A stretch of DNA of 64,000 bases from Nisaea sp. (GTDB lineage Bacteria > Pseudomonadota > Alphaproteobacteria > Thalassobaculales > Thalassobaculaceae), in contig NZ_JAEPQA010000002.1 of NCBI RefSeq assembly GCF_017640745.1, positions 124,001-188,000 on the forward strand, in the 5' to 3' direction. This document shows, piece by piece, positions 1 to 64,000 of the stretch. A program made the position numbers and the translations under genes. The notes under the pieces were generated by a model. It had not been told where the DNA came from. It did not search any database and saw nothing but the letters and a program-made list of their open reading frames with translations. How positions within the stretch are numbered: the stretch's first letter is position 1; each line of letters begins with the position of its first letter.

Positions 1-333
1 ATGATGAACGCGGATGCGCTGAAAAAGCGGCCGCGCAGCGCGCCGGAGCATGGCGAGCTGCCGGTGCTGTTCCTTGGACAGGTCGCCGTGAGCGAGGTCG
101 CTCAGGGGCAGGGGATCGGCTCGATCCTGATGCATCATGTTTTCGCGAAGGCCTGCGCCATCGCGGATCATGCAGGGTGTTTCGCCATTGTACTCGACGT
201 CATGTCGGACGGTGGTGGAGAGGCCTTCGAACGGCGCAGAGGCTGGTACGCCGAATTCGGATTCCAACCCTTCGCGAGCAATCCCGCACGCATGTTCATG
301 ACGATGAAGCAGGTGCGGACATTGGTTGACTGA
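1..333 (+). CDS. GNAT N-acetyltransferase, TacT-like, 5' partial
   Basis: This is the C-terminal part of a GNAT acetyltransferase. The acetyl-CoA loop is seen in LGQVAVSEVAQGQGIGS, and the end runs YAEFGFQPFASNPARMFM. The spacing and the ending resemble the TacT/AtaT group of toxin acetyltransferases, which acetylate aminoacyl-tRNA and usually sit after a ribbon-helix-helix antitoxin. Such proteins are about 160 residues. Here the first beta strands are missing, so the reading frame most likely began before base 1 and the ATG at base 1 is only the window edge. Any antitoxin would lie outside the window. The GNAT fold is secure; the toxin role is inferred from sequence style only. Confidence 0.7.
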   Translation: MMNADALKKRPRSAPEHGELPVLFLGQVAVSEVAQGQGIGSILMHHVFAKACAIADHAGCFAIVLDVMSDGGGEAFERRRGWYAEFGFQPFASNPARMFMTMKQVRTLVD

Positions 334-338
334 AACAG

Positions 339-364
339 AAACGGCCCCTCGAAAGGGGCCGTTT
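339..364. terminator. bidirectional terminator between GNAT and clpB
   Basis: A perfect inverted repeat AAACGGCCCC / GGGGCCGTTT with a short loop lies between two convergent genes. The A-rich and T-rich ends let it work as an intrinsic terminator on either strand. Confidence 0.8.
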
Positions 365-384
365 CTCGCTCAGGTTTGATCTGT

Positions 385-3003
<2,619 letters not shown>

Positions 3004-3173
3004 CGGATATCTCCTTCGTACCGCAAGGTTTGCCGATACGGCCCCGAACACCCCGAACCGGCGGTGCTGAAGCCATTTTTCAGAAAGCCCCGGCGACCGT
3101 TAAGCATCGCCGATTACTCCCTGACTGGGAAGGTTCCATGACCCGAAAGCGGCGTCCGGAACCCGCATCACAG

Positions 3174-3201
3174 ATATGGGGAGCCGCTTGCCCGCCGCAA
3201 G
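3174..3201 (-). promoter_or_regulatory. candidate RpoH (sigma-32) promoter of clpB
   Basis: On the minus strand, CTTGCGG is followed after 13 bases by CCCCATAT. This matches the sigma-32 pattern CTTGnnn-N13-CCCCATnT closely. It would start a leader of about 165 bases before the TTG start of clpB, the expected target. Inferred from motif and position only. Confidence 0.6.
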
Positions 3202-3216
3202 AGGCCGCGATCCGTG

Positions 3217-3244
3217 TTGACAGCCTTCCGAAGCCATTTATGGT
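3217..3244 (+). promoter_or_regulatory. candidate sigma-70 promoter of the MOSC gene
   Basis: TTGACA (a perfect -35) and TATGGT are 16 bases apart. Transcription would start within a few bases of the ATG at 3255, so the MOSC mRNA could be leaderless; no clear SD is visible before that ATG. Weak -10 match. Confidence 0.35.
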
Positions 3245-3254
3245 GCGGTGCACT

Positions 3255-4016
3255 ATGGGAAAAGTCAGCGCGATCTACAGATTCCCCGTCAAGGGCATGA
3301 CCGGAGAGTCCCTGGAGAGCGTTCCGCTCGAGGCGGGGCGCATGCTCCCCAATGACCGTCGTTTCGGAATCCTCCATGGCGGAGCCGCCCGGCGCGCCGA
3401 GGCGGGCGACCGCGACTGGAAAGCGAAAGCCAATTTTCTTCAGCTTGCCCAGGTTGAGAAACTCGCCCAGCTCGAGGCCCGTTTCGACGACGGGAGCGAG
3501 ATCCTGCAGATCTGGCGCAAGGGCCGCAACGTCTCCAGCGGTAAGCTCACCGACGTCAATGGACGGACGGTCCTGGAACAGTTCTTCGCCGCCTTCATGG
3601 CGAAGGAAAGCCGGGGCCAGCCGCGCATTGTCGAGAGCGGGGAGCAGCCCTATTCCGACGTGAAGGTACCGTTCGTCTCCATGATCAATCTGGAAAGCGT
3701 GCGCGATCTGGAACGCGTGGTCGGCCGCAAGGTCGATCCGCTGAGGTTCCGCGGCAATATCCTGATCGAGGGCGTGCCCGCCTGGGAGGAATTCACCTGG
3801 GTCGGCAGGAAGGTGCGGATCGGCGATGCGGAAGTGACGGTGGCCGAGCGGATCGGACGGTGCGCCGCGACCAATGTCGATCCGTCGACCGCGGAACGCG
3901 ACCTGACCATCCCGCGCGACCTGCAGAACGGCTTCGGCCACACCGATTGCGGCATCTATGTCGATGTCACCGGCAGCGGGACCGTGAAGGTCGGGGATCC
4001 GGTCGAGCCGGTCTGA
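3255..4016 (+). CDS. MOSC domain protein
   Basis: The protein of about 253 residues has an N-terminal MOSC beta-barrel segment (SAIYRFPVKGMTGESLE) and a MOSC core with RFRGNILIEG and the conserved cysteine in IGRCAATNVDP. MOSC proteins such as YcbX and mARC bind molybdenum cofactor and reduce N-hydroxylated compounds; the exact substrate here is unknown. The ORF track start at 3030 would run through the clpB promoter and adds an unconserved extension. The ATG at 3255 fits the family start; 3240 is the other choice. The gene is divergent from clpB and is followed six bases later by a GNAT gene, with which it is probably co-transcribed. Confidence 0.88.
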   Translation: MGKVSAIYRFPVKGMTGESLESVPLEAGRMLPNDRRFGILHGGAARRAEAGDRDWKAKANFLQLAQVEKLAQLEARFDDGSEILQIWRKGRNVSSGKLTDVNGRTVLEQFFAAFMAKESRGQPRIVESGEQPYSDVKVPFVSMINLESVRDLERVVGRKVDPLRFRGNILIEGVPAWEEFTWVGRKVRIGDAEVTVAERIGRCAATNVDPSTAERDLTIPRDLQNGFGHTDCGIYVDVTGSGTVKVGDPVEPV

Positions 4017-4021
4017 GCGGG

Positions 4022-4459
4022 ATGCGAACCGTACCGACGTTGCGCGGTCTGAGGGCTGGGGACGCACCGGCTGTTGCTGCCCTGACGGTGCAGCTCGGCT
4101 ATGAGCTCGATCCCGGGACGGCCGGAGACCGGATCGCATCGGTGCTGGATGCCGAAGGGCACCATGCCTTCGGCGCCTTCCTTGACGAGAAGCTGATCGG
4201 TTATCTGCATTGTTTCGACCGTCCGTCGATCGAGAAGGGGCGGGGGCTCGTCGTGCAGGCGCTGGTTGTTGACGAGACCGTCCGGGGAACGGGCGCCGGG
4301 CGCCTGCTGATGGCGGAGGCGGAGCGTCTCGCCTGCGAACTCGGCTGCACCGCCGTGTCGCTGTCGTCCGGCGAACGCCGAGCCGGAGCACACGCCTTTT
4401 ACGAGCGGCTCGGCTATCGGAACTCGTCGGCCTCGCGGTTCTTCACCAAGATTCTCTGA
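4022..4459 (+). CDS. GNAT N-acetyltransferase
   Basis: A single-domain GNAT of 145 residues. The acetyl-CoA binding motif is in VDETVRGTGAGRLLM, and the usual C-terminal HAFYERLGYRNSSASRFFTK follows. It transfers an acetyl group to an unidentified amine. The ATG at 4022 lies five bases after the MOSC stop codon, so the two genes probably form an operon. The longer ORF in the track only reads back through the MOSC gene in another frame. Confidence 0.85.
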   Translation: MRTVPTLRGLRAGDAPAVAALTVQLGYELDPGTAGDRIASVLDAEGHHAFGAFLDEKLIGYLHCFDRPSIEKGRGLVVQALVVDETVRGTGAGRLLMAEAERLACELGCTAVSLSSGERRAGAHAFYERLGYRNSSASRFFTKIL

Positions 4460-4470
4460 GTCCAGACAAA

Positions 4471-4501
4471 GAAAAACCGGCCTACGTTGCCGCAGGCCGG
4501 T
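4471..4501 (-). terminator. intrinsic terminator of the DUF4167/prmC transcript
   Basis: ACCGGCCT and AGGCCGGT form an 8-bp stem with a 10-base loop. Read on the minus strand the stem is followed by TTTTTC, so it mainly terminates the minus-strand operon ending in DUF4167; it may also stop the GNAT transcript. Confidence 0.7.
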
Positions 4502-4523
4502 CTTCATCGACAATTTTTCGGTA

Positions 4524-5258
4524 TCAGTCCTCGCCGGCAAGCGGCAGGGCCTGTTCCTCCGGAGCGGCAACCTTGCGCGGGCGGCCGCGCCGGCGGACCG
4601 GCTTCGGTTCTTCGCCCGCATCGGCCTGTTCGCCTTCCTCTGCGGCAGTGCCGGGGATCGCCTTCGGCAGCCCCGAATCGCTGGCGCCGAGCATGGCGCG
4701 AAGGGCGGCATCGTTGTCCGAACCGCTGGCTCCGGCTTCCGGAGCGCCGCCTCCGTTCCGGCGCCGGCGCGGCGGCCGTGCCGGCCGTTCCTGCTGCTGG
4801 TCGTCCTGCTCGGCCGCTTCGGCATCCTGACGCCGCTCGCTGCGAGTCCGGCGTGGCGACGACTGATCGTCGTCGGACCGATGCTGCTGCTGCTGAGGCT
4901 GCGGCTGGTCGTTCTGCTCGTCGCCGTCGTTGTCGCTGTCGCCACGCTGCTGGAAGTCCGGCTGGGAGCCGCTCTCCTGCTGTGCGGCGTTGCGGCGCGC
5001 CTCGTTCTCTTCATTGTACATGCTGTAGATGCGGAAATAGTGGTCCGCATGCTGGAAGAGGCTCTCCGCCAGCACCCGGTCTCCCGCCGTCGAGGCATCG
5101 CGGGCCAGCGTCAGGTATTTCTCGTAGACCTGATGCGCATTGCCGCGGATCCGCACATCGGGCCCGTTGCTGTCGAACGTTTGATTCCTGTTGGGGACAT
5201 TCGGGCGGCGATTGTTGCCGCGACCCCGCCCACGCTTTGAATGGGGACCTTGTCTCAT
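4524..5258 (-). CDS. DUF4167 domain protein
   Basis: The protein has 244 residues. A basic Gly/Arg/Asn-rich start (RQGPHSKRGRGRGNNRR) leads into the conserved DUF4167 core, GNAHQVYEKYLTLARDA to HADHYFRIYSMYNEE, at about residues 38-90. The remainder is low-complexity: Gln-rich, acidic and Arg/Pro-rich, and probably disordered. The family is largely alphaproteobacterial and typically encoded next to prmC, as here; the basic tails suggest RNA or ribosome association, but no function is established. It is the last gene of the minus-strand block, before a terminator. Confidence 0.9.
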   Translation of the reverse strand: MRQGPHSKRGRGRGNNRRPNVPNRNQTFDSNGPDVRIRGNAHQVYEKYLTLARDASTAGDRVLAESLFQHADHYFRIYSMYNEENEARRNAAQQESGSQPDFQQRGDSDNDGDEQNDQPQPQQQQHRSDDDQSSPRRTRSERRQDAEAAEQDDQQQERPARPPRRRRNGGGAPEAGASGSDNDAALRAMLGASDSGLPKAIPGTAAEEGEQADAGEEPKPVRRRGRPRKVAAPEEQALPLAGED

Positions 5259-5521
5259 GGTCGATTACTTTGCCGTTGTGTAGGGGAGCCAAATTTGGCG
5301 CCCGAGCCAAAACACCGATCCACACCGCGTGTGTGATCGAAACATCCGGTCGCCATCGGACGGACTGTTTCCGAACCGATGCGCTGATTTCTTACCGGGA
5401 TGGTTTCCAGCAACAGCGTCTGCCCCCTCGGCACCTGTTGCATGGGAAGAGACTAGCGGTTTGAGACAGCTATTCCAAGTTCTAAATCCCGCAATCCAAA
5501 AGGGCTTTTTCCCGGGGCGGA
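5259..5521 (-). promoter_or_regulatory. spacer between prmC and DUF4167
   Basis: No gene is seen in these 263 bases. They hold a perfect 12-bp palindrome GCCAAATTTGGC (5288-5299), a nearby half-repeat GCCAAAA, and CACAC/GTGTG arms (5321-5333). These lie just upstream of DUF4167 on the minus strand and could be operator or promoter elements. No confident -35/-10 pair was found. Confidence 0.3.
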
Positions 5522-6382
5522 TCAGGTTCGCCGCACCAGAATGCATCTTCGAATGCCTGCGAGATCATTCCGGAAACCGGTCACGACGAGTCCTGCCGAC
5601 CGCATGAGGCGTGCGATGTCGTCACCCTGACCTTCACCGAATTCGAGCACGGCGACCCCCTTTTCGGAGAGGAGGGAATCCAAGCTTTCCGCGATGTTAC
5701 GGTAGGCATCGAGCCCATCCATACCCCCGTCCAGCGCACCTCGCGGATCGTGGTCCCGCACTTCCGGTTGCAGCGAATCAATCTCCGATGTGGGGATGTA
5801 GGGAGGGTTCGAGAGCACGACATCGAACGGACCTGTCACGTTCGAACCCCAGGAAGAACAGATCATTCGTGCACGGTCGGAAAGAGATAGTTTCTGCGCG
5901 TTTCGGCTCGCCACGGCAATGCAGTCCGGATCGATATCTACCCCCGTGCCCGATGCGTTCGGATATTCGCTGAGGGCGGCGAGCAGCAGGCATCCGGTAC
6001 CTGTTCCGAGATCCAGAATGCTTAGCGGTGCCGAGCGGTCCGGAAAGCGCTCCCGAAGTGCGTCGACGAGGGTTTCGCTGTCCGGACGCGGATCGAGGGT
6101 CGCTGGGGAGAGCTCGAATTCGAGGCTCCAGAACTCCCGGCTGCCGAGAATGCGGGATACCGGCTCTCCGGCGCTGCGCCGCTCCAGAAAGGCTTCGAAA
6201 CGGGCGGCAGGCGCGGCCGGTACCGTCTCGTCTTCCCGGCCGTGCAGCCGTCCGCTCTCACCGAGCGCGAAGGCCAGAAGAAGGCGCGCGTCTAGGCGCG
6301 GCGAGTCGGCGCCGGCGGCGGAGAGCCGGCGCATCGCGCCGGTTATCAGCGCGCCGATCGTGGGGTCGGCTTCCGAGGCCAT
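5522..6382 (-). CDS. prmC: peptide chain release factor N5-glutamine methyltransferase PrmC
   Basis: PrmC methylates the glutamine of the GGQ motif in release factors, using S-adenosylmethionine. The 286-residue protein has an N-terminal helical domain that recognises the release factor (residues 1-90), the SAM-binding motif LDLGTGTGCLLL, and the catalytic NPPY motif in VVLSNPPYIP. Its start overlaps the stop of prfA by one base (TGATG), so it is translated together with its own substrate. Length and motifs are normal. Confidence 0.96.
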   Translation of the reverse strand: MASEADPTIGALITGAMRRLSAAGADSPRLDARLLLAFALGESGRLHGREDETVPAAPAARFEAFLERRSAGEPVSRILGSREFWSLEFELSPATLDPRPDSETLVDALRERFPDRSAPLSILDLGTGTGCLLLAALSEYPNASGTGVDIDPDCIAVASRNAQKLSLSDRARMICSSWGSNVTGPFDVVLSNPPYIPTSEIDSLQPEVRDHDPRGALDGGMDGLDAYRNIAESLDSLLSEKGVAVLEFGEGQGDDIARLMRSAGLVVTGFRNDLAGIRRCILVRRT

Positions 6383-7446
6383 CAGGAAAGCGCCGCGAGG
6401 CGGGCCGCTTCGTCTTCTGCGGTCAGCGCATCGACCAGCTCGTCCAGCGCCTCTCCCGAGATCACCTTGTCGATCTTGTAGAGCGTCAGGTTGATCCGGT
6501 GGTCGGTGACCCGGCCCTGGGGGAAGTTGTAGGTCCGGATCCGTTCGGACCGGTCGCCGCTGCCGACCTGGCCCTTGCGGTCGGCCGCACGCTCGTCGGC
6601 GAGACGCTGGCGTTCGTGGTCGTAGAGCCGGGCGCGGAGGATCTTCATCGCCTTGGCGCGGTTCTTGTGCTGCGATTTCTCGTCCTGCTGCGAGACCACG
6701 ATTCCGGACGGGATGTGGGTGATGCGGACGGCGCTTTCCGTCGTGTTCACGTGCTGGCCGCCGGCGCCGCTGGCGCGGAACACATCGACGCGGAGATCCT
6801 TCTCCTCGATCTCGAGATCGACATCCTCGGCTTCGGGCAGGACGGCAACGGTCGCGGCCGAGGTGTGAATGCGTCCGCCGGATTCCGTCACCGGCACGCG
6901 CTGTACCCGGTGCACGCCGGATTCGAATTTGAGCCGCGCGAAGACCGAGCGACCGCTGATCTCGGCGATGGCTTCCTTGTAGCCGCCGATATCGTTCTCC
7001 GAAATCTCCATGATCTCGAACTTCCAGCCTTTCTGGGCGGCGTAGCGCTGGTACATGCCGAAGAGATCGCTGGCAAACAGGGCGGCTTCGTCGCCGCCGG
7101 TTCCGGCGCGGACTTCGAGGATCGCGTTCTTCTCGTCCGCTTCGTCCTTCGGCAGCAGCAGGATCTGAACCTCATGCTCAAGCGCCGGAAGTTCTTTTTC
7201 CAGGCGCTCGATCTCCTCCGCCGCCATGTCTTCCATGTCGGGGTCCTCAAGCAGGCTCCGCGCGTCCTCGAGTTCCTTGCGCATTTCCTTCAGCTCGGTG
7301 ACCTTCTCGGCCACGGGCGCGAGTTCGGACAGCTCGCGGGAGAGTTTCGCGATGTCCTGCGAGGCAACGCCGTCGCCGGAAGCGAGCATCGCTTCCAGTT
7401 CCTTGTGTCGGGCGAGCACGCGTTCGAGATTTGCCTGCAGGCTCAC
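6382..7446 (-). CDS. prfA: peptide chain release factor 1
   Basis: RF1 reads UAA and UAG stop codons and releases the nascent chain. The 354-residue protein carries the anticodon-like PVT motif ([16 protein letters not shown]), as expected of RF1 rather than RF2, and the peptidyl hydrolysis motif GGQ in [12 protein letters not shown]. The start shares four bases (ATGA) with the hemA stop, and the stop overlaps the prmC start, giving a tightly coupled hemA-prfA-prmC unit. Confidence 0.97.
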
Positions 7447-8735
7447 TCGTCTTCTCCTTGTTCTTCGTCGAGACCGAACAGCTCCACCAGCGTGGCGATG
7501 GTCCGGTCGTCCAGTGTCTCGGTGGCGGCGAGGCGCCGCAGGTGCTCCGACGGCGCATGCAGGATGCGCTTGAGGAGAAGCCGCGTCGCTTCCTCCGCGG
7601 TCAGGTTCGGCTGTTCCTCGTGCAGCGCCGTCCGCATCGCTTCCAGATGCTGCCGTATGCGCACGATGGCCGGCGCCGCGGTGCGCCCGCTCTGGTCCGA
7701 AAGGAACCGGGCAACAGCCGCAGCGACCAGCTCGCGGGCCCGGTCCGCCTCCGCCCGGCGCGCGTTCTTGCCTTCGGTGGCGGTGCGCTCCAGATCCTCA
7801 AGGTCGAAGAGGAAGGCTTCGTCGATCCGGTTGATTGCGGGATCGATATCCGGCGGCACCGAGAGATCGACCAGGAAGATCGGGCGATAGCGGCGCTTCT
7901 GCAAGGCGCTCTCGATCATTTCCGCGCTCAGCAGGGCGCGGCCTTCGCCGACGGCCGCGATCACGATGTCAGCTTCCGTGAGCGCGGAGGAGAGTTCCGC
8001 GAACGGCCGGAAATGCGCTTCGAGAGATTTCGCGGTCGCCTGTGCCCTGCGGTCGATCCGGTCGATTACAGTCACCGGTGTGCCGTGCCCGTCGCGCAGC
8101 TGCTCGGCAAGGATGAGCCCGAGCTCACCGGCGCCCAGAAGCAGGGCCTTCGTACTGTCGAGCGCGCCATGGACGTCCTTGGCGACGGCGAGGGCGGCGG
8201 CCGCGATGGAGACCGGACCTTCGGCGATGCGGGTTTCGCGGCGGACCTGCCGGGCGGCCTCGAAGGCGGCGCTCATGGTCGCGTCGATCAGCGGGCCGGA
8301 GGATTTCAGGCTGCGGGCGAGACGGTGACCGGCCCGCATCTGGCCGAGGATCTGGGGCTCGCCGATCACCTGGCTGTCGAGAGAGGCCGCGACCCTGAAG
8401 AGATGGGCGACGGCATCGCCGCCGACATGGCGATAGAGCAGGGGTTCCAGCAGCGCCGGGTCGAGTCCGACCGGGGCGCAGAGGATCTTCGCGATCACGC
8501 TGCGCGCTTCCTCGGGGTTGGGGAAGACGCCCGCGACCTCGACCCGGTCGCAGGTCGAGAGCGGCATCGCCTCCTCGACCCCGAAGACGCGGAGCGACCG
8601 CAGAACGACCGGCAGTTCCTCGTCGGCGACGAAGAGCTGCTCGCGGATCGCATCCGGACAGGTGCGGTGGTTGACGCCGACGACGGCGAAACGGTGCAGG
8701 TCCTGAAAGAGCGGGGAAGCGGGGCGGTCCGCCAA
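7443..8735 (-). CDS. hemA: glutamyl-tRNA reductase (C5 pathway)
   Basis: GluTR reduces glutamyl-tRNA to glutamate-1-semialdehyde, the first committed step of tetrapyrrole synthesis by the C5 route. The 430-residue protein shows the N-terminal catalytic domain with [10 protein letters not shown] and the catalytic cysteine in LSTCDRVEV (residue 62; the usual Asn after Cys is Asp), then [15 protein letters not shown], a Rossmann NADPH domain with LLLGAGELG, and a helical dimerisation domain. The start is a TTG, 12 bases after the hisS stop, with a weak GAGG upstream. Most alphaproteobacteria instead use 5-aminolevulinate synthase, an unrelated enzyme also called HemA, so this gene is unusual in this setting. 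Confidence 0.93.
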
Positions 8736-8747
8736 AACCGGGCCTCG

Positions 8748-9992
8748 CTAGACCTCGGCTTTGAGATGGTCCCCGATCTTGCCCAGCGCGATTTCGGTCT
8801 GGGTGCCTGAATCCAGGTCCCGGACGGTCGCGACGCCGTTTTCGAGTTCCGTCTCGCCGAGAATGACGGCGTGGCTGGCACCGAGTTTGTTGGCCCGCTT
8901 CATGCGTTTTCCAAGATTGCCCGAATAACCCATTTCGACAGCTATGCCGGCCTTGCGCAAGTCATGGCTGAGCTTGATCGCCGCGATGGCGGCTTCTTCG
9001 CCGACCGGGATCACCGCGACCGGGCGTGCGGGGGCTGCCGGTGCCTCGATCATCATCGCGATGCGCTCGATGCCCGCCGCCCAGCCGACGCCGGGGGTGG
9101 ACGGGCCGCCCATCATCTCGACCAGACCGTCATAGCGCCCGCCGGCCATTACCGTGCCCTGCGCGCCGAGGCGGTCGGTCACGAACTCGTAGGCGGTGTG
9201 GCAATAGTAGTCGAGGCCGCGCACGAGCCGGTCGTTCTGCCGGTAGGGTACGCCGACGGCCTCGAGACCGGCCTTTACCGTACCGTAGAAGTCCTGGCTT
9301 GCCGCGTTCAGATAATCGCCGAAGGAGGGAGCGTTGGCGACGATCGCCCGATCGCCCTCGTCCTTGCTGTCGAGGATGCGCAGCGGGTTCACCTCGAGGC
9401 GGCGCAGGCTGTCCTCGGAGAGGCCGTCCTTGTGGCCGATCAGGTAGTCGACCAGCGCCGTACGGTAGGCCTCGCGGCTCTCGGTGTCGCCGAGCGTGTT
9501 CAGCTCAAGCACGACGCCGTCGAAAATCCCGAGCGCGTCGAGAATGTCGGCGCCGACAGTGATGACCTCGATATCGGCCTGCGGTGCCGGGACACCGAGC
9601 AGCTCCACGCCGATCTGGTGGAACTGGCGCTGGCGGCCCTTCTGCGGACGCTCGTAGCGGAACATCGGGCCCTGGTAGAACAGCTTCAGCGGCAGGTCCT
9701 GGGTCAGGCCGCCGGAGATCAGGGCGCGGGCTACGCCGGCGGTTCCCTCCGGGCGCAGGGTAATGGTCTCGCCGCCGCGGTCGGTGAAGCTGTACATCTC
9801 CTTCGAGACCACGTCCGAGGTCTCGCCGAGCGTGCGGGCGAAGACTTCGGTGAATTCGAAGATCGGCGTCTGGATCTCGCTGAAACCGTACCGGGCCGCG
9901 GTCGCGAGCGCGGTTTCCACAACATGGCGATGCCGCCGCGCGTCCTCGCCGAGCAGGTCGTGGGTGCCGCGAACGGGTTGCAGTTTCGCCAT
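8748..9992 (-). CDS. hisS: histidyl-tRNA synthetase
   Basis: A class II synthetase charging tRNA-His. Motifs seen in order are RGTHDLLG, the motif 2 region [13 protein letters not shown], the histidine-binding [13 protein letters not shown], and [14 protein letters not shown] near motif 3, followed by the anticodon-binding C-terminal domain. The ORF track start at 10073 is too long: the ATG at 9992 has AAGGA eight bases upstream and gives the expected [12 protein letters not shown]. The product is 414 residues. It lies between ispG and hemA on the same strand. Confidence 0.96.
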
Positions 9993-10114
9993 TGGTCCGG
10001 TCCTTTCAAACGCACCCGCGGCGAGATGCGCGCGGGCGGCTCGGTTTATGCCGCGAAATCGGCTCGGATTCAAACGGATGAGATGATTTCAGGCCCTGAA
10101 TCCGCTTTCCCGGA

Positions 10115-11257
10115 TCAGGAGGCTGCCGGAGAGACCGCGACGGCGGCCTGTTCGGCGGCCAGTTCCTTCTCGATCTCCGCCGCCTTCTCTTCGACCAGCG
10201 AGACCAGATGATCGACGATGCTCTCGTCTTTCAGGCGGTGGTGCGGCAGGCCGGCGATATAGACCTGGTGCGTGCCCTTGCCCCCGCCGGTGAAGCCGAT
10301 ATCGGTCTCTCGGGCCTCGCCCGGACCGTTCACCACGCAGCCGATCACCGAGAGGGTCATCGGCGTGGTGATGTGGGAGAGCCGCTGCTCGAGAACCTCG
10401 ACGGTCTTGATGACGTCGAACTGCTGGCGGGCGCAGGACGGACAGGAAATCACGTTCACGCCGCGGTGGCGCAGGTTCAGCGACTTCAGGATGTCGAAGC
10501 CGACCTTCACCTCGTCCACGGGATCGGAGGAGAGGGAAACGCGGATCGTGTCGCCGATCCCGCTCCACAGCAGCATGCCCATGCCGATCGAGCTTTTCAC
10601 CGAGCCGATGCGGAACCCGCCGGCTTCGGTGATGCCGAGATGCAGCGGGTAGTCGCAGGCGTCCGCGAGGCCCTGATAGGCGGCGACGGCAAGGAATACG
10701 TCGGAGGCCTTCACGCTGATCTTGGTCTCGAAGAAATCGTTGTCCTCGAGGATCTTCAGGTGGTCGAGCGCGCTTTCGACCATCGCCTCGGGGCAGGGCT
10801 CGCCGTATTTCTCCAGCAGGTGCTTCTCGAGGCTCCCGGCATTGACGCCGACGCGGATCGAGCAGCCGTGATCCTTGGCCGCCTTCACCACCTCGCGCAC
10901 CCGGTCGGCGCTGCCGATATTGCCCGGATTGATGCGCAGGCAGGCGGCGCCCGCCTCGGCGGCCTCGATGGCCCGTTTGTAGTGGAAATGGATGTCGGCC
11001 ACGATCGGCACCGGGCTCGCCTTGACGATCTCCGGCATCGCGGCGGTCGAGGCCTCGTCCGGGCAGGAGACGCGCACGATGTCGGCCCCGGCGTCGGCGC
11101 AGGCCTGGATCTGCGCGATCGTCGCCTTGGCGTCGGCGGTCAGTGTGTTCGTCATGGTCTGCACGGTGATCGGGGCATCGCCGCCGACCAGCACGTTTCC
11201 GACGCGGATCTGACGGGACTTGCGCCGGTGGATGTCGCGGTAGGGCCGCACGCTCAT
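10115..11257 (-). CDS. ispG: 4-hydroxy-3-methylbut-2-enyl diphosphate synthase (flavodoxin)
   Basis: IspG makes HMBPP from MEcPP in the non-mevalonate (MEP) isoprenoid pathway, using a 4Fe-4S cluster. The 380-residue protein has the TIM-barrel part ([25 protein letters not shown]) and the cluster ligands in [10 protein letters not shown] and [11 protein letters not shown]. Length fits the two-domain bacterial form. It lies between the RodZ-like gene and hisS, an order also seen in Enterobacteria (rodZ-ispG-hisS). Confidence 0.97.
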
Positions 11258-11372
11258 GGGATGTTCCGCTCGCTTTCTCAGGCTAACTGCGAGATGGCGT
11301 TCGGGGTCTTATAAAGCAAGCAGGCGCCGCGGGTAAACGGCGCCTTCATGACGTTTGCACCGTGATGCGGGA

Positions 11373-12848
11373 TCAGTCGGCCGCGGTAAAGGTCAGCAGA
11401 CTCTCGTCGAGCGGGATATTGCGGGCGATTTTCCCGAACGGGCCGAGGCTGGGAGCTTCGGCACCGTTGATGGAAATCTTCAGCGCGCCCGCATTGCCGG
11501 TGAACAGTTTGAGCCCGCTGCGCACCGGGACCTCATAGGCCTCGCCCTTGCGCAGGATGCGCGTCAGGAGCGGCGTTGCGTCTTCGCCGCGCACCTGCAC
11601 CCAGCTGTCGTCCGTCGCGCTGATGACGATACGCGGACCCTCGTTCGATGCGGCCGGCGCCGGAGCCGGCTTGGAATCGATGGCGGCAGCCTCGGCATCA
11701 ACGGCGGACTGCGACGTGCTGCGTGAAACATCCGGGACGGCAGGAATATCGGTTGCGGCTGCTACCGGCCCCGGGGCCGCCGCCGGAACGCTGGCGACCT
11801 CGGTCGGCGCACTCGCGGCCGGTGCCGCCGTCGGGGCCGTTTGCTCGGTCACGGTCGTGGTCGCGGTCGCTGCCGGGATCGGCGCGGTGACCGGTTCGCT
11901 CTCTGCCTTCGCAATCTCTGTTGCCGCGGGTTCCGTCGCCGCGGGCGCGGCCGAGGGAGTCTCCGTCTCGCTATCGGCCACCGAGGGTTCGAGCGTGTCG
12001 GATGTGTCTGTCCGGACCGGCGCGTTCGCGGTGGCGATTTCGGCCCGGGTCTCGGTCTCAGTCGCTTCCGTCGCGGACGGCGTCTCAGCTGCAGGCTCGG
12101 TCGCAACGGCAAGCTGTTGCGGCTGCGATGCCGGCGCTTCGGCGCTCGTCGTGTCAGGCTGCGCTGCGGTTGCCGCCGGGGCCTGAGCCGTCGTGGCAGC
12201 GGATGCCGCGCTCTCGGGCTCGGCAGTCTTGATTGCCGGTTCCTCGAGCAGAAAAGCGAGACGGTCCGGAATGCCCGGCGTCAGGTCGGAGACCGCCGTG
12301 TCCGTGGTTGAGAAATAGTACCAGCCGCCGTAGCTGAGCGCGGCGAGCAGGACGCCGACGAACATCAGCGCGCCGCCCGGAACCTTGCCTTCCGGAGCGG
12401 GAGAGGGGAAGGAGAGCTGCGTCGGTTCCTGCAGCTTCTTCGCTTCCGCCTTGAAATCGGCGATCAGCTTTTCGGCGTCGAGGCCGACCAGCTGGCTGTA
12501 GCTCCGCACATAGCCGATGGCATATGTGAGACCGGGCAGATTGTCGAAATCGCCCGTCTCCAGTGCCTGGAGGTAGCTGCGCTGGATGCGCAATTGCTGG
12601 GCGACGTCCTGCAGCGAGAGATCTCTCTCCGTACGGCCGCGTTGCAGCAGCATTCCAACCGTGGAACCGGATCCACCTTCGGATTTCGGTTCAGCAGCAG
12701 AGCTCAAGGTCTTGATTTTCTTGCCTTCGGCAACAATCGGCTTCGAGGCGACAAGTCTCGGCGCCGTCGGCTCGGGCGTGACGTTCACGGCTTTTGACTT
12801 ATCGGCATCTTCGATGTGCCGGAGTCTTAACTTCGCCTTTGTGCTCAT
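11373..12848 (-). CDS. rodZ: RodZ-like HTH membrane protein with DUF4115 domain
   Basis: The protein of about 491 residues has four parts: a charged N-terminus, a RodZ-type helix-turn-helix (TVGMLLQRGRTERDLSLQDVA to YAIGYVRSYSQLVGLD), one membrane span (GALMFVGVLLAALSYGGWYY), and a long periplasmic Ala/Thr/Pro/Glu-rich linker of more than 200 residues ending in a C-terminal DUF4115 domain (DDSWVQVRGEDATPLLTR to SLGPFGKIARNI). RodZ links MreB to the cell-wall elongation machinery. An ATG at 12848 is preferred over the GTG at 12857. The linker is much longer than usual, so the assignment as a true RodZ is probable but not certain. Confidence 0.82.
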   Translation of the reverse strand: MSTKAKLRLRHIEDADKSKAVNVTPEPTAPRLVASKPIVAEGKKIKTLSSAAEPKSEGGSGSTVGMLLQRGRTERDLSLQDVAQQLRIQRSYLQALETGDFDNLPGLTYAIGYVRSYSQLVGLDAEKLIADFKAEAKKLQEPTQLSFPSPAPEGKVPGGALMFVGVLLAALSYGGWYYFSTTDTAVSDLTPGIPDRLAFLLEEPAIKTAEPESAASAATTAQAPAATAAQPDTTSAEAPASQPQQLAVATEPAAETPSATEATETETRAEIATANAPVRTDTSDTLEPSVADSETETPSAAPAATEPAATEIAKAESEPVTAPIPAATATTTVTEQTAPTAAPAASAPTEVASVPAAAPGPVAAATDIPAVPDVSRSTSQSAVDAEAAAIDSKPAPAPAASNEGPRIVISATDDSWVQVRGEDATPLLTRILRKGEAYEVPVRSGLKLFTGNAGALKISINGAEAPSLGPFGKIARNIPLDESLLTFTAAD

Positions 12849-12999
12849 CTCATCCACGACCTAATTGCCCGCGAATATTTCATCCGCCCGACCACGCTAT
12901 TTCTGGAGCGACTACTGAGTAAAACTCGCAGAGGCACCACGGAGTAACCAGGCTCTAAGTGCCAAGTTAGATTAAATTGTCTAATGAATCAACGTTCTA

Positions 13000-13014
13000 T
13001 TCGAATTTTTCGAA
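13000..13014. repeat. AT-rich palindrome downstream of ptsP
   Basis: TTCGAA-TTT-TTCGAA is a perfect 6-bp dyad in the AT-rich 170-base gap between the ptsP stop and the RodZ-like gene. It could be a weak hairpin or a protein-binding site. Confidence 0.3.
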
Positions 13015-13022
13015 CTTAAGAC

Positions 13023-15293
13023 TCAGGCGGGTATCTGATGATCCCGCGAAAACGCCTTGAGATGTTCCACAAGACGGCCTTCTCGTGATTTCAATAAATT
13101 AGACATAAATGTTTGCAGATCGGTGTAATTGATTGCTCTTACAGTCTCTTTTACCGGGCCGATAGAGGCCGAGGCCATGGAAAGACGGCGATAGCCTATA
13201 CCGATCAGCGCCAGCGCCCCGATCCGCGACCCCGCCATCTCTCCACAGAGAGTCAATGGCTTATCCATTTCATTGCAGGCATCGGCGATCTGTTTCAAGA
13301 GTCTCAGGAAAGGCACGGAAACCGGATCGTAGCGATGCGTGACTCGCTGGTCTCCTCGGTCTGCCGCGAAGAAGAACTGCTGCAGGTCATTGCTTCCGAC
13401 AGAAAGAAAATCGACCCGCTTCAAGATCTCGGGAAGTTGCCAGGCAAGCGACGGCACTTCGAGCATGCTTCCGAGGCGCAGGTTTCGCGGCAAGGGGTCT
13501 CCGTGGCGGACGGCGCGTTCGAGTTCGCGGTCGAGGATCGCCCGCGCGGCATCGAATTCCGCGACCGTGGAGACCATCGGAAACATCAGATCGACGGGCG
13601 CGCCGGCTGCGGCGCGGAAGATCGCGCGCAGCTGGTTTCTCAGCAGGCTCGGATGGTCGACCGAGATCCGGAGCGAACGCCAGCCGAGCGCCGGGTTGTC
13701 GCCCGGATCGTGGTCGAAGGCCTGGATATGCTTGTCTCCGCCGGCATCCAGAGTCCGGAAAGTGACCGGACGTCCGTTCGCCGCTTCCAGCACCCGCCGG
13801 TAGACGTCCGTCTGCTGCTCGACATCGGGAATGTCGCGCCGGACCATGAACGGGATCTCGGTGCGGTAGAGGCCGATGCCGGCGGCGCCCGTCGCGTCGA
13901 GCTGCTGCAGGTCGAACATCAGTCCGACATTGAGCAGAAGGGTGACGTCCACGCCGTCGAGGGTGCGCGCCGGCAGGTCGCGCAGGGCCTGATAGCGGGC
14001 CTTGGTTTCCGCGCGGGCCTTCAGGCCGGCATGGAAATATTCCTGCACGTCCTCGGTCGGCCGCAGCAGGACCTGATTGTTGTCTGCGTCGACGATCAGG
14101 CGGTCGCCCGGATTGACCTCGCTCAGCAGGCCGGGAATGTTTCCGAGAACCGGAATGTCGAGGGCGCGGGCCACGATCGCCACATGCGCGGTCGCGGAGC
14201 CTTCCTCAAGCACGAGGCCCGTCAGGTTGTGACGGTCATATTCCAGGAGTTCTGCCGGTCCCATGGAGCGGGCGACGACGACATAGGGCTGATCCTCGGC
14301 GATCGCCGCCGCGTCGCCGTTCTCCTCCTCGCCGGCAAGTCTCGAGAGCAGGCGGTTGGCGAGATCGTCGAAATCGGCGAGCCGCTCGCGGAGATAGGGG
14401 TTCTGCACCGAGCCGAGCCGCGCCCGCATGTCCGCGCGGGCGCGCTGCACGGCGGCCTCGGCGGTCAGGCCGTTGTCGATGGCGTCGTTCATCCGCGTCA
14501 GCCAGCCGCGGTCATGCGCGATCATTCGGAAGGTTTCGAGCACGTCTCGGTGTTCGCCGACCTCGGCTAGGTCCGGTGCCGCAAGCAGGGTATCGATGCG
14601 GTCGCGGACTTCCCGCATGGCGGTCTCGAGCCGCTCCTTCTCGACCGCCGGGTTGTCTGCGACGACGCGGCGGATGGCCGTGCTCTGCTGATGGAAGTAG
14701 GCGACGCCGATCCCGATGCCGGGCGCGACGGTCTGGCCGGCGAGTCTGAGCGGCGTGTCGTGCTTCGGCGCCTGATCGCCGAACACGCCGTTTGCGAGCA
14801 GTTCGGCCAGCACCATGGCGAAGGTCTCGAGGGTCTCGATCTCTTCGTCGGAATATTGCCGCCGGGAGCGGTTCTGCACCACGAGCACGCCGAGGACCCG
14901 GTCGGCGCGCATCACGGGCACGCCGGCGAGCGACTGGTAGATTTCCTCGCCGGTTTCCGGCCGGTAGGCGAATTTCGGGTGCGACTGCGCGTCGGAGAGG
15001 GCGATGGACTGGGCGCGCGCGGCGATGTCGCCGACGAGGCCCTCGCCGAAATGCATCAGGGTACGGTGGACCGCGTCCTTGTTGAGGCCCTCGGTGGCAC
15101 AGAGTTCGAGCAGGTTGTCGGAGCGGCGGACATAGATCGAGCAGACCTCCGCCGCCATGTCGGCGGCGATGATCGAGGTGATGCTGTCGAGGCGGTCCTG
15201 CGGCGCACGTGCCTCCGCCATCACGTCGCGCAGGCGGCGCAACATGGAGCGGGAGTTGCGGCCGAAGCCGTTATGCTCGACCGCCGCCGTCAT
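13023..15293 (-). CDS. ptsP: phosphoenolpyruvate-protein phosphotransferase PtsP (EI-Ntr)
   Basis: EI-Ntr is the first enzyme of the nitrogen phosphotransferase system, passing phosphate from PEP to NPr. The 756-residue protein has an N-terminal GAF domain (residues 25-165), the phosphohistidine domain with the active histidine in GSATAHVAIVAR, and the PEP-binding TIM barrel with LYRTEIPFM, GSNDLQQFFF and LCGEMAGS. The ATG at 15293 lies four bases after the lysC stop, so the two genes are co-transcribed. The longer ORF start at 15344 lies inside lysC and is rejected. Confidence 0.95.
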   Translation of the reverse strand: MTAAVEHNGFGRNSRSMLRRLRDVMAEARAPQDRLDSITSIIAADMAAEVCSIYVRRSDNLLELCATEGLNKDAVHRTLMHFGEGLVGDIAARAQSIALSDAQSHPKFAYRPETGEEIYQSLAGVPVMRADRVLGVLVVQNRSRRQYSDEEIETLETFAMVLAELLANGVFGDQAPKHDTPLRLAGQTVAPGIGIGVAYFHQQSTAIRRVVADNPAVEKERLETAMREVRDRIDTLLAAPDLAEVGEHRDVLETFRMIAHDRGWLTRMNDAIDNGLTAEAAVQRARADMRARLGSVQNPYLRERLADFDDLANRLLSRLAGEEENGDAAAIAEDQPYVVVARSMGPAELLEYDRHNLTGLVLEEGSATAHVAIVARALDIPVLGNIPGLLSEVNPGDRLIVDADNNQVLLRPTEDVQEYFHAGLKARAETKARYQALRDLPARTLDGVDVTLLLNVGLMFDLQQLDATGAAGIGLYRTEIPFMVRRDIPDVEQQTDVYRRVLEAANGRPVTFRTLDAGGDKHIQAFDHDPGDNPALGWRSLRISVDHPSLLRNQLRAIFRAAAGAPVDLMFPMVSTVAEFDAARAILDRELERAVRHGDPLPRNLRLGSMLEVPSLAWQLPEILKRVDFLSVGSNDLQQFFFAADRGDQRVTHRYDPVSVPFLRLLKQIADACNEMDKPLTLCGEMAGSRIGALALIGIGYRRLSMASASIGPVKETVRAINYTDLQTFMSNLLKSREGRLVEHLKAFSRDHQIPA

Positions 15294-15297
15294 GGGG

Positions 15298-16527
15298 TCA
15301 GCTTGCCGGCGGCCCGTCGAGGCCGTAGGCGGTGTGCAGGGCACGGACCGCGAGTTCGGTATATTCGGCGGCGATCAGGACGCTGACCTTGATCTCCGAG
15401 GTCGAGATCACCTGGATATTGATCCCCTTGTCGGAGAGCGTCCGGAACATGGTCTTCGCGACGCCCGGCTGCGAGCGCATGCCGACACCGACGACGGAAA
15501 CCTTCGCCACGTTCGGGTCCGCGTTGATCTCGCGGAAGCCGAGTTCGTCGCGCAGCTTCTCCAGCACCTGCTTGGCGCGCTCGAGGTCGGTCTTGCCGAT
15601 GGTGAAGGTCATGTCCGTGGTGTTGCCGTCCTCGGTCACGTTCTGGACGATCATGTCCACGTTGACCGCCGCGTCGGCGAGGCTGCCGAAGATGGAGGCG
15701 GCGACGCCCGGACGGTCCGGCACGTGGCGCACGGTGACTTTTGCCTCTTCGGGGCTATAGGCGATGCCGCTGACGACATTCTGTTCCACGATCTCATCCT
15801 CATCACAGATCAGGGTGCCCGGAGCGTCGACGAAGCTCGACAGCACCTGCAGCCTGACATTGTTCCGCATGGCAAGAGCCACGGAACGCGTCTCCAGTAC
15901 CTTGGCCCCCTGCGAGGCCAGTTCCAACATTTCCTCGTAGGTGATCTTTTCGATCTTCCGGGCCGAGGGCACGATCCGCGGGTTGGTCGTATAGACACCG
16001 TCCACGTCCGTGTAGATGTCGCAGCGGTCCGCGTTCAGCGCCGCCGCGAGAGCGACCGCCGTGGTGTCGGAGCCGCCGCGGCCCAACGTGGTGATCCGGT
16101 TGTCCGGGCCGATGCCTTGGAAACCGGCCAGCACGGCGACCTGACCCTGCTCGAAGCGCTTGATGATCTCTGCGGTCTCGATGCTCTCGATCCGCGCCTT
16201 GCTGTGCACGCCGTCGGTCTTGAACGGCAGCTGCCAGCCGAGCCAGGAGCGGGCGTTGATGCCGAGATTCTGCAGCGCCATCGCGAGAAGCCCGCTGGTC
16301 ACCTGCTCGCCTGTGGCGACGATGGTGTCGTATTCCCGCGCGTCATGCAGCACGCTCATCTCGCGTGCATAGGCGACAAGCTGGTTGGTGACACCGGCCA
16401 TGGCGGAAACGACGACAGCGACCTCGTGGCCCGCGTCGACTTCCTTCTTTACCCGGAGCGCTACATTTCTGATGCGCTCAATATCGGCGACCGACGTGCC
16501 GCCGAACTTTTGCACGATACGCGCCAT
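15298..16527 (-). CDS. lysC: aspartate kinase
   Basis: Aspartokinase phosphorylates aspartate, the first step toward lysine, threonine and methionine. The 409-residue protein has the kinase signature VQKFGGTSVADIERI, the substrate region GRGGSDTTAVALAAAL, and two C-terminal ACT domains (VTVRHVPDRPGVAASIF; VSVVGVGMRSQPGVA), so feedback control by end products is expected. The ATG at 16527 gives the standard MARIVQKFGGTSV; the extra 18 residues in the ORF track are upstream sequence. Divergent from ubiG across 138 bases. Confidence 0.96.
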   Translation of the reverse strand: MARIVQKFGGTSVADIERIRNVALRVKKEVDAGHEVAVVVSAMAGVTNQLVAYAREMSVLHDAREYDTIVATGEQVTSGLLAMALQNLGINARSWLGWQLPFKTDGVHSKARIESIETAEIIKRFEQGQVAVLAGFQGIGPDNRITTLGRGGSDTTAVALAAALNADRCDIYTDVDGVYTTNPRIVPSARKIEKITYEEMLELASQGAKVLETRSVALAMRNNVRLQVLSSFVDAPGTLICDEDEIVEQNVVSGIAYSPEEAKVTVRHVPDRPGVAASIFGSLADAAVNVDMIVQNVTEDGNTTDMTFTIGKTDLERAKQVLEKLRDELGFREINADPNVAKVSVVGVGMRSQPGVAKTMFRTLSDKGINIQVISTSEIKVSVLIAAEYTELAVRALHTAYGLDGPPAS

Positions 16528-16665
16528 TTCGTTCCGCTTTTCAGGAGTGTACCCCAATGCCCAATACCGGAACGCGAACATTCCTAACGGCCCCGGGCGA
16601 GGCTATACATACCGATACGCCGCATCCCGGGCAAGCGCGGGTTCCGGCACGGCATCGGAGCACCC

Positions 16666-17430
16666 ATGATTGAAAAGAATATGGCCAGGAGCACGATCGA
16701 TCCCGAGGACGTCCGGCGTTTCTCGGCGGTGGCGGACGAATGGTGGGACATGCGCGGGCCATTCGCGCCGCTGCACAAGTTCACGCCGGTTCGCCTCGAA
16801 CTGATCCGCGAGTGGATGGGCGATCACTTTGCCCTGGATGACAAGGCCACGGCACCCTTCGCGGGTCTGAGGATGCTGGATATCGGCTGCGGCGGCGGTT
16901 TGCTGTCGGAGCCGCTGACCAGGCTGGGGGCCGCGATGACCGGAATCGACGCGGAGGAAAAAACCATCCGCACCGCGGCGGTGCACGCGGCCGGGGGCGG
17001 GCTCGAGATCGATTACCGGGTTTCGCTCGCGGAGACGCTGGCGGAGGAAATGCCGGAGGCTTTCGATGCGGTCGTCGCCTCGGAAGTGATCGAGCATGTC
17101 GCCGACCCGGCGTTGTTCGCCGCCTCGCTGGCACGGCTGGTGCGGCCGGGAGGCGCGGTCTTCGTCACCACCCTGAACAGGACCGGCAAGTCGCTGCTCT
17201 TCGGGAAGTTCGCGGCCGAGTATCTGTTGCGCTGGGTCCCGCCGGGGACCCACGACTGGCGGCAATTCCTGACCCCGGATGAACTGCGCGGTCTGCTGGC
17301 CGAGGCAGGGCTCAAAGTTGTGGAACAGACGGGCATCCGCTTCGACCCGCTGGCCGACAGCTTCTCGCGGTCTTCCGACCTTGCGATCAATTACGCGATC
17401 TTTGCGGTGAAACCGTCAGCGACCGCCTAG
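16666..17430 (+). CDS. ubiG: bifunctional ubiquinone O-methyltransferase UbiG
   Basis: UbiG carries out both O-methylations in ubiquinone synthesis. The 254-residue protein starts with VRRFSAVADEWWDMRGPFAPLHKF, typical of UbiG, followed by the SAM motif MLDIGCGGGLLSEPL and ASEVIEHVADPALF. Start may be 16666 or the ATG at 16681. It converges on the DUF1178 gene, and the two stop codons overlap in the palindrome CTAG. Confidence 0.95.
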   Translation: MIEKNMARSTIDPEDVRRFSAVADEWWDMRGPFAPLHKFTPVRLELIREWMGDHFALDDKATAPFAGLRMLDIGCGGGLLSEPLTRLGAAMTGIDAEEKTIRTAAVHAAGGGLEIDYRVSLAETLAEEMPEAFDAVVASEVIEHVADPALFAASLARLVRPGGAVFVTTLNRTGKSLLFGKFAAEYLLRWVPPGTHDWRQFLTPDELRGLLAEAGLKVVEQTGIRFDPLADSFSRSSDLAINYAIFAVKPSATA

Positions 17431-17879
17431 GCGTCGCCCTTCGGGATCCAGGGGATCGGCGCAAACTCGATCCCTTCCTCGCGCAGGGCCTGCGCCTCGG
17501 CGGGAGTGGTCTCGCCGTAGATGCCGTGCGGATCCTTTTCTCCGTAATGGATCTTGCGGGCCTCTTCGGCGAATTCCTTGCCTACATAGTCGAACTTGCT
17601 CTCGACCTCGGCCCGGAGCGCAATCAGCTTTTCGCGCATGGCGGCCATTTCCGGCGTCATCTGGCTGACGGCAGGAACGGATTGGCCGCCGGCTTTCGGG
17701 TCGGCCTTTTTTTTCGAGCTTGCGACGTTCGGTGCCATCAGGGCTTTGGAAACGGAGGCCGAGCCGCAAGTCGGGCAGCTCAGCAGGCCCGCTTCCGCCT
17801 GCTTGTCGAAGGCGGCGCTGTTCGGAAACCAAGCGTCGAAGCTGTGATCGGTATCGCAACGCAGTCGATATTTGATCAT
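17427..17879 (-). CDS. DUF1178 family zinc-ribbon-like protein
   Basis: A 150-residue DUF1178 protein. The N-terminus holds a short zinc-ribbon-like segment (YRLRCDTDHSFDAWF, then LSCPTCGSASVSKALMAPNV). The C-terminal half carries the family block KFDYVGKEFAEEARKIHYGE and ends APIPWIPKG. The function is unknown. The gene overlaps the end of ubiG by four bases on the opposite strand. Confidence 0.9.
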   Translation of the reverse strand: MIKYRLRCDTDHSFDAWFPNSAAFDKQAEAGLLSCPTCGSASVSKALMAPNVASSKKKADPKAGGQSVPAVSQMTPEMAAMREKLIALRAEVESKFDYVGKEFAEEARKIHYGEKDPHGIYGETTPAEAQALREEGIEFAPIPWIPKGDA

Positions 17880-17980
17880 CCAACAGATCCAGTCATGTCC
17901 TGTCAGTATGAAATAGCATGTGGTCGAAATAGTGTAATAATTGCTAATTAGCCAGTGTGTCGTTGCGCGGGGGACACATT

Positions 17981-20119
17981 ATGAGCGAGACGGACGGCAG
18001 AACGCTGGGGCAACGCGACGCCGCGCATCATCTGCATCCCTTCACCGACAATCGGGAACTGGAAGCCTCCGGCGGCGCCACCGTGATCGAGCGCGGCGAG
18101 GGCTGCTATCTCTGGGACGATCAGGGGCACCGCTATCTCGACGCGCTCGCCGGTCTCTGGTGCGTCAATGTCGGCTACGGTCGCAAGGAACTCGCCGACG
18201 TGGCAGCCCGGCAGATGGAGCGGCTGGCCTACTACAACACCTTCTTCAACACCACGACCGGGCCGACGGCGAAGCTGGCGGAGACCCTTGCGGCGCTGAT
18301 GCCGGGGCATCTCAATACCGTGCTCTTTGCCAATTCGGGTTCCGAGGTCTGCGACAGCGCGATCCGGCTCGCCCGCTTCTACTGGCAGAAGGTCGGCAAG
18401 CCTCGGAAGCGGATCGTGATCGGTCGGGAGGAGGGCTATCACGGTTCGACGCTGGCGGCGCTGAGTGCCGGCGGCATCGGCGCGATGCATGCCCAAGGCG
18501 GAACCGGCCTGCCGGATTTCGCCCATATCGAGGCGCCCTACCGCTTTCTGCACGGCCACGACATGCCGGAAGCGGCCTTCGCCGCGCAGGCGGCGCAGGC
18601 GCTTGAGAAAAAGATCGGGGAACTTGGCGCGGAGAATGTCGCGCTGTTCATCTGCGAACCGATACAGGGCGCAGGCGGCCTGATCTTTCCGCCGGAAGGG
18701 TATCTCGCCGAAGTGCAGCGGATTTGCCAGAAGCATGACGTGCTGTTCGCGCTCGACGAGGTGATCAGCGCCTTCGGCCGGCGCGGCGCCAGGTCGGCCG
18801 CCGAGCTGTTCGGTCTGAGCCCGGATTTCGTGACCCTGGCCAAGGGGCTTTCGTCCGGTTACCAGCCGATCTCTGCCCTGATGGTCTCGGATCCGATCGC
18901 GGAGGTCCTGCGGGACGCGGAGGGCGGTCTCGCACACGGCTTTACATATTCGGGCCATCCCGTCGCGGCGGCGGTCGCACTGGAGAATCTCGCAATCCTG
19001 AAACGCGAGCGGCTGGTCGAGCGGGTGCGGGACGATATCGGCCCCTATTTCTGCTCCGCGCTTGCCCGGCTCGCGGAGCATCCGCTGGTCGGCGAGGTGC
19101 GCGGGCTCGGGCTGCTGGGGGCGGTGGAGCTGATTCAGGACAAGGCGCGGCATCAGTTCTTCGATCCGCCGGGCGTTGTCGCCGCAGTGTGTCGCGAGAA
19201 CCTCAAGGCGCGCGGCATCATCGTGCGGGCCGTCCGGGATACGCTGCTGATCGCGCCGCCCTTCGTCGTCACGAGAGAACAGGTCGACGACATCGTCGAC
19301 ACGCTGGAGGCGGCGCTGGAGGACATCCGGCACGAGCTCGGCATTATAGCCGAGGACCAGAAACTGGCCGAAGCGGTGCATGAGGCGGACAAGCCGCTTG
19401 CCGGACGGGTCGCGCTGGTGACCGGAGCCTCGCGCGGGATCGGCGCCGAGGTCGCAAGGACCTTCGCGCGGGCGGGAGCGACCGTCGTGACCGTTGCCAG
19501 GGATGCTGAAGCGCTGGAGGCACGGAGGGCGGAGATCGAATCCGAAGGCGGCCGGGCGGTTCCGGTGGCCGTGGATCTGTCGCGGTCTGACGGCACGGCG
19601 GAAGCGGCTCTCATGGCCGAGATCGAGCGGCAGGGCGGGCAGCTCGATATTCTGGTTCTGAATGCGGCGCTGCTTGGTGAGCTGGAACCTCTTGCGGCTC
19701 TCAACTCAAAAGTCTGGGACGAGGTGATCGCCGTCAATCTGACGGCGCCGTTCCGGCTTCTGCGGCTGTTGCACCCGTTCCTCGCCTTCTCGGATGCGGG
19801 ACGCTGCATTTTCGTTACCTCCGGTGCGGCGCGCGGAGCGCATGCGGACTGGAGTGCCTACGCGGCAAGCAAGGCCGGGCTCGAGGCGATGATGCGGGCC
19901 TATGCCGCCGAGAACCGGAAATTCGGGCTCAAGATCAATGCGGTCGATCCGGGCGCGATGCCGACCGGAATGCGCGCCTCTGCCTTTCCCGACGAAGATC
20001 CCCGCTCCGTCACGCCGGTCGAGGCAGCCGGCCCGGTCTTTCTCCGCCTTGCCGTCCCGGAATGCAGTTACTCCGGCGCGATCGTTCCTGTCGTCGCATC
20101 CGCAGAGGCTGCACAATGA
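17981..20119 (+). CDS. class III aminotransferase fused to short-chain dehydrogenase
   Basis: A 712-residue two-enzyme fusion. Residues 1 to about 460 are a class III PLP aminotransferase of the omega-amino acid type, with ALAGLWCVNVGYG, LFANSGSEVCDSAIR, ICEPIQGAGGLIFPP, ALDEVISAFGR and the PLP lysine in TLAKGLSSGYQP (about K288). Residues 470-710 are an SDR with the nucleotide motif VTGASRGIG, LVLNAALLG and the catalytic YAASK (about Y627). The junction is in frame and continuous, with no stop or slippery run. The pairing suggests transamination and reduction of one carbonyl intermediate, but the substrate is unknown. The ATG at 17981 has a GGGGGA element upstream; the GTG at 17957 is less likely. 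The stop overlaps the next gene in ATGA. Confidence 0.9.
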   Translation: MSETDGRTLGQRDAAHHLHPFTDNRELEASGGATVIERGEGCYLWDDQGHRYLDALAGLWCVNVGYGRKELADVAARQMERLAYYNTFFNTTTGPTAKLAETLAALMPGHLNTVLFANSGSEVCDSAIRLARFYWQKVGKPRKRIVIGREEGYHGSTLAALSAGGIGAMHAQGGTGLPDFAHIEAPYRFLHGHDMPEAAFAAQAAQALEKKIGELGAENVALFICEPIQGAGGLIFPPEGYLAEVQRICQKHDVLFALDEVISAFGRRGARSAAELFGLSPDFVTLAKGLSSGYQPISALMVSDPIAEVLRDAEGGLAHGFTYSGHPVAAAVALENLAILKRERLVERVRDDIGPYFCSALARLAEHPLVGEVRGLGLLGAVELIQDKARHQFFDPPGVVAAVCRENLKARGIIVRAVRDTLLIAPPFVVTREQVDDIVDTLEAALEDIRHELGIIAEDQKLAEAVHEADKPLAGRVALVTGASRGIGAEVARTFARAGATVVTVARDAEALEARRAEIESEGGRAVPVAVDLSRSDGTAEAALMAEIERQGGQLDILVLNAALLGELEPLAALNSKVWDEVIAVNLTAPFRLLRLLHPFLAFSDAGRCIFVTSGAARGAHADWSAYAASKAGLEAMMRAYAAENRKFGLKINAVDPGAMPTGMRASAFPDEDPRSVTPVEAAGPVFLRLAVPECSYSGAIVPVVASAEAAQ

Positions 20120-20676
20120 GCTCGGTCAGTACCGCCGCAGGCCCGATGGCCAAGCCGTCCGAATGGGTCGTGCGCTTTGCCGAACGGGTTCCGCTGGAGG
20201 CGGAAGTTCTCGATGTGGCGTGCGGCGCCGGCCGGCACGGTCGCTATTTCCGGGCACGCGGGAATCCGGTCGTCCTTCTGGATCAGGATATTTCGCGCGT
20301 CGCCGACATGGCGGCGGATGCGCGTGTCGAACTCGTCGCCTCGGACCTTGAGGCCGGGAGGCCGTGGCCGCTGAAAAGCCGGACCTTCGGCTGCGTGGTC
20401 GTCACCAACTATCTCTACCGACCGGCGATGCGCGACATCATCGCGGCGGTCGCACCCGGCGGGATCCTCATTTACGAGACCTTCGCGCTGGGGAACGAGG
20501 CCTACGGGCGGCCCTCGAATCCGGACTTTCTGCTGCACCGGGAGGAGCTGCTGATCCTCTGCCGACCGGAGCTGCGGGTGGTGGCGTTCGAGGACGTGAC
20601 GGTGAGCACGCCGCGTCCCGCCTGTATCCAGAGGATCGCCGCCGTCAGGGACGCGGCCGAACGCCCGGCCTTCTGA
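20116..20676 (+). CDS. class I SAM-dependent methyltransferase (TehB-like)
   Basis: A 186-residue methyltransferase with the SAM motif EVLDVACGAGRHGRYF, then LLDQDISRVADM and IIAAVAPGGILIYETFALGNEAYG, as seen in small TehB-like methyltransferases. The substrate is unknown. The ATG at 20116 overlaps the stop of the aminotransferase-SDR fusion by four bases, so both are made from one transcript and may share a pathway. Confidence 0.85.
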   Translation: MSSVSTAAGPMAKPSEWVVRFAERVPLEAEVLDVACGAGRHGRYFRARGNPVVLLDQDISRVADMAADARVELVASDLEAGRPWPLKSRTFGCVVVTNYLYRPAMRDIIAAVAPGGILIYETFALGNEAYGRPSNPDFLLHREELLILCRPELRVVAFEDVTVSTPRPACIQRIAAVRDAAERPAF

Positions 20677-20952
20677 CGCAGGCGCCTTCGACCGGCCTGC
20701 CGGCCCGATATCCATAATTGAAAAACATTTTCGGACCGGAAGTCACATTGCAGTCGGGTTCCTTGTCACATACGATCTGGTGCTGCGTCTCAAGGGATGC
20801 AGCCGGATCCGCGGCTCTGCAATTGTCATCAAGACAGTCTGTCCGTGGAACGAAAACGAATCGGGGAGCTGGCAAAAGACGGCCTGGAGTAGCGAAAAAT
20901 CGTCTTCGACCGTCCATAGCCACGGCGCATGGCAACGCCGAAGGAGGGGCTC

Positions 20953-21423
20953 ATGATCTTGGATTTCAGGCCAGAACGGCGTGCAGGATCTATTGAACGG
21001 GTGGACTCGGTTTTGCGGGGATTGAGAGCCTACTGGGAGTTCTCGCGTACCGACGCATCGCTGCCGCTATCGGAGAATCTTTTTCTGTCGGATCTGGTCG
21101 ACGAGATGCCGCACGTGGTTCTCGCCTATCAGGACAGGCAACGCTTTCAGGTTGAATTTGCGGGTGAGGCGGCGGCCGATCTGCTCGGCGGAAACCCGAT
21201 CGGCGCAACGACGGCTCCGAAAGGCGGTCTCCCGCCGGCCGTGGCCCGTTGCATCCGGCGGTCCGCGGAGGATCGCGAGCCGGTACTTTCGACAGCGGCA
21301 GGAATCCGCATCATCTGTCTGCCCTTCGGCGGGGCGGGTGGTGAGGTCGAGCTTGTCCTCGCCGGCCTCGCCGAAGTGACTGTCCTTCAGAACAGCGGAA
21401 CGGTCGTCTCTCTCATGCGCTGA
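20953..21423 (+). CDS. small PAS-like protein, function unknown
   Basis: A 156-residue protein. The region VDSVLRGLRAYWEFSRTDASLPLSENL followed by MPHVVLAYQDRQRFQVEFAG has the layout of PAS_5-type proteins (helix with a YW motif, then strands), but the match is weak. No output domain is present. The start at 20953 is chosen because AAGGAGG lies five bases upstream; the track start at 20929 has none. The 276 bases between the methyltransferase and this gene hold no recognised feature. Confidence 0.65.
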   Translation: MILDFRPERRAGSIERVDSVLRGLRAYWEFSRTDASLPLSENLFLSDLVDEMPHVVLAYQDRQRFQVEFAGEAAADLLGGNPIGATTAPKGGLPPAVARCIRRSAEDREPVLSTAAGIRIICLPFGGAGGEVELVLAGLAEVTVLQNSGTVVSLMR

Positions 21424-21425
21424 CG

Positions 21426-21442
21426 CCGGGGCGGGGCCCCGG
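21426..21442. terminator. GC-rich hairpin between convergent genes
   Basis: CCGGGGC-GGG-GCCCCGG is a strong 7-bp stem directly after the PAS-like stop codon and before the secA stop on the other strand. No T-run follows, so termination is only probable. Confidence 0.4.
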
Positions 21443-21456
21443 ATATCAGGCGCGGT

Positions 21457-24171
21457 TCAGATCTTGCCGTGGCACTGCTTGTATTTCTTGCCGGAGCCGC
21501 ATGGGCAGGCCGCGTTGCGCGGTACCTTGCCCCAGGTGGCGGGGTCGTTCGGATCGATCGCTGCGGCGCCTTGCCGGCTGCGGACCATGGTTTCCCCGTC
21601 GGCAGCCTCGCCATCGCCCTGCAGTGCCGGATCCTCGCGGCCCTCGTGCATTTCGCGCGCGGCCCGTTCGGCGGCCATCCGCGCCTCCATCTCCTCGGGT
21701 GAAGCCTGGACGCGGATCTCGAGATGCGAGAGCACGCCGGTCACGGTCTGCCGCAGACCGGTCAGCATGCCGTCGAACAGGTTGAAGGCCTCGCGCTTGT
21801 ATTCGTTCAGCGGATCCTTCTGCGCATAGGCGCGCAGGTTGATGCCTTGGCGCAGATGGTCGAGCGAGAGCAGATGCTCCTTCCACTGCTGATCGAGGAT
21901 CTGCAGCAGCAGGCTTTTTTCCGCCATGCGCATGACTTCGGGCCCGTAATTCGCGGCCTTCTGCGCCATGGCATTGTCTGAGGCCTTGGTGATGCGCTCC
22001 AGGATCTCCTGGTCCGCGATACCTTCCTCGTCCGCCCAGTCCTTGACCGGCAGGTCGAGCGCGAGCAGGCGGAGGCATTCCTCGTGCAGGGCCGGAATGT
22101 CCCACTGTTCGGAATAGGCGCCTTCCGGAATGCAGCGCGAGACCACGTCCTCGATCACCTCGTGGCGCATGTCGGCGACCGTGGCCGCGACTTCCGGCGC
22201 GCGCATGATGTCCTTGCGCTGCTCGAAGATCACCTTGCGCTGGTCGTTCATGACGTCGTCATACTTGAGCAGCTGCTTGCGGATCTCGAAGTTCCGCGCC
22301 TCGACCTTCTGCTGCGCCTTTTCCAGCGCCTTGTTGATCCAGCTGTGGACGATCGCCTCGCCCTTCTCCAGGCCGAGCTTCTGCAGCATGCCGTCCATGC
22401 GCTCGGACCCGAAGATGCGCATCAGGTCGTCTTCCAGCGAGAGGAAGAACTTGGACGCGCCCGGATCGCCCTGACGGCCGGAACGGCCGCGCAGCTGGTT
22501 GTCGATCCGTCGGCTCTCGTGCCGCTCGGTGCCGATCACGTAGAGACCGCCGGCATCGAGAACCTGTTTCTTCGCGGCCTCGACCTCGCCGCGGATGGTC
22601 TCTGCCTTGGCCGGATCCGGATCTTCGCCGAGTTCCAGCATGATCCGCATGTCGGCATTGCCGCCGAGCTGGATATCGGTACCGCGGCCGGCCATGTTGG
22701 TGGCAACGGTGACGGCGCCGGGCTGACCCGCCTGTGCGATGATGGTGGCTTCCTGCTCGTGGAAGCGCGCGTTCAGCACCTGATGCGGGATCTTGCGCTT
22801 CTTCATCAGCTCCGCGAGCAGTTCGGACTTCTCGATGGAGACGGTGCCGACCAGCACCGGCTGGCCCTTGCCCCGGCACTCCTCGATCGTGTCGATGATC
22901 GCGTCCCACTTCTCTTCCGCGGTCCGGTAGACCTCGTCGTCATGGTCTTTGCGGGCGATGTCGACGTTGGTCGGGATCTCGACGACCTCGAGCTTGTAGA
23001 TCTCCGCAAACTCGGTCGCCTCGGTCATCGCCGTGCCGGTCATGCCGGCGAGCTTCGGATAGAGGCGGAAATAATTCTGGAAGGTGATCGAGGCGAGCGT
23101 CTGGTTCTCGTTCTGGATCGTGACGCCTTCCTTAGCCTCGAGCGCCTGGTGCAGGCCCTCGGAATAGCGTCGTCCTTCCATAGCGCGGCCGGTGAACTCG
23201 TCGATGATGACGACCTTGTCGTCCTTGACGATGTAGTCCGTGTCCTTGGCGAAGAGATGGTGTGCGCGGAGCGCCTGGTTGGCGTGATGCACCAGCGAGA
23301 CGTTGGCGATGTCGTAAAGACCGCCTTCCTGCAGCATGCCGGCGCCGCGCAGCAGTTCCTCGATATGTTCCTGGCCAGCCTCGGTGAAGGCGACGGTGCG
23401 CTGCTTCTCATCCTTTTCGTAATCCTCGGGCACGAGGTGCGGGATCACGGCATTCATCGCGGTATAGGTCGCAGAGCTGTCCTCGGCCGGGCCGGAGATG
23501 ATCAGCGGCGTGCGCGCCTCGTCGATCAGGATCGAGTCGACTTCGTCGACGATGGCGAAGTTGAAGTCGCGCTGGACCATGTCCTCCAGGCGGAACTTCA
23601 TATTGTCGCGCAGATAGTCGAAACCGAACTCGTTGTTGGTCCCGTAGGTGACGTCGGCGGCGTAGGCGGCCTTGCGCTCGGCATCCGTCAGCCCGTGCAC
23701 GATGCAGCCGGTCGAGAGTCCGAGGAACTCGTAGACCTGTCCCATCCATCCGGCGTCGCGCTTGGCGAGGTAGTCGTTCACCGTGACGACATGGACGCCC
23801 TTGCCCTCGATCGCGTTCAGATAGACCGCGAGGGTGGCGACAAGGGTCTTGCCTTCGCCGGTCTTCATTTCGGAGATGCGGCCCTGGTGCAGCACCATGC
23901 CGCCGAGCAGCTGGACATCGAAATGCCGCTGCCCGAGCGTTCGCTTGGCCGCCTCGCGGACGGTTGCGAAGGCTTCGGGCAGGATGTCGTCGAGGGATTC
24001 GCCGGCCTTCAGCCGCTCCCGGAACGCGTCGGTCCTGGCCGCGAGCGCCGCATCGTCGAGTGCCGCGATTTCCGGCTCGAGGGCGTTGATCTCGTCAACG
24101 GTCTTTTGCAGGCGTTTGAGTGTCCGCTCGTTTTCCGAGCCGAAGATGGCCTTGGCGAGTGCGCCGAACAT
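21457..24171 (-). CDS. secA: preprotein translocase ATPase SecA
   Basis: SecA drives proteins through SecYEG with ATP. The 904-residue protein has the Walker A motif in [13 protein letters not shown], the Walker B region [17 protein letters not shown], the helicase-like [15 protein letters not shown], and a C-terminal zinc-binding tail [14 protein letters not shown] that contacts SecB and phospholipid. The start has AGAGGT upstream. Normal length for the family. Confidence 0.98.
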
Positions 24172-24421
24172 GCCGACCTCTGATTTGGAAACAGGTGTCC
24201 GGGTCTAGACCGGGTGGCTGACAGATAGGGGGTCGCGCAATTCCTGTCAACGCGGCCTGGGTTCCTGCGTCACTTCAGCCGACCTTAGCCCTGAGGGTTC
24301 AAGCCTGTTTGCTGCTGTCGGTCGCGAGAAGCTGGTTTCTGTCTCCTTGTCTTGACCAGTGTAATTTTTTGGAGTGTGACTACGATTGGATCTCATCGGC
24401 CGGAAACGGAGAGAAAAGCGA

Positions 24422-25261
24422 ATGCCCATTCCTCAGTTTAAAGAGGACGGAGTCGTCAAATTCGACGACCCTTTCTTCGTTCGCCAGTTCAGCCATGTCT
24501 TCCCGGACGATTTCTATGCTCGGCTGAGCGACGAATTTCCTGTTCCGGACGAACATTGGGGAGAACAAGGTGGGCTCGATCGCAAGATTGCAACGAGCTC
24601 ATCGGACGATGGCTTTTTCGACGTCGCCAGGCAGTCCAGGGCCTGGTCGGAATTTATAAGAGGCACGCTGAATCGAGAATTCGCGCGTAACGTGGGCCGG
24701 CTCGTGTACCCCGGACTTAAGCGGTACAAGGAGATGTCGAAAATTCCGCCACGATTGCCGCGTGACTTCTCCGAGAGGCTTTCCGAAGAAAGCAGGTTCC
24801 TGGACCTCATCGACGAAAGAATGACGCTGGGACTGCAATTCGCACGCCTCGCCAATGGTCAGTTCAATTCGCCCCATTCAGATACGGTCAGCAAGATCGC
24901 CACCATTCTTTTCTATTTCCCGCAGGAAGGCTGGCGGAATGAGTATGGCGGCGGTACGCATTTCTTCCGGTTTCGCGATGAACGGAAACCCGATTGGTTT
25001 GACCCGAACATGAATAGGGTTCCCCGCGAAAACCTGGACCAGTTCTGGAAGGATACCGAAGCTTTTTTCGTCTCGAACTACGCACCAAACACAGCATGTC
25101 TGTTCTGCAAATCTGTGGACTCTTTCCATGCCATCGGGCGCATTCGCGCCCCGGAAGGCCTTTCTCGCCGTGCCGTGGTAATGACGTTGCGCTATCGCGA
25201 GGAAGGCGAGGAAAACTCTTGGGAAGCCGTCGAAGCAAGAGCCGAGGCAATGACAGCCTAG
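24422..25261 (+). CDS. 2-oxoglutarate/Fe(II)-dependent oxygenase
   Basis: A 279-residue oxygenase-like protein. The iron ligands HxD (NSPHSDTVSKIATILFYF) and the distal histidine (SVDSFHAIG), followed by the 2OG-binding arginine region LSRRAVVMTLRY, are spaced as in prolyl-hydroxylase-type 2OG oxygenases. Its hydroxylation target is unknown; relatives often occur in surface polysaccharide clusters. The ATG at 24422 follows a GGAG element, so the first 12 residues in the track are dropped. By eye the gene is less GC-rich than secA and argJ. It is followed by an FkbM methyltransferase; together they form an insert in the secA/parvulin/argJ neighbourhood. The 250 bases before it hold no clear promoter. 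Confidence 0.82.
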   Translation: MPIPQFKEDGVVKFDDPFFVRQFSHVFPDDFYARLSDEFPVPDEHWGEQGGLDRKIATSSSDDGFFDVARQSRAWSEFIRGTLNREFARNVGRLVYPGLKRYKEMSKIPPRLPRDFSERLSEESRFLDLIDERMTLGLQFARLANGQFNSPHSDTVSKIATILFYFPQEGWRNEYGGGTHFFRFRDERKPDWFDPNMNRVPRENLDQFWKDTEAFFVSNYAPNTACLFCKSVDSFHAIGRIRAPEGLSRRAVVMTLRYREEGEENSWEAVEARAEAMTA

Positions 25262-25322
25262 CCGGTTTGGTGTCCGATGGTTTGCGGAAGTGGCCGCGAC
25301 AAGTGTTTCGGGAGGCTCGGGT

Positions 25323-26075
25323 TTGAAGGCCGGACGACTGGAAGAATTCTGGAAAATGCGGCCGGTCCGCAAGATCGTGATGAACGGCGTCGAAATATTC
25401 TTCGACTGCTCATCTAAAGTCGCGGATTTCAGGGCGAGGACGTTGCTGTCCAAGGAACCCGGAACGATCCGCTGGCTCGACAGGCTTTCGCCTGACGACG
25501 TCCTCTATGACGTTGGAGCGAATGTAGGCACCTACAGCATCTATGCGGCTAAAATGCGTGGCGTCCGGTGCTATTCGATCGAGCCCGATGCCCGAAACTT
25601 TGCGCTGTTATGCAGCAATGTCATGTTGAACGGTCTTAGCGGAAAGGTAATGCCATATTGCCTTGGGGCACTGGATCGAACCGGCCCGAGCGTCCTCTTC
25701 GCGAGGAATCGAGAAGCCGGTAGCAGCGGGCATTCGGTCGGAGAGGCTCTGGATGAAGCGCTTAATCCGGTAGAACCTGATTTTCGTCAGGGAATCTATG
25801 CCATTCGCCTGGAAGACTTCGCTGCGAGCGACACCGTGGAGACTCCGACTGTCATCAAGATCGATGTGGATGGACTGGAACACCTCGTCCTGTCCGGCCT
25901 TGGAAGAGTGCTTGATGATACTCGCTTGCGAGGCATCAATATCGAACTGGCGGACGATATTGATGAGCACCGTAAGCTCAGGCTCAGTCTGCAGGAAGCG
26001 GGTTTTCGCGAAGATGATGAATTGGGTTTTGTGCATCGCAATGGTGTGAACCGCAATATCTTCTTCAGCCGCTGA
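25323..26075 (+). CDS. FkbM family methyltransferase
   Basis: A 250-residue SAM methyltransferase. The signature DVGANVGTYSIYAAKMRG and YSIEPDARNFALLCSN, then the family block VIKIDVDGLEHLVLSGLG, identify the FkbM group, which O-methylates sugars or polyketides. I choose the TTG at 25323, seven bases after GGAGG; a GTG at 25290 and an ATG at 25356 are alternatives. It follows the oxygenase closely and probably shares its mRNA, which suggests both act on one surface glycan. Confidence 0.85.
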   Translation: MKAGRLEEFWKMRPVRKIVMNGVEIFFDCSSKVADFRARTLLSKEPGTIRWLDRLSPDDVLYDVGANVGTYSIYAAKMRGVRCYSIEPDARNFALLCSNVMLNGLSGKVMPYCLGALDRTGPSVLFARNREAGSSGHSVGEALDEALNPVEPDFRQGIYAIRLEDFAASDTVETPTVIKIDVDGLEHLVLSGLGRVLDDTRLRGINIELADDIDEHRKLRLSLQEAGFREDDELGFVHRNGVNRNIFFSR

Positions 26076-26154
26076 TCCCGCATGCGCGCCGCGCGCGGCA
26101 ATAATTTCTCAGTCTGAAGCGAATGGGAAACTTAGTTCGCAGTAGGTTGAAGCA

Positions 26155-26183
26155 TTGAAACTATCATTAATTTCGATTAAAAT
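26155..26183 (+). promoter_or_regulatory. candidate sigma-70 promoter
   Basis: TTGAAA and TAAAAT are 17 bases apart (five of six matches in each box), in an AT-rich stretch about 55 bases before the ATG at 26238. Confidence 0.5.
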
Positions 26184-26237
26184 TTTTTGCGTCATGTAAG
26201 TGTTGATGAAGTTACGTTGCCTAGAAAGGGTGGACGG

Positions 26238-27110
26238 ATGGTTGACCGGATCACCGGATATACGTCCGGCGTGGTCGCCCCGACGACAGTGCGGACAAAC
26301 CGCCCGGTCGCCGGAGAGGCGCTGAATCAGCGCGTCACGCCCCGTCGCGAGGAGCGGCGCTCGGGCGATCAGTCTTCCCGGCAGGACCAGAAGCAATCGG
26401 ACGACGACAGCGTCGAGATCCGTCTGTCGGGCACTGCGCCGGGGCCGCAAGCGTCCTATGCCGCCAGGGCTTATGCCGGTGCCACACAGGGCCCTGCGCC
26501 GCAAAGCAATGAAGATGTCCTGATTTCCCGCTCGACCGCCGTTTTACTCGCAGAGGACCTGACCAGCCTGATCCGGCGGGCCGTCACCAATGTCGGTCTT
26601 GTGGTGCATGGCCTTATGAAGGTGCCGGACAATGCGGCGCACGATGTCGAGCGGCGGTTTCATATCGCCGCCCTGGGCGCGGTGCGTCCGGCACGGGAAC
26701 GCTATGTCCGCCAGGGCGGGGCTCCAGACCGGCTGCCAAACGGCCTCGCCTTCAAGAATATCTCGGCGCGCTATGATGAGCTGCGCGGCACGGCCGAGAT
26801 TTCCATCGGCGAGGCGGAGTTTCTCGACCGGATCGATTTCAGCGCCACCGGTGTGGTGTTCGACGTACGCGGCGAGGCGGCGGTACATGAGCCGAAGCCC
26901 GGTGTCTTCGTCGATACCGGGGACCATGGCGCGCTGATCGCCAGCCGCATCATCGAAACCGTGCGCCGGGATCTGCCGTTGTTCGGCGGCAGCGACGATA
27001 CCGAGGGCGCGATCGTCCTGATCCGCGCCGACAACAGCGACTTCAGCGATCATCGCTCGCCTGCGGAGTGGCTGGGGTTCGACCTGATCCTTCCCTTCCA
27101 AAAGACATGA
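26238..27110 (+). CDS. hypothetical protein
   Basis: I do not recognise this 290-residue protein. Residues 1-95 are polar and probably disordered (Arg, Gln and Ser rich). Residues 105-160 hold a helical segment (TAVLLAEDLTSLIRRAVTNVGLVVHGLM). The C-terminal half looks like an ordered alpha/beta domain (GLAFKNISARYDELRGTAEISIG, HGALIASRIIETVRRDLP, EGAIVLIRADNSDF). There is no signal peptide or membrane span, so it is likely cytoplasmic. The ATG at 26238 is preferred over the track start 26187, because a promoter lies just upstream and AAAGGGTGG precedes it. Confidence 0.7.
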   Translation: MVDRITGYTSGVVAPTTVRTNRPVAGEALNQRVTPRREERRSGDQSSRQDQKQSDDDSVEIRLSGTAPGPQASYAARAYAGATQGPAPQSNEDVLISRSTAVLLAEDLTSLIRRAVTNVGLVVHGLMKVPDNAAHDVERRFHIAALGAVRPARERYVRQGGAPDRLPNGLAFKNISARYDELRGTAEISIGEAEFLDRIDFSATGVVFDVRGEAAVHEPKPGVFVDTGDHGALIASRIIETVRRDLPLFGGSDDTEGAIVLIRADNSDFSDHRSPAEWLGFDLILPFQKT

Positions 27111-27243
27111 GCCGCCACGGTTGCGAATGGCGTCTTGCCGCTCCACAGGCGATCTGATAGGCCTGCTTCAGACCGTGCGGCGGGTGCGCGCCGTGCCCGA
27201 GATTTCCCGAGAGCGCGGGCGGTGCCCGGCGAAAGGCACAGAC

Positions 27244-28155
27244 ATGATCCTGACTTGCTTCCCGCGTGCTGCGCGTTCCGCGAAGGCGGTGCTGATACCG
27301 GCGGCCCTTGGCGTGTTTGCGGCCTTTGTTCCGCCGGCCGCCGCGCAGCAGTCCGGCGCCGCCGCCAAGACCGTTCCGGCGGACCAGGCGGCCATCGATC
27401 CGGCTACGACAATCGTCGCGACGATCAACGGTGAGCCGATTTATCTTGCCGAGATCCTGGCGCAAATCCAGCAGCTGCCGCAGCAGTACCAGCAGGCGCC
27501 GATGGAGCAGATCTATCCGCCGATGCTCGATCGCGCGATCGATGCGCGCCTGATCGCGAATGCGGCACGCGAGGCCGGGCTGCAGGATCGCGACGACGTG
27601 AAGGCGCGGGTCGCGCAGGCCGAAAACGAGATTATTTCTGAAGTCTTCCTGACCGAGAAAATCTCGACCCAGATGGATGATGCGGCGCTCCGCAAACGTT
27701 ACGAAGAGTCTCTCGCGACCTCGACGGAGACCGGCGAGGAGGTAAAGGCGCGCCATATCCTCCTGACCACCGAAGCCGAAGCCCGCGAGGTGATCGCGGA
27801 ACTGAAGAAGGGTGCCGACTTCGCCGAGTTGGCGAAGGAGAAGTCCACCGGTCCGTCCGGCAGCAATGGCGGCGACCTCGGCTATTTCACCAAAGAGGCC
27901 ATGGTTCCTCCGTTTTCGGAGGCCGCCTTCGCGCTGAAACCGGGCGAGGTTACGGAAGATCCGGTCAAGACCCAGTTCGGCTGGCATGTCATCAAGGTCG
28001 AGGACCGGCGCGCGATCGAGCCGCCGAGCTTCGAGCAGGTACAGCCGCAGATCGCGCAGGAAATGACCCGCGAGATCCTTCAGGAGACGGTCGAGGCGCT
28101 GCGTGACGGCGTCGAGATCAAGCGCTTCGGGCCGGACGGCTCGGAGCTCCAGTAA
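27244..28155 (+). CDS. periplasmic parvulin-type peptidyl-prolyl isomerase
   Basis: A 303-residue exported folding factor. The N-terminus is a signal peptide (hydrophobic VLIPAALGVFAAFVPPAAAQQ, cleavage after AAA or AQ). A SurA/PrsA-like helical region (ATINGEPIYLAEILAQI onward) leads to one PpiC rotamase domain, seen in KARHILLTTEAEAREVI, GSNGGDLGYFTKEAMVPPF and TQFGWHVIKVEDRR. It catalyses prolyl cis-trans isomerisation and probably helps outer membrane proteins fold after SecA-driven export. The longer track ORF starts inside noncoding sequence. argJ follows 28 bases after its stop. Confidence 0.92.
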   Translation: MILTCFPRAARSAKAVLIPAALGVFAAFVPPAAAQQSGAAAKTVPADQAAIDPATTIVATINGEPIYLAEILAQIQQLPQQYQQAPMEQIYPPMLDRAIDARLIANAAREAGLQDRDDVKARVAQAENEIISEVFLTEKISTQMDDAALRKRYEESLATSTETGEEVKARHILLTTEAEAREVIAELKKGADFAELAKEKSTGPSGSNGGDLGYFTKEAMVPPFSEAAFALKPGEVTEDPVKTQFGWHVIKVEDRRAIEPPSFEQVQPQIAQEMTREILQETVEALRDGVEIKRFGPDGSELQ

Positions 28156-28183
28156 CAGTCGCGTCGCAAGGGATCTTCGCGCC

Positions 28184-29416
28184 ATGTCCGATCAGGTTTC
28201 ACCGCTCGCGCCGGAGAGTTTTCCGGAGCTTCCCGCAATCGCCGGTGTGCGGACCGCCGCCGTCATGGCCGGGATCAAGTACAGGAACCGCCCCGATGTG
28301 CTCGTGGCCGAACTCGCCGAGGGAACCACGGTCGCCGGGGCGCTGACCCGGTCTACGACGCCTGGAGCGCCCGTCGCCTGGTGCCGCGAGATCCTGCCGA
28401 AGGGCAGCGGGCGCGCGCTCGTGGTCAATTCGGGCAACGCGAACGTCTTCACCGGCGAAGCCGGCAAGGCCGCGGTCCGGGAGACCGCCTCGGCGGTCGC
28501 GGCGCTTCTGTCCTGTGCGCCGGACGAGGTCTTTGTCGCCTCGACCGGCGTGATCGGCGAGCTCCTGGCGCACGACAAGATCGTTGCGAAGCTGCCGGAA
28601 GCGAAGGAAGCCCTCAAGGAAGGTGCCTGGGATGCGGCCGCCACGGCGATCCGGACCACGGACACTTTTGCCAAGGGCGCGGGCGCGACGACGGAGATCG
28701 GCGGCAAGGCGGTGAAGATCGCCGGCATCGCCAAGGGCTCCGGCATGGTGCAGCCGAACATGGCAACCATGCTGAGCTTTGTCTTCACCGACGCGGCGAT
28801 CCCGGCCGATATTCTGCAGGCAGTGCTGACACCGGCCGTGGACCGGACCTTCAACTCGATCACGGTCGACAGCGACACCTCGACCAGCGACACGCTGCTG
28901 CTGTTTGCGACCGGCAAGGCCGGTAACGCGGCGCCGTCCTCGGCTGACGATCCGGCTCTTGACGCGTTCAAGGCGGCGCTGGAAGGGGTGCTGAAGGAAC
29001 TGGCGCTGCTCGTGGTCCGCGACGGCGAAGGGGCGCAGAAACTGATAGAAGTGCGCGTGACCGGCGCAGATAACGATCTCTCGGCGCGCAAGATCGCCCT
29101 CTCGATCGCGAACTCGCCCCTGGTCAAGACGGCGATCGCCGGCGAGGACGCGAACTGGGGCCGCGTGGTGATGGCGGTCGGCAAGTCCGAGCAGCCGATC
29201 AATATCTCGAAGATCCGCATCGGTTTCGGCGGCACGGATATCGCCGTCAACGGCAAGCGCGACCCGAACTATAACGAGGCACCTGTCGCGGCGCATTTGA
29301 AGGGCCGGGAGATCGGGATCGACGTCGATGTGGGGGTCGGCTCCGGCAAATCCACGGTCTGGACCTGCGATCTGACGCACGGCTATATCAGCATCAACGC
29401 GGATTACCGCAGCTGA
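28184..29416 (+). CDS. argJ: bifunctional glutamate N-acetyltransferase / N-acetylglutamate synthase ArgJ
   Basis: ArgJ moves the acetyl group from N-acetylornithine to glutamate in the cyclic arginine pathway and, in bifunctional forms, also uses acetyl-CoA. The 410-residue precursor carries the self-cleavage site with the nucleophilic threonine in GSGMVQPNMATMLSF and the substrate motif STGVIGE. The ATG at 28184 has AAGGGA upstream; the track ORF begins earlier, inside the parvulin gene. Order parvulin-argJ-GNAT-mutT is typical of alphaproteobacteria. Confidence 0.95.
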   Translation: MSDQVSPLAPESFPELPAIAGVRTAAVMAGIKYRNRPDVLVAELAEGTTVAGALTRSTTPGAPVAWCREILPKGSGRALVVNSGNANVFTGEAGKAAVRETASAVAALLSCAPDEVFVASTGVIGELLAHDKIVAKLPEAKEALKEGAWDAAATAIRTTDTFAKGAGATTEIGGKAVKIAGIAKGSGMVQPNMATMLSFVFTDAAIPADILQAVLTPAVDRTFNSITVDSDTSTSDTLLLFATGKAGNAAPSSADDPALDAFKAALEGVLKELALLVVRDGEGAQKLIEVRVTGADNDLSARKIALSIANSPLVKTAIAGEDANWGRVVMAVGKSEQPINISKIRIGFGGTDIAVNGKRDPNYNEAPVAAHLKGREIGIDVDVGVGSGKSTVWTCDLTHGYISINADYRS

Positions 29417-29426
29417 GGCTGCCGTC

Positions 29427-29981
29427 ATGGAAACGGTGACAACGGAACGGCTGGCGTTCAGGGCGCCAGCCTTCTCGGACGGCGATGCGCTTTATGCGCA
29501 GATGAACGATTTCGACATCATCAAGTACCTCACCTCGGTGCCTTGGCCGTACAAGCGCGCCGATGCGGACGCCTACATAGAGCGGGCCCGGTCCGGCCGC
29601 GCCGAAGGCAAGGGGCATTACTTCCTGGTGATCGAAAGGGCGTCTGAGGCCATCGTCGGCACGATCGACCTGCGCTTCGATCCCGAAAAGACGGCGCATT
29701 TCGGCTACTGGTTCGCCAAGTCCTCCTGGGGGCGCGGCTATGCCAGCGAGGCGCTCGCCGCGATCCTGGAATTCGGCTTTGGAACGTTGGGGCTTGAGAA
29801 CATCTGGGGTGCGGCGATGCCGGAGAATCCGGCCTCGATCCGGGTGATGGAGAAATGCGGGTTGAGGAACGCGGGCATGATCGAGGTCCCGAGGCCCAAT
29901 TTCGGAGACAGGGTGGACATGGTGAAGCTCGACATGCGGCGCGCCGACTGGCTGGCCCGCTCCGGCAAGGTGCCGGCATGA
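29427..29981 (+). CDS. RimJ/RimL-type GNAT acetyltransferase
   Basis: A 184-residue GNAT of the RimJ class, which acetylates protein N-termini or small amines. Seen are TERLAFRAPAFSDGDALY, the beta-bulge AHFGYWFAKSSWGRGYASEAL holding the acetyl-CoA loop, and MPENPASIRVMEKCGLRNAG. It follows argJ by ten bases and overlaps mutT by four bases (ATGA), so it is in the same operon. Confidence 0.88.
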   Translation: METVTTERLAFRAPAFSDGDALYAQMNDFDIIKYLTSVPWPYKRADADAYIERARSGRAEGKGHYFLVIERASEAIVGTIDLRFDPEKTAHFGYWFAKSSWGRGYASEALAAILEFGFGTLGLENIWGAAMPENPASIRVMEKCGLRNAGMIEVPRPNFGDRVDMVKLDMRRADWLARSGKVPA

Positions 29982-30394
29982 GCGGCGGCGCACACAAGCC
30001 GGTTATCTTCGTGGTCGCCGCGGCGCTGATCGACGCGGACGGCCGGGTGCTTCTGGCGCAGCGCCCGGAAGGCAAGTCGATGGCCGGGCTCTGGGAGTTT
30101 CCGGGCGGCAAGGTCGATGCGGGCGAGAGCCCCGAGGCGGCGCTGATCCGCGAGCTGCAGGAAGAGCTTTCCATCGATACGAAGGAAAGCTGCCTCGCGC
30201 CCTTCACCTTCGCTTCGCACGCCTACGAGGATTTTCACCTCATGATGCCGCTTTATCTCTGCCGGCGCTGGTGGGGCGACGTGCGCCCGCGTGAGGGGCA
30301 GGCGGTCAAGTGGGTCCGGCCGATGCGTCTTGCCGATTACCCGATGCCGCCTGCCGACGTCCCGCTGGTGGCGATGCTGCGCGACTTCCTCTGA
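29978..30394 (+). CDS. mutT: 8-oxo-dGTP diphosphatase MutT
   Basis: MutT removes oxidised dGTP from the nucleotide pool. The 138-residue protein has the full Nudix box, GGKVDAGESPEAALIRELQEEL, after LLAQRPEGKSMAGLWEFP. The ATG at 29978 overlaps the upstream GNAT stop. It ends six bases before the convergent SDR gene. Confidence 0.92.
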   Translation: MSGGAHKPVIFVVAAALIDADGRVLLAQRPEGKSMAGLWEFPGGKVDAGESPEAALIRELQEELSIDTKESCLAPFTFASHAYEDFHLMMPLYLCRRWWGDVRPREGQAVKWVRPMRLADYPMPPADVPLVAMLRDFL

Positions 30395-30400
30395 GGCGAT

Positions 30401-31165
30401 TCAGCCGCGGCCGACGAACGGCATCTTGGTCGCCATGACGGTCATGAACTGCACGTTCGCGTCGAGCGGCAGGCTCGCCATGTAGAGCACCGAACTGGCG
30501 ACATGCGCGACGTCCATCCGCGGCTCGATCTTCATCGATCCGTCGGCCTGCGGCACACCCACACCCTCCACCATGCGCTCGGTCATCGGGGTGGCGGCGT
30601 TGCCGATATCGATCTGGCTGCAGACGATGTCGAACGGCCGTCCGTCGAGCGAGATCGACTTGGTGAGGCCGGTGATCGCATGCTTTGTCGAGGTATAGGG
30701 CGCCGAATTGGGGCGCGGTGTGTGTGCCGAAATCGAGCCGTTATTGATGATCCGCCCGCCCTGCGGCTTCTGCTGTTTCATCATCTTCATGGCGCGCTGG
30801 GCGCAGAGGAAGGAGCCGGTCAGGTTGACGTCGACGACGGCCTGCCACTGCTCGGTCGTAAGCTCGTCCATCGGGATGGCGGGCGTGCCCATCCCGGCAT
30901 TGTTGAAGAGCAGGTCGAGCCGTCCGAAGGTCTTCTGCACCGCATCGAACAGCGCATCGACATCCGCCGCCTTGCCGACATCGGTCGGAACAGCGAGCAT
31001 CGCGCCGCCGCCGGTCTTCGCCATGGCGGCGGTTTCCTCAAGCGCGTCCAGCCGCCGGCCCGCCAGCGCGACATTGTAGCCCGCGCCCTGCAGCGCCAGC
31101 GCGACGGCCCGTCCGACACCCGATCCGGCGCCGGTAACGATTGCGGTCTTGCCGTTTCCCGACAT
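30401..31165 (-). CDS. short-chain dehydrogenase/reductase
   Basis: A 254-residue classical SDR: NAD(P)-binding [22 protein letters not shown], catalytic serine in NNGSISAH and YTSTK. The basic residues in [10 protein letters not shown] suggest NADP(H) preference. The substrate is unknown. A strong GGGGAGG lies before the ATG. It converges on mutT and is independent of it. Confidence 0.88.
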
Positions 31166-31254
31166 TCTATCCTCCCCGTGGAACTCCGTTGGTGCCGGGG
31201 AGTGTGTCGTGCCGCCGCCTGCTTGGCACGCGGAAAATCGAAAAGAGAGCCGTC

Positions 31255-31935
31255 TCAGCTCGGATCGGGTTTGCGCTCGTCGCTCGGAATTTCTGGAAGG
31301 AACGGACTGACCTGAAGCGCCGGATCCTGTCTGGACCGGCCAGGAACAGCGATATCCGCTTCCCGGTAGAGCCGGTCCCGGGTTTCGTCGATCTTCTTCG
31401 AGAGATAGCGGGTGTCGGCTGCCGTCATCTCAAGCCGCCGGTTCTGCAATTCGGCCCAGATGTTATGCACTTCCTCGATCGACTCCTTGGTTGCCGGCAG
31501 CTTCTCGAGCTGCGCCGAAGTCTTCTCGATCCACTCGATGGATCTGGTCCGCGTCGCCTGCGCCTCGAGGATCAGGACCGCCAGCCTGTCGATGATGTAG
31601 TTCGTCTGGTCGGTCGGCTGCTCGCGGCAATAGGGGATCAGCCGTTTCAGATAGTCGAAATCCTGCTGGGTCAGCTGGAACAGCTTCTTGCCGAAATAGG
31701 TGAACTCGAGATTCTCCACCGACATGCCGCCTTCGATCCGGGCCAGGATGTTCACCGGTGCGTTGCCGCCCGGAATCTTGGCGCAGTCGGCATCGTTCAG
31801 GCCCTCGGGCACCGCCGGTTCCTGATCCTGCGTGCGGTCCTGCGCGGCAACCGGTACCGGCTGGAGCGACGTCGACGCCAGCGCGGCAAGCAGCGCGACC
31901 GAAGCCAGACCGATCGATTTCCCGAACCCGTTCAT
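31255..31935 (-). CDS. exported hypothetical protein
   Basis: I do not recognise this 226-residue protein. It begins with a signal peptide ([26 protein letters not shown]), so it is periplasmic or secreted. The mature part has two cysteines ([11 protein letters not shown] and LIPYCREQ) that may form a disulfide, and long helical stretches ([42 protein letters not shown]). The gene is divergent from the gamma-glutamyltransferase across 111 bases. Confidence 0.75.
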
Positions 31936-32046
31936 TGGAACGTCACCCTTTCTGACGCGCGGAATTGATTTCTGCCCATGCTACCCATCACACTCGATCC
32001 GTCGCACCTTCTTGCGGCCATGCAATCCCCATGCCCGGAGTGTTCA

Positions 32047-33624
32047 ATGAGCCTTCCCGCTTCCGTCACCGCCACCGAGCGGGTCTATGAGACATGGCGT
32101 GCCGAAAAGCCTGCGGCAACCGGAAAGCGCGGCGCGGTCGCCTCGCAGAACGTCGAGGCGGCGGCGGTCGGGCAGGCGATGCTGGAGGCGGGCGGCAATG
32201 CGATGGACGCGGCGATCGCGACCGCCTTCGCGCTTACCGTCGCGGAACCCTGGATGAGCGGCCTCGGTGGCGGCGGTTTCATCACGCTCTATTCGGCGAA
32301 GGAAAAGGCGGTCCGCGTCGTCGATTTCGCCATGAAGTCCCCGAAGGGGCTCGATCCGGCGACCTATGCGCTCGCCAAGGGCACAGGCGCCGATCTGTTC
32401 GGCTGGCCTGCAGTGGTGGAGGACCGGAACGTCAACGGGCCGCACTCCATTGCTGTCCCGGGGACGGTGGCGGGCTATGCCCTCGCGCTGGAGAAATACG
32501 GCAGCAAGAGCCTCGCGGAGATCGTCGCGCCGTCGGCGGCGCTGGCCCGGCGCGGGCACCGGGTGACCTGGTGGACGACGCTGATGTGCGGGGCGGACAT
32601 GCCGGCGCTCCGGAAATATCCGAGCAGCGCCGAGATCTGGCTGCCGAACGGCTGCCCGCCGGCGATGGACGCGAACCCGACACCGAAATTCATTCCGATG
32701 GGCAAGCTCGCCGACACGCTCGAGGAACTGGCGCAGGACGGTGCTGAAAGCTTCTATCGCGGAAAAATCGCGGAACGGATCGCGAAGGATGCGGCACGTT
32801 TCGGCTCGACCCTCTCGATGGCCGATCTCGAGGCCTACGAGGCGGAGATCCAGGAGCCGATCTCGATGACGCGGGGCGGCGCGACCTATCACGTTCCTGC
32901 CGGGCTCACCGCCGGACCGAGCTTTGCCGACGCATTGAAGGATCTGCCCGACTTTTCCGGCGCGACGCCGGACGCGGCGACCTATGCGGCTTATGCCAAG
33001 ACGCTGAAGGCAGCCTACGAATATCGGATGGAGAATCTTGGTCATGCGGGCGACCACGGCGACCGGAGCTGCACCAGCCATATCGCGGCGGCCGATGCCG
33101 AGGGCAATATCGTGATGATCACGACGACCCTGCTTTCCCGTTTTGGCAGTCGCCTGCTGTTCCCGGAGACCGGGGTCATGATGAATAACGGCATCAACTG
33201 GTTCGACCCGCGCCCGGGACGACCGAATTCGCTGACACCGGACACAAAGCCGCTCTGCAACATGGTGCCGGCGGTGGTGACAAAGGACGGAAAGCCCTGG
33301 TTCGGCTTCGGCGCCTCCGGCGGGCGCAAGATCATGCCGGCGGTGTTCCAGCTCTGCTCCTTCGTGAACGATTTCGGCATGGACCTCGCCACCGCGCTGG
33401 ACACGCCGCGTGTCGATCTCGGCGCGATCGACACGATCTATGCCGATGCCCGTCTCGACCAAGCGACGATGGCGGCGCTGAAGCAGGTCGCGCCGACCGA
33501 GAGCTGGCCGCCGACCACCTATCCGATTATGTATGCCTGCCCGCTCGGCGCGACGGTCGGACCGGACGGGCCCTCGGCGGCGGCCCATCCGATGACGCCG
33601 CTCGCGGGCGCGCTTGCGGTCTAG
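32047..33624 (+). CDS. gamma-glutamyltransferase family protein
   Basis: A 525-residue Ntn-hydrolase of the gamma-glutamyltranspeptidase family. Seen are AVASQNVEAAAVGQAMLEAGGNA, the conserved MSGLGGGGF, and the autoprocessing site with catalytic threonine about T343 in RSCTSHIAAADAEGN (standard enzymes read TTH). The small subunit would be about 183 residues. No signal peptide is seen, unlike classical periplasmic GGT, so a cytoplasmic enzyme acting on another gamma-glutamyl or acyl substrate is likely. The ATG at 32047 is preferred to 31978. Confidence 0.85.
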   Translation: MSLPASVTATERVYETWRAEKPAATGKRGAVASQNVEAAAVGQAMLEAGGNAMDAAIATAFALTVAEPWMSGLGGGGFITLYSAKEKAVRVVDFAMKSPKGLDPATYALAKGTGADLFGWPAVVEDRNVNGPHSIAVPGTVAGYALALEKYGSKSLAEIVAPSAALARRGHRVTWWTTLMCGADMPALRKYPSSAEIWLPNGCPPAMDANPTPKFIPMGKLADTLEELAQDGAESFYRGKIAERIAKDAARFGSTLSMADLEAYEAEIQEPISMTRGGATYHVPAGLTAGPSFADALKDLPDFSGATPDAATYAAYAKTLKAAYEYRMENLGHAGDHGDRSCTSHIAAADAEGNIVMITTTLLSRFGSRLLFPETGVMMNNGINWFDPRPGRPNSLTPDTKPLCNMVPAVVTKDGKPWFGFGASGGRKIMPAVFQLCSFVNDFGMDLATALDTPRVDLGAIDTIYADARLDQATMAALKQVAPTESWPPTTYPIMYACPLGATVGPDGPSAAAHPMTPLAGALAV

Positions 33625-33686
33625 CGCCCCAGCCGCCACATTCCCCCATTCGAGGTGCATTCCGCACCTTTGCCGGAGACCGGGGA

Positions 33687-35003
33687 ATGGCTGATCGCAA
33701 AGCGCTCGCGCGCCTCAGGATCGCGGAGCGGCAGGGGCTCAAGCTGGCCATCCTCTGCCGGACAGCCGCCGTTGCGGTCGGAATGGTCTGGCTGATCGTC
33801 GGCTGGAACCTGGCCGGGGCGAGCCCGAGCCCGCTTTCGTTGACCGCGCTCGGTCTGTTCGCCGCCATCGGAATCGCGAGCTATGCCGTGATCGGCACCC
33901 GGTTCGAGCACTGGTGGCTGAAATACGTCCTTTATGCCGTCGATATCCTCGGAATCTGTGCGTTTTTCGTCATCATCCCGGTAAGCTATTCGGCTCCGGA
34001 ACTGCCGCAGATCCTCGCCTTCCGCTCTTTCGGGATCTATTTCCTCTTCCCGATGATCGCGATGGCCACGCTGACCCTTTCCTGGCGCCTGGTCGCCTGG
34101 TCGGGACTGGTCGCTTTCGTCGGCTGGTGGGGGATATTCGCCATCGCCATCTCCGGCATGGAGCGGCGGCTGTCCTGGGGCGACCTGCCGGCGGACGAAA
34201 CAGCGGAGCAGTTTCTCTCGGTGTTCCTTTCGCCGGATTTCGTCGGCTACGGAAACCGGATCCAGGAGACCGGCCTGCTGCTGATCGCCTCGCTGATCCT
34301 CGCCTTCGCCGTCTTCCGCGCCCGCCGGGTCTTCCTCGCACAGGTGACCGCCGAGATCGCCCGGGAGCAGATGGTGCGGACCTTCGGCCGCTTCGTTCCC
34401 GAGACCATCGCCGAGCGGCTCGCGGCCGATCGCGGCGTTCTCAAGCCGCAGGTCCGTCACGGCGTCGCGCTGGTGCTCGATATCCAGGATTTCACCGATT
34501 ATGCGGACGGACGCGATCCGGCGGATGTGATCAAGACCCTCGGAACCTTCCTCGCCGACGCTGCGGACGCGATCTCCGCGCGCGAAGGCGTCGTCATCAG
34601 CTTCACCGGCGACGGATTGCTGGCCGCCTTCAACACACCGCTCGAGATCAAGGATCCGGAACGGGCGGCGCTCGACGCGTCGTCGGATCTGCTGGCGGCG
34701 GCCGAGAAGAACGGTTTCCGCGTCCGGATCGGGCTTGCCGCAGGCCCGATCGCGACCGGCCGCGTCGGGTCGGACCGGCGTCAGGCCTTCACGATCTACG
34801 GCGACACGGTGAACCGCGCGGCCCGCTTCGAGGTTCTGGCGAAGGAAGTCGGCGCGGCGGTGCTCGCCGATGCTGGCGTGGCGGAGAAATCGAAACCGGA
34901 GGACCGGCTGAAGCCGCTCGGCGAGTACCGGGTCAGGGGCTTCGAGGCACCGCTTCCGGTCTGGTCGAAGGAGCTTGTGGCCCTGCCGGGGCAGCCGGAC
35001 TAG
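33687..35003 (+). CDS. membrane-bound class III adenylate cyclase
   Basis: A 438-residue cyclase. The first 220 residues carry about six membrane spans (LKLAILCRTAAVAVGMVWLI onward), then a catalytic domain with metal-binding aspartates in LVLDIQDFTDYAD and SFTGDGLLAAF, and the transition-state residues in YGDTVNRAARFE. The key positions are intact, so cyclic AMP production is likely. It starts about 60 bases after the GGT-like gene and ends seven bases before the convergent Memo-AMMECR1 gene. No linked cAMP receptor is seen. Confidence 0.9.
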   Translation: MADRKALARLRIAERQGLKLAILCRTAAVAVGMVWLIVGWNLAGASPSPLSLTALGLFAAIGIASYAVIGTRFEHWWLKYVLYAVDILGICAFFVIIPVSYSAPELPQILAFRSFGIYFLFPMIAMATLTLSWRLVAWSGLVAFVGWWGIFAIAISGMERRLSWGDLPADETAEQFLSVFLSPDFVGYGNRIQETGLLLIASLILAFAVFRARRVFLAQVTAEIAREQMVRTFGRFVPETIAERLAADRGVLKPQVRHGVALVLDIQDFTDYADGRDPADVIKTLGTFLADAADAISAREGVVISFTGDGLLAAFNTPLEIKDPERAALDASSDLLAAAEKNGFRVRIGLAAGPIATGRVGSDRRQAFTIYGDTVNRAARFEVLAKEVGAAVLADAGVAEKSKPEDRLKPLGEYRVRGFEAPLPVWSKELVALPGQPD

Positions 35004-35010
35004 GCGCCGC

Positions 35011-36435
35011 TCAAGCTTTCGCTTGAACCTGCGCTTCCTCCGCCGCCGCGAAGGGCGCGCCGAACGATTCTGTCGTGTAACGGAAGACCCGAATCCCGTC
35101 CGACCAGTAATCCATCGGCAGGCCGGCCTTGCGCTTCAGGTTGCGGATGAAATCCTCCGATTTCGGCAGCCCTTCCCAGACGCTCGGCAGGAAGAGGCCG
35201 CGCCGGTTGCCCTCCTGCAGGATCAGCCCGTCGACATCCGGACGCGCTTTCGCGATCAGGTCCTTCTCGCCGTTGAAGGCGAGGGGGCGCGGGGTGGAGA
35301 GGATGGAGACGTGGATATCCGCACTCTGCAGCTCTTCCATCGTCAGCGGCGGGAAACGGGGGTCGCCGAAGCCGGCCTTGTAGGCATTGGTGATGACGTC
35401 GAGCAGCAGCGGCTGGTGCGCGATCACGCTGCCGATGCAGCCGCGGAGCTTGCCCACGATATTCACCGTGACGAAGCTCGCCCGCATGGCCGTCAGGCTC
35501 GGGGAAAGGTTCTTTCCGAGCTGTGCTTCCGGCGGGCGGCCGTTCTCGGCGCCGAAGCGGAGCGAGAAGCGCGCCGCCTCGATCAGTTGTTCGCGGTCGG
35601 CGGAGGGCAGGCGGGCGCTGCCGGCGAATTCCATCGCTGCCGCGCCGTAGCCGACCACGCGGTCCTTACCACCGCGGGTGTCACCGGAATTGCGCGTGTC
35701 GAGCCCGGTGATCCGGAGATCGTGCCGCCGGGCGAGGGCGAGCGCGCCGGCGATGGCGCGGTGGCCGCAGGCGCCCTTGCCGTCGATCTCCTCCAGTTTC
35801 AGCAGCTCGATACGCCGCATGGTCTCGCGGTCGAGCTTGCGGGCGGTGTCGTAGTCGAGGAAATGCGAGAGATCGGAGGAGACCGAGATCAGTGTTTCCG
35901 GTCCGCCCCAGACCGCGTCGAGGGCGCGGGCGACCTGTTCCGGCGAGGCCTCGCCGACGAGGATCGGCACGATCTCGATATCGCCCAGGACCTGCTGCAG
36001 AAAGGGGACGTGGACCTCGAGGCTGTGTTCGCCCTCGAATACCCGGTCCGAAACGTGGAAATCGGGGTGAGTGAGCAGCTCCCGGAGAGCGTCCCAAGCG
36101 ACCGGCACGGTGCCGAGCGGCGTCGCCCAGGCATCGGCGCTGGTGGTCGCGAGGCCGCGGAAGCCGACCCGGTGCGCCGGGCCGATGATCACCACACGGC
36201 GGATCGTGCCGCGGCGCCTGGAGAGCGGCTTGAACGCTGTGCCGGCGATCGGGCCGGAGAAGACATAGCCCGCATGCGGCGCGATCACGACCTTCGCCTC
36301 CGGGACCGGCGTGTCGGCGGCGCTCGTCAGGCAGCTCGCAACGATGTTCTCCAGCGCGTCCGGTGCGTCCGGATAGAAGGCGCCGGCAACATGCGGGGCC
36401 CGCACGCTCGGTGCGGTTTCAATGATCTGTTCCAT
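35011..36435 (-). CDS. AmmeMemoRadiSam system Memo-AMMECR1 fusion protein
   Basis: A 474-residue fusion. Residues 1-285 are a Memo-type domain: VAGAFYP, the metal-ligand-like histidines in IAPHAGYVFSGP and GPAHRVGF, then SSDLSHF and the cysteine in GACGHRAI. Residues 295-465 are an AMMECR1 domain with the invariant LRGCIGS. These two families occur with a radical SAM protein (here 37497-38642) in the AmmeMemoRadiSam system, whose reaction is not established. The ATG at 36435 matches the family start; a TTG at 36477 that overlaps the permease stop is possible. The gene lies downstream of the permease on the same strand and is likely co-transcribed with it. Confidence 0.9.
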   Translation of the reverse strand: MEQIIETAPSVRAPHVAGAFYPDAPDALENIVASCLTSAADTPVPEAKVVIAPHAGYVFSGPIAGTAFKPLSRRRGTIRRVVIIGPAHRVGFRGLATTSADAWATPLGTVPVAWDALRELLTHPDFHVSDRVFEGEHSLEVHVPFLQQVLGDIEIVPILVGEASPEQVARALDAVWGGPETLISVSSDLSHFLDYDTARKLDRETMRRIELLKLEEIDGKGACGHRAIAGALALARRHDLRITGLDTRNSGDTRGGKDRVVGYGAAAMEFAGSARLPSADREQLIEAARFSLRFGAENGRPPEAQLGKNLSPSLTAMRASFVTVNIVGKLRGCIGSVIAHQPLLLDVITNAYKAGFGDPRFPPLTMEELQSADIHVSILSTPRPLAFNGEKDLIAKARPDVDGLILQEGNRRGLFLPSVWEGLPKSEDFIRNLKRKAGLPMDYWSDGIRVFRYTTESFGAPFAAAEEAQVQAKA

Positions 36436-36473
36436 TTCTTGAATATAGGCACGGACCGCGGCGAGCGGGAGGG

Positions 36474-37412
36474 TCAAAGCGCAAGGATGTATTGTGCCAG
36501 CAGCAGGGTCGCCGGCATCGAGACGAAGGCGATCGCCGTCTGGATCGTGACGATCCCCGCCATCGCCGGGGCGTCGCCACCCATCGCGCGGGCGAGCGTA
36601 TAGGCGGAGGCCGCCGTCGGCGAGGCGCCGAACAGCATGGCGGCGAGGAAAAGGTCGGGATCCAGGCCGATGGCGAGCCCGGCCAGCACGATCCCGGCCG
36701 GGAAGACCACCATCTTGCCGAAGACGGCGACGAAGGTGCTCCGCAGATCCGCCGCCATCGCCCGGATGCGGATATTGGCACCGACGCAGAGCAGCACGAT
36801 GGGCAGGGCCGCCGCGCCGAGGATCGTCGTCATCTTGGTGACGACGGGAATGGTCTCGAGCCCGAGCCCGTTGCAGACGAAGCCGAGCCCGACCGCGATC
36901 AGCAGCGGGTTGCGCGCGAGATCCTTCAGGACCGCGGCGAAAAGATTGCCGCCGTCCCGTTTCGCCAGCGTGACGGCCATGATGCTGACCACGGCGATAT
37001 TGGTGACCGGGATCAGCAGCGCCGTCACCAGCGCCGCCTTGCCCAGCACCTCGCCGCCGAACACCTGCTCGCCGACGGCGAGCGCGATGAAGGTGTTGTG
37101 CCGGGCGCAGCCTTGCAGGATCGAGGTCCAGAGCGGTTTCTCGGTGCGGAAGAGCGGCTGCACCAGCAGAGAGAACAGGATCGCCGCGCCGAAACCCGCA
37201 TAGATCGCGATCGCCAGCTCGCCGAGTTCGCCGCCGGAGAAATCCAGCCCGGCGATCTTGTTGAACAGCAGGCAGGGAAAGAGGACCCAGTAGACCAGCT
37301 TGTCGTTCAGGTTCCAGAACTCGAAGCTCGGAATGCCGCCGCGCCGCAGCAGGTGGCCGAGCACGATCAGCAGGAAGATCGGCGCGATGGGCAGGATCAG
37401 GGTGGCGAACAA
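36474..37412 (-). CDS. AEC family (auxin efflux carrier-like) permease
   Basis: A 312-residue membrane protein with about ten hydrophobic spans and the AEC repeat style (FATLILPIAPIFLLIVLGHLLRR; LPIVLLCVGANIRI; AMLFGASPTAASAYTLA). Bacterial AEC proteins move organic acids or related anions; the substrate here is unknown. The start is a TTG at 37412 with GAGG five bases upstream. It lies between the two AmmeMemoRadiSam genes, divergent from the radical SAM gene and upstream of the Memo fusion. Confidence 0.88.
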   Translation of the reverse strand: MFATLILPIAPIFLLIVLGHLLRRGGIPSFEFWNLNDKLVYWVLFPCLLFNKIAGLDFSGGELGELAIAIYAGFGAAILFSLLVQPLFRTEKPLWTSILQGCARHNTFIALAVGEQVFGGEVLGKAALVTALLIPVTNIAVVSIMAVTLAKRDGGNLFAAVLKDLARNPLLIAVGLGFVCNGLGLETIPVVTKMTTILGAAALPIVLLCVGANIRIRAMAADLRSTFVAVFGKMVVFPAGIVLAGLAIGLDPDLFLAAMLFGASPTAASAYTLARAMGGDAPAMAGIVTIQTAIAFVSMPATLLLAQYILAL

Positions 37413-37496
37413 GCGGGCCTCGAGTGGTCGCGGGACGGGCGGGATCGGAGTATAAAGACAGAAGAAGCGGGCGCGAACCCGCGAGGGAGAGATCTG

Positions 37497-38642
37497 GTGA
37501 GTGAGACTGTCACCGACGCGGCGCCGAGCCTCGCCGAGAGCGCGCCGCCGGAGCTAAAGGGTAAGGGCCCGGTTGTCGAGACCGATTTCTGGAGCATGCT
37601 CCCCGACGGGCGGGTGCAGTGCGAGCTCTGCCCGCGCTACTGCAAGCTGAAAGAGGGAGCGCGCGGGCTTTGCTTCGTGCGGGCGCGGCAGAACGACCGC
37701 ATCGTGCTGACCACCTACGGCCGCTCTTCCGGCTTCTGCGTCGATCCGATCGAGAAGAAGCCGCTGAACCATTTCCTCCCCGGTACGCCGGTGCTCTCTT
37801 TCGGCACGGCGGGATGCAATCTCGCCTGCAATTTCTGCCAGAACCACGATATCTCGAAGAGCCGGGAGATGGACCGGATGCAGGCCGAGGCGCAGCCGGA
37901 GACCATCGCGCGGGCCGCTGCCAAGCTCGGCTGCCGTTCCGTGGCCTTCACCTACAACGACCCGATCATCTTCCATGAATATGCCGACGACGTCGCCATC
38001 GCCTGCCGCGAGGCCGGGGTGAAGAACGTGGCGGTGACGGCGGGCTACCTGACGGACAAGGCGCGCCCGGCCTTCTTCCGCCACATGGACGCCGCCAATG
38101 TCGACCTGAAGGCCTTTACGGAAGACTTCTACAAACAGGTCACCAAGAGCGAACTCGGCCCGGTGCTCGACACGCTGGTCTATCTTCGCGAGGAGACCGA
38201 CGTCTGGTTCGAGATCACCAACCTGATCATCCCCGGCGAGAACGACAGCGAGCGGGAGCTGGACGAGATGACGGGCTGGGTGGTCGAGAAGCTCGGCCCC
38301 GACGTGCCGATGCATTTCTCCGCCTTCCATCCCGACTACCGGATGATGGACAAGGAGCGCACCCCCTTCGACACGCTCGCCCGCGCGCGGCGCATCGCGC
38401 TCCGCAACGGGGTGCGCTACGCCTATACCGGCAACGTCCACGATCTCGGCCGCCAGAGCACCTATTGCAGCGGCTGCGGCGAACGGGTGATCGGCCGCGA
38501 CTGGTACGTGCTCTCGGACTGGAAGCTCGACGCGAAGGGCTGCTGCACGAGTTGCGGCACGAAGATGGCGGGCGTGTTCGAGGAGAAGCCTGGGACCTGG
38601 GGGCAGAAGCGGCTACCGGTGGATATCGGGGCGTTCGCCTAG
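37497..38642 (+). CDS. amrS: AmmeMemoRadiSam system radical SAM enzyme
   Basis: A 381-residue radical SAM enzyme. The SAM cluster motif CNLACNFC is in GTAGCNLACNFCQNHDIS. Upstream is a cysteine cluster (CELCPRYCKL) and at the C-terminus a second one (YCSGCGERV and GCCTSCGTKM) that could hold zinc or an auxiliary iron-sulfur cluster. This layout matches the radical SAM partner of the AmmeMemoRadiSam system. The start is a GTG at 37497 with GGGAGA just upstream; the 716-residue track ORF includes antisense sequence. It is divergent from the AEC permease. Its stop overlaps the BoxR-type gene stop in CTAG. Confidence 0.9.
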   Translation: MSETVTDAAPSLAESAPPELKGKGPVVETDFWSMLPDGRVQCELCPRYCKLKEGARGLCFVRARQNDRIVLTTYGRSSGFCVDPIEKKPLNHFLPGTPVLSFGTAGCNLACNFCQNHDISKSREMDRMQAEAQPETIARAAAKLGCRSVAFTYNDPIIFHEYADDVAIACREAGVKNVAVTAGYLTDKARPAFFRHMDAANVDLKAFTEDFYKQVTKSELGPVLDTLVYLREETDVWFEITNLIIPGENDSERELDEMTGWVVEKLGPDVPMHFSAFHPDYRMMDKERTPFDTLARARRIALRNGVRYAYTGNVHDLGRQSTYCSGCGERVIGRDWYVLSDWKLDAKGCCTSCGTKMAGVFEEKPGTWGQKRLPVDIGAFA

Positions 38643-39538
38643 CCGATCAGCCCGCGCGCGGTTTCCGTCAGTTTTGCGAGGCTCGTTTCCAGCGTCTCGC
38701 CCGCCGTGTCGACGCTCGCTTCCGCGCGGTTATAGAGCGGGGCGCGGGCTTCCAGGATGGCGCGGAGATCGGTCATCGCTTCGCGGTTCTGTTCCATCGG
38801 CCGCATGTCGCCCTGCTCGACGACCCGCTGCATGTGCTCTTCCGGGCTGGCCTGCAGCCAGATCGTATGCGCCCGGCGCAGCAGCATGGTGTAGGTCTCG
38901 GGATTGGCGACGATGCCGCCGCCGGTGGAAATCACCGCCTCGTCGTAATCCGACAGGATCTGGTTCAGGCAGCGGTTCTCGTAGCGCCGGAAGGCGGGCT
39001 GGCCGGAGAGCGAGAGCAGTTCGCCGATGCTGGCGCCGTAATCCTTCTCGATGACCCGGTTGAGCTCGATGAAGGGGAAGCCGAGCTTCTCCGCGAGCGC
39101 GCGGCCGAGCGTGGTCTTGCCGGCCCCGCGCAGGCCGATCAGGGCGATGCGGCGGCCGCGGGTGCTGCTGCCGGCGAAACGGCGGTCCAGCAGCCGGGCG
39201 GCTTCGGACAGCTCGTCCGCATCCAGCGGCGCGAGCAGGGAGAGGATTTCCGTCATCGCCGGATCGGTCCCGCCATGCGGGTCTGCGAGTTCCATCACCG
39301 CCATGTCCATGGCGTCGGCGATCTGATGCAGCACGGCGACAGAGGGATTTCCGCGACCGCTCTCGAGCTGGGCGAGATAGCGCTCCGAGACGCCGCTGTC
39401 GCGCGCGAGGATCTTCCGCGACATGCCGCGCTTGGCCCGGGCCGCGCGTACACGGTCGCCGAGGCGGACGAGATAATCCTCGATCCCGAGCGCGCTGCGG
39501 CGCGGCGGCACTGTCTCGCTATGCTGTCTCTGCCTCAT
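38639..39538 (-). CDS. boxR: XRE-shikimate kinase-like regulator (BoxR/BzdR type)
   Basis: A 299-residue regulator. Residues 22-85 are an XRE helix-turn-helix (LGDRVRAARAKRGMSRKILARDSGVSERYL). Residues 130-295 are a shikimate kinase-like domain with Walker A GLRGAGKTTLGRAL and STGGGIVANPE. This fusion is the hallmark of BzdR and BoxR, where the kinase-like domain senses benzoyl-CoA and represses aromatic degradation genes. It is divergent from a flavodoxin and a benzoate-CoA ligase, which supports that role. Confidence 0.9.
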   Translation of the reverse strand: MRQRQHSETVPPRRSALGIEDYLVRLGDRVRAARAKRGMSRKILARDSGVSERYLAQLESGRGNPSVAVLHQIADAMDMAVMELADPHGGTDPAMTEILSLLAPLDADELSEAARLLDRRFAGSSTRGRRIALIGLRGAGKTTLGRALAEKLGFPFIELNRVIEKDYGASIGELLSLSGQPAFRRYENRCLNQILSDYDEAVISTGGGIVANPETYTMLLRRAHTIWLQASPEEHMQRVVEQGDMRPMEQNREAMTDLRAILEARAPLYNRAEASVDTAGETLETSLAKLTETARGLIG

Positions 39539-39570
39539 GGGCTCCGGGTCGACCTTTGCTCGTCTGTCGG

Positions 39571-39645
39571 GTGCGTGTCATAAACCGATAGTACCTGAAT
39601 TATCATTCTTTGCTCCATGCCGTAACATGAATTATAGTGCGTGTC
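39571..39645. repeat. paired direct repeats in the boxR/flavodoxin divergent region
   Basis: GTGCGTGTC occurs at 39571-39579 and 39637-39645, 66 bases apart. TGAATTAT occurs at 39596-39603 and 39628-39635, 32 bases apart. Both sets lie in the 161-base gap that must hold the promoters of both directions, so they are candidate operator sites. The TGCA repeats reported for BzdR operators are absent here. Confidence 0.45.
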
Positions 39646-39699
39646 TGATTTAGGTCACTTTATCGAACCGCGGACCGGGCTAGAAGGAGTGGTGGAAGC

Positions 39700-40164
39700 A
39701 TGACGGTGAAAATTCTCGTTGCCACGCAAGGCGGTACGGCGGATCTCTGCGCGCAGGAAATCGTCGATACCCTGGCGGATCGCGGTATCGATGCCGAAGC
39801 GACGCTGATGGGCGATTTCGGTCCGGAAGTGTTCGACGAGGGCGGGCAGTTCATCATCTGCACCTCGACCTACGGCTATGGAGAGATCCCGGACAACGGC
39901 ACGGAATTCTACGAGGCGCTGGTCGCGAACAAGCCCGATCTGTCGCGCGTCAGCTTCGCGGTCTTCGGTCTCGGCGACATGACCTACGAGGACACCTTCA
40001 ATTTCGCCGGCCAGAAATTCGACACCATTCTCGCAGAGTGCGGCGCGGAGCGCGTGATCGAACGGCATATCCACGACGCCAACTCCGGCAATCTTGCCGA
40101 GGACGAGGCGATCGAGTGGATCGAGGGCTGGATCTCCGTCATGGAGGCCAAGGCGGCCGCCTGA
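39700..40164 (+). CDS. flavodoxin-domain protein
   Basis: A 154-residue flavodoxin-like protein. The phosphate loop ILVATQGGTADLCAQEI, the FMN loop CTSTYGYGEIPDNGTEF and FGLGDMTYEDTFNFAGQKFD resemble the FMN module of diflavin reductases. It probably carries electrons to an oxygenase or reductase. AAGGAG precedes the ATG. The benzoate-CoA ligase follows, suggesting a role in aromatic acid catabolism, but the partner enzyme is not in the window. Confidence 0.87.
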   Translation: MTVKILVATQGGTADLCAQEIVDTLADRGIDAEATLMGDFGPEVFDEGGQFIICTSTYGYGEIPDNGTEFYEALVANKPDLSRVSFAVFGLGDMTYEDTFNFAGQKFDTILAECGAERVIERHIHDANSGNLAEDEAIEWIEGWISVMEAKAAA

Positions 40165-40264
40165 TCTCCTCGGGCGGAACAATTTAAAAGCTGAAGAAAC
40201 GGAGCGCCGGGAAACGGCGCCCAGCAAGTCATGGCCTCGCGGGAGGCCGAACTGGGAGGGACAT

Positions 40265-41809
40265 ATGGCGGAAAACGCCGGGGCGGCGCGTTTCTACAAC
40301 GCGGCCGAGGATCTGATCGGCCGTAATCTCGCGGCCGGGCGGGGGGACAAGGTTGCCGTCATCGACGGCAGCGGCAGCTATACCTACAAACAACTCTCCG
40401 ACCGGGTGGAGCGGTTCGCCAATGCGCTCCGGGCTGCGGGCATCCGGCGCGAGCAGCGGGTGGTTCTCGCCCTGCATGATACGATCGATTTCCCGACCGC
40501 CTTTCTCGGCGCGATCCGTGCCGGAGTCATTCCGGTGCCGGTCAATACAAGGCTGGCGGCGCGCGACTATGCCTTCATCCTCGAGGATTCCCGCGCAGAG
40601 GCGCTGTTTGTTTCCGCCAATCTGAAAGACGGCGTTCTTGCCGAGGCGAAAGCCCCGCAGCTTGTGGTGGTCTCCGGCGGGGATGCCGGCGGGCAAACCG
40701 GCTTCGCGGATTTCCTGGCGACGCCCGGCAGCGACACCGCGCCGGCGGAGACGGTGCCGGACGACATGTGCTTCTGGCTCTATACCTCCGGTACGACTGG
40801 CATGCCGAAAGGCGCCGTGCATCTTCATTCACACCTCCTCGCCACGGCCGACCTCTACGCCGTCCCGACCCTCGGGATCTCCGAGAGCGATACCGTCTAT
40901 TCCGCCGCGAAACTGTTCTTCGCCTACGGGCTCGGCAATGCGCTGACCTTTCCCTTCGCAGTCGGGGCGACGACGATCCTGCTCGAAGGGCCGCCGGACC
41001 CCGCGTCGGTCTCGCGCATTCTGCGCGAACAGAAACCGACCATCTTCTTCGGTGTGCCGACGCTCTACGGCATGCTGCTCGCCTCCAAGGACCTGCCGGG
41101 CGAAGGCGAGCACGCGATGCGGCTCTGCGTGTCCGCCGGCGAGGCCCTGCCGGAAGAGTTGCTGAACCGCTGGCGCAAGCGCGTCGGCCCGGAAATCCTT
41201 GACGGGCTCGGCAGCACGGAGATGCTGCACATCTTCCTCTCTAACCGGGCGGGCGAGGTTTATCCCGGCAGTTCCGGCAAGGCGGTGCCTGGGTACGAGC
41301 TCCGGCTCGTCAATGACGAGGGCGGGCTCTGCGCACCTGGTGAGATGGGGATTCTGGAAGTTTCCGGTCCGACCTCGGCGATCATGTACTGGAACCAGCG
41401 CGCCAAGAGCGTCGACACCTTCCGCGGTCCCTGGACGCGGACCGGTGACAAGTACGTCGCGGACGAGCACGGCGTCTATACCTATTGCGGCCGTAATGAC
41501 GACATGATGAAGGTCGGCGGGATCTATGTCTCGCCCTTCGAGGTCGAAGGGGCACTGCTGAAGCACGAGGCGGTGCTGGAGGCGGCCGTGGTCGGCCATC
41601 CCGACCATGACGGCCTGATCAAGCCGAAAGCCTATGTGGTGCTCGTCGAAGGCATGACCGAGAGCGCGGAACTGACCGAAAGCCTGACGGCGTTCGTCAA
41701 GGCCGACCTGGCAGCCTACAAGTATCCGCGCTGGATCGTCTTCACCGAAACGCTGCCGAAAACGGCGACGGGCAAGATCCAGCGCTTCAAGCTCCGGGAA
41801 ACCGCCTGA
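40265..41809 (+). CDS. benzoate-CoA ligase family protein
   Basis: A 514-residue AMP-forming acyl-CoA ligase. The ATP motif LYTSGTTGMPKGAVHLHSHL, the A-motif region FGVPTLYGMLL, SAGEALPEELLNRW, and the C-terminal catalytic lysine region KTATGKIQRFKL are present. The start YNAAEDLIGRNLAAGRGDKVAVID matches the benzoate-CoA ligase family. It makes an aromatic acyl-CoA, the inducer expected by the BoxR-type regulator upstream. GGGAGGG lies just before the ATG. Confidence 0.9.
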   Translation: MAENAGAARFYNAAEDLIGRNLAAGRGDKVAVIDGSGSYTYKQLSDRVERFANALRAAGIRREQRVVLALHDTIDFPTAFLGAIRAGVIPVPVNTRLAARDYAFILEDSRAEALFVSANLKDGVLAEAKAPQLVVVSGGDAGGQTGFADFLATPGSDTAPAETVPDDMCFWLYTSGTTGMPKGAVHLHSHLLATADLYAVPTLGISESDTVYSAAKLFFAYGLGNALTFPFAVGATTILLEGPPDPASVSRILREQKPTIFFGVPTLYGMLLASKDLPGEGEHAMRLCVSAGEALPEELLNRWRKRVGPEILDGLGSTEMLHIFLSNRAGEVYPGSSGKAVPGYELRLVNDEGGLCAPGEMGILEVSGPTSAIMYWNQRAKSVDTFRGPWTRTGDKYVADEHGVYTYCGRNDDMMKVGGIYVSPFEVEGALLKHEAVLEAAVVGHPDHDGLIKPKAYVVLVEGMTESAELTESLTAFVKADLAAYKYPRWIVFTETLPKTATGKIQRFKLRETA

Positions 41810-41819
41810 ACGGGCGGTT
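41800..41819. terminator. hairpin overlapping the ligase stop
   Basis: AACCGCC-TGAACG-GGCGGTT forms a 7-bp stem around the stop codon of the ligase gene. A small gene converges just after it. There is no T-run, so the call is tentative. Confidence 0.35.
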
Positions 41820-41839
41820 CCCCGGTCCGGTGATCGGGA

Positions 41840-42052
41840 TCAGTGCTTCGGGGCCGGCTTGATGGTGGGCTCGAAGCTGACCTTTTTCTGCATCACGGCA
41901 TGCAGGTCGAACAGCGTCGCGATACCGCGGCCGACCATCTTCAGGGCTTCGTGGACGGCCTTGGACCGTTCCGCCCGGCCGGCGGCCATGTAGCGTTCGA
42001 TATCGGCGTGATTGATGATCTGACGTTCGATCTTTGGGCTCTTCGCAGTCAT
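41840..42052 (-). CDS. small protein, DUF1127-like
   Basis: A 70-residue basic protein. The core ADIERYMAAGRAERSKAVHEALKMVGRGIATLF is a predicted amphipathic helix pair similar to small alphaproteobacterial DUF1127-type proteins, some of which take part in RNA or phosphate stress responses; the function here is unknown. The ATG at 42052 has AGGAG seven bases upstream, so the longer track ORF is rejected. It resembles the next small gene. Confidence 0.65.
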   Translation of the reverse strand: MTAKSPKIERQIINHADIERYMAAGRAERSKAVHEALKMVGRGIATLFDLHAVMQKKVSFEPTIKPAPKH

Positions 42053-42244
42053 TACAGTGCTCCTGTCTAAAGGCGCGCCCGGTTGTTGTTGCTGCTTGGC
42101 TTCTGCGTTTCCCACGATCGGAATGTAACCGAACGGGTTCCGGGTTTCCATGTTGCATTGCAGCAAAGATGGCATGCGAAATCGGAATGTTTCAGATATA
42201 AAGCATTCGCGTTCTGCATGAGTGCCGCAAGCGGTCCGGAGGGC

Positions 42245-42439
42245 CTAGCAGCTGCAGTTCGGGCAGCGTCCGTTGATCGCAATGCGGCTCATGTTCTCGC
42301 GCCATTCGAAGTGTTTCCGGACGAGAGCGGAGAAGCCGGAGAGAACCGCCCAGAAAGCTTCGGAGCGTTCCCGCTTGCCGGCGGCGATGCCGGAGGCGAT
42401 TTCGGCGTTAGTCGGAGTTCTCAGCTCGGATCGGGTCAT
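42245..42439 (-). CDS. small protein related to the 41840 gene
   Basis: A 64-residue protein. The segment AEIASGIAAGKRERSEAFWAVLSGFSALVRKHF lines up with ADIERYMAAGRAERSKAVHEALK of the neighbouring gene, so the two are likely paralogues. The C-terminus ends in a cysteine-rich GRCPNCSC tail that could bind metal. GGAG lies seven bases before the ATG. Function unknown. Confidence 0.55.
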   Translation of the reverse strand: MTRSELRTPTNAEIASGIAAGKRERSEAFWAVLSGFSALVRKHFEWRENMSRIAINGRCPNCSC

Positions 42440-42852
42440 CTCTTTTCTCCATGAACCGGTGATGAGAAGAAGATAATCGTTCCTTCGAGGGAGAGAATTA
42501 ACTATTCAGCCATCAAATTAGTGCAATTTATGCATCAATAAAAAGGCCGAGAGAACTTTTATGGCCAATTTTTCTATATTTTGTGCGGTGATCGGTCGAT
42601 TTGGTCTCGAAAAGTGAACAGTCATTGCCCGGTGGATTTCTCCCCGGTGTCCGGTCTTTGACCTGCCGGAGCGAGAGTCAGGCCGCGATCCGCCGCAACG
42701 CAGCCATTCGGAAGCGCGTTTTGCATCGACAAAAAACGCCGAAGGCCCTAAAAACCGCCGCACTGTTCGGCCGGTGAGGCTTCCCGCACCGGCAGGACCC
42801 ATTCGAGCCGGTACGGCTTCCTGTGCCGGCAGGAACAGAAAGGAGCTCTTCG
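42440..42852. other. 413-base spacer between the small genes and the queuosine operon
   Basis: No convincing gene is present; the track ORFs here are shadows. Bases 42480-42600 are AT-rich and may hold promoters for both directions. Bases 42713-42740 include GCGTTTT/AAAACGC arms. The last 80 bases hold the tandem hairpin leader described separately. Confidence 0.5.
42770..42845 (+). promoter_or_regulatory. tandem-hairpin leader, possible SD-sequestering pseudoknot
   Basis: Two similar hairpins stand in tandem. The first is GCCGGTG/CACCGGC with loop AGGCTTCCCG (42770-42793). The second is GCCGGTAC/GTGCCGGC with loop GGCTTCCT (42807-42830). A 20-base segment repeats with a period of 37 bases. 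In the second, loop bases TTCCT (42818-42822) can pair with the SD AGGAG (42841-42845), leaving an A-rich AGGAACAGAA linker; this is the shape of an H-type pseudoknot hiding the ribosome site. It directly precedes a queuosine-precursor transporter gene. The pairing is worked out by hand only. Confidence 0.45.
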
Positions 42853-43428
42853 ATGAGCACTTCCGACACGGCCGTTTTCGGCCGCACCGGGCTGATCGCC
42901 GGCATGACCGCCATGGGCATCGTCGTCCTGGTCTCCAACATCGCGGTCAATTACCCGATCAACGACTGGCTGACCTGGGGCGCGCTGACCTACCCGATCG
43001 CCTTCCTGGTGACCGATCTTGTGAACCGCATCTTCGGTCCGGGCCCGGCCCGCAAGGTCGTCTATGCCGGCTTCGCGCTCGGCGTCGCCCTGTCGCTCTG
43101 GTTCGCCGACCAGCGCATCGCGCTCGCCTCCGGCACCGCGTTCCTGACCGCGCAGCTGCTCGACATCTGGGTCTTCGACAAGTTGCGCCGGCAGAGCTGG
43201 TGGAAGGCGCCGCTGGTTTCTTCGCTGCTGTCCTCGGCGCTCGATACCGCGCTCTTCTTCTCCCTCGCCTTCTACGCCACGGGCCTGCCCTGGGTGACCT
43301 GGGCGATCGGCGATTACGGCGCGAAGCTTGCCATGGCGGCGGTGCTGCTGGTTCCCTTCCGGGCCTTCATCGCCGTCCTGCCGCAGCGCTTCCAGCGGAA
43401 TGAGCCGGCGGCGGACGTCGCCGGGTAA
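42853..43428 (+). CDS. yhhQ: VUT family queuosine precursor transporter
   Basis: A 191-residue inner-membrane protein with about six spans. The family block LTWGALTYPIAFLVTDLVNRIFGPGPARKVVY and FLTAQLLDIWVFDKLR match VUT/YhhQ transporters, which import preQ0, preQ1 or queuine. AAAGGAG precedes the ATG at 42853, so the track start 42823 is too early. It is the first gene of yhhQ-queA-tgt-queG, so its product feeds the tRNA modification made by the next three genes. Confidence 0.93.
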   Translation: MSTSDTAVFGRTGLIAGMTAMGIVVLVSNIAVNYPINDWLTWGALTYPIAFLVTDLVNRIFGPGPARKVVYAGFALGVALSLWFADQRIALASGTAFLTAQLLDIWVFDKLRRQSWWKAPLVSSLLSSALDTALFFSLAFYATGLPWVTWAIGDYGAKLAMAAVLLVPFRAFIAVLPQRFQRNEPAADVAG

Positions 43429-43437
43429 CCAGTGCCC

Positions 43438-45602
<2,165 letters not shown>

Positions 45603-45612
45603 CGGAGCGCGG

Positions 45613-46755
45613 ATGGAGCCGGAACGGCGGATCAAACCAGAGCAGCGCATCAAGGACGAGGCGGCCGCCATCGGGTTTTCCGCTGTCGGCATCACCTCCG
45701 CCGAGGTTGGCACCCGCGAACAGGACCGGCTCCGCGAGTTCGTCTCGAACGGCGAACATGGCGACATGGCCTGGATGGAAACCCATCTGGAGCGCCGCAT
45801 CGCGCCGAAGGCGATCTGGGAAGGTGCGCGCTCGGTCGTCGTGCTGACCCAGAATTACGGCCCCGATCACGATCCGATGGAGAACCTCGCGGCGGCGGAT
45901 CGTGCGAACATCTCCGTCTATGCCCGCAACAAGGACTATCACGACCTCATCAAGAAGCGCCTGAAGCGCCTCGCTCGCTGGATGGTCGAGCAATATGGCT
46001 GCGAGGTGAAGGTCTTCGTCGACACCGCGCCGGTGTTGGAGAAACCGCTCGCCGCGCAAGCCGGGCTCGGCTGGCAGGGCAAGCACACCAACATGGTCTC
46101 GCGCGAACACGGCTCCTGGGTCTTCCTCGGCGAGGTCTTCACCGACATGGAGCTGGCGCCGGACGCTCCCGAGAGCGACCGTTGCGGCAATTGCACCCGC
46201 TGCCTCGATATCTGCCCGACAAACGCCTTCCCGCGGCCCTACGCGCTCGACGCGCGGCGCTGCATCTCCTACCTGACGATCGAGCACAAGGGGCACATTC
46301 CCGAGGAATTCCGGGAGGCGATGGGGAACCGTATCTATGGCTGCGACGACTGTCTCGCAGTCTGTCCCTGGAACAAGTTCGCGGAAACCTCGGCGGAGGC
46401 GGCCTTCGCCGCGAGGCACGATCTCGACCTGCCGCCGCTCGCGGAGTTTCTCGGTCTCGATGACGAGGCGTTCCGTGCACGGTTCAGCGGCTCGCCCATC
46501 AAGCGGATCGGCCGCGACCGGTTCCTGCGCAATGTTCTGATCGCCTGCGGGAACAGCGGGGACGTCTCTCTGCTGCCGGCTGTCGAAGCGCTGAGATCCG
46601 ATGGCGCCCCGATTGTCAGGGCGATGGCGGTCTGGGCGCTGGGACGCCTCACGGAACGTGATGCCTTCCTTGCCTTGCGCGAGGCTGCGCTCGGCAGCGA
46701 GGAGGATCCGGAGGTTCTCAAGGAATGGGATAAAAAAGGGACGGTCCGTCCCTAG
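45613..46755 (+). CDS. queG: epoxyqueuosine reductase QueG
   Basis: QueG reduces epoxyqueuosine to queuosine using cobalamin and two 4Fe-4S clusters. The 380-residue protein holds CGNCTRCLDICPTNAF and CDDCLAVCPWNKF as cluster motifs, and a HEAT-like C-terminal segment (DVSLLPAVEALRS to WALGRL) that binds tRNA. The ATG at 45613 has GGAG five bases upstream. It is the last gene of the operon, ten bases after the tgt stop. Confidence 0.95.
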   Translation: MEPERRIKPEQRIKDEAAAIGFSAVGITSAEVGTREQDRLREFVSNGEHGDMAWMETHLERRIAPKAIWEGARSVVVLTQNYGPDHDPMENLAAADRANISVYARNKDYHDLIKKRLKRLARWMVEQYGCEVKVFVDTAPVLEKPLAAQAGLGWQGKHTNMVSREHGSWVFLGEVFTDMELAPDAPESDRCGNCTRCLDICPTNAFPRPYALDARRCISYLTIEHKGHIPEEFREAMGNRIYGCDDCLAVCPWNKFAETSAEAAFAARHDLDLPPLAEFLGLDDEAFRARFSGSPIKRIGRDRFLRNVLIACGNSGDVSLLPAVEALRSDGAPIVRAMAVWALGRLTERDAFLALREAALGSEEDPEVLKEWDKKGTVRP

Positions 46756-46798
46756 ATAGCGCTAACGAGCGAGCAATTGCGGGAGCTTTGTCTCGCAA

Positions 46799-47266
46799 TC
46801 ACCAGTTCGGGAACATCGCGAGAAACACCTGATCCGCGCCCCGTTGTCTGTTCTCGGCAACGGGCATCAGCAGTTTCGTCGCGGTACGGTACTTCTTCTG
46901 ATAGATCCGCACGCTGTCGATCGTGGGCGTGGCCGTGGAGTGAACCTCTGCAAGTTCCTCCAGGAACGTTGATCCGAAGGACTGGTCGACGTCCGATGCC
47001 CACCGGCCGGTCCAGTCCTGCCCGGTCATCTCGGTGATAAGCGTGCCTTCCAGCCGGTTTTTGAAATCACCGCGAACAGGGTCGTATTGGTAGATGCTGA
47101 TAAAGCCCAGCCACTCGCGCAGCGCATACGGATTGAACATCGTGCGGTCAGGAACGGGATTGTCCCCACGAGACGTATACCAGTAAGCGAGCAGAGGGAG
47201 TGCGCGTGAGCTCATCTGCTCCCGAAAGCTCGTGGCTGTGGTTTCGAGAAGGGCGGTGTTCATCAT
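46799..47266 (-). CDS. PAS_5 domain protein
   Basis: A 155-residue protein consisting of one PAS_5-like domain. The helix ALPLLAYWYTSRGDNPVPDRTMFNP and the following GFISIYQYDPVRGDFKNRLEGTLITEMTGQDWTGRW match the family layout, which is common in Rhodospirillales-type genomes and has no attached output domain. The ligand and role are unknown. It ends 43 bases from the convergent queG stop. Confidence 0.78.
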   Translation of the reverse strand: MMNTALLETTATSFREQMSSRALPLLAYWYTSRGDNPVPDRTMFNPYALREWLGFISIYQYDPVRGDFKNRLEGTLITEMTGQDWTGRWASDVDQSFGSTFLEELAEVHSTATPTIDSVRIYQKKYRTATKLLMPVAENRQRGADQVFLAMFPNW

Positions 47267-47486
47267 GCTGGCTCTGCTTTGCCGAATGGGCCCTGTCCTG
47301 GCGATAAAAGACCTGGCAAGTGTGAGGACTGACGCGTCGAGAGAGGCTGACCGTTGGAACGCTTCTTCTATGGGGATTCCGCTAAAATTTTATTAATCTG
47401 AGCGAAGCCGCTCGCTGCGCGGCTGTGGCGCTGGCCTTTTCATGCGGCTAGACTCCTGAAATCTGAAATTTGCGTTTGTCCAAACG

Positions 47487-48908
47487 ATGTCCCCTGAAGA
47501 ATTCCGCCGCCACGCTCACAGCTTCGTCGACTGGATGGCCGATTACATGGAATCGGTCGAGCAGTACCCGGTACGGGCGCAGACAGCGCCGGGGGATATT
47601 GCCGCCACGCTTCCCGACCTGCCGCCGGAAGAGGGCGAGGCGATGGAGCGGATCTTCGAGGATTTCAAATCCGACGTGATTCCCGGGATCACCCATTGGC
47701 AGCATCCCCGCTTCTTCGCCTATTTCCCGGCCAACAGCTCGCCGCCGTCCGTGCTGGCGGAAATGCTGACCGCGACCCTTGGCGCGCAATGCATGCTCTG
47801 GCAGACCAGTCCGGCGGCGACCGAGATGGAAACCAAAGCGCTCGACTGGCTCCGGCAGATGACCGGGCTGCCGGAAGGGCTCACCGGCGTGATCCAGGAT
47901 TCGGCTTCAGGCGCCATACTCTGCGCGCTGCTGACCGCCCGCGAGAAAGCAACCGGCTGGAAGGCGAACGAGAAAGGGCTCGGCGCGCAGCCCAAACTTA
48001 CCGTCTACACCTCGAACCAGACCCATTCGGCGACAGAGAAGAATGTGAAGATCATCGGTCTGGGACGGGAAAATCTCCGTCTGATCGATGTCGACGAGAA
48101 CTTCGCGCTGCGCCCGGATCTGCTGCAAGCGCAGATCGAGGCCGATATCGCCGCCGGCTGTGTTCCGGCGTGCGTGGTGGCCTCGGTCGGGGCGACGGGC
48201 GTCGGTGCCGTGGATCCGCTCCGCGCGATCGGGGAAATCTGCGAGCGGCACAACATCTTCCTGCATGTCGACGCCGCCTGGGCCGGCACCGCCTGGCTCC
48301 TCCCGGAACAGCGCTGGATGCTGGACGGGATCGAATATGCCGACAGCCTGGTCTTCAATCCGCACAAATGGATGCTGACCAATTTCGATTGCTCGGCACA
48401 TTTCGTGAAGGATCCGGACGCCCTGATCCGAACGCTCTCGATCCTGCCGGAATTCCTGAAGAGCCGGGAGCAGGGCCAGATCATCGACTACCGCGACTGG
48501 AGCGTGCCGCTCGGCCGCCGGTTCCGCGCTCTGAAGCTCTGGATGGTAATCCGCTCCTACGGCGCCAACGGTCTGCGCGAGATTGTGCGGCGCCACATCG
48601 AGCTCGCTGCCGAACTTGAAAGCTGGATCGCCGCCGAGCCCGATTTCGAGATCGTCGCGCCGCGGTCGCTCGCGCTGATCAATTTCCGCTTCCGGCCCGA
48701 AGCCATGCCGGAGGGCGAGGAACTCGACCGCCTGAACGGGACGCTGCTGCAGCGGATCAATGACGATGGACGGATCTATCTCACGCAGAACAAGGTGCGC
48801 GGCCGGGCCGCGATCCGCTTCTCCATCGGGCAGACCAACACGGAGCGCCGCCATGTCGCGGAAGGCTGGGATGTGGTGACGGAAATCGCCCGCGATCTGC
48901 ATCGCTGA
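47487..48908 (+). CDS. pyridoxal-dependent aromatic amino acid decarboxylase family protein
   Basis: A 473-residue group II PLP decarboxylase. Seen are HWQHPRFFAYFPANSSPPS, VASVGATGVGAVDPL, HVDAAWAGTAWL and the PLP lysine in FNPHKWMLTNFD (about K294). It should remove CO2 from an aromatic L-amino acid such as Trp, Phe, Tyr or DOPA to give an amine; the preferred substrate cannot be read from sequence. A small alpha/beta-barrel gene follows 18 bases later and is probably co-transcribed. Confidence 0.92.
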   Translation: MSPEEFRRHAHSFVDWMADYMESVEQYPVRAQTAPGDIAATLPDLPPEEGEAMERIFEDFKSDVIPGITHWQHPRFFAYFPANSSPPSVLAEMLTATLGAQCMLWQTSPAATEMETKALDWLRQMTGLPEGLTGVIQDSASGAILCALLTAREKATGWKANEKGLGAQPKLTVYTSNQTHSATEKNVKIIGLGRENLRLIDVDENFALRPDLLQAQIEADIAAGCVPACVVASVGATGVGAVDPLRAIGEICERHNIFLHVDAAWAGTAWLLPEQRWMLDGIEYADSLVFNPHKWMLTNFDCSAHFVKDPDALIRTLSILPEFLKSREQGQIIDYRDWSVPLGRRFRALKLWMVIRSYGANGLREIVRRHIELAAELESWIAAEPDFEIVAPRSLALINFRFRPEAMPEGEELDRLNGTLLQRINDDGRIYLTQNKVRGRAAIRFSIGQTNTERRHVAEGWDVVTEIARDLHR

Positions 48909-48926
48909 AACAGGGAGCGAAATCTC

Positions 48927-49607
48927 ATGGCGTTGTACGGAACCGGCATGCTCATGACCTTCACCGAGGTCGCACCGGAAGACGAAGCCGAATTCAACGA
49001 GTGGTACAATCGCGAGCATATCGACGAGCGGGTCTGGATGCCGGGTTTCCATCGGGCGCGGCGCTATGTTGCGGTCGATCCCGATGCGCGCGTGAAGTAT
49101 TTCGCCAGCTACGAGACCGGCAAGGTCTCCGATCTCGCCGACCCGGAATACATGGCCCGGCTCGCAGAGCAGACCGCCTGGAGCCAGAAGGTCATGGCCG
49201 GCTTTACCAAGTTCGACCGCCTGACCGCGTCGATCACCGTCGACAGGACCCACGGCTTCACCGGTTGGCTGGGCGTCACCCGATTCTTCCCGGAAGCGCC
49301 GGCGATGAAGCGTCTTCGCGACATGCTTGGAGAGACGGTATTGCCCAAGCTTGGTTCTCAGCCGGATATGCTCGGCGGCTGTCTCGCTGAGAACGATATC
49401 GACGTTTCAAATACAGGCCTTAAGGCGCAGGGCAAACCGGTTCCGCCGGGGCAGACACCCGAATGGGTGATCCTGCTCGACGGCGCGACCGAAGCCGCGG
49501 TGCGAGAGGCAAACCGAGGATTGTCCGAGGCGCTCGGTGATGCAGGGGTTTCGGCACCCGGTCTCGATCAGACCGTCTACAGTTTTCTCTTTGGGAACAA
49601 TCGCTAA
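48927..49607 (+). CDS. dimeric alpha/beta-barrel protein, DUF4286-like
   Basis: A 226-residue protein. The N-terminal half EFNEWYNREHIDERVWMPGFHRARRY and KYFASYETG are typical of ferredoxin-like alpha/beta-barrel proteins such as DUF4286. The second half may repeat the fold (GTGMLMTFTEVAP and GWLGVTRFFPEAP are similar in style). No catalytic residues can be named. GGGAG precedes the ATG. It follows the decarboxylase and may act on the same compound. Confidence 0.72.
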   Translation: MALYGTGMLMTFTEVAPEDEAEFNEWYNREHIDERVWMPGFHRARRYVAVDPDARVKYFASYETGKVSDLADPEYMARLAEQTAWSQKVMAGFTKFDRLTASITVDRTHGFTGWLGVTRFFPEAPAMKRLRDMLGETVLPKLGSQPDMLGGCLAENDIDVSNTGLKAQGKPVPPGQTPEWVILLDGATEAAVREANRGLSEALGDAGVSAPGLDQTVYSFLFGNNR

Positions 49608-49659
49608 GCAGAGGGTGTCTTTGCTTGAGCCGAGTCCGATGGACGCGTAACGTGAGATA

Positions 49660-52149
49660 ATGAAAAGGACCGCGATTCTCTTCACCGCTGCCGTCGGCGT
49701 GACCGGCGACCTCGTCTTCCGGGTCCCGGAAGCGCGTGCGGAGAGATCCATGGTGGAGAATCTTTCCGACAGTATCGCCGCGATCCCGCTGACATCGGTT
49801 GCGCTCGCGTTTCTTCTCGCGCTGGCCATAGGGCTTGCCGCGATGCAGTTCATCTACCGAGGGCGCATCAACGGTCTGCAGGCCGAGCTGGACAGTCTCT
49901 CCAATCAGATCGACGGCCGTGATACGGCTCTGCAGAGTCCCCAGGTCGGCCTCATCGGCCTGGTTGCCTCGGACAGCTCCGGTGAGGGATCGGTCCTCCG
50001 CCATGTCAGTCCACCGGTCGCCTCCCTGCTGCGGACCGATGCAGGCAGTCTGAATTCGATCGACGCGATCGCGGCATTGCTCTCGGACGGATCGGGCTCG
50101 CGGCTGGTGACGGCTGTCTCCAGGCTCATGGCGGAAGGCAAGGCCTTCAGTTTCGAGAGCGGAATCCGCAACGGCGCGCGCATCGTCCGGATCTCCGGAA
50201 TTCCGATCGATGCCGGAAGCGGTGCCATTGGGCGCGCGACAGTTTCCATCGTCGATATCTCGGAGCTGGCCGGCGCGCGCTCGGCGGCTGAGGACGAAGC
50301 CCGGAAATGGCGTCGCAAGACGGAAGACCTGCTCGCTGCCGTCAATCTTCAGACGATCCCGTTCTGGCAGCGCGACGAGGATATGCGGATCCGTTTCGCC
50401 AATATCGCGGCAGATGTGATCGATCTCGATTCCGAGCCCGCGCGGGACACGTCCCGCCGGGCGCGCCGTCTCGGCGCTCCCTTTTCGGAAAGTCGTTTCA
50501 TCGTCGTCGATGGCGAGCGCCGGTTGTTCGAGGTGACCGAGGCACCCGGCACTGCAGGGCGCGGTACGGTCGGCTGGGCCATTGACGTCACGGCGCTGGA
50601 AGAGGCGCAGGCGGAAATCGCCAGGCATATCGCGGCCCACGAAGACGTGCTGGAGGGGCTCTCGACCGCGATCGCGATTTTCGGACCGGACAAGCGGCTG
50701 AAATTCTTCAACAGCGCCTTCGCCAATCTCTGGGAGGTCGATCCGGCGAAGCTCGACGCCGACCCGACGATCACGGAGTTCCTTGAACTTCTGAGGGAAT
50801 TGCGGCGGCTGCCGGAGCAGTCGGATTTCCGCGCCTATCGCGATCACTGGAACGGGCTTTTCACGCGCCTCATCGATCCGCTCGAGGATTTCTTCTTCCT
50901 GCCGGACGACCGCACCCTGCGCATGGTTGTGATGCCGCATCCTTTCGGCGGCCTCTTCCTCACCTTCGAGGACGTGACCGACCGTCTGGCGCTCGAGCGC
51001 AGCTACAACACCCTGAACGAGGTGCAGCGGGAGACCATCGACAACTTGGCCGAAGGCGTCGTCGTGTTCGGCGCGGACGGGCGGATGACGCTGTCCAACC
51101 CGACCTTCCTCAAGATGTGGGATCTGGACTCGAACTTCCACGAACAGTCCCTCCATGTCTCGGATGTTCTGGAAGCGATGCGGCCGCTCTTCCCGGTCGT
51201 CGAGGAAGCGGTCTGGGAAGACTACAAACAGGAATTCGCCGCCCGTTTCGCCGACCGGTCCGCGGAGCACGGCCGCACCGAGCGGCCGGACGGCACCGCG
51301 CTCGAGTATTCCTTCGTTCCGCTTCCGGACGGCGCCACCCTGGTGAACTTCCTGGACGTCACCGACACGCTGAATGTCCAGCGCGCCCTGCAGGACCGGA
51401 ACGAGGCGCTGGAAACGGCCGACCGCCTGAAGAGCGAATTCATCGCCAATGTGTCCTATGAGCTGCGCACGCCGCTGAACGCGATCATCGGCTTTGCCGA
51501 AATGCTCGATGGCGGCTATGTCGGCACGGTCAGCGAACGGCAGAGCGAATACCTCAAGGCCATTCTCGAATCCTCCGGGCGGCTGTCCTCCCTGATCGGC
51601 AACATTATCGATCTCGCCTCGATCGAGGCGGGCTACCTCACGCTCGACCCGAAGGAACTCGATGTCCGTGAAGTGGTATCTGCGGCCGTGTCATTGGTTG
51701 ACGAGAGGGCGCGGTCCCAGAATGTCACGGTGGGCGTCGAATTCGAGGACGGCGTCGATACGATCGAGGCGGACGATCGCCGGCTGCGGCAGATCCTGTT
51801 CAATCTGGTTTCCAGCGCCTTGCAATTCACCGAGGCCGAGACGCAGATCACGTTGCGGGTCTGCGCCGACGCGGATCACGTCGATTTTGTGATTCTCGAA
51901 GGCGGAAAAGGGGTGCCGGAGGAAATGCGCACCATGCTCTTCGAGGTCTTCTCCGGCGTCGAGCGCGGCGGCCGGGCTCAGGGACCGGACCTCGCCCTGC
52001 CCCTGGTTCGCCGCCTTGTCGAGCTGCATGGCGGCGCCCTGTCGCTCGAGCCGGTGGGAGGTGAGGGGCTCTGCATCAAGTGCCGGATGCCGCGCCATGC
52101 CGAACTGCCTGAAGCCAATCCTACTTTCGCCAACGAGCTCTCCCTGTGA
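49660..52149 (+). CDS. divL: DivL-like PAS histidine-kinase homologue (tyrosine at the His site)
   Basis: An 829-residue protein with one N-terminal membrane span (PLTSVALAFLLALAIGLAAMQF), several PAS domains (residues 100-570), a dimerisation domain and an ATPase-like domain. The phospho-acceptor site reads NVSYELRTPLNAI, with Tyr (about Y600) where kinases have His, as in Caulobacter DivL. The ATPase motifs are also degenerate (NLVSSALQFT in the N box; EGGKGV for the DxGxG box). DivL controls CckA and the CtrA pathway. The ATG at 49750 with GGAG upstream is another possible start. Its end overlaps tsaE. Confidence 0.88.
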   Translation: MKRTAILFTAAVGVTGDLVFRVPEARAERSMVENLSDSIAAIPLTSVALAFLLALAIGLAAMQFIYRGRINGLQAELDSLSNQIDGRDTALQSPQVGLIGLVASDSSGEGSVLRHVSPPVASLLRTDAGSLNSIDAIAALLSDGSGSRLVTAVSRLMAEGKAFSFESGIRNGARIVRISGIPIDAGSGAIGRATVSIVDISELAGARSAAEDEARKWRRKTEDLLAAVNLQTIPFWQRDEDMRIRFANIAADVIDLDSEPARDTSRRARRLGAPFSESRFIVVDGERRLFEVTEAPGTAGRGTVGWAIDVTALEEAQAEIARHIAAHEDVLEGLSTAIAIFGPDKRLKFFNSAFANLWEVDPAKLDADPTITEFLELLRELRRLPEQSDFRAYRDHWNGLFTRLIDPLEDFFFLPDDRTLRMVVMPHPFGGLFLTFEDVTDRLALERSYNTLNEVQRETIDNLAEGVVVFGADGRMTLSNPTFLKMWDLDSNFHEQSLHVSDVLEAMRPLFPVVEEAVWEDYKQEFAARFADRSAEHGRTERPDGTALEYSFVPLPDGATLVNFLDVTDTLNVQRALQDRNEALETADRLKSEFIANVSYELRTPLNAIIGFAEMLDGGYVGTVSERQSEYLKAILESSGRLSSLIGNIIDLASIEAGYLTLDPKELDVREVVSAAVSLVDERARSQNVTVGVEFEDGVDTIEADDRRLRQILFNLVSSALQFTEAETQITLRVCADADHVDFVILEGGKGVPEEMRTMLFEVFSGVERGGRAQGPDLALPLVRRLVELHGGALSLEPVGGEGLCIKCRMPRHAELPEANPTFANELSL

Positions 52150-52682
52150 CCGAAGCGTACGTGGCCGCAGGCCTCCATCTCGAAGGACAGGAGCAAACCG
52201 AGGCCCTCGCCTGGATCTGCGCCGATCTCGCCGGACCTGGCTGCAGCTTCCTGCTTTCTGGTGGGCTCGGTGCCGGAAAATCTACCTTTGCCCGTGCCTT
52301 CATCCGCTATCTCGTCGGCGAGGACGAAGAGGTTCCAAGCCCCACCTTCACCCTGGTGCAGCAGTACGGCCCGATCGATAAAGACGGGCAGGACGTCGAG
52401 ATCTGGCATGCCGATCTCTACCGGATCGGCGATCCGGACGAGGTTCTCGAACTCGGCCTGGACGAGGCCTTCGAGACGGCCATATGCCTCGTTGAATGGC
52501 CGGAACGTCTCGGCAGCTTCGCGCCGCCGGAAGCGGTGGCGCTCCATTTCGAGATATGCGAAGGAGGTCCGGCGGAGGATGGTGATCGTCTGGTCGCGCT
52601 TTCGCTTCCGGAGCGCATGCGGCCGGGATTTGCGGAGGCCTTCGCTGAAGCCGGGTTTGAGGTCGTTTGGACGAATGAGTGA
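52146..52682 (+). CDS. tsaE: tRNA t6A biosynthesis ATPase TsaE
   Basis: TsaE is the small ATPase that works with TsaB and TsaD to make the t6A modification of tRNAs reading ANN codons. The 178-residue protein has Walker A LSGGLGAGKSTFARAFIR, then PSPTFTLVQQY and HADLYRIGDPDEVLELGL. The start is a GTG that overlaps the divL stop by four bases. It overlaps amgK by eight bases. Confidence 0.95.
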   Translation: MTEAYVAAGLHLEGQEQTEALAWICADLAGPGCSFLLSGGLGAGKSTFARAFIRYLVGEDEEVPSPTFTLVQQYGPIDKDGQDVEIWHADLYRIGDPDEVLELGLDEAFETAICLVEWPERLGSFAPPEAVALHFEICEGGPAEDGDRLVALSLPERMRPGFAEAFAEAGFEVVWTNE

Positions 52683-53712
52683 CACTATCGCATCGGGTCC
52701 GCGCGCGCTCGCACGCCGGACTTTCTGGGAAACTGCCGGCTGGTCCGACGCGACCGAAAACGCACTCGCGGCCGATGCCTCTTTCCGGCGCTATTTCCGT
52801 CTGACGCGCCCGGACGGCAGCCGTGCGATCGTCATGGATGCGCCGCCGGAGAAAGAGGACGTTCGTCCTTTTGTCGCGGTCGCGGAAATCCTCGAGGGTT
52901 TCGGCTACAGCACGCCCCGGATCGTGGCTTCCGATCTCGCGGACGGCTTCCTGTTGCTCGAGGATCTTGGTGACCTGACCTACACGCGGGCGCTCGCCGG
53001 GGGGTATGGGGAGCGGGAGCTCTACTGCCTCGCGGGAGATCTGCTCGCCGATCTGGCCCGACGCGATGCGACTCCTTACGCGGACATCCTGCCGCCCTAC
53101 AGCGACGAGAAGCTGCTGCAGGAGACCCTGTTGTTTGTCGACTGGTATCTCCACCCGGGTGTCGGCCTTGCGATCGGCGAGGGGGCGCGGGACGCCTATA
53201 TCGAGGCCTGGAAAGCGGTCCTGCCTGCCGCACGTTCGGGGCCGGACGTGCTGGTGCTGCGCGACTTCCATGTCGACAACATGATGGTGCTCGACGGACG
53301 GAAGGGGATCGCCGCCTGCGGTCTGCTCGATTTCCAGGATGCCGTGATCGGACCTGCGAGCTACGACCTCGTCTCCCTGCTGCAGGACAGCCGGCGCGAC
53401 ATCGTGCCCGAGATCGTCGGCGAGGTAATGCAGCGCTATCTCGACGCGGTGCCGGAACTCGGCGACCGGGCCGGTTTCGAGCGCTCCTACCGGGTGCTGG
53501 GCGTGCAGCGTGCGCTCAAAGTGTTCGGAATCTTCGCGCGGCAGTCCGTGCTCTACGGAAATCATGGTTATCTGGTGCATATCCCGCGTCTCTGGCGTCT
53601 CACGATGGAGAATTTCTCGGACGACGCTCTTGCACCGGTACGGGATTGGATCGAAAAACACGTGCCAGACGATTACCGCGTGACGCCGCCGCCGGGCGGC
53701 CGCGCGCCTTGA
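52675..53712 (+). CDS. amgK: N-acetylmuramate/N-acetylglucosamine kinase AmgK
   Basis: AmgK phosphorylates MurNAc at carbon 1, a step in peptidoglycan sugar recycling. The 345-residue protein has the phosphotransferase loop LVLRDFHVDNMMVLDG and the metal-binding GLLDFQDAVIGPASYDLVSLLQD. The ATG at 52675 overlaps tsaE; the long track ORF starts in the wrong frame context. MurU follows directly, completing the pair. Confidence 0.92.
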   Translation: MSDTIASGPRALARRTFWETAGWSDATENALAADASFRRYFRLTRPDGSRAIVMDAPPEKEDVRPFVAVAEILEGFGYSTPRIVASDLADGFLLLEDLGDLTYTRALAGGYGERELYCLAGDLLADLARRDATPYADILPPYSDEKLLQETLLFVDWYLHPGVGLAIGEGARDAYIEAWKAVLPAARSGPDVLVLRDFHVDNMMVLDGRKGIAACGLLDFQDAVIGPASYDLVSLLQDSRRDIVPEIVGEVMQRYLDAVPELGDRAGFERSYRVLGVQRALKVFGIFARQSVLYGNHGYLVHIPRLWRLTMENFSDDALAPVRDWIEKHVPDDYRVTPPPGGRAP

Positions 53713-53728
53713 GGAACATCCGACTGCC

Positions 53729-54493
53729 ATGCTGCTCACCAGACTGAAGACGAAAAAGGTAACGATCCCGGAGACCGCGATGATCCTCGCGGCCGGCAAG
53801 GGGACGCGCCTGGCGCCGCTGACGGACAAGACGCCGAAGCCGCTGATCGAGGTCGACGGCAAGCCGCTGATCGATCACATCCTCGACCGGGTGGTCGCCG
53901 TCGGCGTGAAGAAGGTTGTGGTGAACACCTTCCATCTCGGGGAGCAGATCGAGAAGCATCTTGGCGGCCGCGCGGATATCGAGATCGTTTTCAGCCGGGA
54001 AGACGAGCTGCTGGAGACCGGAGGTGGCGTTGCGAAAGCCCTGCCGCTGCTCGGCGATACGCCGTTCTTCGTGATCAACGGCGACAGCCTCTGGGTCGAT
54101 GCGATGAAGCCGACCCTGGCGCGGCTCGCGGAGGCGTGGGACGGCAAGGCGATGGACGCATTGCTGATGCTGCATCCCTTCTCGCGCGTGCCCGGCTGGC
54201 ACGGCTATGGCGATTTCACCATGGATCCGGAAGGCCGGCTGACGCGCCGCGAGGAGCGCCGTGTTGCGCCTTATGCCTATATGGGCGCCTCGATCCTGCA
54301 CCCGCGTCTTTTCGAGGGTGCGCCGGAAAGGGCCTTCTCGCTCAACCTGCTTTACGACAAGGCGCAGGAGGCCGGGCGGCTCTACGGTGCCCTGCATGAC
54401 GGTCTCTGGTACCATATCAGCACCAACGAGGATCTTGAGACGGCGCGGCATCTCTATGCCCAAGGCCACGTTCCGGACGTGCCGTTCTTCTGA
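53729..54493 (+). CDS. murU: N-acetylmuramate 1-phosphate uridylyltransferase MurU
   Basis: MurU makes UDP-MurNAc from MurNAc-1-phosphate, bypassing the fosfomycin-sensitive MurA step. The 254-residue nucleotidyltransferase has the signature AMILAAGKGTRLAPLTDKTPKPL, the substrate motif ETGGGVAKAL and the metal site VINGDSLW. It follows amgK by 16 bases. A start at 53780 is possible but would drop the N-terminal segment. Confidence 0.93.
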   Translation: MLLTRLKTKKVTIPETAMILAAGKGTRLAPLTDKTPKPLIEVDGKPLIDHILDRVVAVGVKKVVVNTFHLGEQIEKHLGGRADIEIVFSREDELLETGGGVAKALPLLGDTPFFVINGDSLWVDAMKPTLARLAEAWDGKAMDALLMLHPFSRVPGWHGYGDFTMDPEGRLTRREERRVAPYAYMGASILHPRLFEGAPERAFSLNLLYDKAQEAGRLYGALHDGLWYHISTNEDLETARHLYAQGHVPDVPFF

Positions 54494-54516
54494 GACCCAC
54501 CACCGGGGGAGGCTCC

Positions 54517-57513
54517 ATGGGGATCGGCGGGCTCTATGCCATCGCGGCGACCGACGGCTTCGCCGACACGCTGGCGCGGGGCCTCTGGCAGGAGGCGGGC
54601 GAGGATCCGATGGTGCTCGCCCGAATGTCCGTGCTGCTGCCGACCCGGCGTGCCGTCCGCACCCTGCGCGACAGTTTCCTCCGCCTCGGCAACGGGCGGC
54701 CGATGCTGCTTCCCTCGCTGCGCCCGGTCGGCGACATCGACGATGACGAAGGCGCTTTCGGCGGCCTCGACGGCGCAGTTGCGGCAGGCGACCTGCCGCC
54801 TGCGGTTCCGGGGCTCCGCCGCCAGCTCCTGCTGACGCAACTCGTCCAGCGCTTTCTCGAACGCAAGGACAGCGGCTCCGCGATCCATGCCGCCGGGGTC
54901 GATCATGCGGCGCTCTTGGCAGGCGAACTCGCGCGCTTTCTCGATCAGGTCCACACCGAACAGGTGAGCTACGCGGGCCTCGCCGGGCTCGCGCGCGAAC
55001 GTTATGCGACGCACTGGCAGGAAGTGCTTGAATTCCTGTCCATCGCAAGCGAGTTCTGGCCTGCCATGCTGGCGGAGGAAGGCGCGATGGAAGCGCCGCT
55101 TCGGCATGCCGCGCTGGTCGAAAGGCTGACGGCGCTCTGGGCTGCAAACCCGCCCGAGGATCCGGTGATCGTCGCCGGCTCGACCGGCAGTATCCCCGCG
55201 ACGGCGCGCCTGATGGGCGCGGTGCTCGGCCTGCCGCGCGGCTCCGTCGTGCTGCCTGGGCTCGACAGGGACGCGGATGCGGCGACCTGGAGCGCGATCG
55301 AGGGTGACAGCGGCCATGCCCAGCACAATCTCGCGCTGCTGCTGCAGCGTCTCGGCAGGACGCGCGAGGAGGTGCAAGTGTGGCCGGTCGCCGGTGAACG
55401 GAAGACCCATTCAGCACGGGCGCGGCTGATCCAGGAAGTCCTGCGCCCGGCCGAGACGACGGAAGCCTGGCGGCGGCTCGCGGAGACGGATCAGGAACTG
55501 CTCTCCAGCGGGACCGAGGGACTGTCGGTGCTGAGCTGCCCGAGCCATCACGAGGAGGCGGAGACCATTGCGCTGCTGCTGCGCGAGGCGCTGGAGGACC
55601 AGACCCGCACCGCCGCGCTGGTCACGCCGGACCGCGCGCTCGCCCGGCGGGTGAAGGCGGCGCTCAGGCGCTGGGAGGTCGAGGTCGACGATTCCGCCGG
55701 CCAACCGCTCGCCGCGACCCTGCCGATGACCTTCTGGCTGGCGACGGCGGACATGGCGGCGGAAGCCTGCGCGCCGGTGCCGCTGCTCGCCGCCCTGAAA
55801 CATCCGCTCGCCGCCGGCGGCATGTCGCAGCCGCGCTTCCGGCGCAGGGTGAGGACGCTTGAGCGCGAGGTTCTTCGCGGCCCGCGCCCGGCGCCGGGAC
55901 CGGCAGGGGTGCTCGCCGCGGTCGACGAGGCGTTCGAAGCGGAGGACCGCGACGACATGCGCTCCTGGATCGACCGTCTCGCCGAGCCGATCACGTTTTT
56001 CTCCGAATTGCTCCGCAGTGACGAGATCTCGCTGATCGATCTGCTCTCCGCCCATAATGCGGTCGCCGAGGCGCTGGCGGCGACGGACGAGGAGAGCGGC
56101 GACAAGCGGCTCTGGGCGGGAGAGGCAGGCGAGGATGCGGCGAACTTCCTCGCAGAACTTGCGGAATCCGCCCGCGATTTTCCGCGTATCGACGGCCGCG
56201 ACTATCTCTCCCTTCTGGAAGCTCTGCTGGTCGGGCGGGTGCACCGGCCGCGCTACGGCACCCATCCGCGCCTCGCCATCCTCGGCCCGCTCGAAGGCCG
56301 CTTGCAGCAATACGACCTGCTGATCCTCGGGGGACTTAACGAGGGCACTTGGCCGCCCGATCCTGGTGCCGATCCCTGGATGAGCCGTCCGATGCGCGCC
56401 GAGTTCGGCCTGCCGGCGCCGGAGCGCCGCATCGGACTCTCCGCGCACGATTTCCAGATGGCCGCGTCCGCCCCGGAAGTGGTGCTGACCCGGGCGGAGC
56501 GGGTCGAGGGTGCGCCGACTGTCGCCTCGCGCTGGTGGTTGCGCATGGAGACTGTCCTGCGTGCGCTGCAGTTGACCGAAAAGGTGCGCCTGCCGGTCGC
56601 GGACTTTCCGCACTGGCAGCAGGCACTCGACCTGCCGCGCAAGGTCGATCCGGTGAAGCCGCCGACCCCGCGTCCGCCGCTCGCCGCCCGTCCGCGCCGC
56701 TTCTCCGTTACCGAGATCGAGACCTGGGTGCGCGATCCTTATGCGATCTATGCCAAAAAGGTCCTCGGGCTGCGGGCACTGGACCCGCTCGACGCCGATC
56801 CGGGCGCGGCGGACCGGGGCACGATGATCCACCGGGCGCTGGAGCTCTTCACCAACGAGTTCCCGAAGGATATCCCGCCGGGCGCACTGGAGCGCCTGAT
56901 CGAGATCGGGCGGGGCGAGTTCGCGCGCGAAATGGCGCATCCCTCGGTACAGGCCTTCTGGTGGCCGCGCTTCGAGCGTATCGCCGAATGGTTCGTCGAA
57001 ACGGAGCGGGTTCGCCGGTCAGGCATTGACGCGATCTGGACCGAGAAAAAGGGTCACGTGGCCATCCGTGGGCTGCGGGACCCGGTGGACCTCAATTGCG
57101 AGGCGGACCGGATCGAGCGGCTCGCTGACGGCGGCTTCGCGATCGTCGACTTCAAGACCGGGGCGCCGCCGACGGAGAGCCAGGTCACGGCCGGTTACTC
57201 GCCGCAGCTCCCGTTGGAAGCGCTGATCCTCTCGATGGGCGGGTTCGACGGGCTACCGGAAGGTGCGGTCGAAGCGCTCGAATATTGGCGTCTCAGCGGG
57301 GGTGATCCTGCGGGCGAGCGCAAGGCGATCAAGGCGTCTGTCGAGACCCTCGTGACCGAGGCCGAGGAAGGGTTGCTCAACCTGATCCGGACCTTCGACG
57401 ACCCGGAAACGCCCTATCGCTCACGACCGGCGCCGGAATATGCGCCGCGCTATTCCGATTACGAGCATCTGGCGCGGGTGAAGGAATGGTCCGCCGGCGG
57501 GGAGCTCTCCTGA
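54517..57513 (+). CDS. addB: double-strand break repair protein AddB
   Basis: A 998-residue AddB, the partner of AddA in the alphaproteobacterial RecBCD-like nuclease. The N-terminal helicase-like fold begins SVLLPTRRAVRTLRDSFLRL, and the C-terminal PD-(D/E)XK nuclease site reads FAIVDFKTGAPPTESQ. The position of the first iron-sulfur cysteine in many AddB proteins is WVRDPYAIYAKKVLGL here (Asp, not Cys), so the cluster is probably absent. GGAGG precedes the ATG. addA starts one base after the stop. Confidence 0.94.
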   Translation: MGIGGLYAIAATDGFADTLARGLWQEAGEDPMVLARMSVLLPTRRAVRTLRDSFLRLGNGRPMLLPSLRPVGDIDDDEGAFGGLDGAVAAGDLPPAVPGLRRQLLLTQLVQRFLERKDSGSAIHAAGVDHAALLAGELARFLDQVHTEQVSYAGLAGLARERYATHWQEVLEFLSIASEFWPAMLAEEGAMEAPLRHAALVERLTALWAANPPEDPVIVAGSTGSIPATARLMGAVLGLPRGSVVLPGLDRDADAATWSAIEGDSGHAQHNLALLLQRLGRTREEVQVWPVAGERKTHSARARLIQEVLRPAETTEAWRRLAETDQELLSSGTEGLSVLSCPSHHEEAETIALLLREALEDQTRTAALVTPDRALARRVKAALRRWEVEVDDSAGQPLAATLPMTFWLATADMAAEACAPVPLLAALKHPLAAGGMSQPRFRRRVRTLEREVLRGPRPAPGPAGVLAAVDEAFEAEDRDDMRSWIDRLAEPITFFSELLRSDEISLIDLLSAHNAVAEALAATDEESGDKRLWAGEAGEDAANFLAELAESARDFPRIDGRDYLSLLEALLVGRVHRPRYGTHPRLAILGPLEGRLQQYDLLILGGLNEGTWPPDPGADPWMSRPMRAEFGLPAPERRIGLSAHDFQMAASAPEVVLTRAERVEGAPTVASRWWLRMETVLRALQLTEKVRLPVADFPHWQQALDLPRKVDPVKPPTPRPPLAARPRRFSVTEIETWVRDPYAIYAKKVLGLRALDPLDADPGAADRGTMIHRALELFTNEFPKDIPPGALERLIEIGRGEFAREMAHPSVQAFWWPRFERIAEWFVETERVRRSGIDAIWTEKKGHVAIRGLRDPVDLNCEADRIERLADGGFAIVDFKTGAPPTESQVTAGYSPQLPLEALILSMGGFDGLPEGAVEALEYWRLSGGDPAGERKAIKASVETLVTEAEEGLLNLIRTFDDPETPYRSRPAPEYAPRYSDYEHLARVKEWSAGGELS

Positions 57514-57514
57514 G

Positions 57515-60500
57515 ATGGCGGAGCACGATCCGAAGGCGGTGATCCAGGAGGCCGACCGGGCGCAGCGCCGGGCCGCCGATCCCGCCGCCTCGGTCTGGGT
57601 CGCGGCTTCGGCCGGGACGGGCAAGACCAAGGTGCTGACCGACCGGGTGCTGAACCTGCTGCTCGCGGGCGCCGATCCGGGCCGCATCCTCTGTCTTACC
57701 TTCACCAAGGCGGCGGCGGCGGAAATGTCGGCGCGCATCTCCGGCAAGCTCTCGGAATGGGCGGTCACCGGCGAGACGGTTCTGATTAAGAAACTCGAGT
57801 ATCTGCTCGGACGCCAGCCGAAGCAGAATGAAATTGCACTCGCCAGACAGCTCTTCGCCCGCACGCTGGACACGCCCGGCGGGCTCAAGATCCAGACCAT
57901 CCATGCCTTCTGCCAGGCGGTGCTGAAGCGCTTCCCGCTCGAAGCCGGTCTGCCTCCGCACTTCCAGGTCATGGATGACCGCACCGCTGCCGAGCGGCTC
58001 TGGGATGCGCGCGACCGGGTGCTGAACATGGCGGCGGCCGATCCCGAAAGCGTGCTCGGCCAGGCGCTCCGGCTGATCAACCGCCGTTTCGCCGAGGAAA
58101 CCTTCGACGGGCTGGTTTCCGAGCTGCTGCAGGAACGTGCCCGGCTCGCCCGATTCATCGAGGCGATCGGCGGAAAAGAACGGATCGGCGCGGCGCTCAG
58201 AACCCATCTCGACCTGCCTCCCGAGGAAACCGCCGAAACGGTGCTGCGCGACGGACTTGCGGACAGTGCGCTCGATCTGGTCGGACTTCGCCGGGCAGTG
58301 GAAGCGCTCGTGGAAAGCAGCAAGACCGATATGGAGCGTGGTGCCGCACTCGCTGATTTCCTCACAGCGGACGGGGCGCGACGGCCTGAGCTTTTCGAGA
58401 GCTATTGCGGTGTCTTCCTGACCGGCGGGGGGGAGATGCGCAAGCGGCTGGCGACGAAGGCGGCAGTCGAGTTTTTCGCCGACATCGAAACCGTGCTTGC
58501 CCGCGAGGGCGAGCGCCTGATCGCCCTGAAGGAGCGGCTGAACGCCCACGGCCTCGCCGAGCGGACCTCGGCGGTGCTGCGTATTTCCGCCGCCGTGCTC
58601 GACGGCTACGAGGCGGGCAAGCGGCGCGGTGCGCTGGTCGATTTCGAGGATCTCGTCGCCACGGTCTGCGACCTGCTGAAACGGCCGGGTGTCGCCGCCT
58701 GGGTGTTGTTCAAGCTCGACGGAGGGCTCGACCATATCCTGATCGACGAGGCGCAGGACACCAACCCGGAGCAGTGGGAGGTGGTGCAGGCGCTGACCGA
58801 GGAATTCTTCGCCGGCGAGGGTGCGTACGAGGAGGCGCGGGACGCCGGGCGCAGCATCTTCGCGGTCGGCGACGTCAAGCAGTCGATCTTCTCCTTCCAG
58901 CGTGCCGACCCCGAAGGCTTCCTGCGCATGCGACGGCATTTCGCGGAGCGCGTTGCCGCTGCCGCGGGTACCTGGGCCTCGGTCGATCTCGAGGTCTCGT
59001 TCCGCTCCGGCGCTGCCGTTCTTGGACTTGTCGACCGGCTCTTCAACAGCCGTCCGGCGGGAGAGGGCGTGCTTGAGGTCGGCGATGACGGCGAGCTGCT
59101 GTCGATCCGCCACGGCGTCTCGCGCGGCGGCGATGCGAGCCTGGTCGAGATCTGGCCGCCCTTCCTGCCGGCGGAGAGCGAGGAGGAGGGCAGCTGGGCC
59201 CTGCCGCTCGCCCAGCGCGGCCTCGACAATCCTGCCTCCCGGCTCGCCGCCGCGATCGCGGGGCGGATCCGGTCATGGATCGAGAGGGGCGAAATCCTGC
59301 CCTCCAAGGGCCGTCCCATCGGCCCCGGCGACATCATGGTGCTGGTCCGCCGGCGCGGCGGTTTCGTGCACGAGATGGTGCGCGCCCTCAAGGAACGTGA
59401 CATCGACGTCGCCGGTGTCGACCGCATGGTGCTGAGCGACCAGATCGCGGTGATGGACCTGATCGCGCTCGGGCGCTTCCTGCTGCTGCCGGAGGACGAC
59501 CTGACGCTCGCGACGGTGCTGAAGAGCCCCTTGATCGGGTTCGACGAGGATGAGCTGTTCGAGCTCGCCTGGAACCGCAAGGAGAAGCGGCTCTGGCGCG
59601 AGCTCCGCCGTCGCGCGCCGGAGAAGGCCTCCTTCGCGCGTGCCGATCAGCTGCTCACCTCCTATCTCGCGCGTACCGACACGATGCCACCCTACGAGCT
59701 CTTCGCCGGCATCCTTGCCGAGGGCGAGCCGAGCGGGCGGCGGCGGATCCTTGAGCGGCTCGGGATCGAGGCGGCGGACCCGCTCGACGAATTCCTCGCC
59801 CAGGCATTGGAATATGAGCGCGGCCACGTGCCGTCCCTGCAGGGCTTCCTGCATTGGCTCGAAGCGTCGGAGAGCGACATCAAGCGCGATATGGAAGGCG
59901 GCGAGGGCGGGCGCGTCCGGGTGATGACCGTACACGGATCGAAAGGCCTGCAGGCGCCGATCGTCTTCATGCCGGACACCATGCAGGTGCCGCGCGGCAC
60001 GGCGAAGATCCTCTGGAGCGAGTCGGACGACGGTGTTCCGGTCCCGCTCTGCGCCCCGGCGAAGGCGGAGGACGCCGCGGCCAGCGCCGACGCGAAAGAG
60101 GCCGCCGAGCGCAAGCGCAACGAGGAATATCGCCGCCTGCTCTATGTCGCGATGACCCGGGCCGAGGACCGCCTCTATGTCGCCGGATGGGCGACCAAGC
60201 AGCGTGCGCCGGAGGGTAACTGGTACGATCTCGTACGCGCCGCCATGGGCGATCTGGCCGCCGAGGTCGAAGACAGCACGATCAGTGCCGCCTCCGGCTC
60301 CGACCTGCCGCTGCTCCGACATGAGACGGCACAGGAAAGGGAGGTGACGCCGCCCGCCGAAGTTACTTCCGGAACGGATGCGCGCAAGCCGGTGCCAGGT
60401 TGGGCGCTCTCGCAACCCGCCCCCGAACCGGTCCCGCCGCGTCCGCTGATGCCGTCGCGGCCGAGCGATCCGGAACCGGCGCTGCGCTCCCCGCTCTCTC

Positions 60501-61036
60501 CCGTCGACCAGGGACGCTTCAAGCGCGGCCAGCTCATTCACCGGATGCTACAGGTCCTTCCGGATCTGCCGGCGGAGCGGCGCCGGGAGGCGGGAGCCTC
60601 GTTCCTTGCGCGACCGCTGCACGATCTCGCCCCCGAGGTGGCGGCGCGCTATCTGGACGAAGTCATGGCGGTGCTGGAGCATCCGGACTGGGCCGGGCTC
60701 TTCGCGCCCGCCTCGCGCGCCGAGGTGCCCATCGTCGGACAGGTCGCGACCGGCGACGGCGGGATCACGGTCGTGTCCGGCCAGATCGACCGTCTGCTCG
60801 TCGAGGAGGCGCGGGTGACGGTGGTCGATTTCAAGACCAACCGGCCGCCACCGGAACGTCTGGAGGATGTGCCGGCAGTTTATCTGAAGCAGATGGCCGC
60901 CTACCGGGCGCTTCTTGCCGGCATGTTCGAAGCCCGCGAAGTGCGCTGCCTGCTGCTATGGACGGACGGGCCGTTCCTGACCGAGCTGCCGCCCGACCTG
61001 CTCGACTCATACGCGCCCGGCGCCCCAGCCGCTTAG
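57515..61036 (+). CDS. addA: double-strand break repair helicase AddA
   Basis: A 1173-residue UvrD/Rep-type helicase-nuclease that processes DNA ends for RecA loading. Walker A is WVAASAGTGKTKVLTDRV, motif II is HILIDEAQDTNPEQW, motif V/VI regions are MTVHGSKGLQAPIVFMPD and LLYVAMTRAEDRLYV, and the C-terminal nuclease site is VTVVDFKTNRPPPERL. Length and motif order are normal. It is the downstream partner of addB. Confidence 0.96.
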   Translation: MAEHDPKAVIQEADRAQRRAADPAASVWVAASAGTGKTKVLTDRVLNLLLAGADPGRILCLTFTKAAAAEMSARISGKLSEWAVTGETVLIKKLEYLLGRQPKQNEIALARQLFARTLDTPGGLKIQTIHAFCQAVLKRFPLEAGLPPHFQVMDDRTAAERLWDARDRVLNMAAADPESVLGQALRLINRRFAEETFDGLVSELLQERARLARFIEAIGGKERIGAALRTHLDLPPEETAETVLRDGLADSALDLVGLRRAVEALVESSKTDMERGAALADFLTADGARRPELFESYCGVFLTGGGEMRKRLATKAAVEFFADIETVLAREGERLIALKERLNAHGLAERTSAVLRISAAVLDGYEAGKRRGALVDFEDLVATVCDLLKRPGVAAWVLFKLDGGLDHILIDEAQDTNPEQWEVVQALTEEFFAGEGAYEEARDAGRSIFAVGDVKQSIFSFQRADPEGFLRMRRHFAERVAAAAGTWASVDLEVSFRSGAAVLGLVDRLFNSRPAGEGVLEVGDDGELLSIRHGVSRGGDASLVEIWPPFLPAESEEEGSWALPLAQRGLDNPASRLAAAIAGRIRSWIERGEILPSKGRPIGPGDIMVLVRRRGGFVHEMVRALKERDIDVAGVDRMVLSDQIAVMDLIALGRFLLLPEDDLTLATVLKSPLIGFDEDELFELAWNRKEKRLWRELRRRAPEKASFARADQLLTSYLARTDTMPPYELFAGILAEGEPSGRRRILERLGIEAADPLDEFLAQALEYERGHVPSLQGFLHWLEASESDIKRDMEGGEGGRVRVMTVHGSKGLQAPIVFMPDTMQVPRGTAKILWSESDDGVPVPLCAPAKAEDAAASADAKEAAERKRNEEYRRLLYVAMTRAEDRLYVAGWATKQRAPEGNWYDLVRAAMGDLAAEVEDSTISAASGSDLPLLRHETAQEREVTPPAEVTSGTDARKPVPGWALSQPAPEPVPPRPLMPSRPSDPEPALRSPLSPVDQGRFKRGQLIHRMLQVLPDLPAERRREAGASFLARPLHDLAPEVAARYLDEVMAVLEHPDWAGLFAPASRAEVPIVGQVATGDGGITVVSGQIDRLLVEEARVTVVDFKTNRPPPERLEDVPAVYLKQMAAYRALLAGMFEAREVRCLLLWTDGPFLTELPPDLLDSYAPGAPAA

Positions 61037-61083
61037 GGGAAGTTCCTTTCCCCCTTGGAAATGCTGGGCCCTGGCCGGTTGTC

Positions 61084-61112
61084 TTGACGGGGCTGCCGAC
61101 GCTTCCTAGATT
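61084..61112 (+). promoter_or_regulatory. candidate sigma-70 promoter of trxA
   Basis: TTGACG and TAGATT are 17 bases apart, about 60 bases before the trxA start. It gives trxA its own promoter in addition to read-through from addA. Confidence 0.5.
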
Positions 61113-61171
61113 CACGGTTCATGCAAGGGTGGGAGCCCGGCATGCGAGACAAGGCAAACGAGGAAGCCCCC

Positions 61172-61492
61172 ATGTCGACGGTTACGGTTACCGACTCTAG
61201 TTTCTCCGACAGCGTTCTGAATTCCGACAAGCCGGTTCTGGTCGATTTCTGGGCCGAATGGTGCGGCCCCTGCAAGGCGATTGCACCGGCGCTCGAGGAA
61301 GTGGCGCAGTCGATGGGCGACCGCGTCACCGTCGCCAAGATCAATATCGACGAGAATCCGCAGACCCCGCAGCAATACGGTGTGCGCGGCATTCCGACCC
61401 TGATTCTGTTCAAGGATGGCCAGGTCGCCGCGACCAAGATGGGCGCGATGCCGAAGGCTCAACTGCAGCAGTGGGTCGACGAAGCACTCTGA
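61172..61492 (+). CDS. trxA: thioredoxin
   Basis: A 106-residue thioredoxin with the redox pair in DFWAEWCGPCKAIAP and the cis-proline in VRGIPTLILFKDG. It reduces protein disulfides in the cytoplasm using thioredoxin reductase. The ATG at 61172 has GAGGAAG upstream; the track start at 61121 adds 17 unconserved residues. A strong terminator follows. Confidence 0.95.
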   Translation: MSTVTVTDSSFSDSVLNSDKPVLVDFWAEWCGPCKAIAPALEEVAQSMGDRVTVAKINIDENPQTPQQYGVRGIPTLILFKDGQVAATKMGAMPKAQLQQWVDEAL

Positions 61493-61520
61493 TAGGGTCT
61501 GGATCTACCGGAACCGATAG

Positions 61521-61551
61521 AAACAGGCGCTGATTCGGCGCCTGTTTTTTT
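61521..61551 (+). terminator. intrinsic terminator of trxA
   Basis: AAACAGGCGC-TGATTCG-GCGCCTGTTT is a perfect 10-bp stem with a 7-base loop followed by a T-run. The T-run overlaps the stop codon of the convergent PAS_5 gene, so the hairpin may serve both. Confidence 0.93.
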
Positions 61552-62095
61552 ATGTGCTCCGCTTCCTGCCGAATATGGAAAAGCTGCCCACCTGTTTCAC
61601 CGGCGCGTCCTGCTCGACGACGACGATCAGCAGCACGAACTGGTCGACCGACGACCCGTTGGAGCTGTACGGCAGGATGAGCCGGTCATACCGCAGGTTT
61701 CCACTGTCGCCCCCGATCGGGAAGACGCGCTGTGAAAAATGCGCCTGGCCCGATTCGGATATCTCGCGATAGGTCCGGTTCGCCGTCTCGAGATAGTTTC
61801 CTTCGTACAGCTCCTCGAAACTCTTTCCGGTCGGATCGCGGCCCGCACGCCGCGCGATTTCGGTGCCCGCAAGGCGATACCGGAAGACAGGCGCTTCCTG
61901 CTGTCCGCTGCGCTCGATGATCGCCATCCTCGGCATGGAGCGATGGAACTGCAGCGGGTCGAAACTGCTGCGCAACGGAACGTCGTCGCCGCGCCGGTTC
62001 GACTTCCAGTGATCGAACAGCGCGCGGTGTTCCGGATGAGAGAGGTCCGCAGCGTCTGCGATCGTCCCGCCATAGTGTTTATCGTCGTTTGGCAT
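61550..62095 (-). CDS. PAS_5 domain protein
   Basis: A 181-residue protein made of one PAS_5 domain: HRALFDHWKSNRRGDDVPLRSSFDPLQFHRSMPRMAI is the typical start, and VFRYRLAGTEIARRAGRDPTGKSFEEL is the family core. No output domain is fused, so its role is unknown, probably sensory or regulatory. It is the clearest of three such proteins in the window. It ends at the trxA terminator and is divergent from the glycosyltransferase. Confidence 0.88.
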   Translation of the reverse strand: MPNDDKHYGGTIADAADLSHPEHRALFDHWKSNRRGDDVPLRSSFDPLQFHRSMPRMAIIERSGQQEAPVFRYRLAGTEIARRAGRDPTGKSFEELYEGNYLETANRTYREISESGQAHFSQRVFPIGGDSGNLRYDRLILPYSSNGSSVDQFVLLIVVVEQDAPVKQVGSFSIFGRKRST

Positions 62096-62448
62096 ATATA
62101 GGCCAGTAAAAGCAAAATTTGCTTGATTGGTTTCCAGAAAAAGCTAGTTGCCAAACGTCGCGCGGCAAGTTGTATTTGATAAAATACATCGTAATATTAA
62201 TAGGTTACGCTTTGTTAAAATTGATTTTGAATCCAAAATACCGTGGAAATAGACCGAGAATCGGTCATTGTCGAATAAGTGGTTAATTTATTGAGGGCTT
62301 TAATTGACGTAACCCTATATTCCGGGATGGATTCTATGGGCTCGAATTATATCTCCCGGTCTCTTCATGCTGCCGGCTGTACGAAGTCTCCGGCTGTCGT
62401 TAAAGATGAGCCGTCGTATCCCGCCATCAACATTTCCTCCGCCGGTCC
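62096..62448. promoter_or_regulatory. AT-rich 353-base divergent spacer with three dyads
   Basis: Between the divergent PAS_5 and glycosyltransferase genes lies an AT-rich region with three near-perfect dyads: AAGCAAA-A-TTTGCTT (62110-62124), TGTATTT-GATA-AAATACA (62171-62188) and GACCGA-GAA-TCGGTC (62252-62266). They could be operators or weak hairpins. A small ORF occupies the end (see next entry). Confidence 0.5.
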
Positions 62449-62452
62449 ATGA
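62327..62452 (+). CDS. small upstream ORF coupled to the glycosyltransferase
   Basis: An ORF of 41 codons, too short for the track, runs from ATG 62327 to a TGA whose bases overlap the start of the next gene as ATGA. The next gene has no clear SD, so translation through this ORF could deliver ribosomes to it. The peptide (MDSMGSNYISRSLHAAGCTK...) is not recognised and its own SD is weak. Confidence 0.35.
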   Translation: MDSMGSNYISRSLHAAGCTKSPAVVKDEPSYPAINISSAGP

Positions 62453-63981
62453 GCAACAGAACCGATATTCTCGACCGGCCAGACAAGATTGAGGCCTATG
62501 TCGAGCTGTTCTGTACGCTTGCCGGTAAGCAGGGCGGTTGTAGCTGGCAGAAACGTTTTCTCAGAGATGCACCGGCCCGCTTGCTGGCGGTGAGTGCGAG
62601 CGTCGTGCGGACCCTGGTAAACGGGCAAACGGGCTTCCGGGACGCGCTCAATTTTCCGGCTTCATATTATTTCGAGCCGCTGCTCGACGCCGTTCTCAGA
62701 GAGCAATTGCGGCGCGGCGATACGGTTTTCGAGTCCCCGCTCTCCGTGCTCGAGCGCCGAGACGATCCCGGGATAGCGCTCGCTGCAACCACCTCGGCAA
62801 TGCACATTGCGGGTGCGCCGGAGTCCCGGAGCTGGCCGGAATGGGGCTTGCAAGGCGGGCGGCGCCTCCGCCTCGGCTATGTCACCTCCGACCTTCGGAT
62901 GCACCCTGTGGGGTTTTCCGTCCGGAGCATGCTGGTTCATCACGATCGCAGCCGGTTCGAGACCTTCGTCTATGACCGAACGGCGGAGCCGGTCCGTCCG
63001 GTTCAGGGGCCGGTGCGGCTGTCCGTTGACCATTTCCGGGAGGTCGGGGGTCTCCCGCCGGCGGCGCTCGCGGAGCGGATCCGTGCCGACGGGATCGACA
63101 TCCTGGTCGACCTGAGCGGCACGCCGCTGAGCCCGGAAGAGGATGTCTTCCGCCGCGGTCCGGCTCCTGTCCGGGTGGCGATGATCGGATTCCCCGGGGC
63201 GACTGGTGCGGAGACCGTGGATTACACAGTCGCGGACAGGGTCGTGGTACCCGAGGAGGAGCGCCCGGGTTTCTCCGAACACCTGATCCTGATGCCGGGA
63301 AGTTTCCTGCCAGTCGACGACCAGGCGGAGGACGACCCCGCCCCCTCCCGCGCGGAGCTCGGGCTGCCGGAGGACGCTTTCGTCATGGCCGCCTTCAACC
63401 GGCTCAATAAGGTCGACATGGCGACGCTTCGGCTCTGGTTCGAGTGTTTGAGACGGATTCCCCGCGCGCTGCTCTGGGTCGCAACGCAATCGGAGGAGGG
63501 GACGGAGAATCTTCGTCGCTTCGCCGCGCAGGCGGGGCTGTCGCCGGACCGGATCCGTTTCGCGGAGCCCACCGGGATCCGCGATCACCGGGCGCGTATC
63601 GCCGCCGCCGATATCGCCCTCGATCCGCTCGGTTACAATGGCGGTCACACGACGGTGCTGGCGCTCGCGCGCGGCGTTCCGGTCGTGACACGGCCCGGCC
63701 GCTGCTTCGCCTGGCGGATGTCGGCCAGCATCCTGACCGCGGCGGGCTTACCGGAGGGAATCGCCGACAGTCCGGAGGACTATCTCGCCCGCGTTGAGCG
63801 GTTCGCCGCCGATGCTCCCTTTCTCGCTGCCATCCGCGCCCGGCTGCGGCAGCCGGAACCGGGGGGCTTCTTCTCGACGAAAGCCTATGTCGCGGCCCTC
63901 GAGGCTGCATTCCTGCAGATTGCGGAGAATCGGTCCGCCGGTTTGCCCGACCGGGATATCGAGGTCAAAAGTCCGGGTTGA
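62449..63981 (+). CDS. O-GlcNAc transferase-family glycosyltransferase without TPRs
   Basis: A 510-residue GT41-type protein. The catalytic half shows RLRLGYVTSDLRMHPVGF, MIGFPGATGAETVDYTVADRVVVP, FNRLNKVDMATLRLW and LDPLGYNGGHTTVLALARGVPVVT, matching the C-terminal domain of SPINDLY/OGT proteins. The TPR repeats that normally precede it are absent; about 140 helical residues stand in their place. It probably glycosylates a protein, possibly flagellin or another surface protein, but the acceptor is unknown. No SD is seen at the ATG. Confidence 0.85.
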   Translation: MSNRTDILDRPDKIEAYVELFCTLAGKQGGCSWQKRFLRDAPARLLAVSASVVRTLVNGQTGFRDALNFPASYYFEPLLDAVLREQLRRGDTVFESPLSVLERRDDPGIALAATTSAMHIAGAPESRSWPEWGLQGGRRLRLGYVTSDLRMHPVGFSVRSMLVHHDRSRFETFVYDRTAEPVRPVQGPVRLSVDHFREVGGLPPAALAERIRADGIDILVDLSGTPLSPEEDVFRRGPAPVRVAMIGFPGATGAETVDYTVADRVVVPEEERPGFSEHLILMPGSFLPVDDQAEDDPAPSRAELGLPEDAFVMAAFNRLNKVDMATLRLWFECLRRIPRALLWVATQSEEGTENLRRFAAQAGLSPDRIRFAEPTGIRDHRARIAAADIALDPLGYNGGHTTVLALARGVPVVTRPGRCFAWRMSASILTAAGLPEGIADSPEDYLARVERFAADAPFLAAIRARLRQPEPGGFFSTKAYVAALEAAFLQIAENRSAGLPDRDIEVKSPG

Positions 63982-64000
63982 TCAGGCGCCCTCGTCGAGG

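Follow-up and report, generated by a model that had tools for sequence, protein, structure and literature searches.

What lies between the promoter and the start codon of yhhQ in Nisaea, and does it control the gene? The window analyzed here is a 64,000-nt stretch of DNA from Nisaea sp., a marine bacterium. On its plus strand it carries yhhQ (42853–43428), encoding a queuosine precursor transporter, followed by queA (43438–44481), tgt (44478–45602), and queG (45550–46755; the true start may be further downstream). All four assignments score over family-model cut-offs (TIGR00697 for yhhQ, NCBIfam equivalogs for queA, TIGR00430 for tgt, TIGR00276 for queG). This agrees with the original prediction of an operon, with yhhQ first, that imports and uses a queuosine precursor. 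In the other four Nisaea genomes, queA is likewise the next gene after yhhQ. Upstream, on the minus strand, a small open reading frame (41840–42175) passes the RSP_7527 family cut-off; a frame of this type is found in two other Nisaea and is absent from the compared stretch of the remaining two.

Directly before yhhQ lie two hairpins that are alike, as predicted. Hairpin 1 (42770–42793, plus strand) has the form GCCGGTG-AGGCTTCCCG-CACCGGC, with AGGCTTCCCG as its loop, and hairpin 2 (42807–42830, plus strand) the form GCCGGTA-CGGCTTCCTG-TGCCGGC, with CGGCTTCCTG as its loop. Each loop contains the core GGCTTCC (42778–42784 and 42815–42821, plus strand), and the two cores begin 37 bases apart, which confirms the period first noticed. 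Upstream of the two hairpins is a conserved promoter-like pair, and downstream is the Shine-Dalgarno (SD) sequence of yhhQ. This is the sole site in the 64-kb window where two hairpins of at least 7 pairs surround an identical 7-mer within 60 nt; the same criterion yields a mean of 0.02 sites in 100 first-order Markov shuffles of the window. The leader also folds better than its dinucleotide shuffles (z = −3.39; 0 of 200 as good).

Each of the five Nisaea genomes has a single copy of the element, in every case before yhhQ, and the same element is found in a record named Nisaea nitritireducens. Second matches in genomes G017 and G018 are the opposite strand of the same place, and a REP-like dispersed repeat was rejected since each genome has the element at one place. 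Two of the five elements are identical, leaving four distinct sequences. In these, the loops read NGGCUUCCYR in eight of eight hairpins, with the shared core GGCUUCCY, and GGCTTCC is invariant in all species. At four-fold degenerate sites of yhhQ the window differs from its relatives by 22, 27, and 42%, while none of the 14 loop-core bases is changed in any of these comparisons, indicating purifying selection. The arms of a possible outer stem change at no more than 1 of 12 bases in the same comparisons. No alignment is found among the Nisaea leaders in the DNA upstream of the promoter-like pair, and the window's upstream gene is absent from the compared stretch in two Nisaea species. The element is therefore a unit of its own.

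The stems vary, and they do so mostly in ways that keep the pairing. Across the four species, the stem of hairpin 1 shows one two-sided change and one mismatch, and that of hairpin 2 is kept despite two two-sided changes, one mismatch, and several changes on one side only. The possible outer stem would pair CTGTTC (42763–42768, plus strand) with GAACAG (42833–42838, plus strand). With the twin hairpins and this stem, 98% of cells in the four-sequence alignment are paired and three changes are two-sided. The covariation score is matched by only 6 of 500 shuffles and slid-partner controls collapse, although with four distinct sequences from one genus these statistics are modest. The covariation support stems from the two hairpins; the conserved, covarying pairing that was to be sought in relatives is thus present for both hairpin stems within Nisaea. 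The outer stem (CUGUUY/GAACAG) varies at one pair only, from C-G to U-G, its 5′ arm being nearly invariant and its 3′ arm invariant in the four species, so its pairing is not proven by covariation. At the predicted 5′ end of the mRNA, it might serve to close a three-way junction.

Other folds were also weighed. An extended single hairpin is the minimum-free-energy fold of the window sequence. We rejected it as the conserved form: it pairs 92.5% of cells and does not exceed its shuffles, whereas the twin hairpins reach 98% and covary more. Single-sequence folding favors no one common structure across all species; such differences are expected of four arms that can each pair with the others. Since its RNA secondary structure is conserved and precedes a single gene, the element qualifies as a candidate cis-regulatory structured leader. 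Two palindromic repeats this close to a promoter might instead be DNA operator sites, bound by a transcription factor just downstream of it. We think this very unlikely: the stem changes are compensated while the non-palindromic center is fixed, and the spacing of the repeats differs by up to four bases among species, which changes their helical phase.

The promoter-like pair consists of a −35-like hexamer, TCGACA (42726–42731, plus strand), lying in the block CATCGACAAA, which is invariant in four Nisaea sequences, and a −10-like hexamer, TAAAAA (42749–42754, plus strand), which aligns with TATGAA or TATGAG in the relatives. The 17-nt spacer between them is constant in length and variable in sequence, with 8 nt between the end of the pair and the outer stem's 5′ arm. 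It is absent from the list returned by a strict promoter scan. The constant spacing suggests that the transcript begins at the element, with the mRNA start probably near 42762. A start there falls at the outer stem, and mRNAs can be stabilized by 5′-terminal stems. The leader might then be a passive structured 5′ end, with the outer stem and hairpins slowing decay or fixing the translation rate in response to no signal. This is unlikely in our view, as it leaves unexplained why the stems change but the same seven bases stay fixed in both loops.

How might the leader act on yhhQ? A scan returned no terminator-like site and the element adjoins the SD, which favors translational control. The A-rich tail and SD, AAAGGAG (42839–42845, plus strand), are kept as A3-4 GGA. 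According to the original prediction, loop 2 may hide the SD in a pseudoknot. On paper, TTCCT (42818–42822) does form five pairs, including one U-G, with AGGAG (42841–42845), which an A-rich stretch precedes, and to this extent the idea holds. It fares less well among the relatives, where the four species allow 5, 4, 5, and 3 pairs and no pair covaries. The three core pairs are invariant, which an SD would be expected to show, and the outer two are lost in one and two of the four species. Furthermore, the SD-distal hairpin has an identical loop, so SD pairing alone fails to explain the loop conservation. We regard the pseudoknot of loop 2 as possible. A second candidate is a hairpin over the SD and start codon (42842–42864, plus strand), in which GGAGCUC would pair with GAGC...UCC of codons 2–4. 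It folds in four of four species (−5.7 to −8.1 kcal/mol), with a shifted register in G017; because the registers differ between species, we retain it as a possibility. Where both use the SD, this hairpin and the loop 2 pairing are mutually exclusive.

Invariant twin loops appear to call for a specific partner, which could be a small molecule or a protein. Two copies of a short invariant loop on variable stems are a common design in protein-bound leaders. Here, one short loop occurs twice on variable stems and keeps its identity in eight of eight hairpins. The twin loops could therefore be the site of an operon product such as Tgt, or of another RNA-binding protein, that represses translation or stabilizes the mRNA, with no aptamer involved. 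Nothing in the data indicates such a partner, however. Tgt recognizes UGU in tRNA, but the loops are devoid of UGU, which occurs only in the outer arm. We consider a protein site rather doubtful.

The gene content of the genus bears on what a small-molecule signal could be. QueF is present in the window's own genome (G000) and in the single-contig Nisaea genome G016, and a family-model search found no QueC over cut-off in either. G017 and G018 have both QueC and QueF, and QueD gives sub-cut-off matches only in all five Nisaea genomes. This suggests that de novo preQ0 synthesis has been lost in part of the genus. With QueF and no QueC, G000 and G016 would need to import preQ0 or preQ1, and this need makes a precursor-sensing leader on yhhQ plausible, as context rather than proof. 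No element shared with yhhQ was seen before queF or queC in the Nisaea loci compared. In the remaining genome, G019 (locus L200), a QueC-like gene is matched in two pieces, has A+T-rich surroundings, and differs from the QueC of the other species; it was possibly acquired or broken. Palindromic GTCATCCCG-type sequences adjoin queF upstream (L204, L206) and look like a dispersed Nisaea repeat.

We then asked how far the element extends beyond the genus. No convincing member was found among 31 other genomes of the order, 385 of the class, and 399 of the phylum (overlapping samples, more than 700 proteobacterial genomes in total); the class and phylum searches scored best candidates only, under strict filters, so distant members could be missed. 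In this sample the element is confined to Nisaea, and the gathering of more leaders from Rhodospirillales, as had been proposed, brought no further members. The yhhQ leaders of other genera of the family and class are unrelated to those of Nisaea. In an exact pattern scan of an 84,980-species collection, both stems occur only at the Nisaea locus, among the loci listed. Weak model matches elsewhere are scattered G+C-rich hairpins that look like chance. Matches in four genomes of one alphaproteobacterial genus were set aside, the two inspected lying just downstream of a SAM-II riboswitch, as was a match upstream of yhhQ at locus L184, whose hairpin and trailing TTTTT make it an intrinsic terminator.

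On the sequence comparisons, the element is most likely a translation-controlling leader restricted to the genus. It is perhaps an orphan riboswitch, whose ligand and switching we infer. That the leader controls yhhQ translation in response to a queuosine-related signal has about an even chance of being right. What is established here is the conservation of the element, its two hairpins and their invariant loops, its position, and its gene context; from these we infer RNA-level control, the switching step, and the signal. The yhhQ-queA-tgt-queG mRNA would begin with a structured leader of ~90 nt. Its twin hairpins, carrying identical GGCUUCCY loops and possibly closed by the outer stem, would end 3–4 nt before the SD. 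The leader would act in cis on the yhhQ translation start. In a hidden state, the SD and start region would be masked, either through pairing with loop 2 or in the hairpin that includes codons 2–4; in the other state, both would be free. The two invariant loops would form the recognition site of the signal, which may be a queuosine-pathway compound (preQ1, preQ0, or queuine). Since importing and using such a compound is what the operon does, it is the most natural signal, and the gene context makes preQ1 or queuine a plausible ligand. A more specific proposal, which we put forward tentatively and think doubtful, is that Nisaea has a new class of riboswitch for a queuosine precursor. The GGCUUCC loops would meet via GG-CC pairs flanking a pyrimidine gap, as guanidine-II loops meet, and the ligand would be bound at the loop contact. 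The signal would reach the adjacent SD via the outer stem or loop 2.

Could the leader belong to a known family? No Rfam family matches at the Nisaea leader, and we found no literature on a Nisaea riboswitch. The preQ1-II and preQ1-III models (RF01054 and RF02680), run without a positive control, gave no match up to E = 10 at 42700–42900. The preQ1-I model (RF00522) has no Nisaea match either, which completes the comparison with Rfam preQ1 models that the original prediction called for; the proven type III riboswitch of E. coli escapes this model too. That riboswitch, in the yhhQ leader of E. coli K-12 (L162:1673–1714), has a known crystal structure (PMC10622847) and goes unreported by cmscan against Rfam with E as high as 2. 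The silence of Rfam at the Nisaea element is therefore weak evidence, and type III elements are probably under-annotated. A type III model (R2) was made from Pseudomonadota sequences gathered by pattern (20 aligned). It scores 48.3 bits for E. coli, one of the sequences used to build it, and 39.3 bits for a left-out gammaproteobacterial case. It finds no match at the Nisaea element and no good match at other alphaproteobacterial yhhQ loci. The Nisaea leader also does not contain the type III core GUUCCCUNACC, made up of a UU motif, a pyrimidine loop, and AC with the specificity C. The sequence lacks the type III form of the preQ1-I core, in line with the mismatch first stated, and the leader looks like a control element not in Rfam.

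In gammaproteobacteria yhhQ is under preQ1 control (PMC10622847), and queuosine-precursor transporters there use preQ1-I type III, whereas the sampled alphaproteobacterial yhhQ leaders show no known riboswitch. Were preQ1 or preQ0 the signal of the Nisaea leader, the same gene and ligand would be served by an RNA fold independent of the gammaproteobacterial type III, in hosts some of which have no QueC and would depend on import. The two do resemble each other. Like the E. coli yhhQ riboswitch (PMC10622847), the Nisaea leader precedes yhhQ and has a small hairpin whose pyrimidine-rich loop contains UUCC, then an 8-nt linker, an A-rich stretch (A3-4), and the GGA of the SD within the loop's reach. 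Given this E. coli-like arrangement, a divergent type III riboswitch could be built from hairpin 2 together with the A-rich tail and the SD. Mutation of the type III specificity C, however, weakens binding 64,000-fold (PMC10622847), and the corresponding place in the four Nisaea species is C, A, C, and U and lies inside the hairpin stem. Nisaea also has two hairpins rather than one, longer stems, no GUUCCCUNACC core, and no match to model R2, which finds both E. coli and the left-out case. A divergent type III element is thus highly improbable.

The loops invite comparison with guanidine-II hairpins, which carry ACGR tetraloops. As in guanidine-II (mini-ykkC; PMC5486947), identical loops could meet, here putatively through GG with CC on both sides. 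Membership was rejected, since all eight Nisaea hairpins have NGGCUUCCYR loops with no Rfam match, and the gene context is another. With preQ1-II and preQ1-III the leader shares its place, close to the SD of a queuosine-precursor transporter gene; those classes differ from it in architecture and are reported mainly from Bacillota or metagenomes (PMC11625349).
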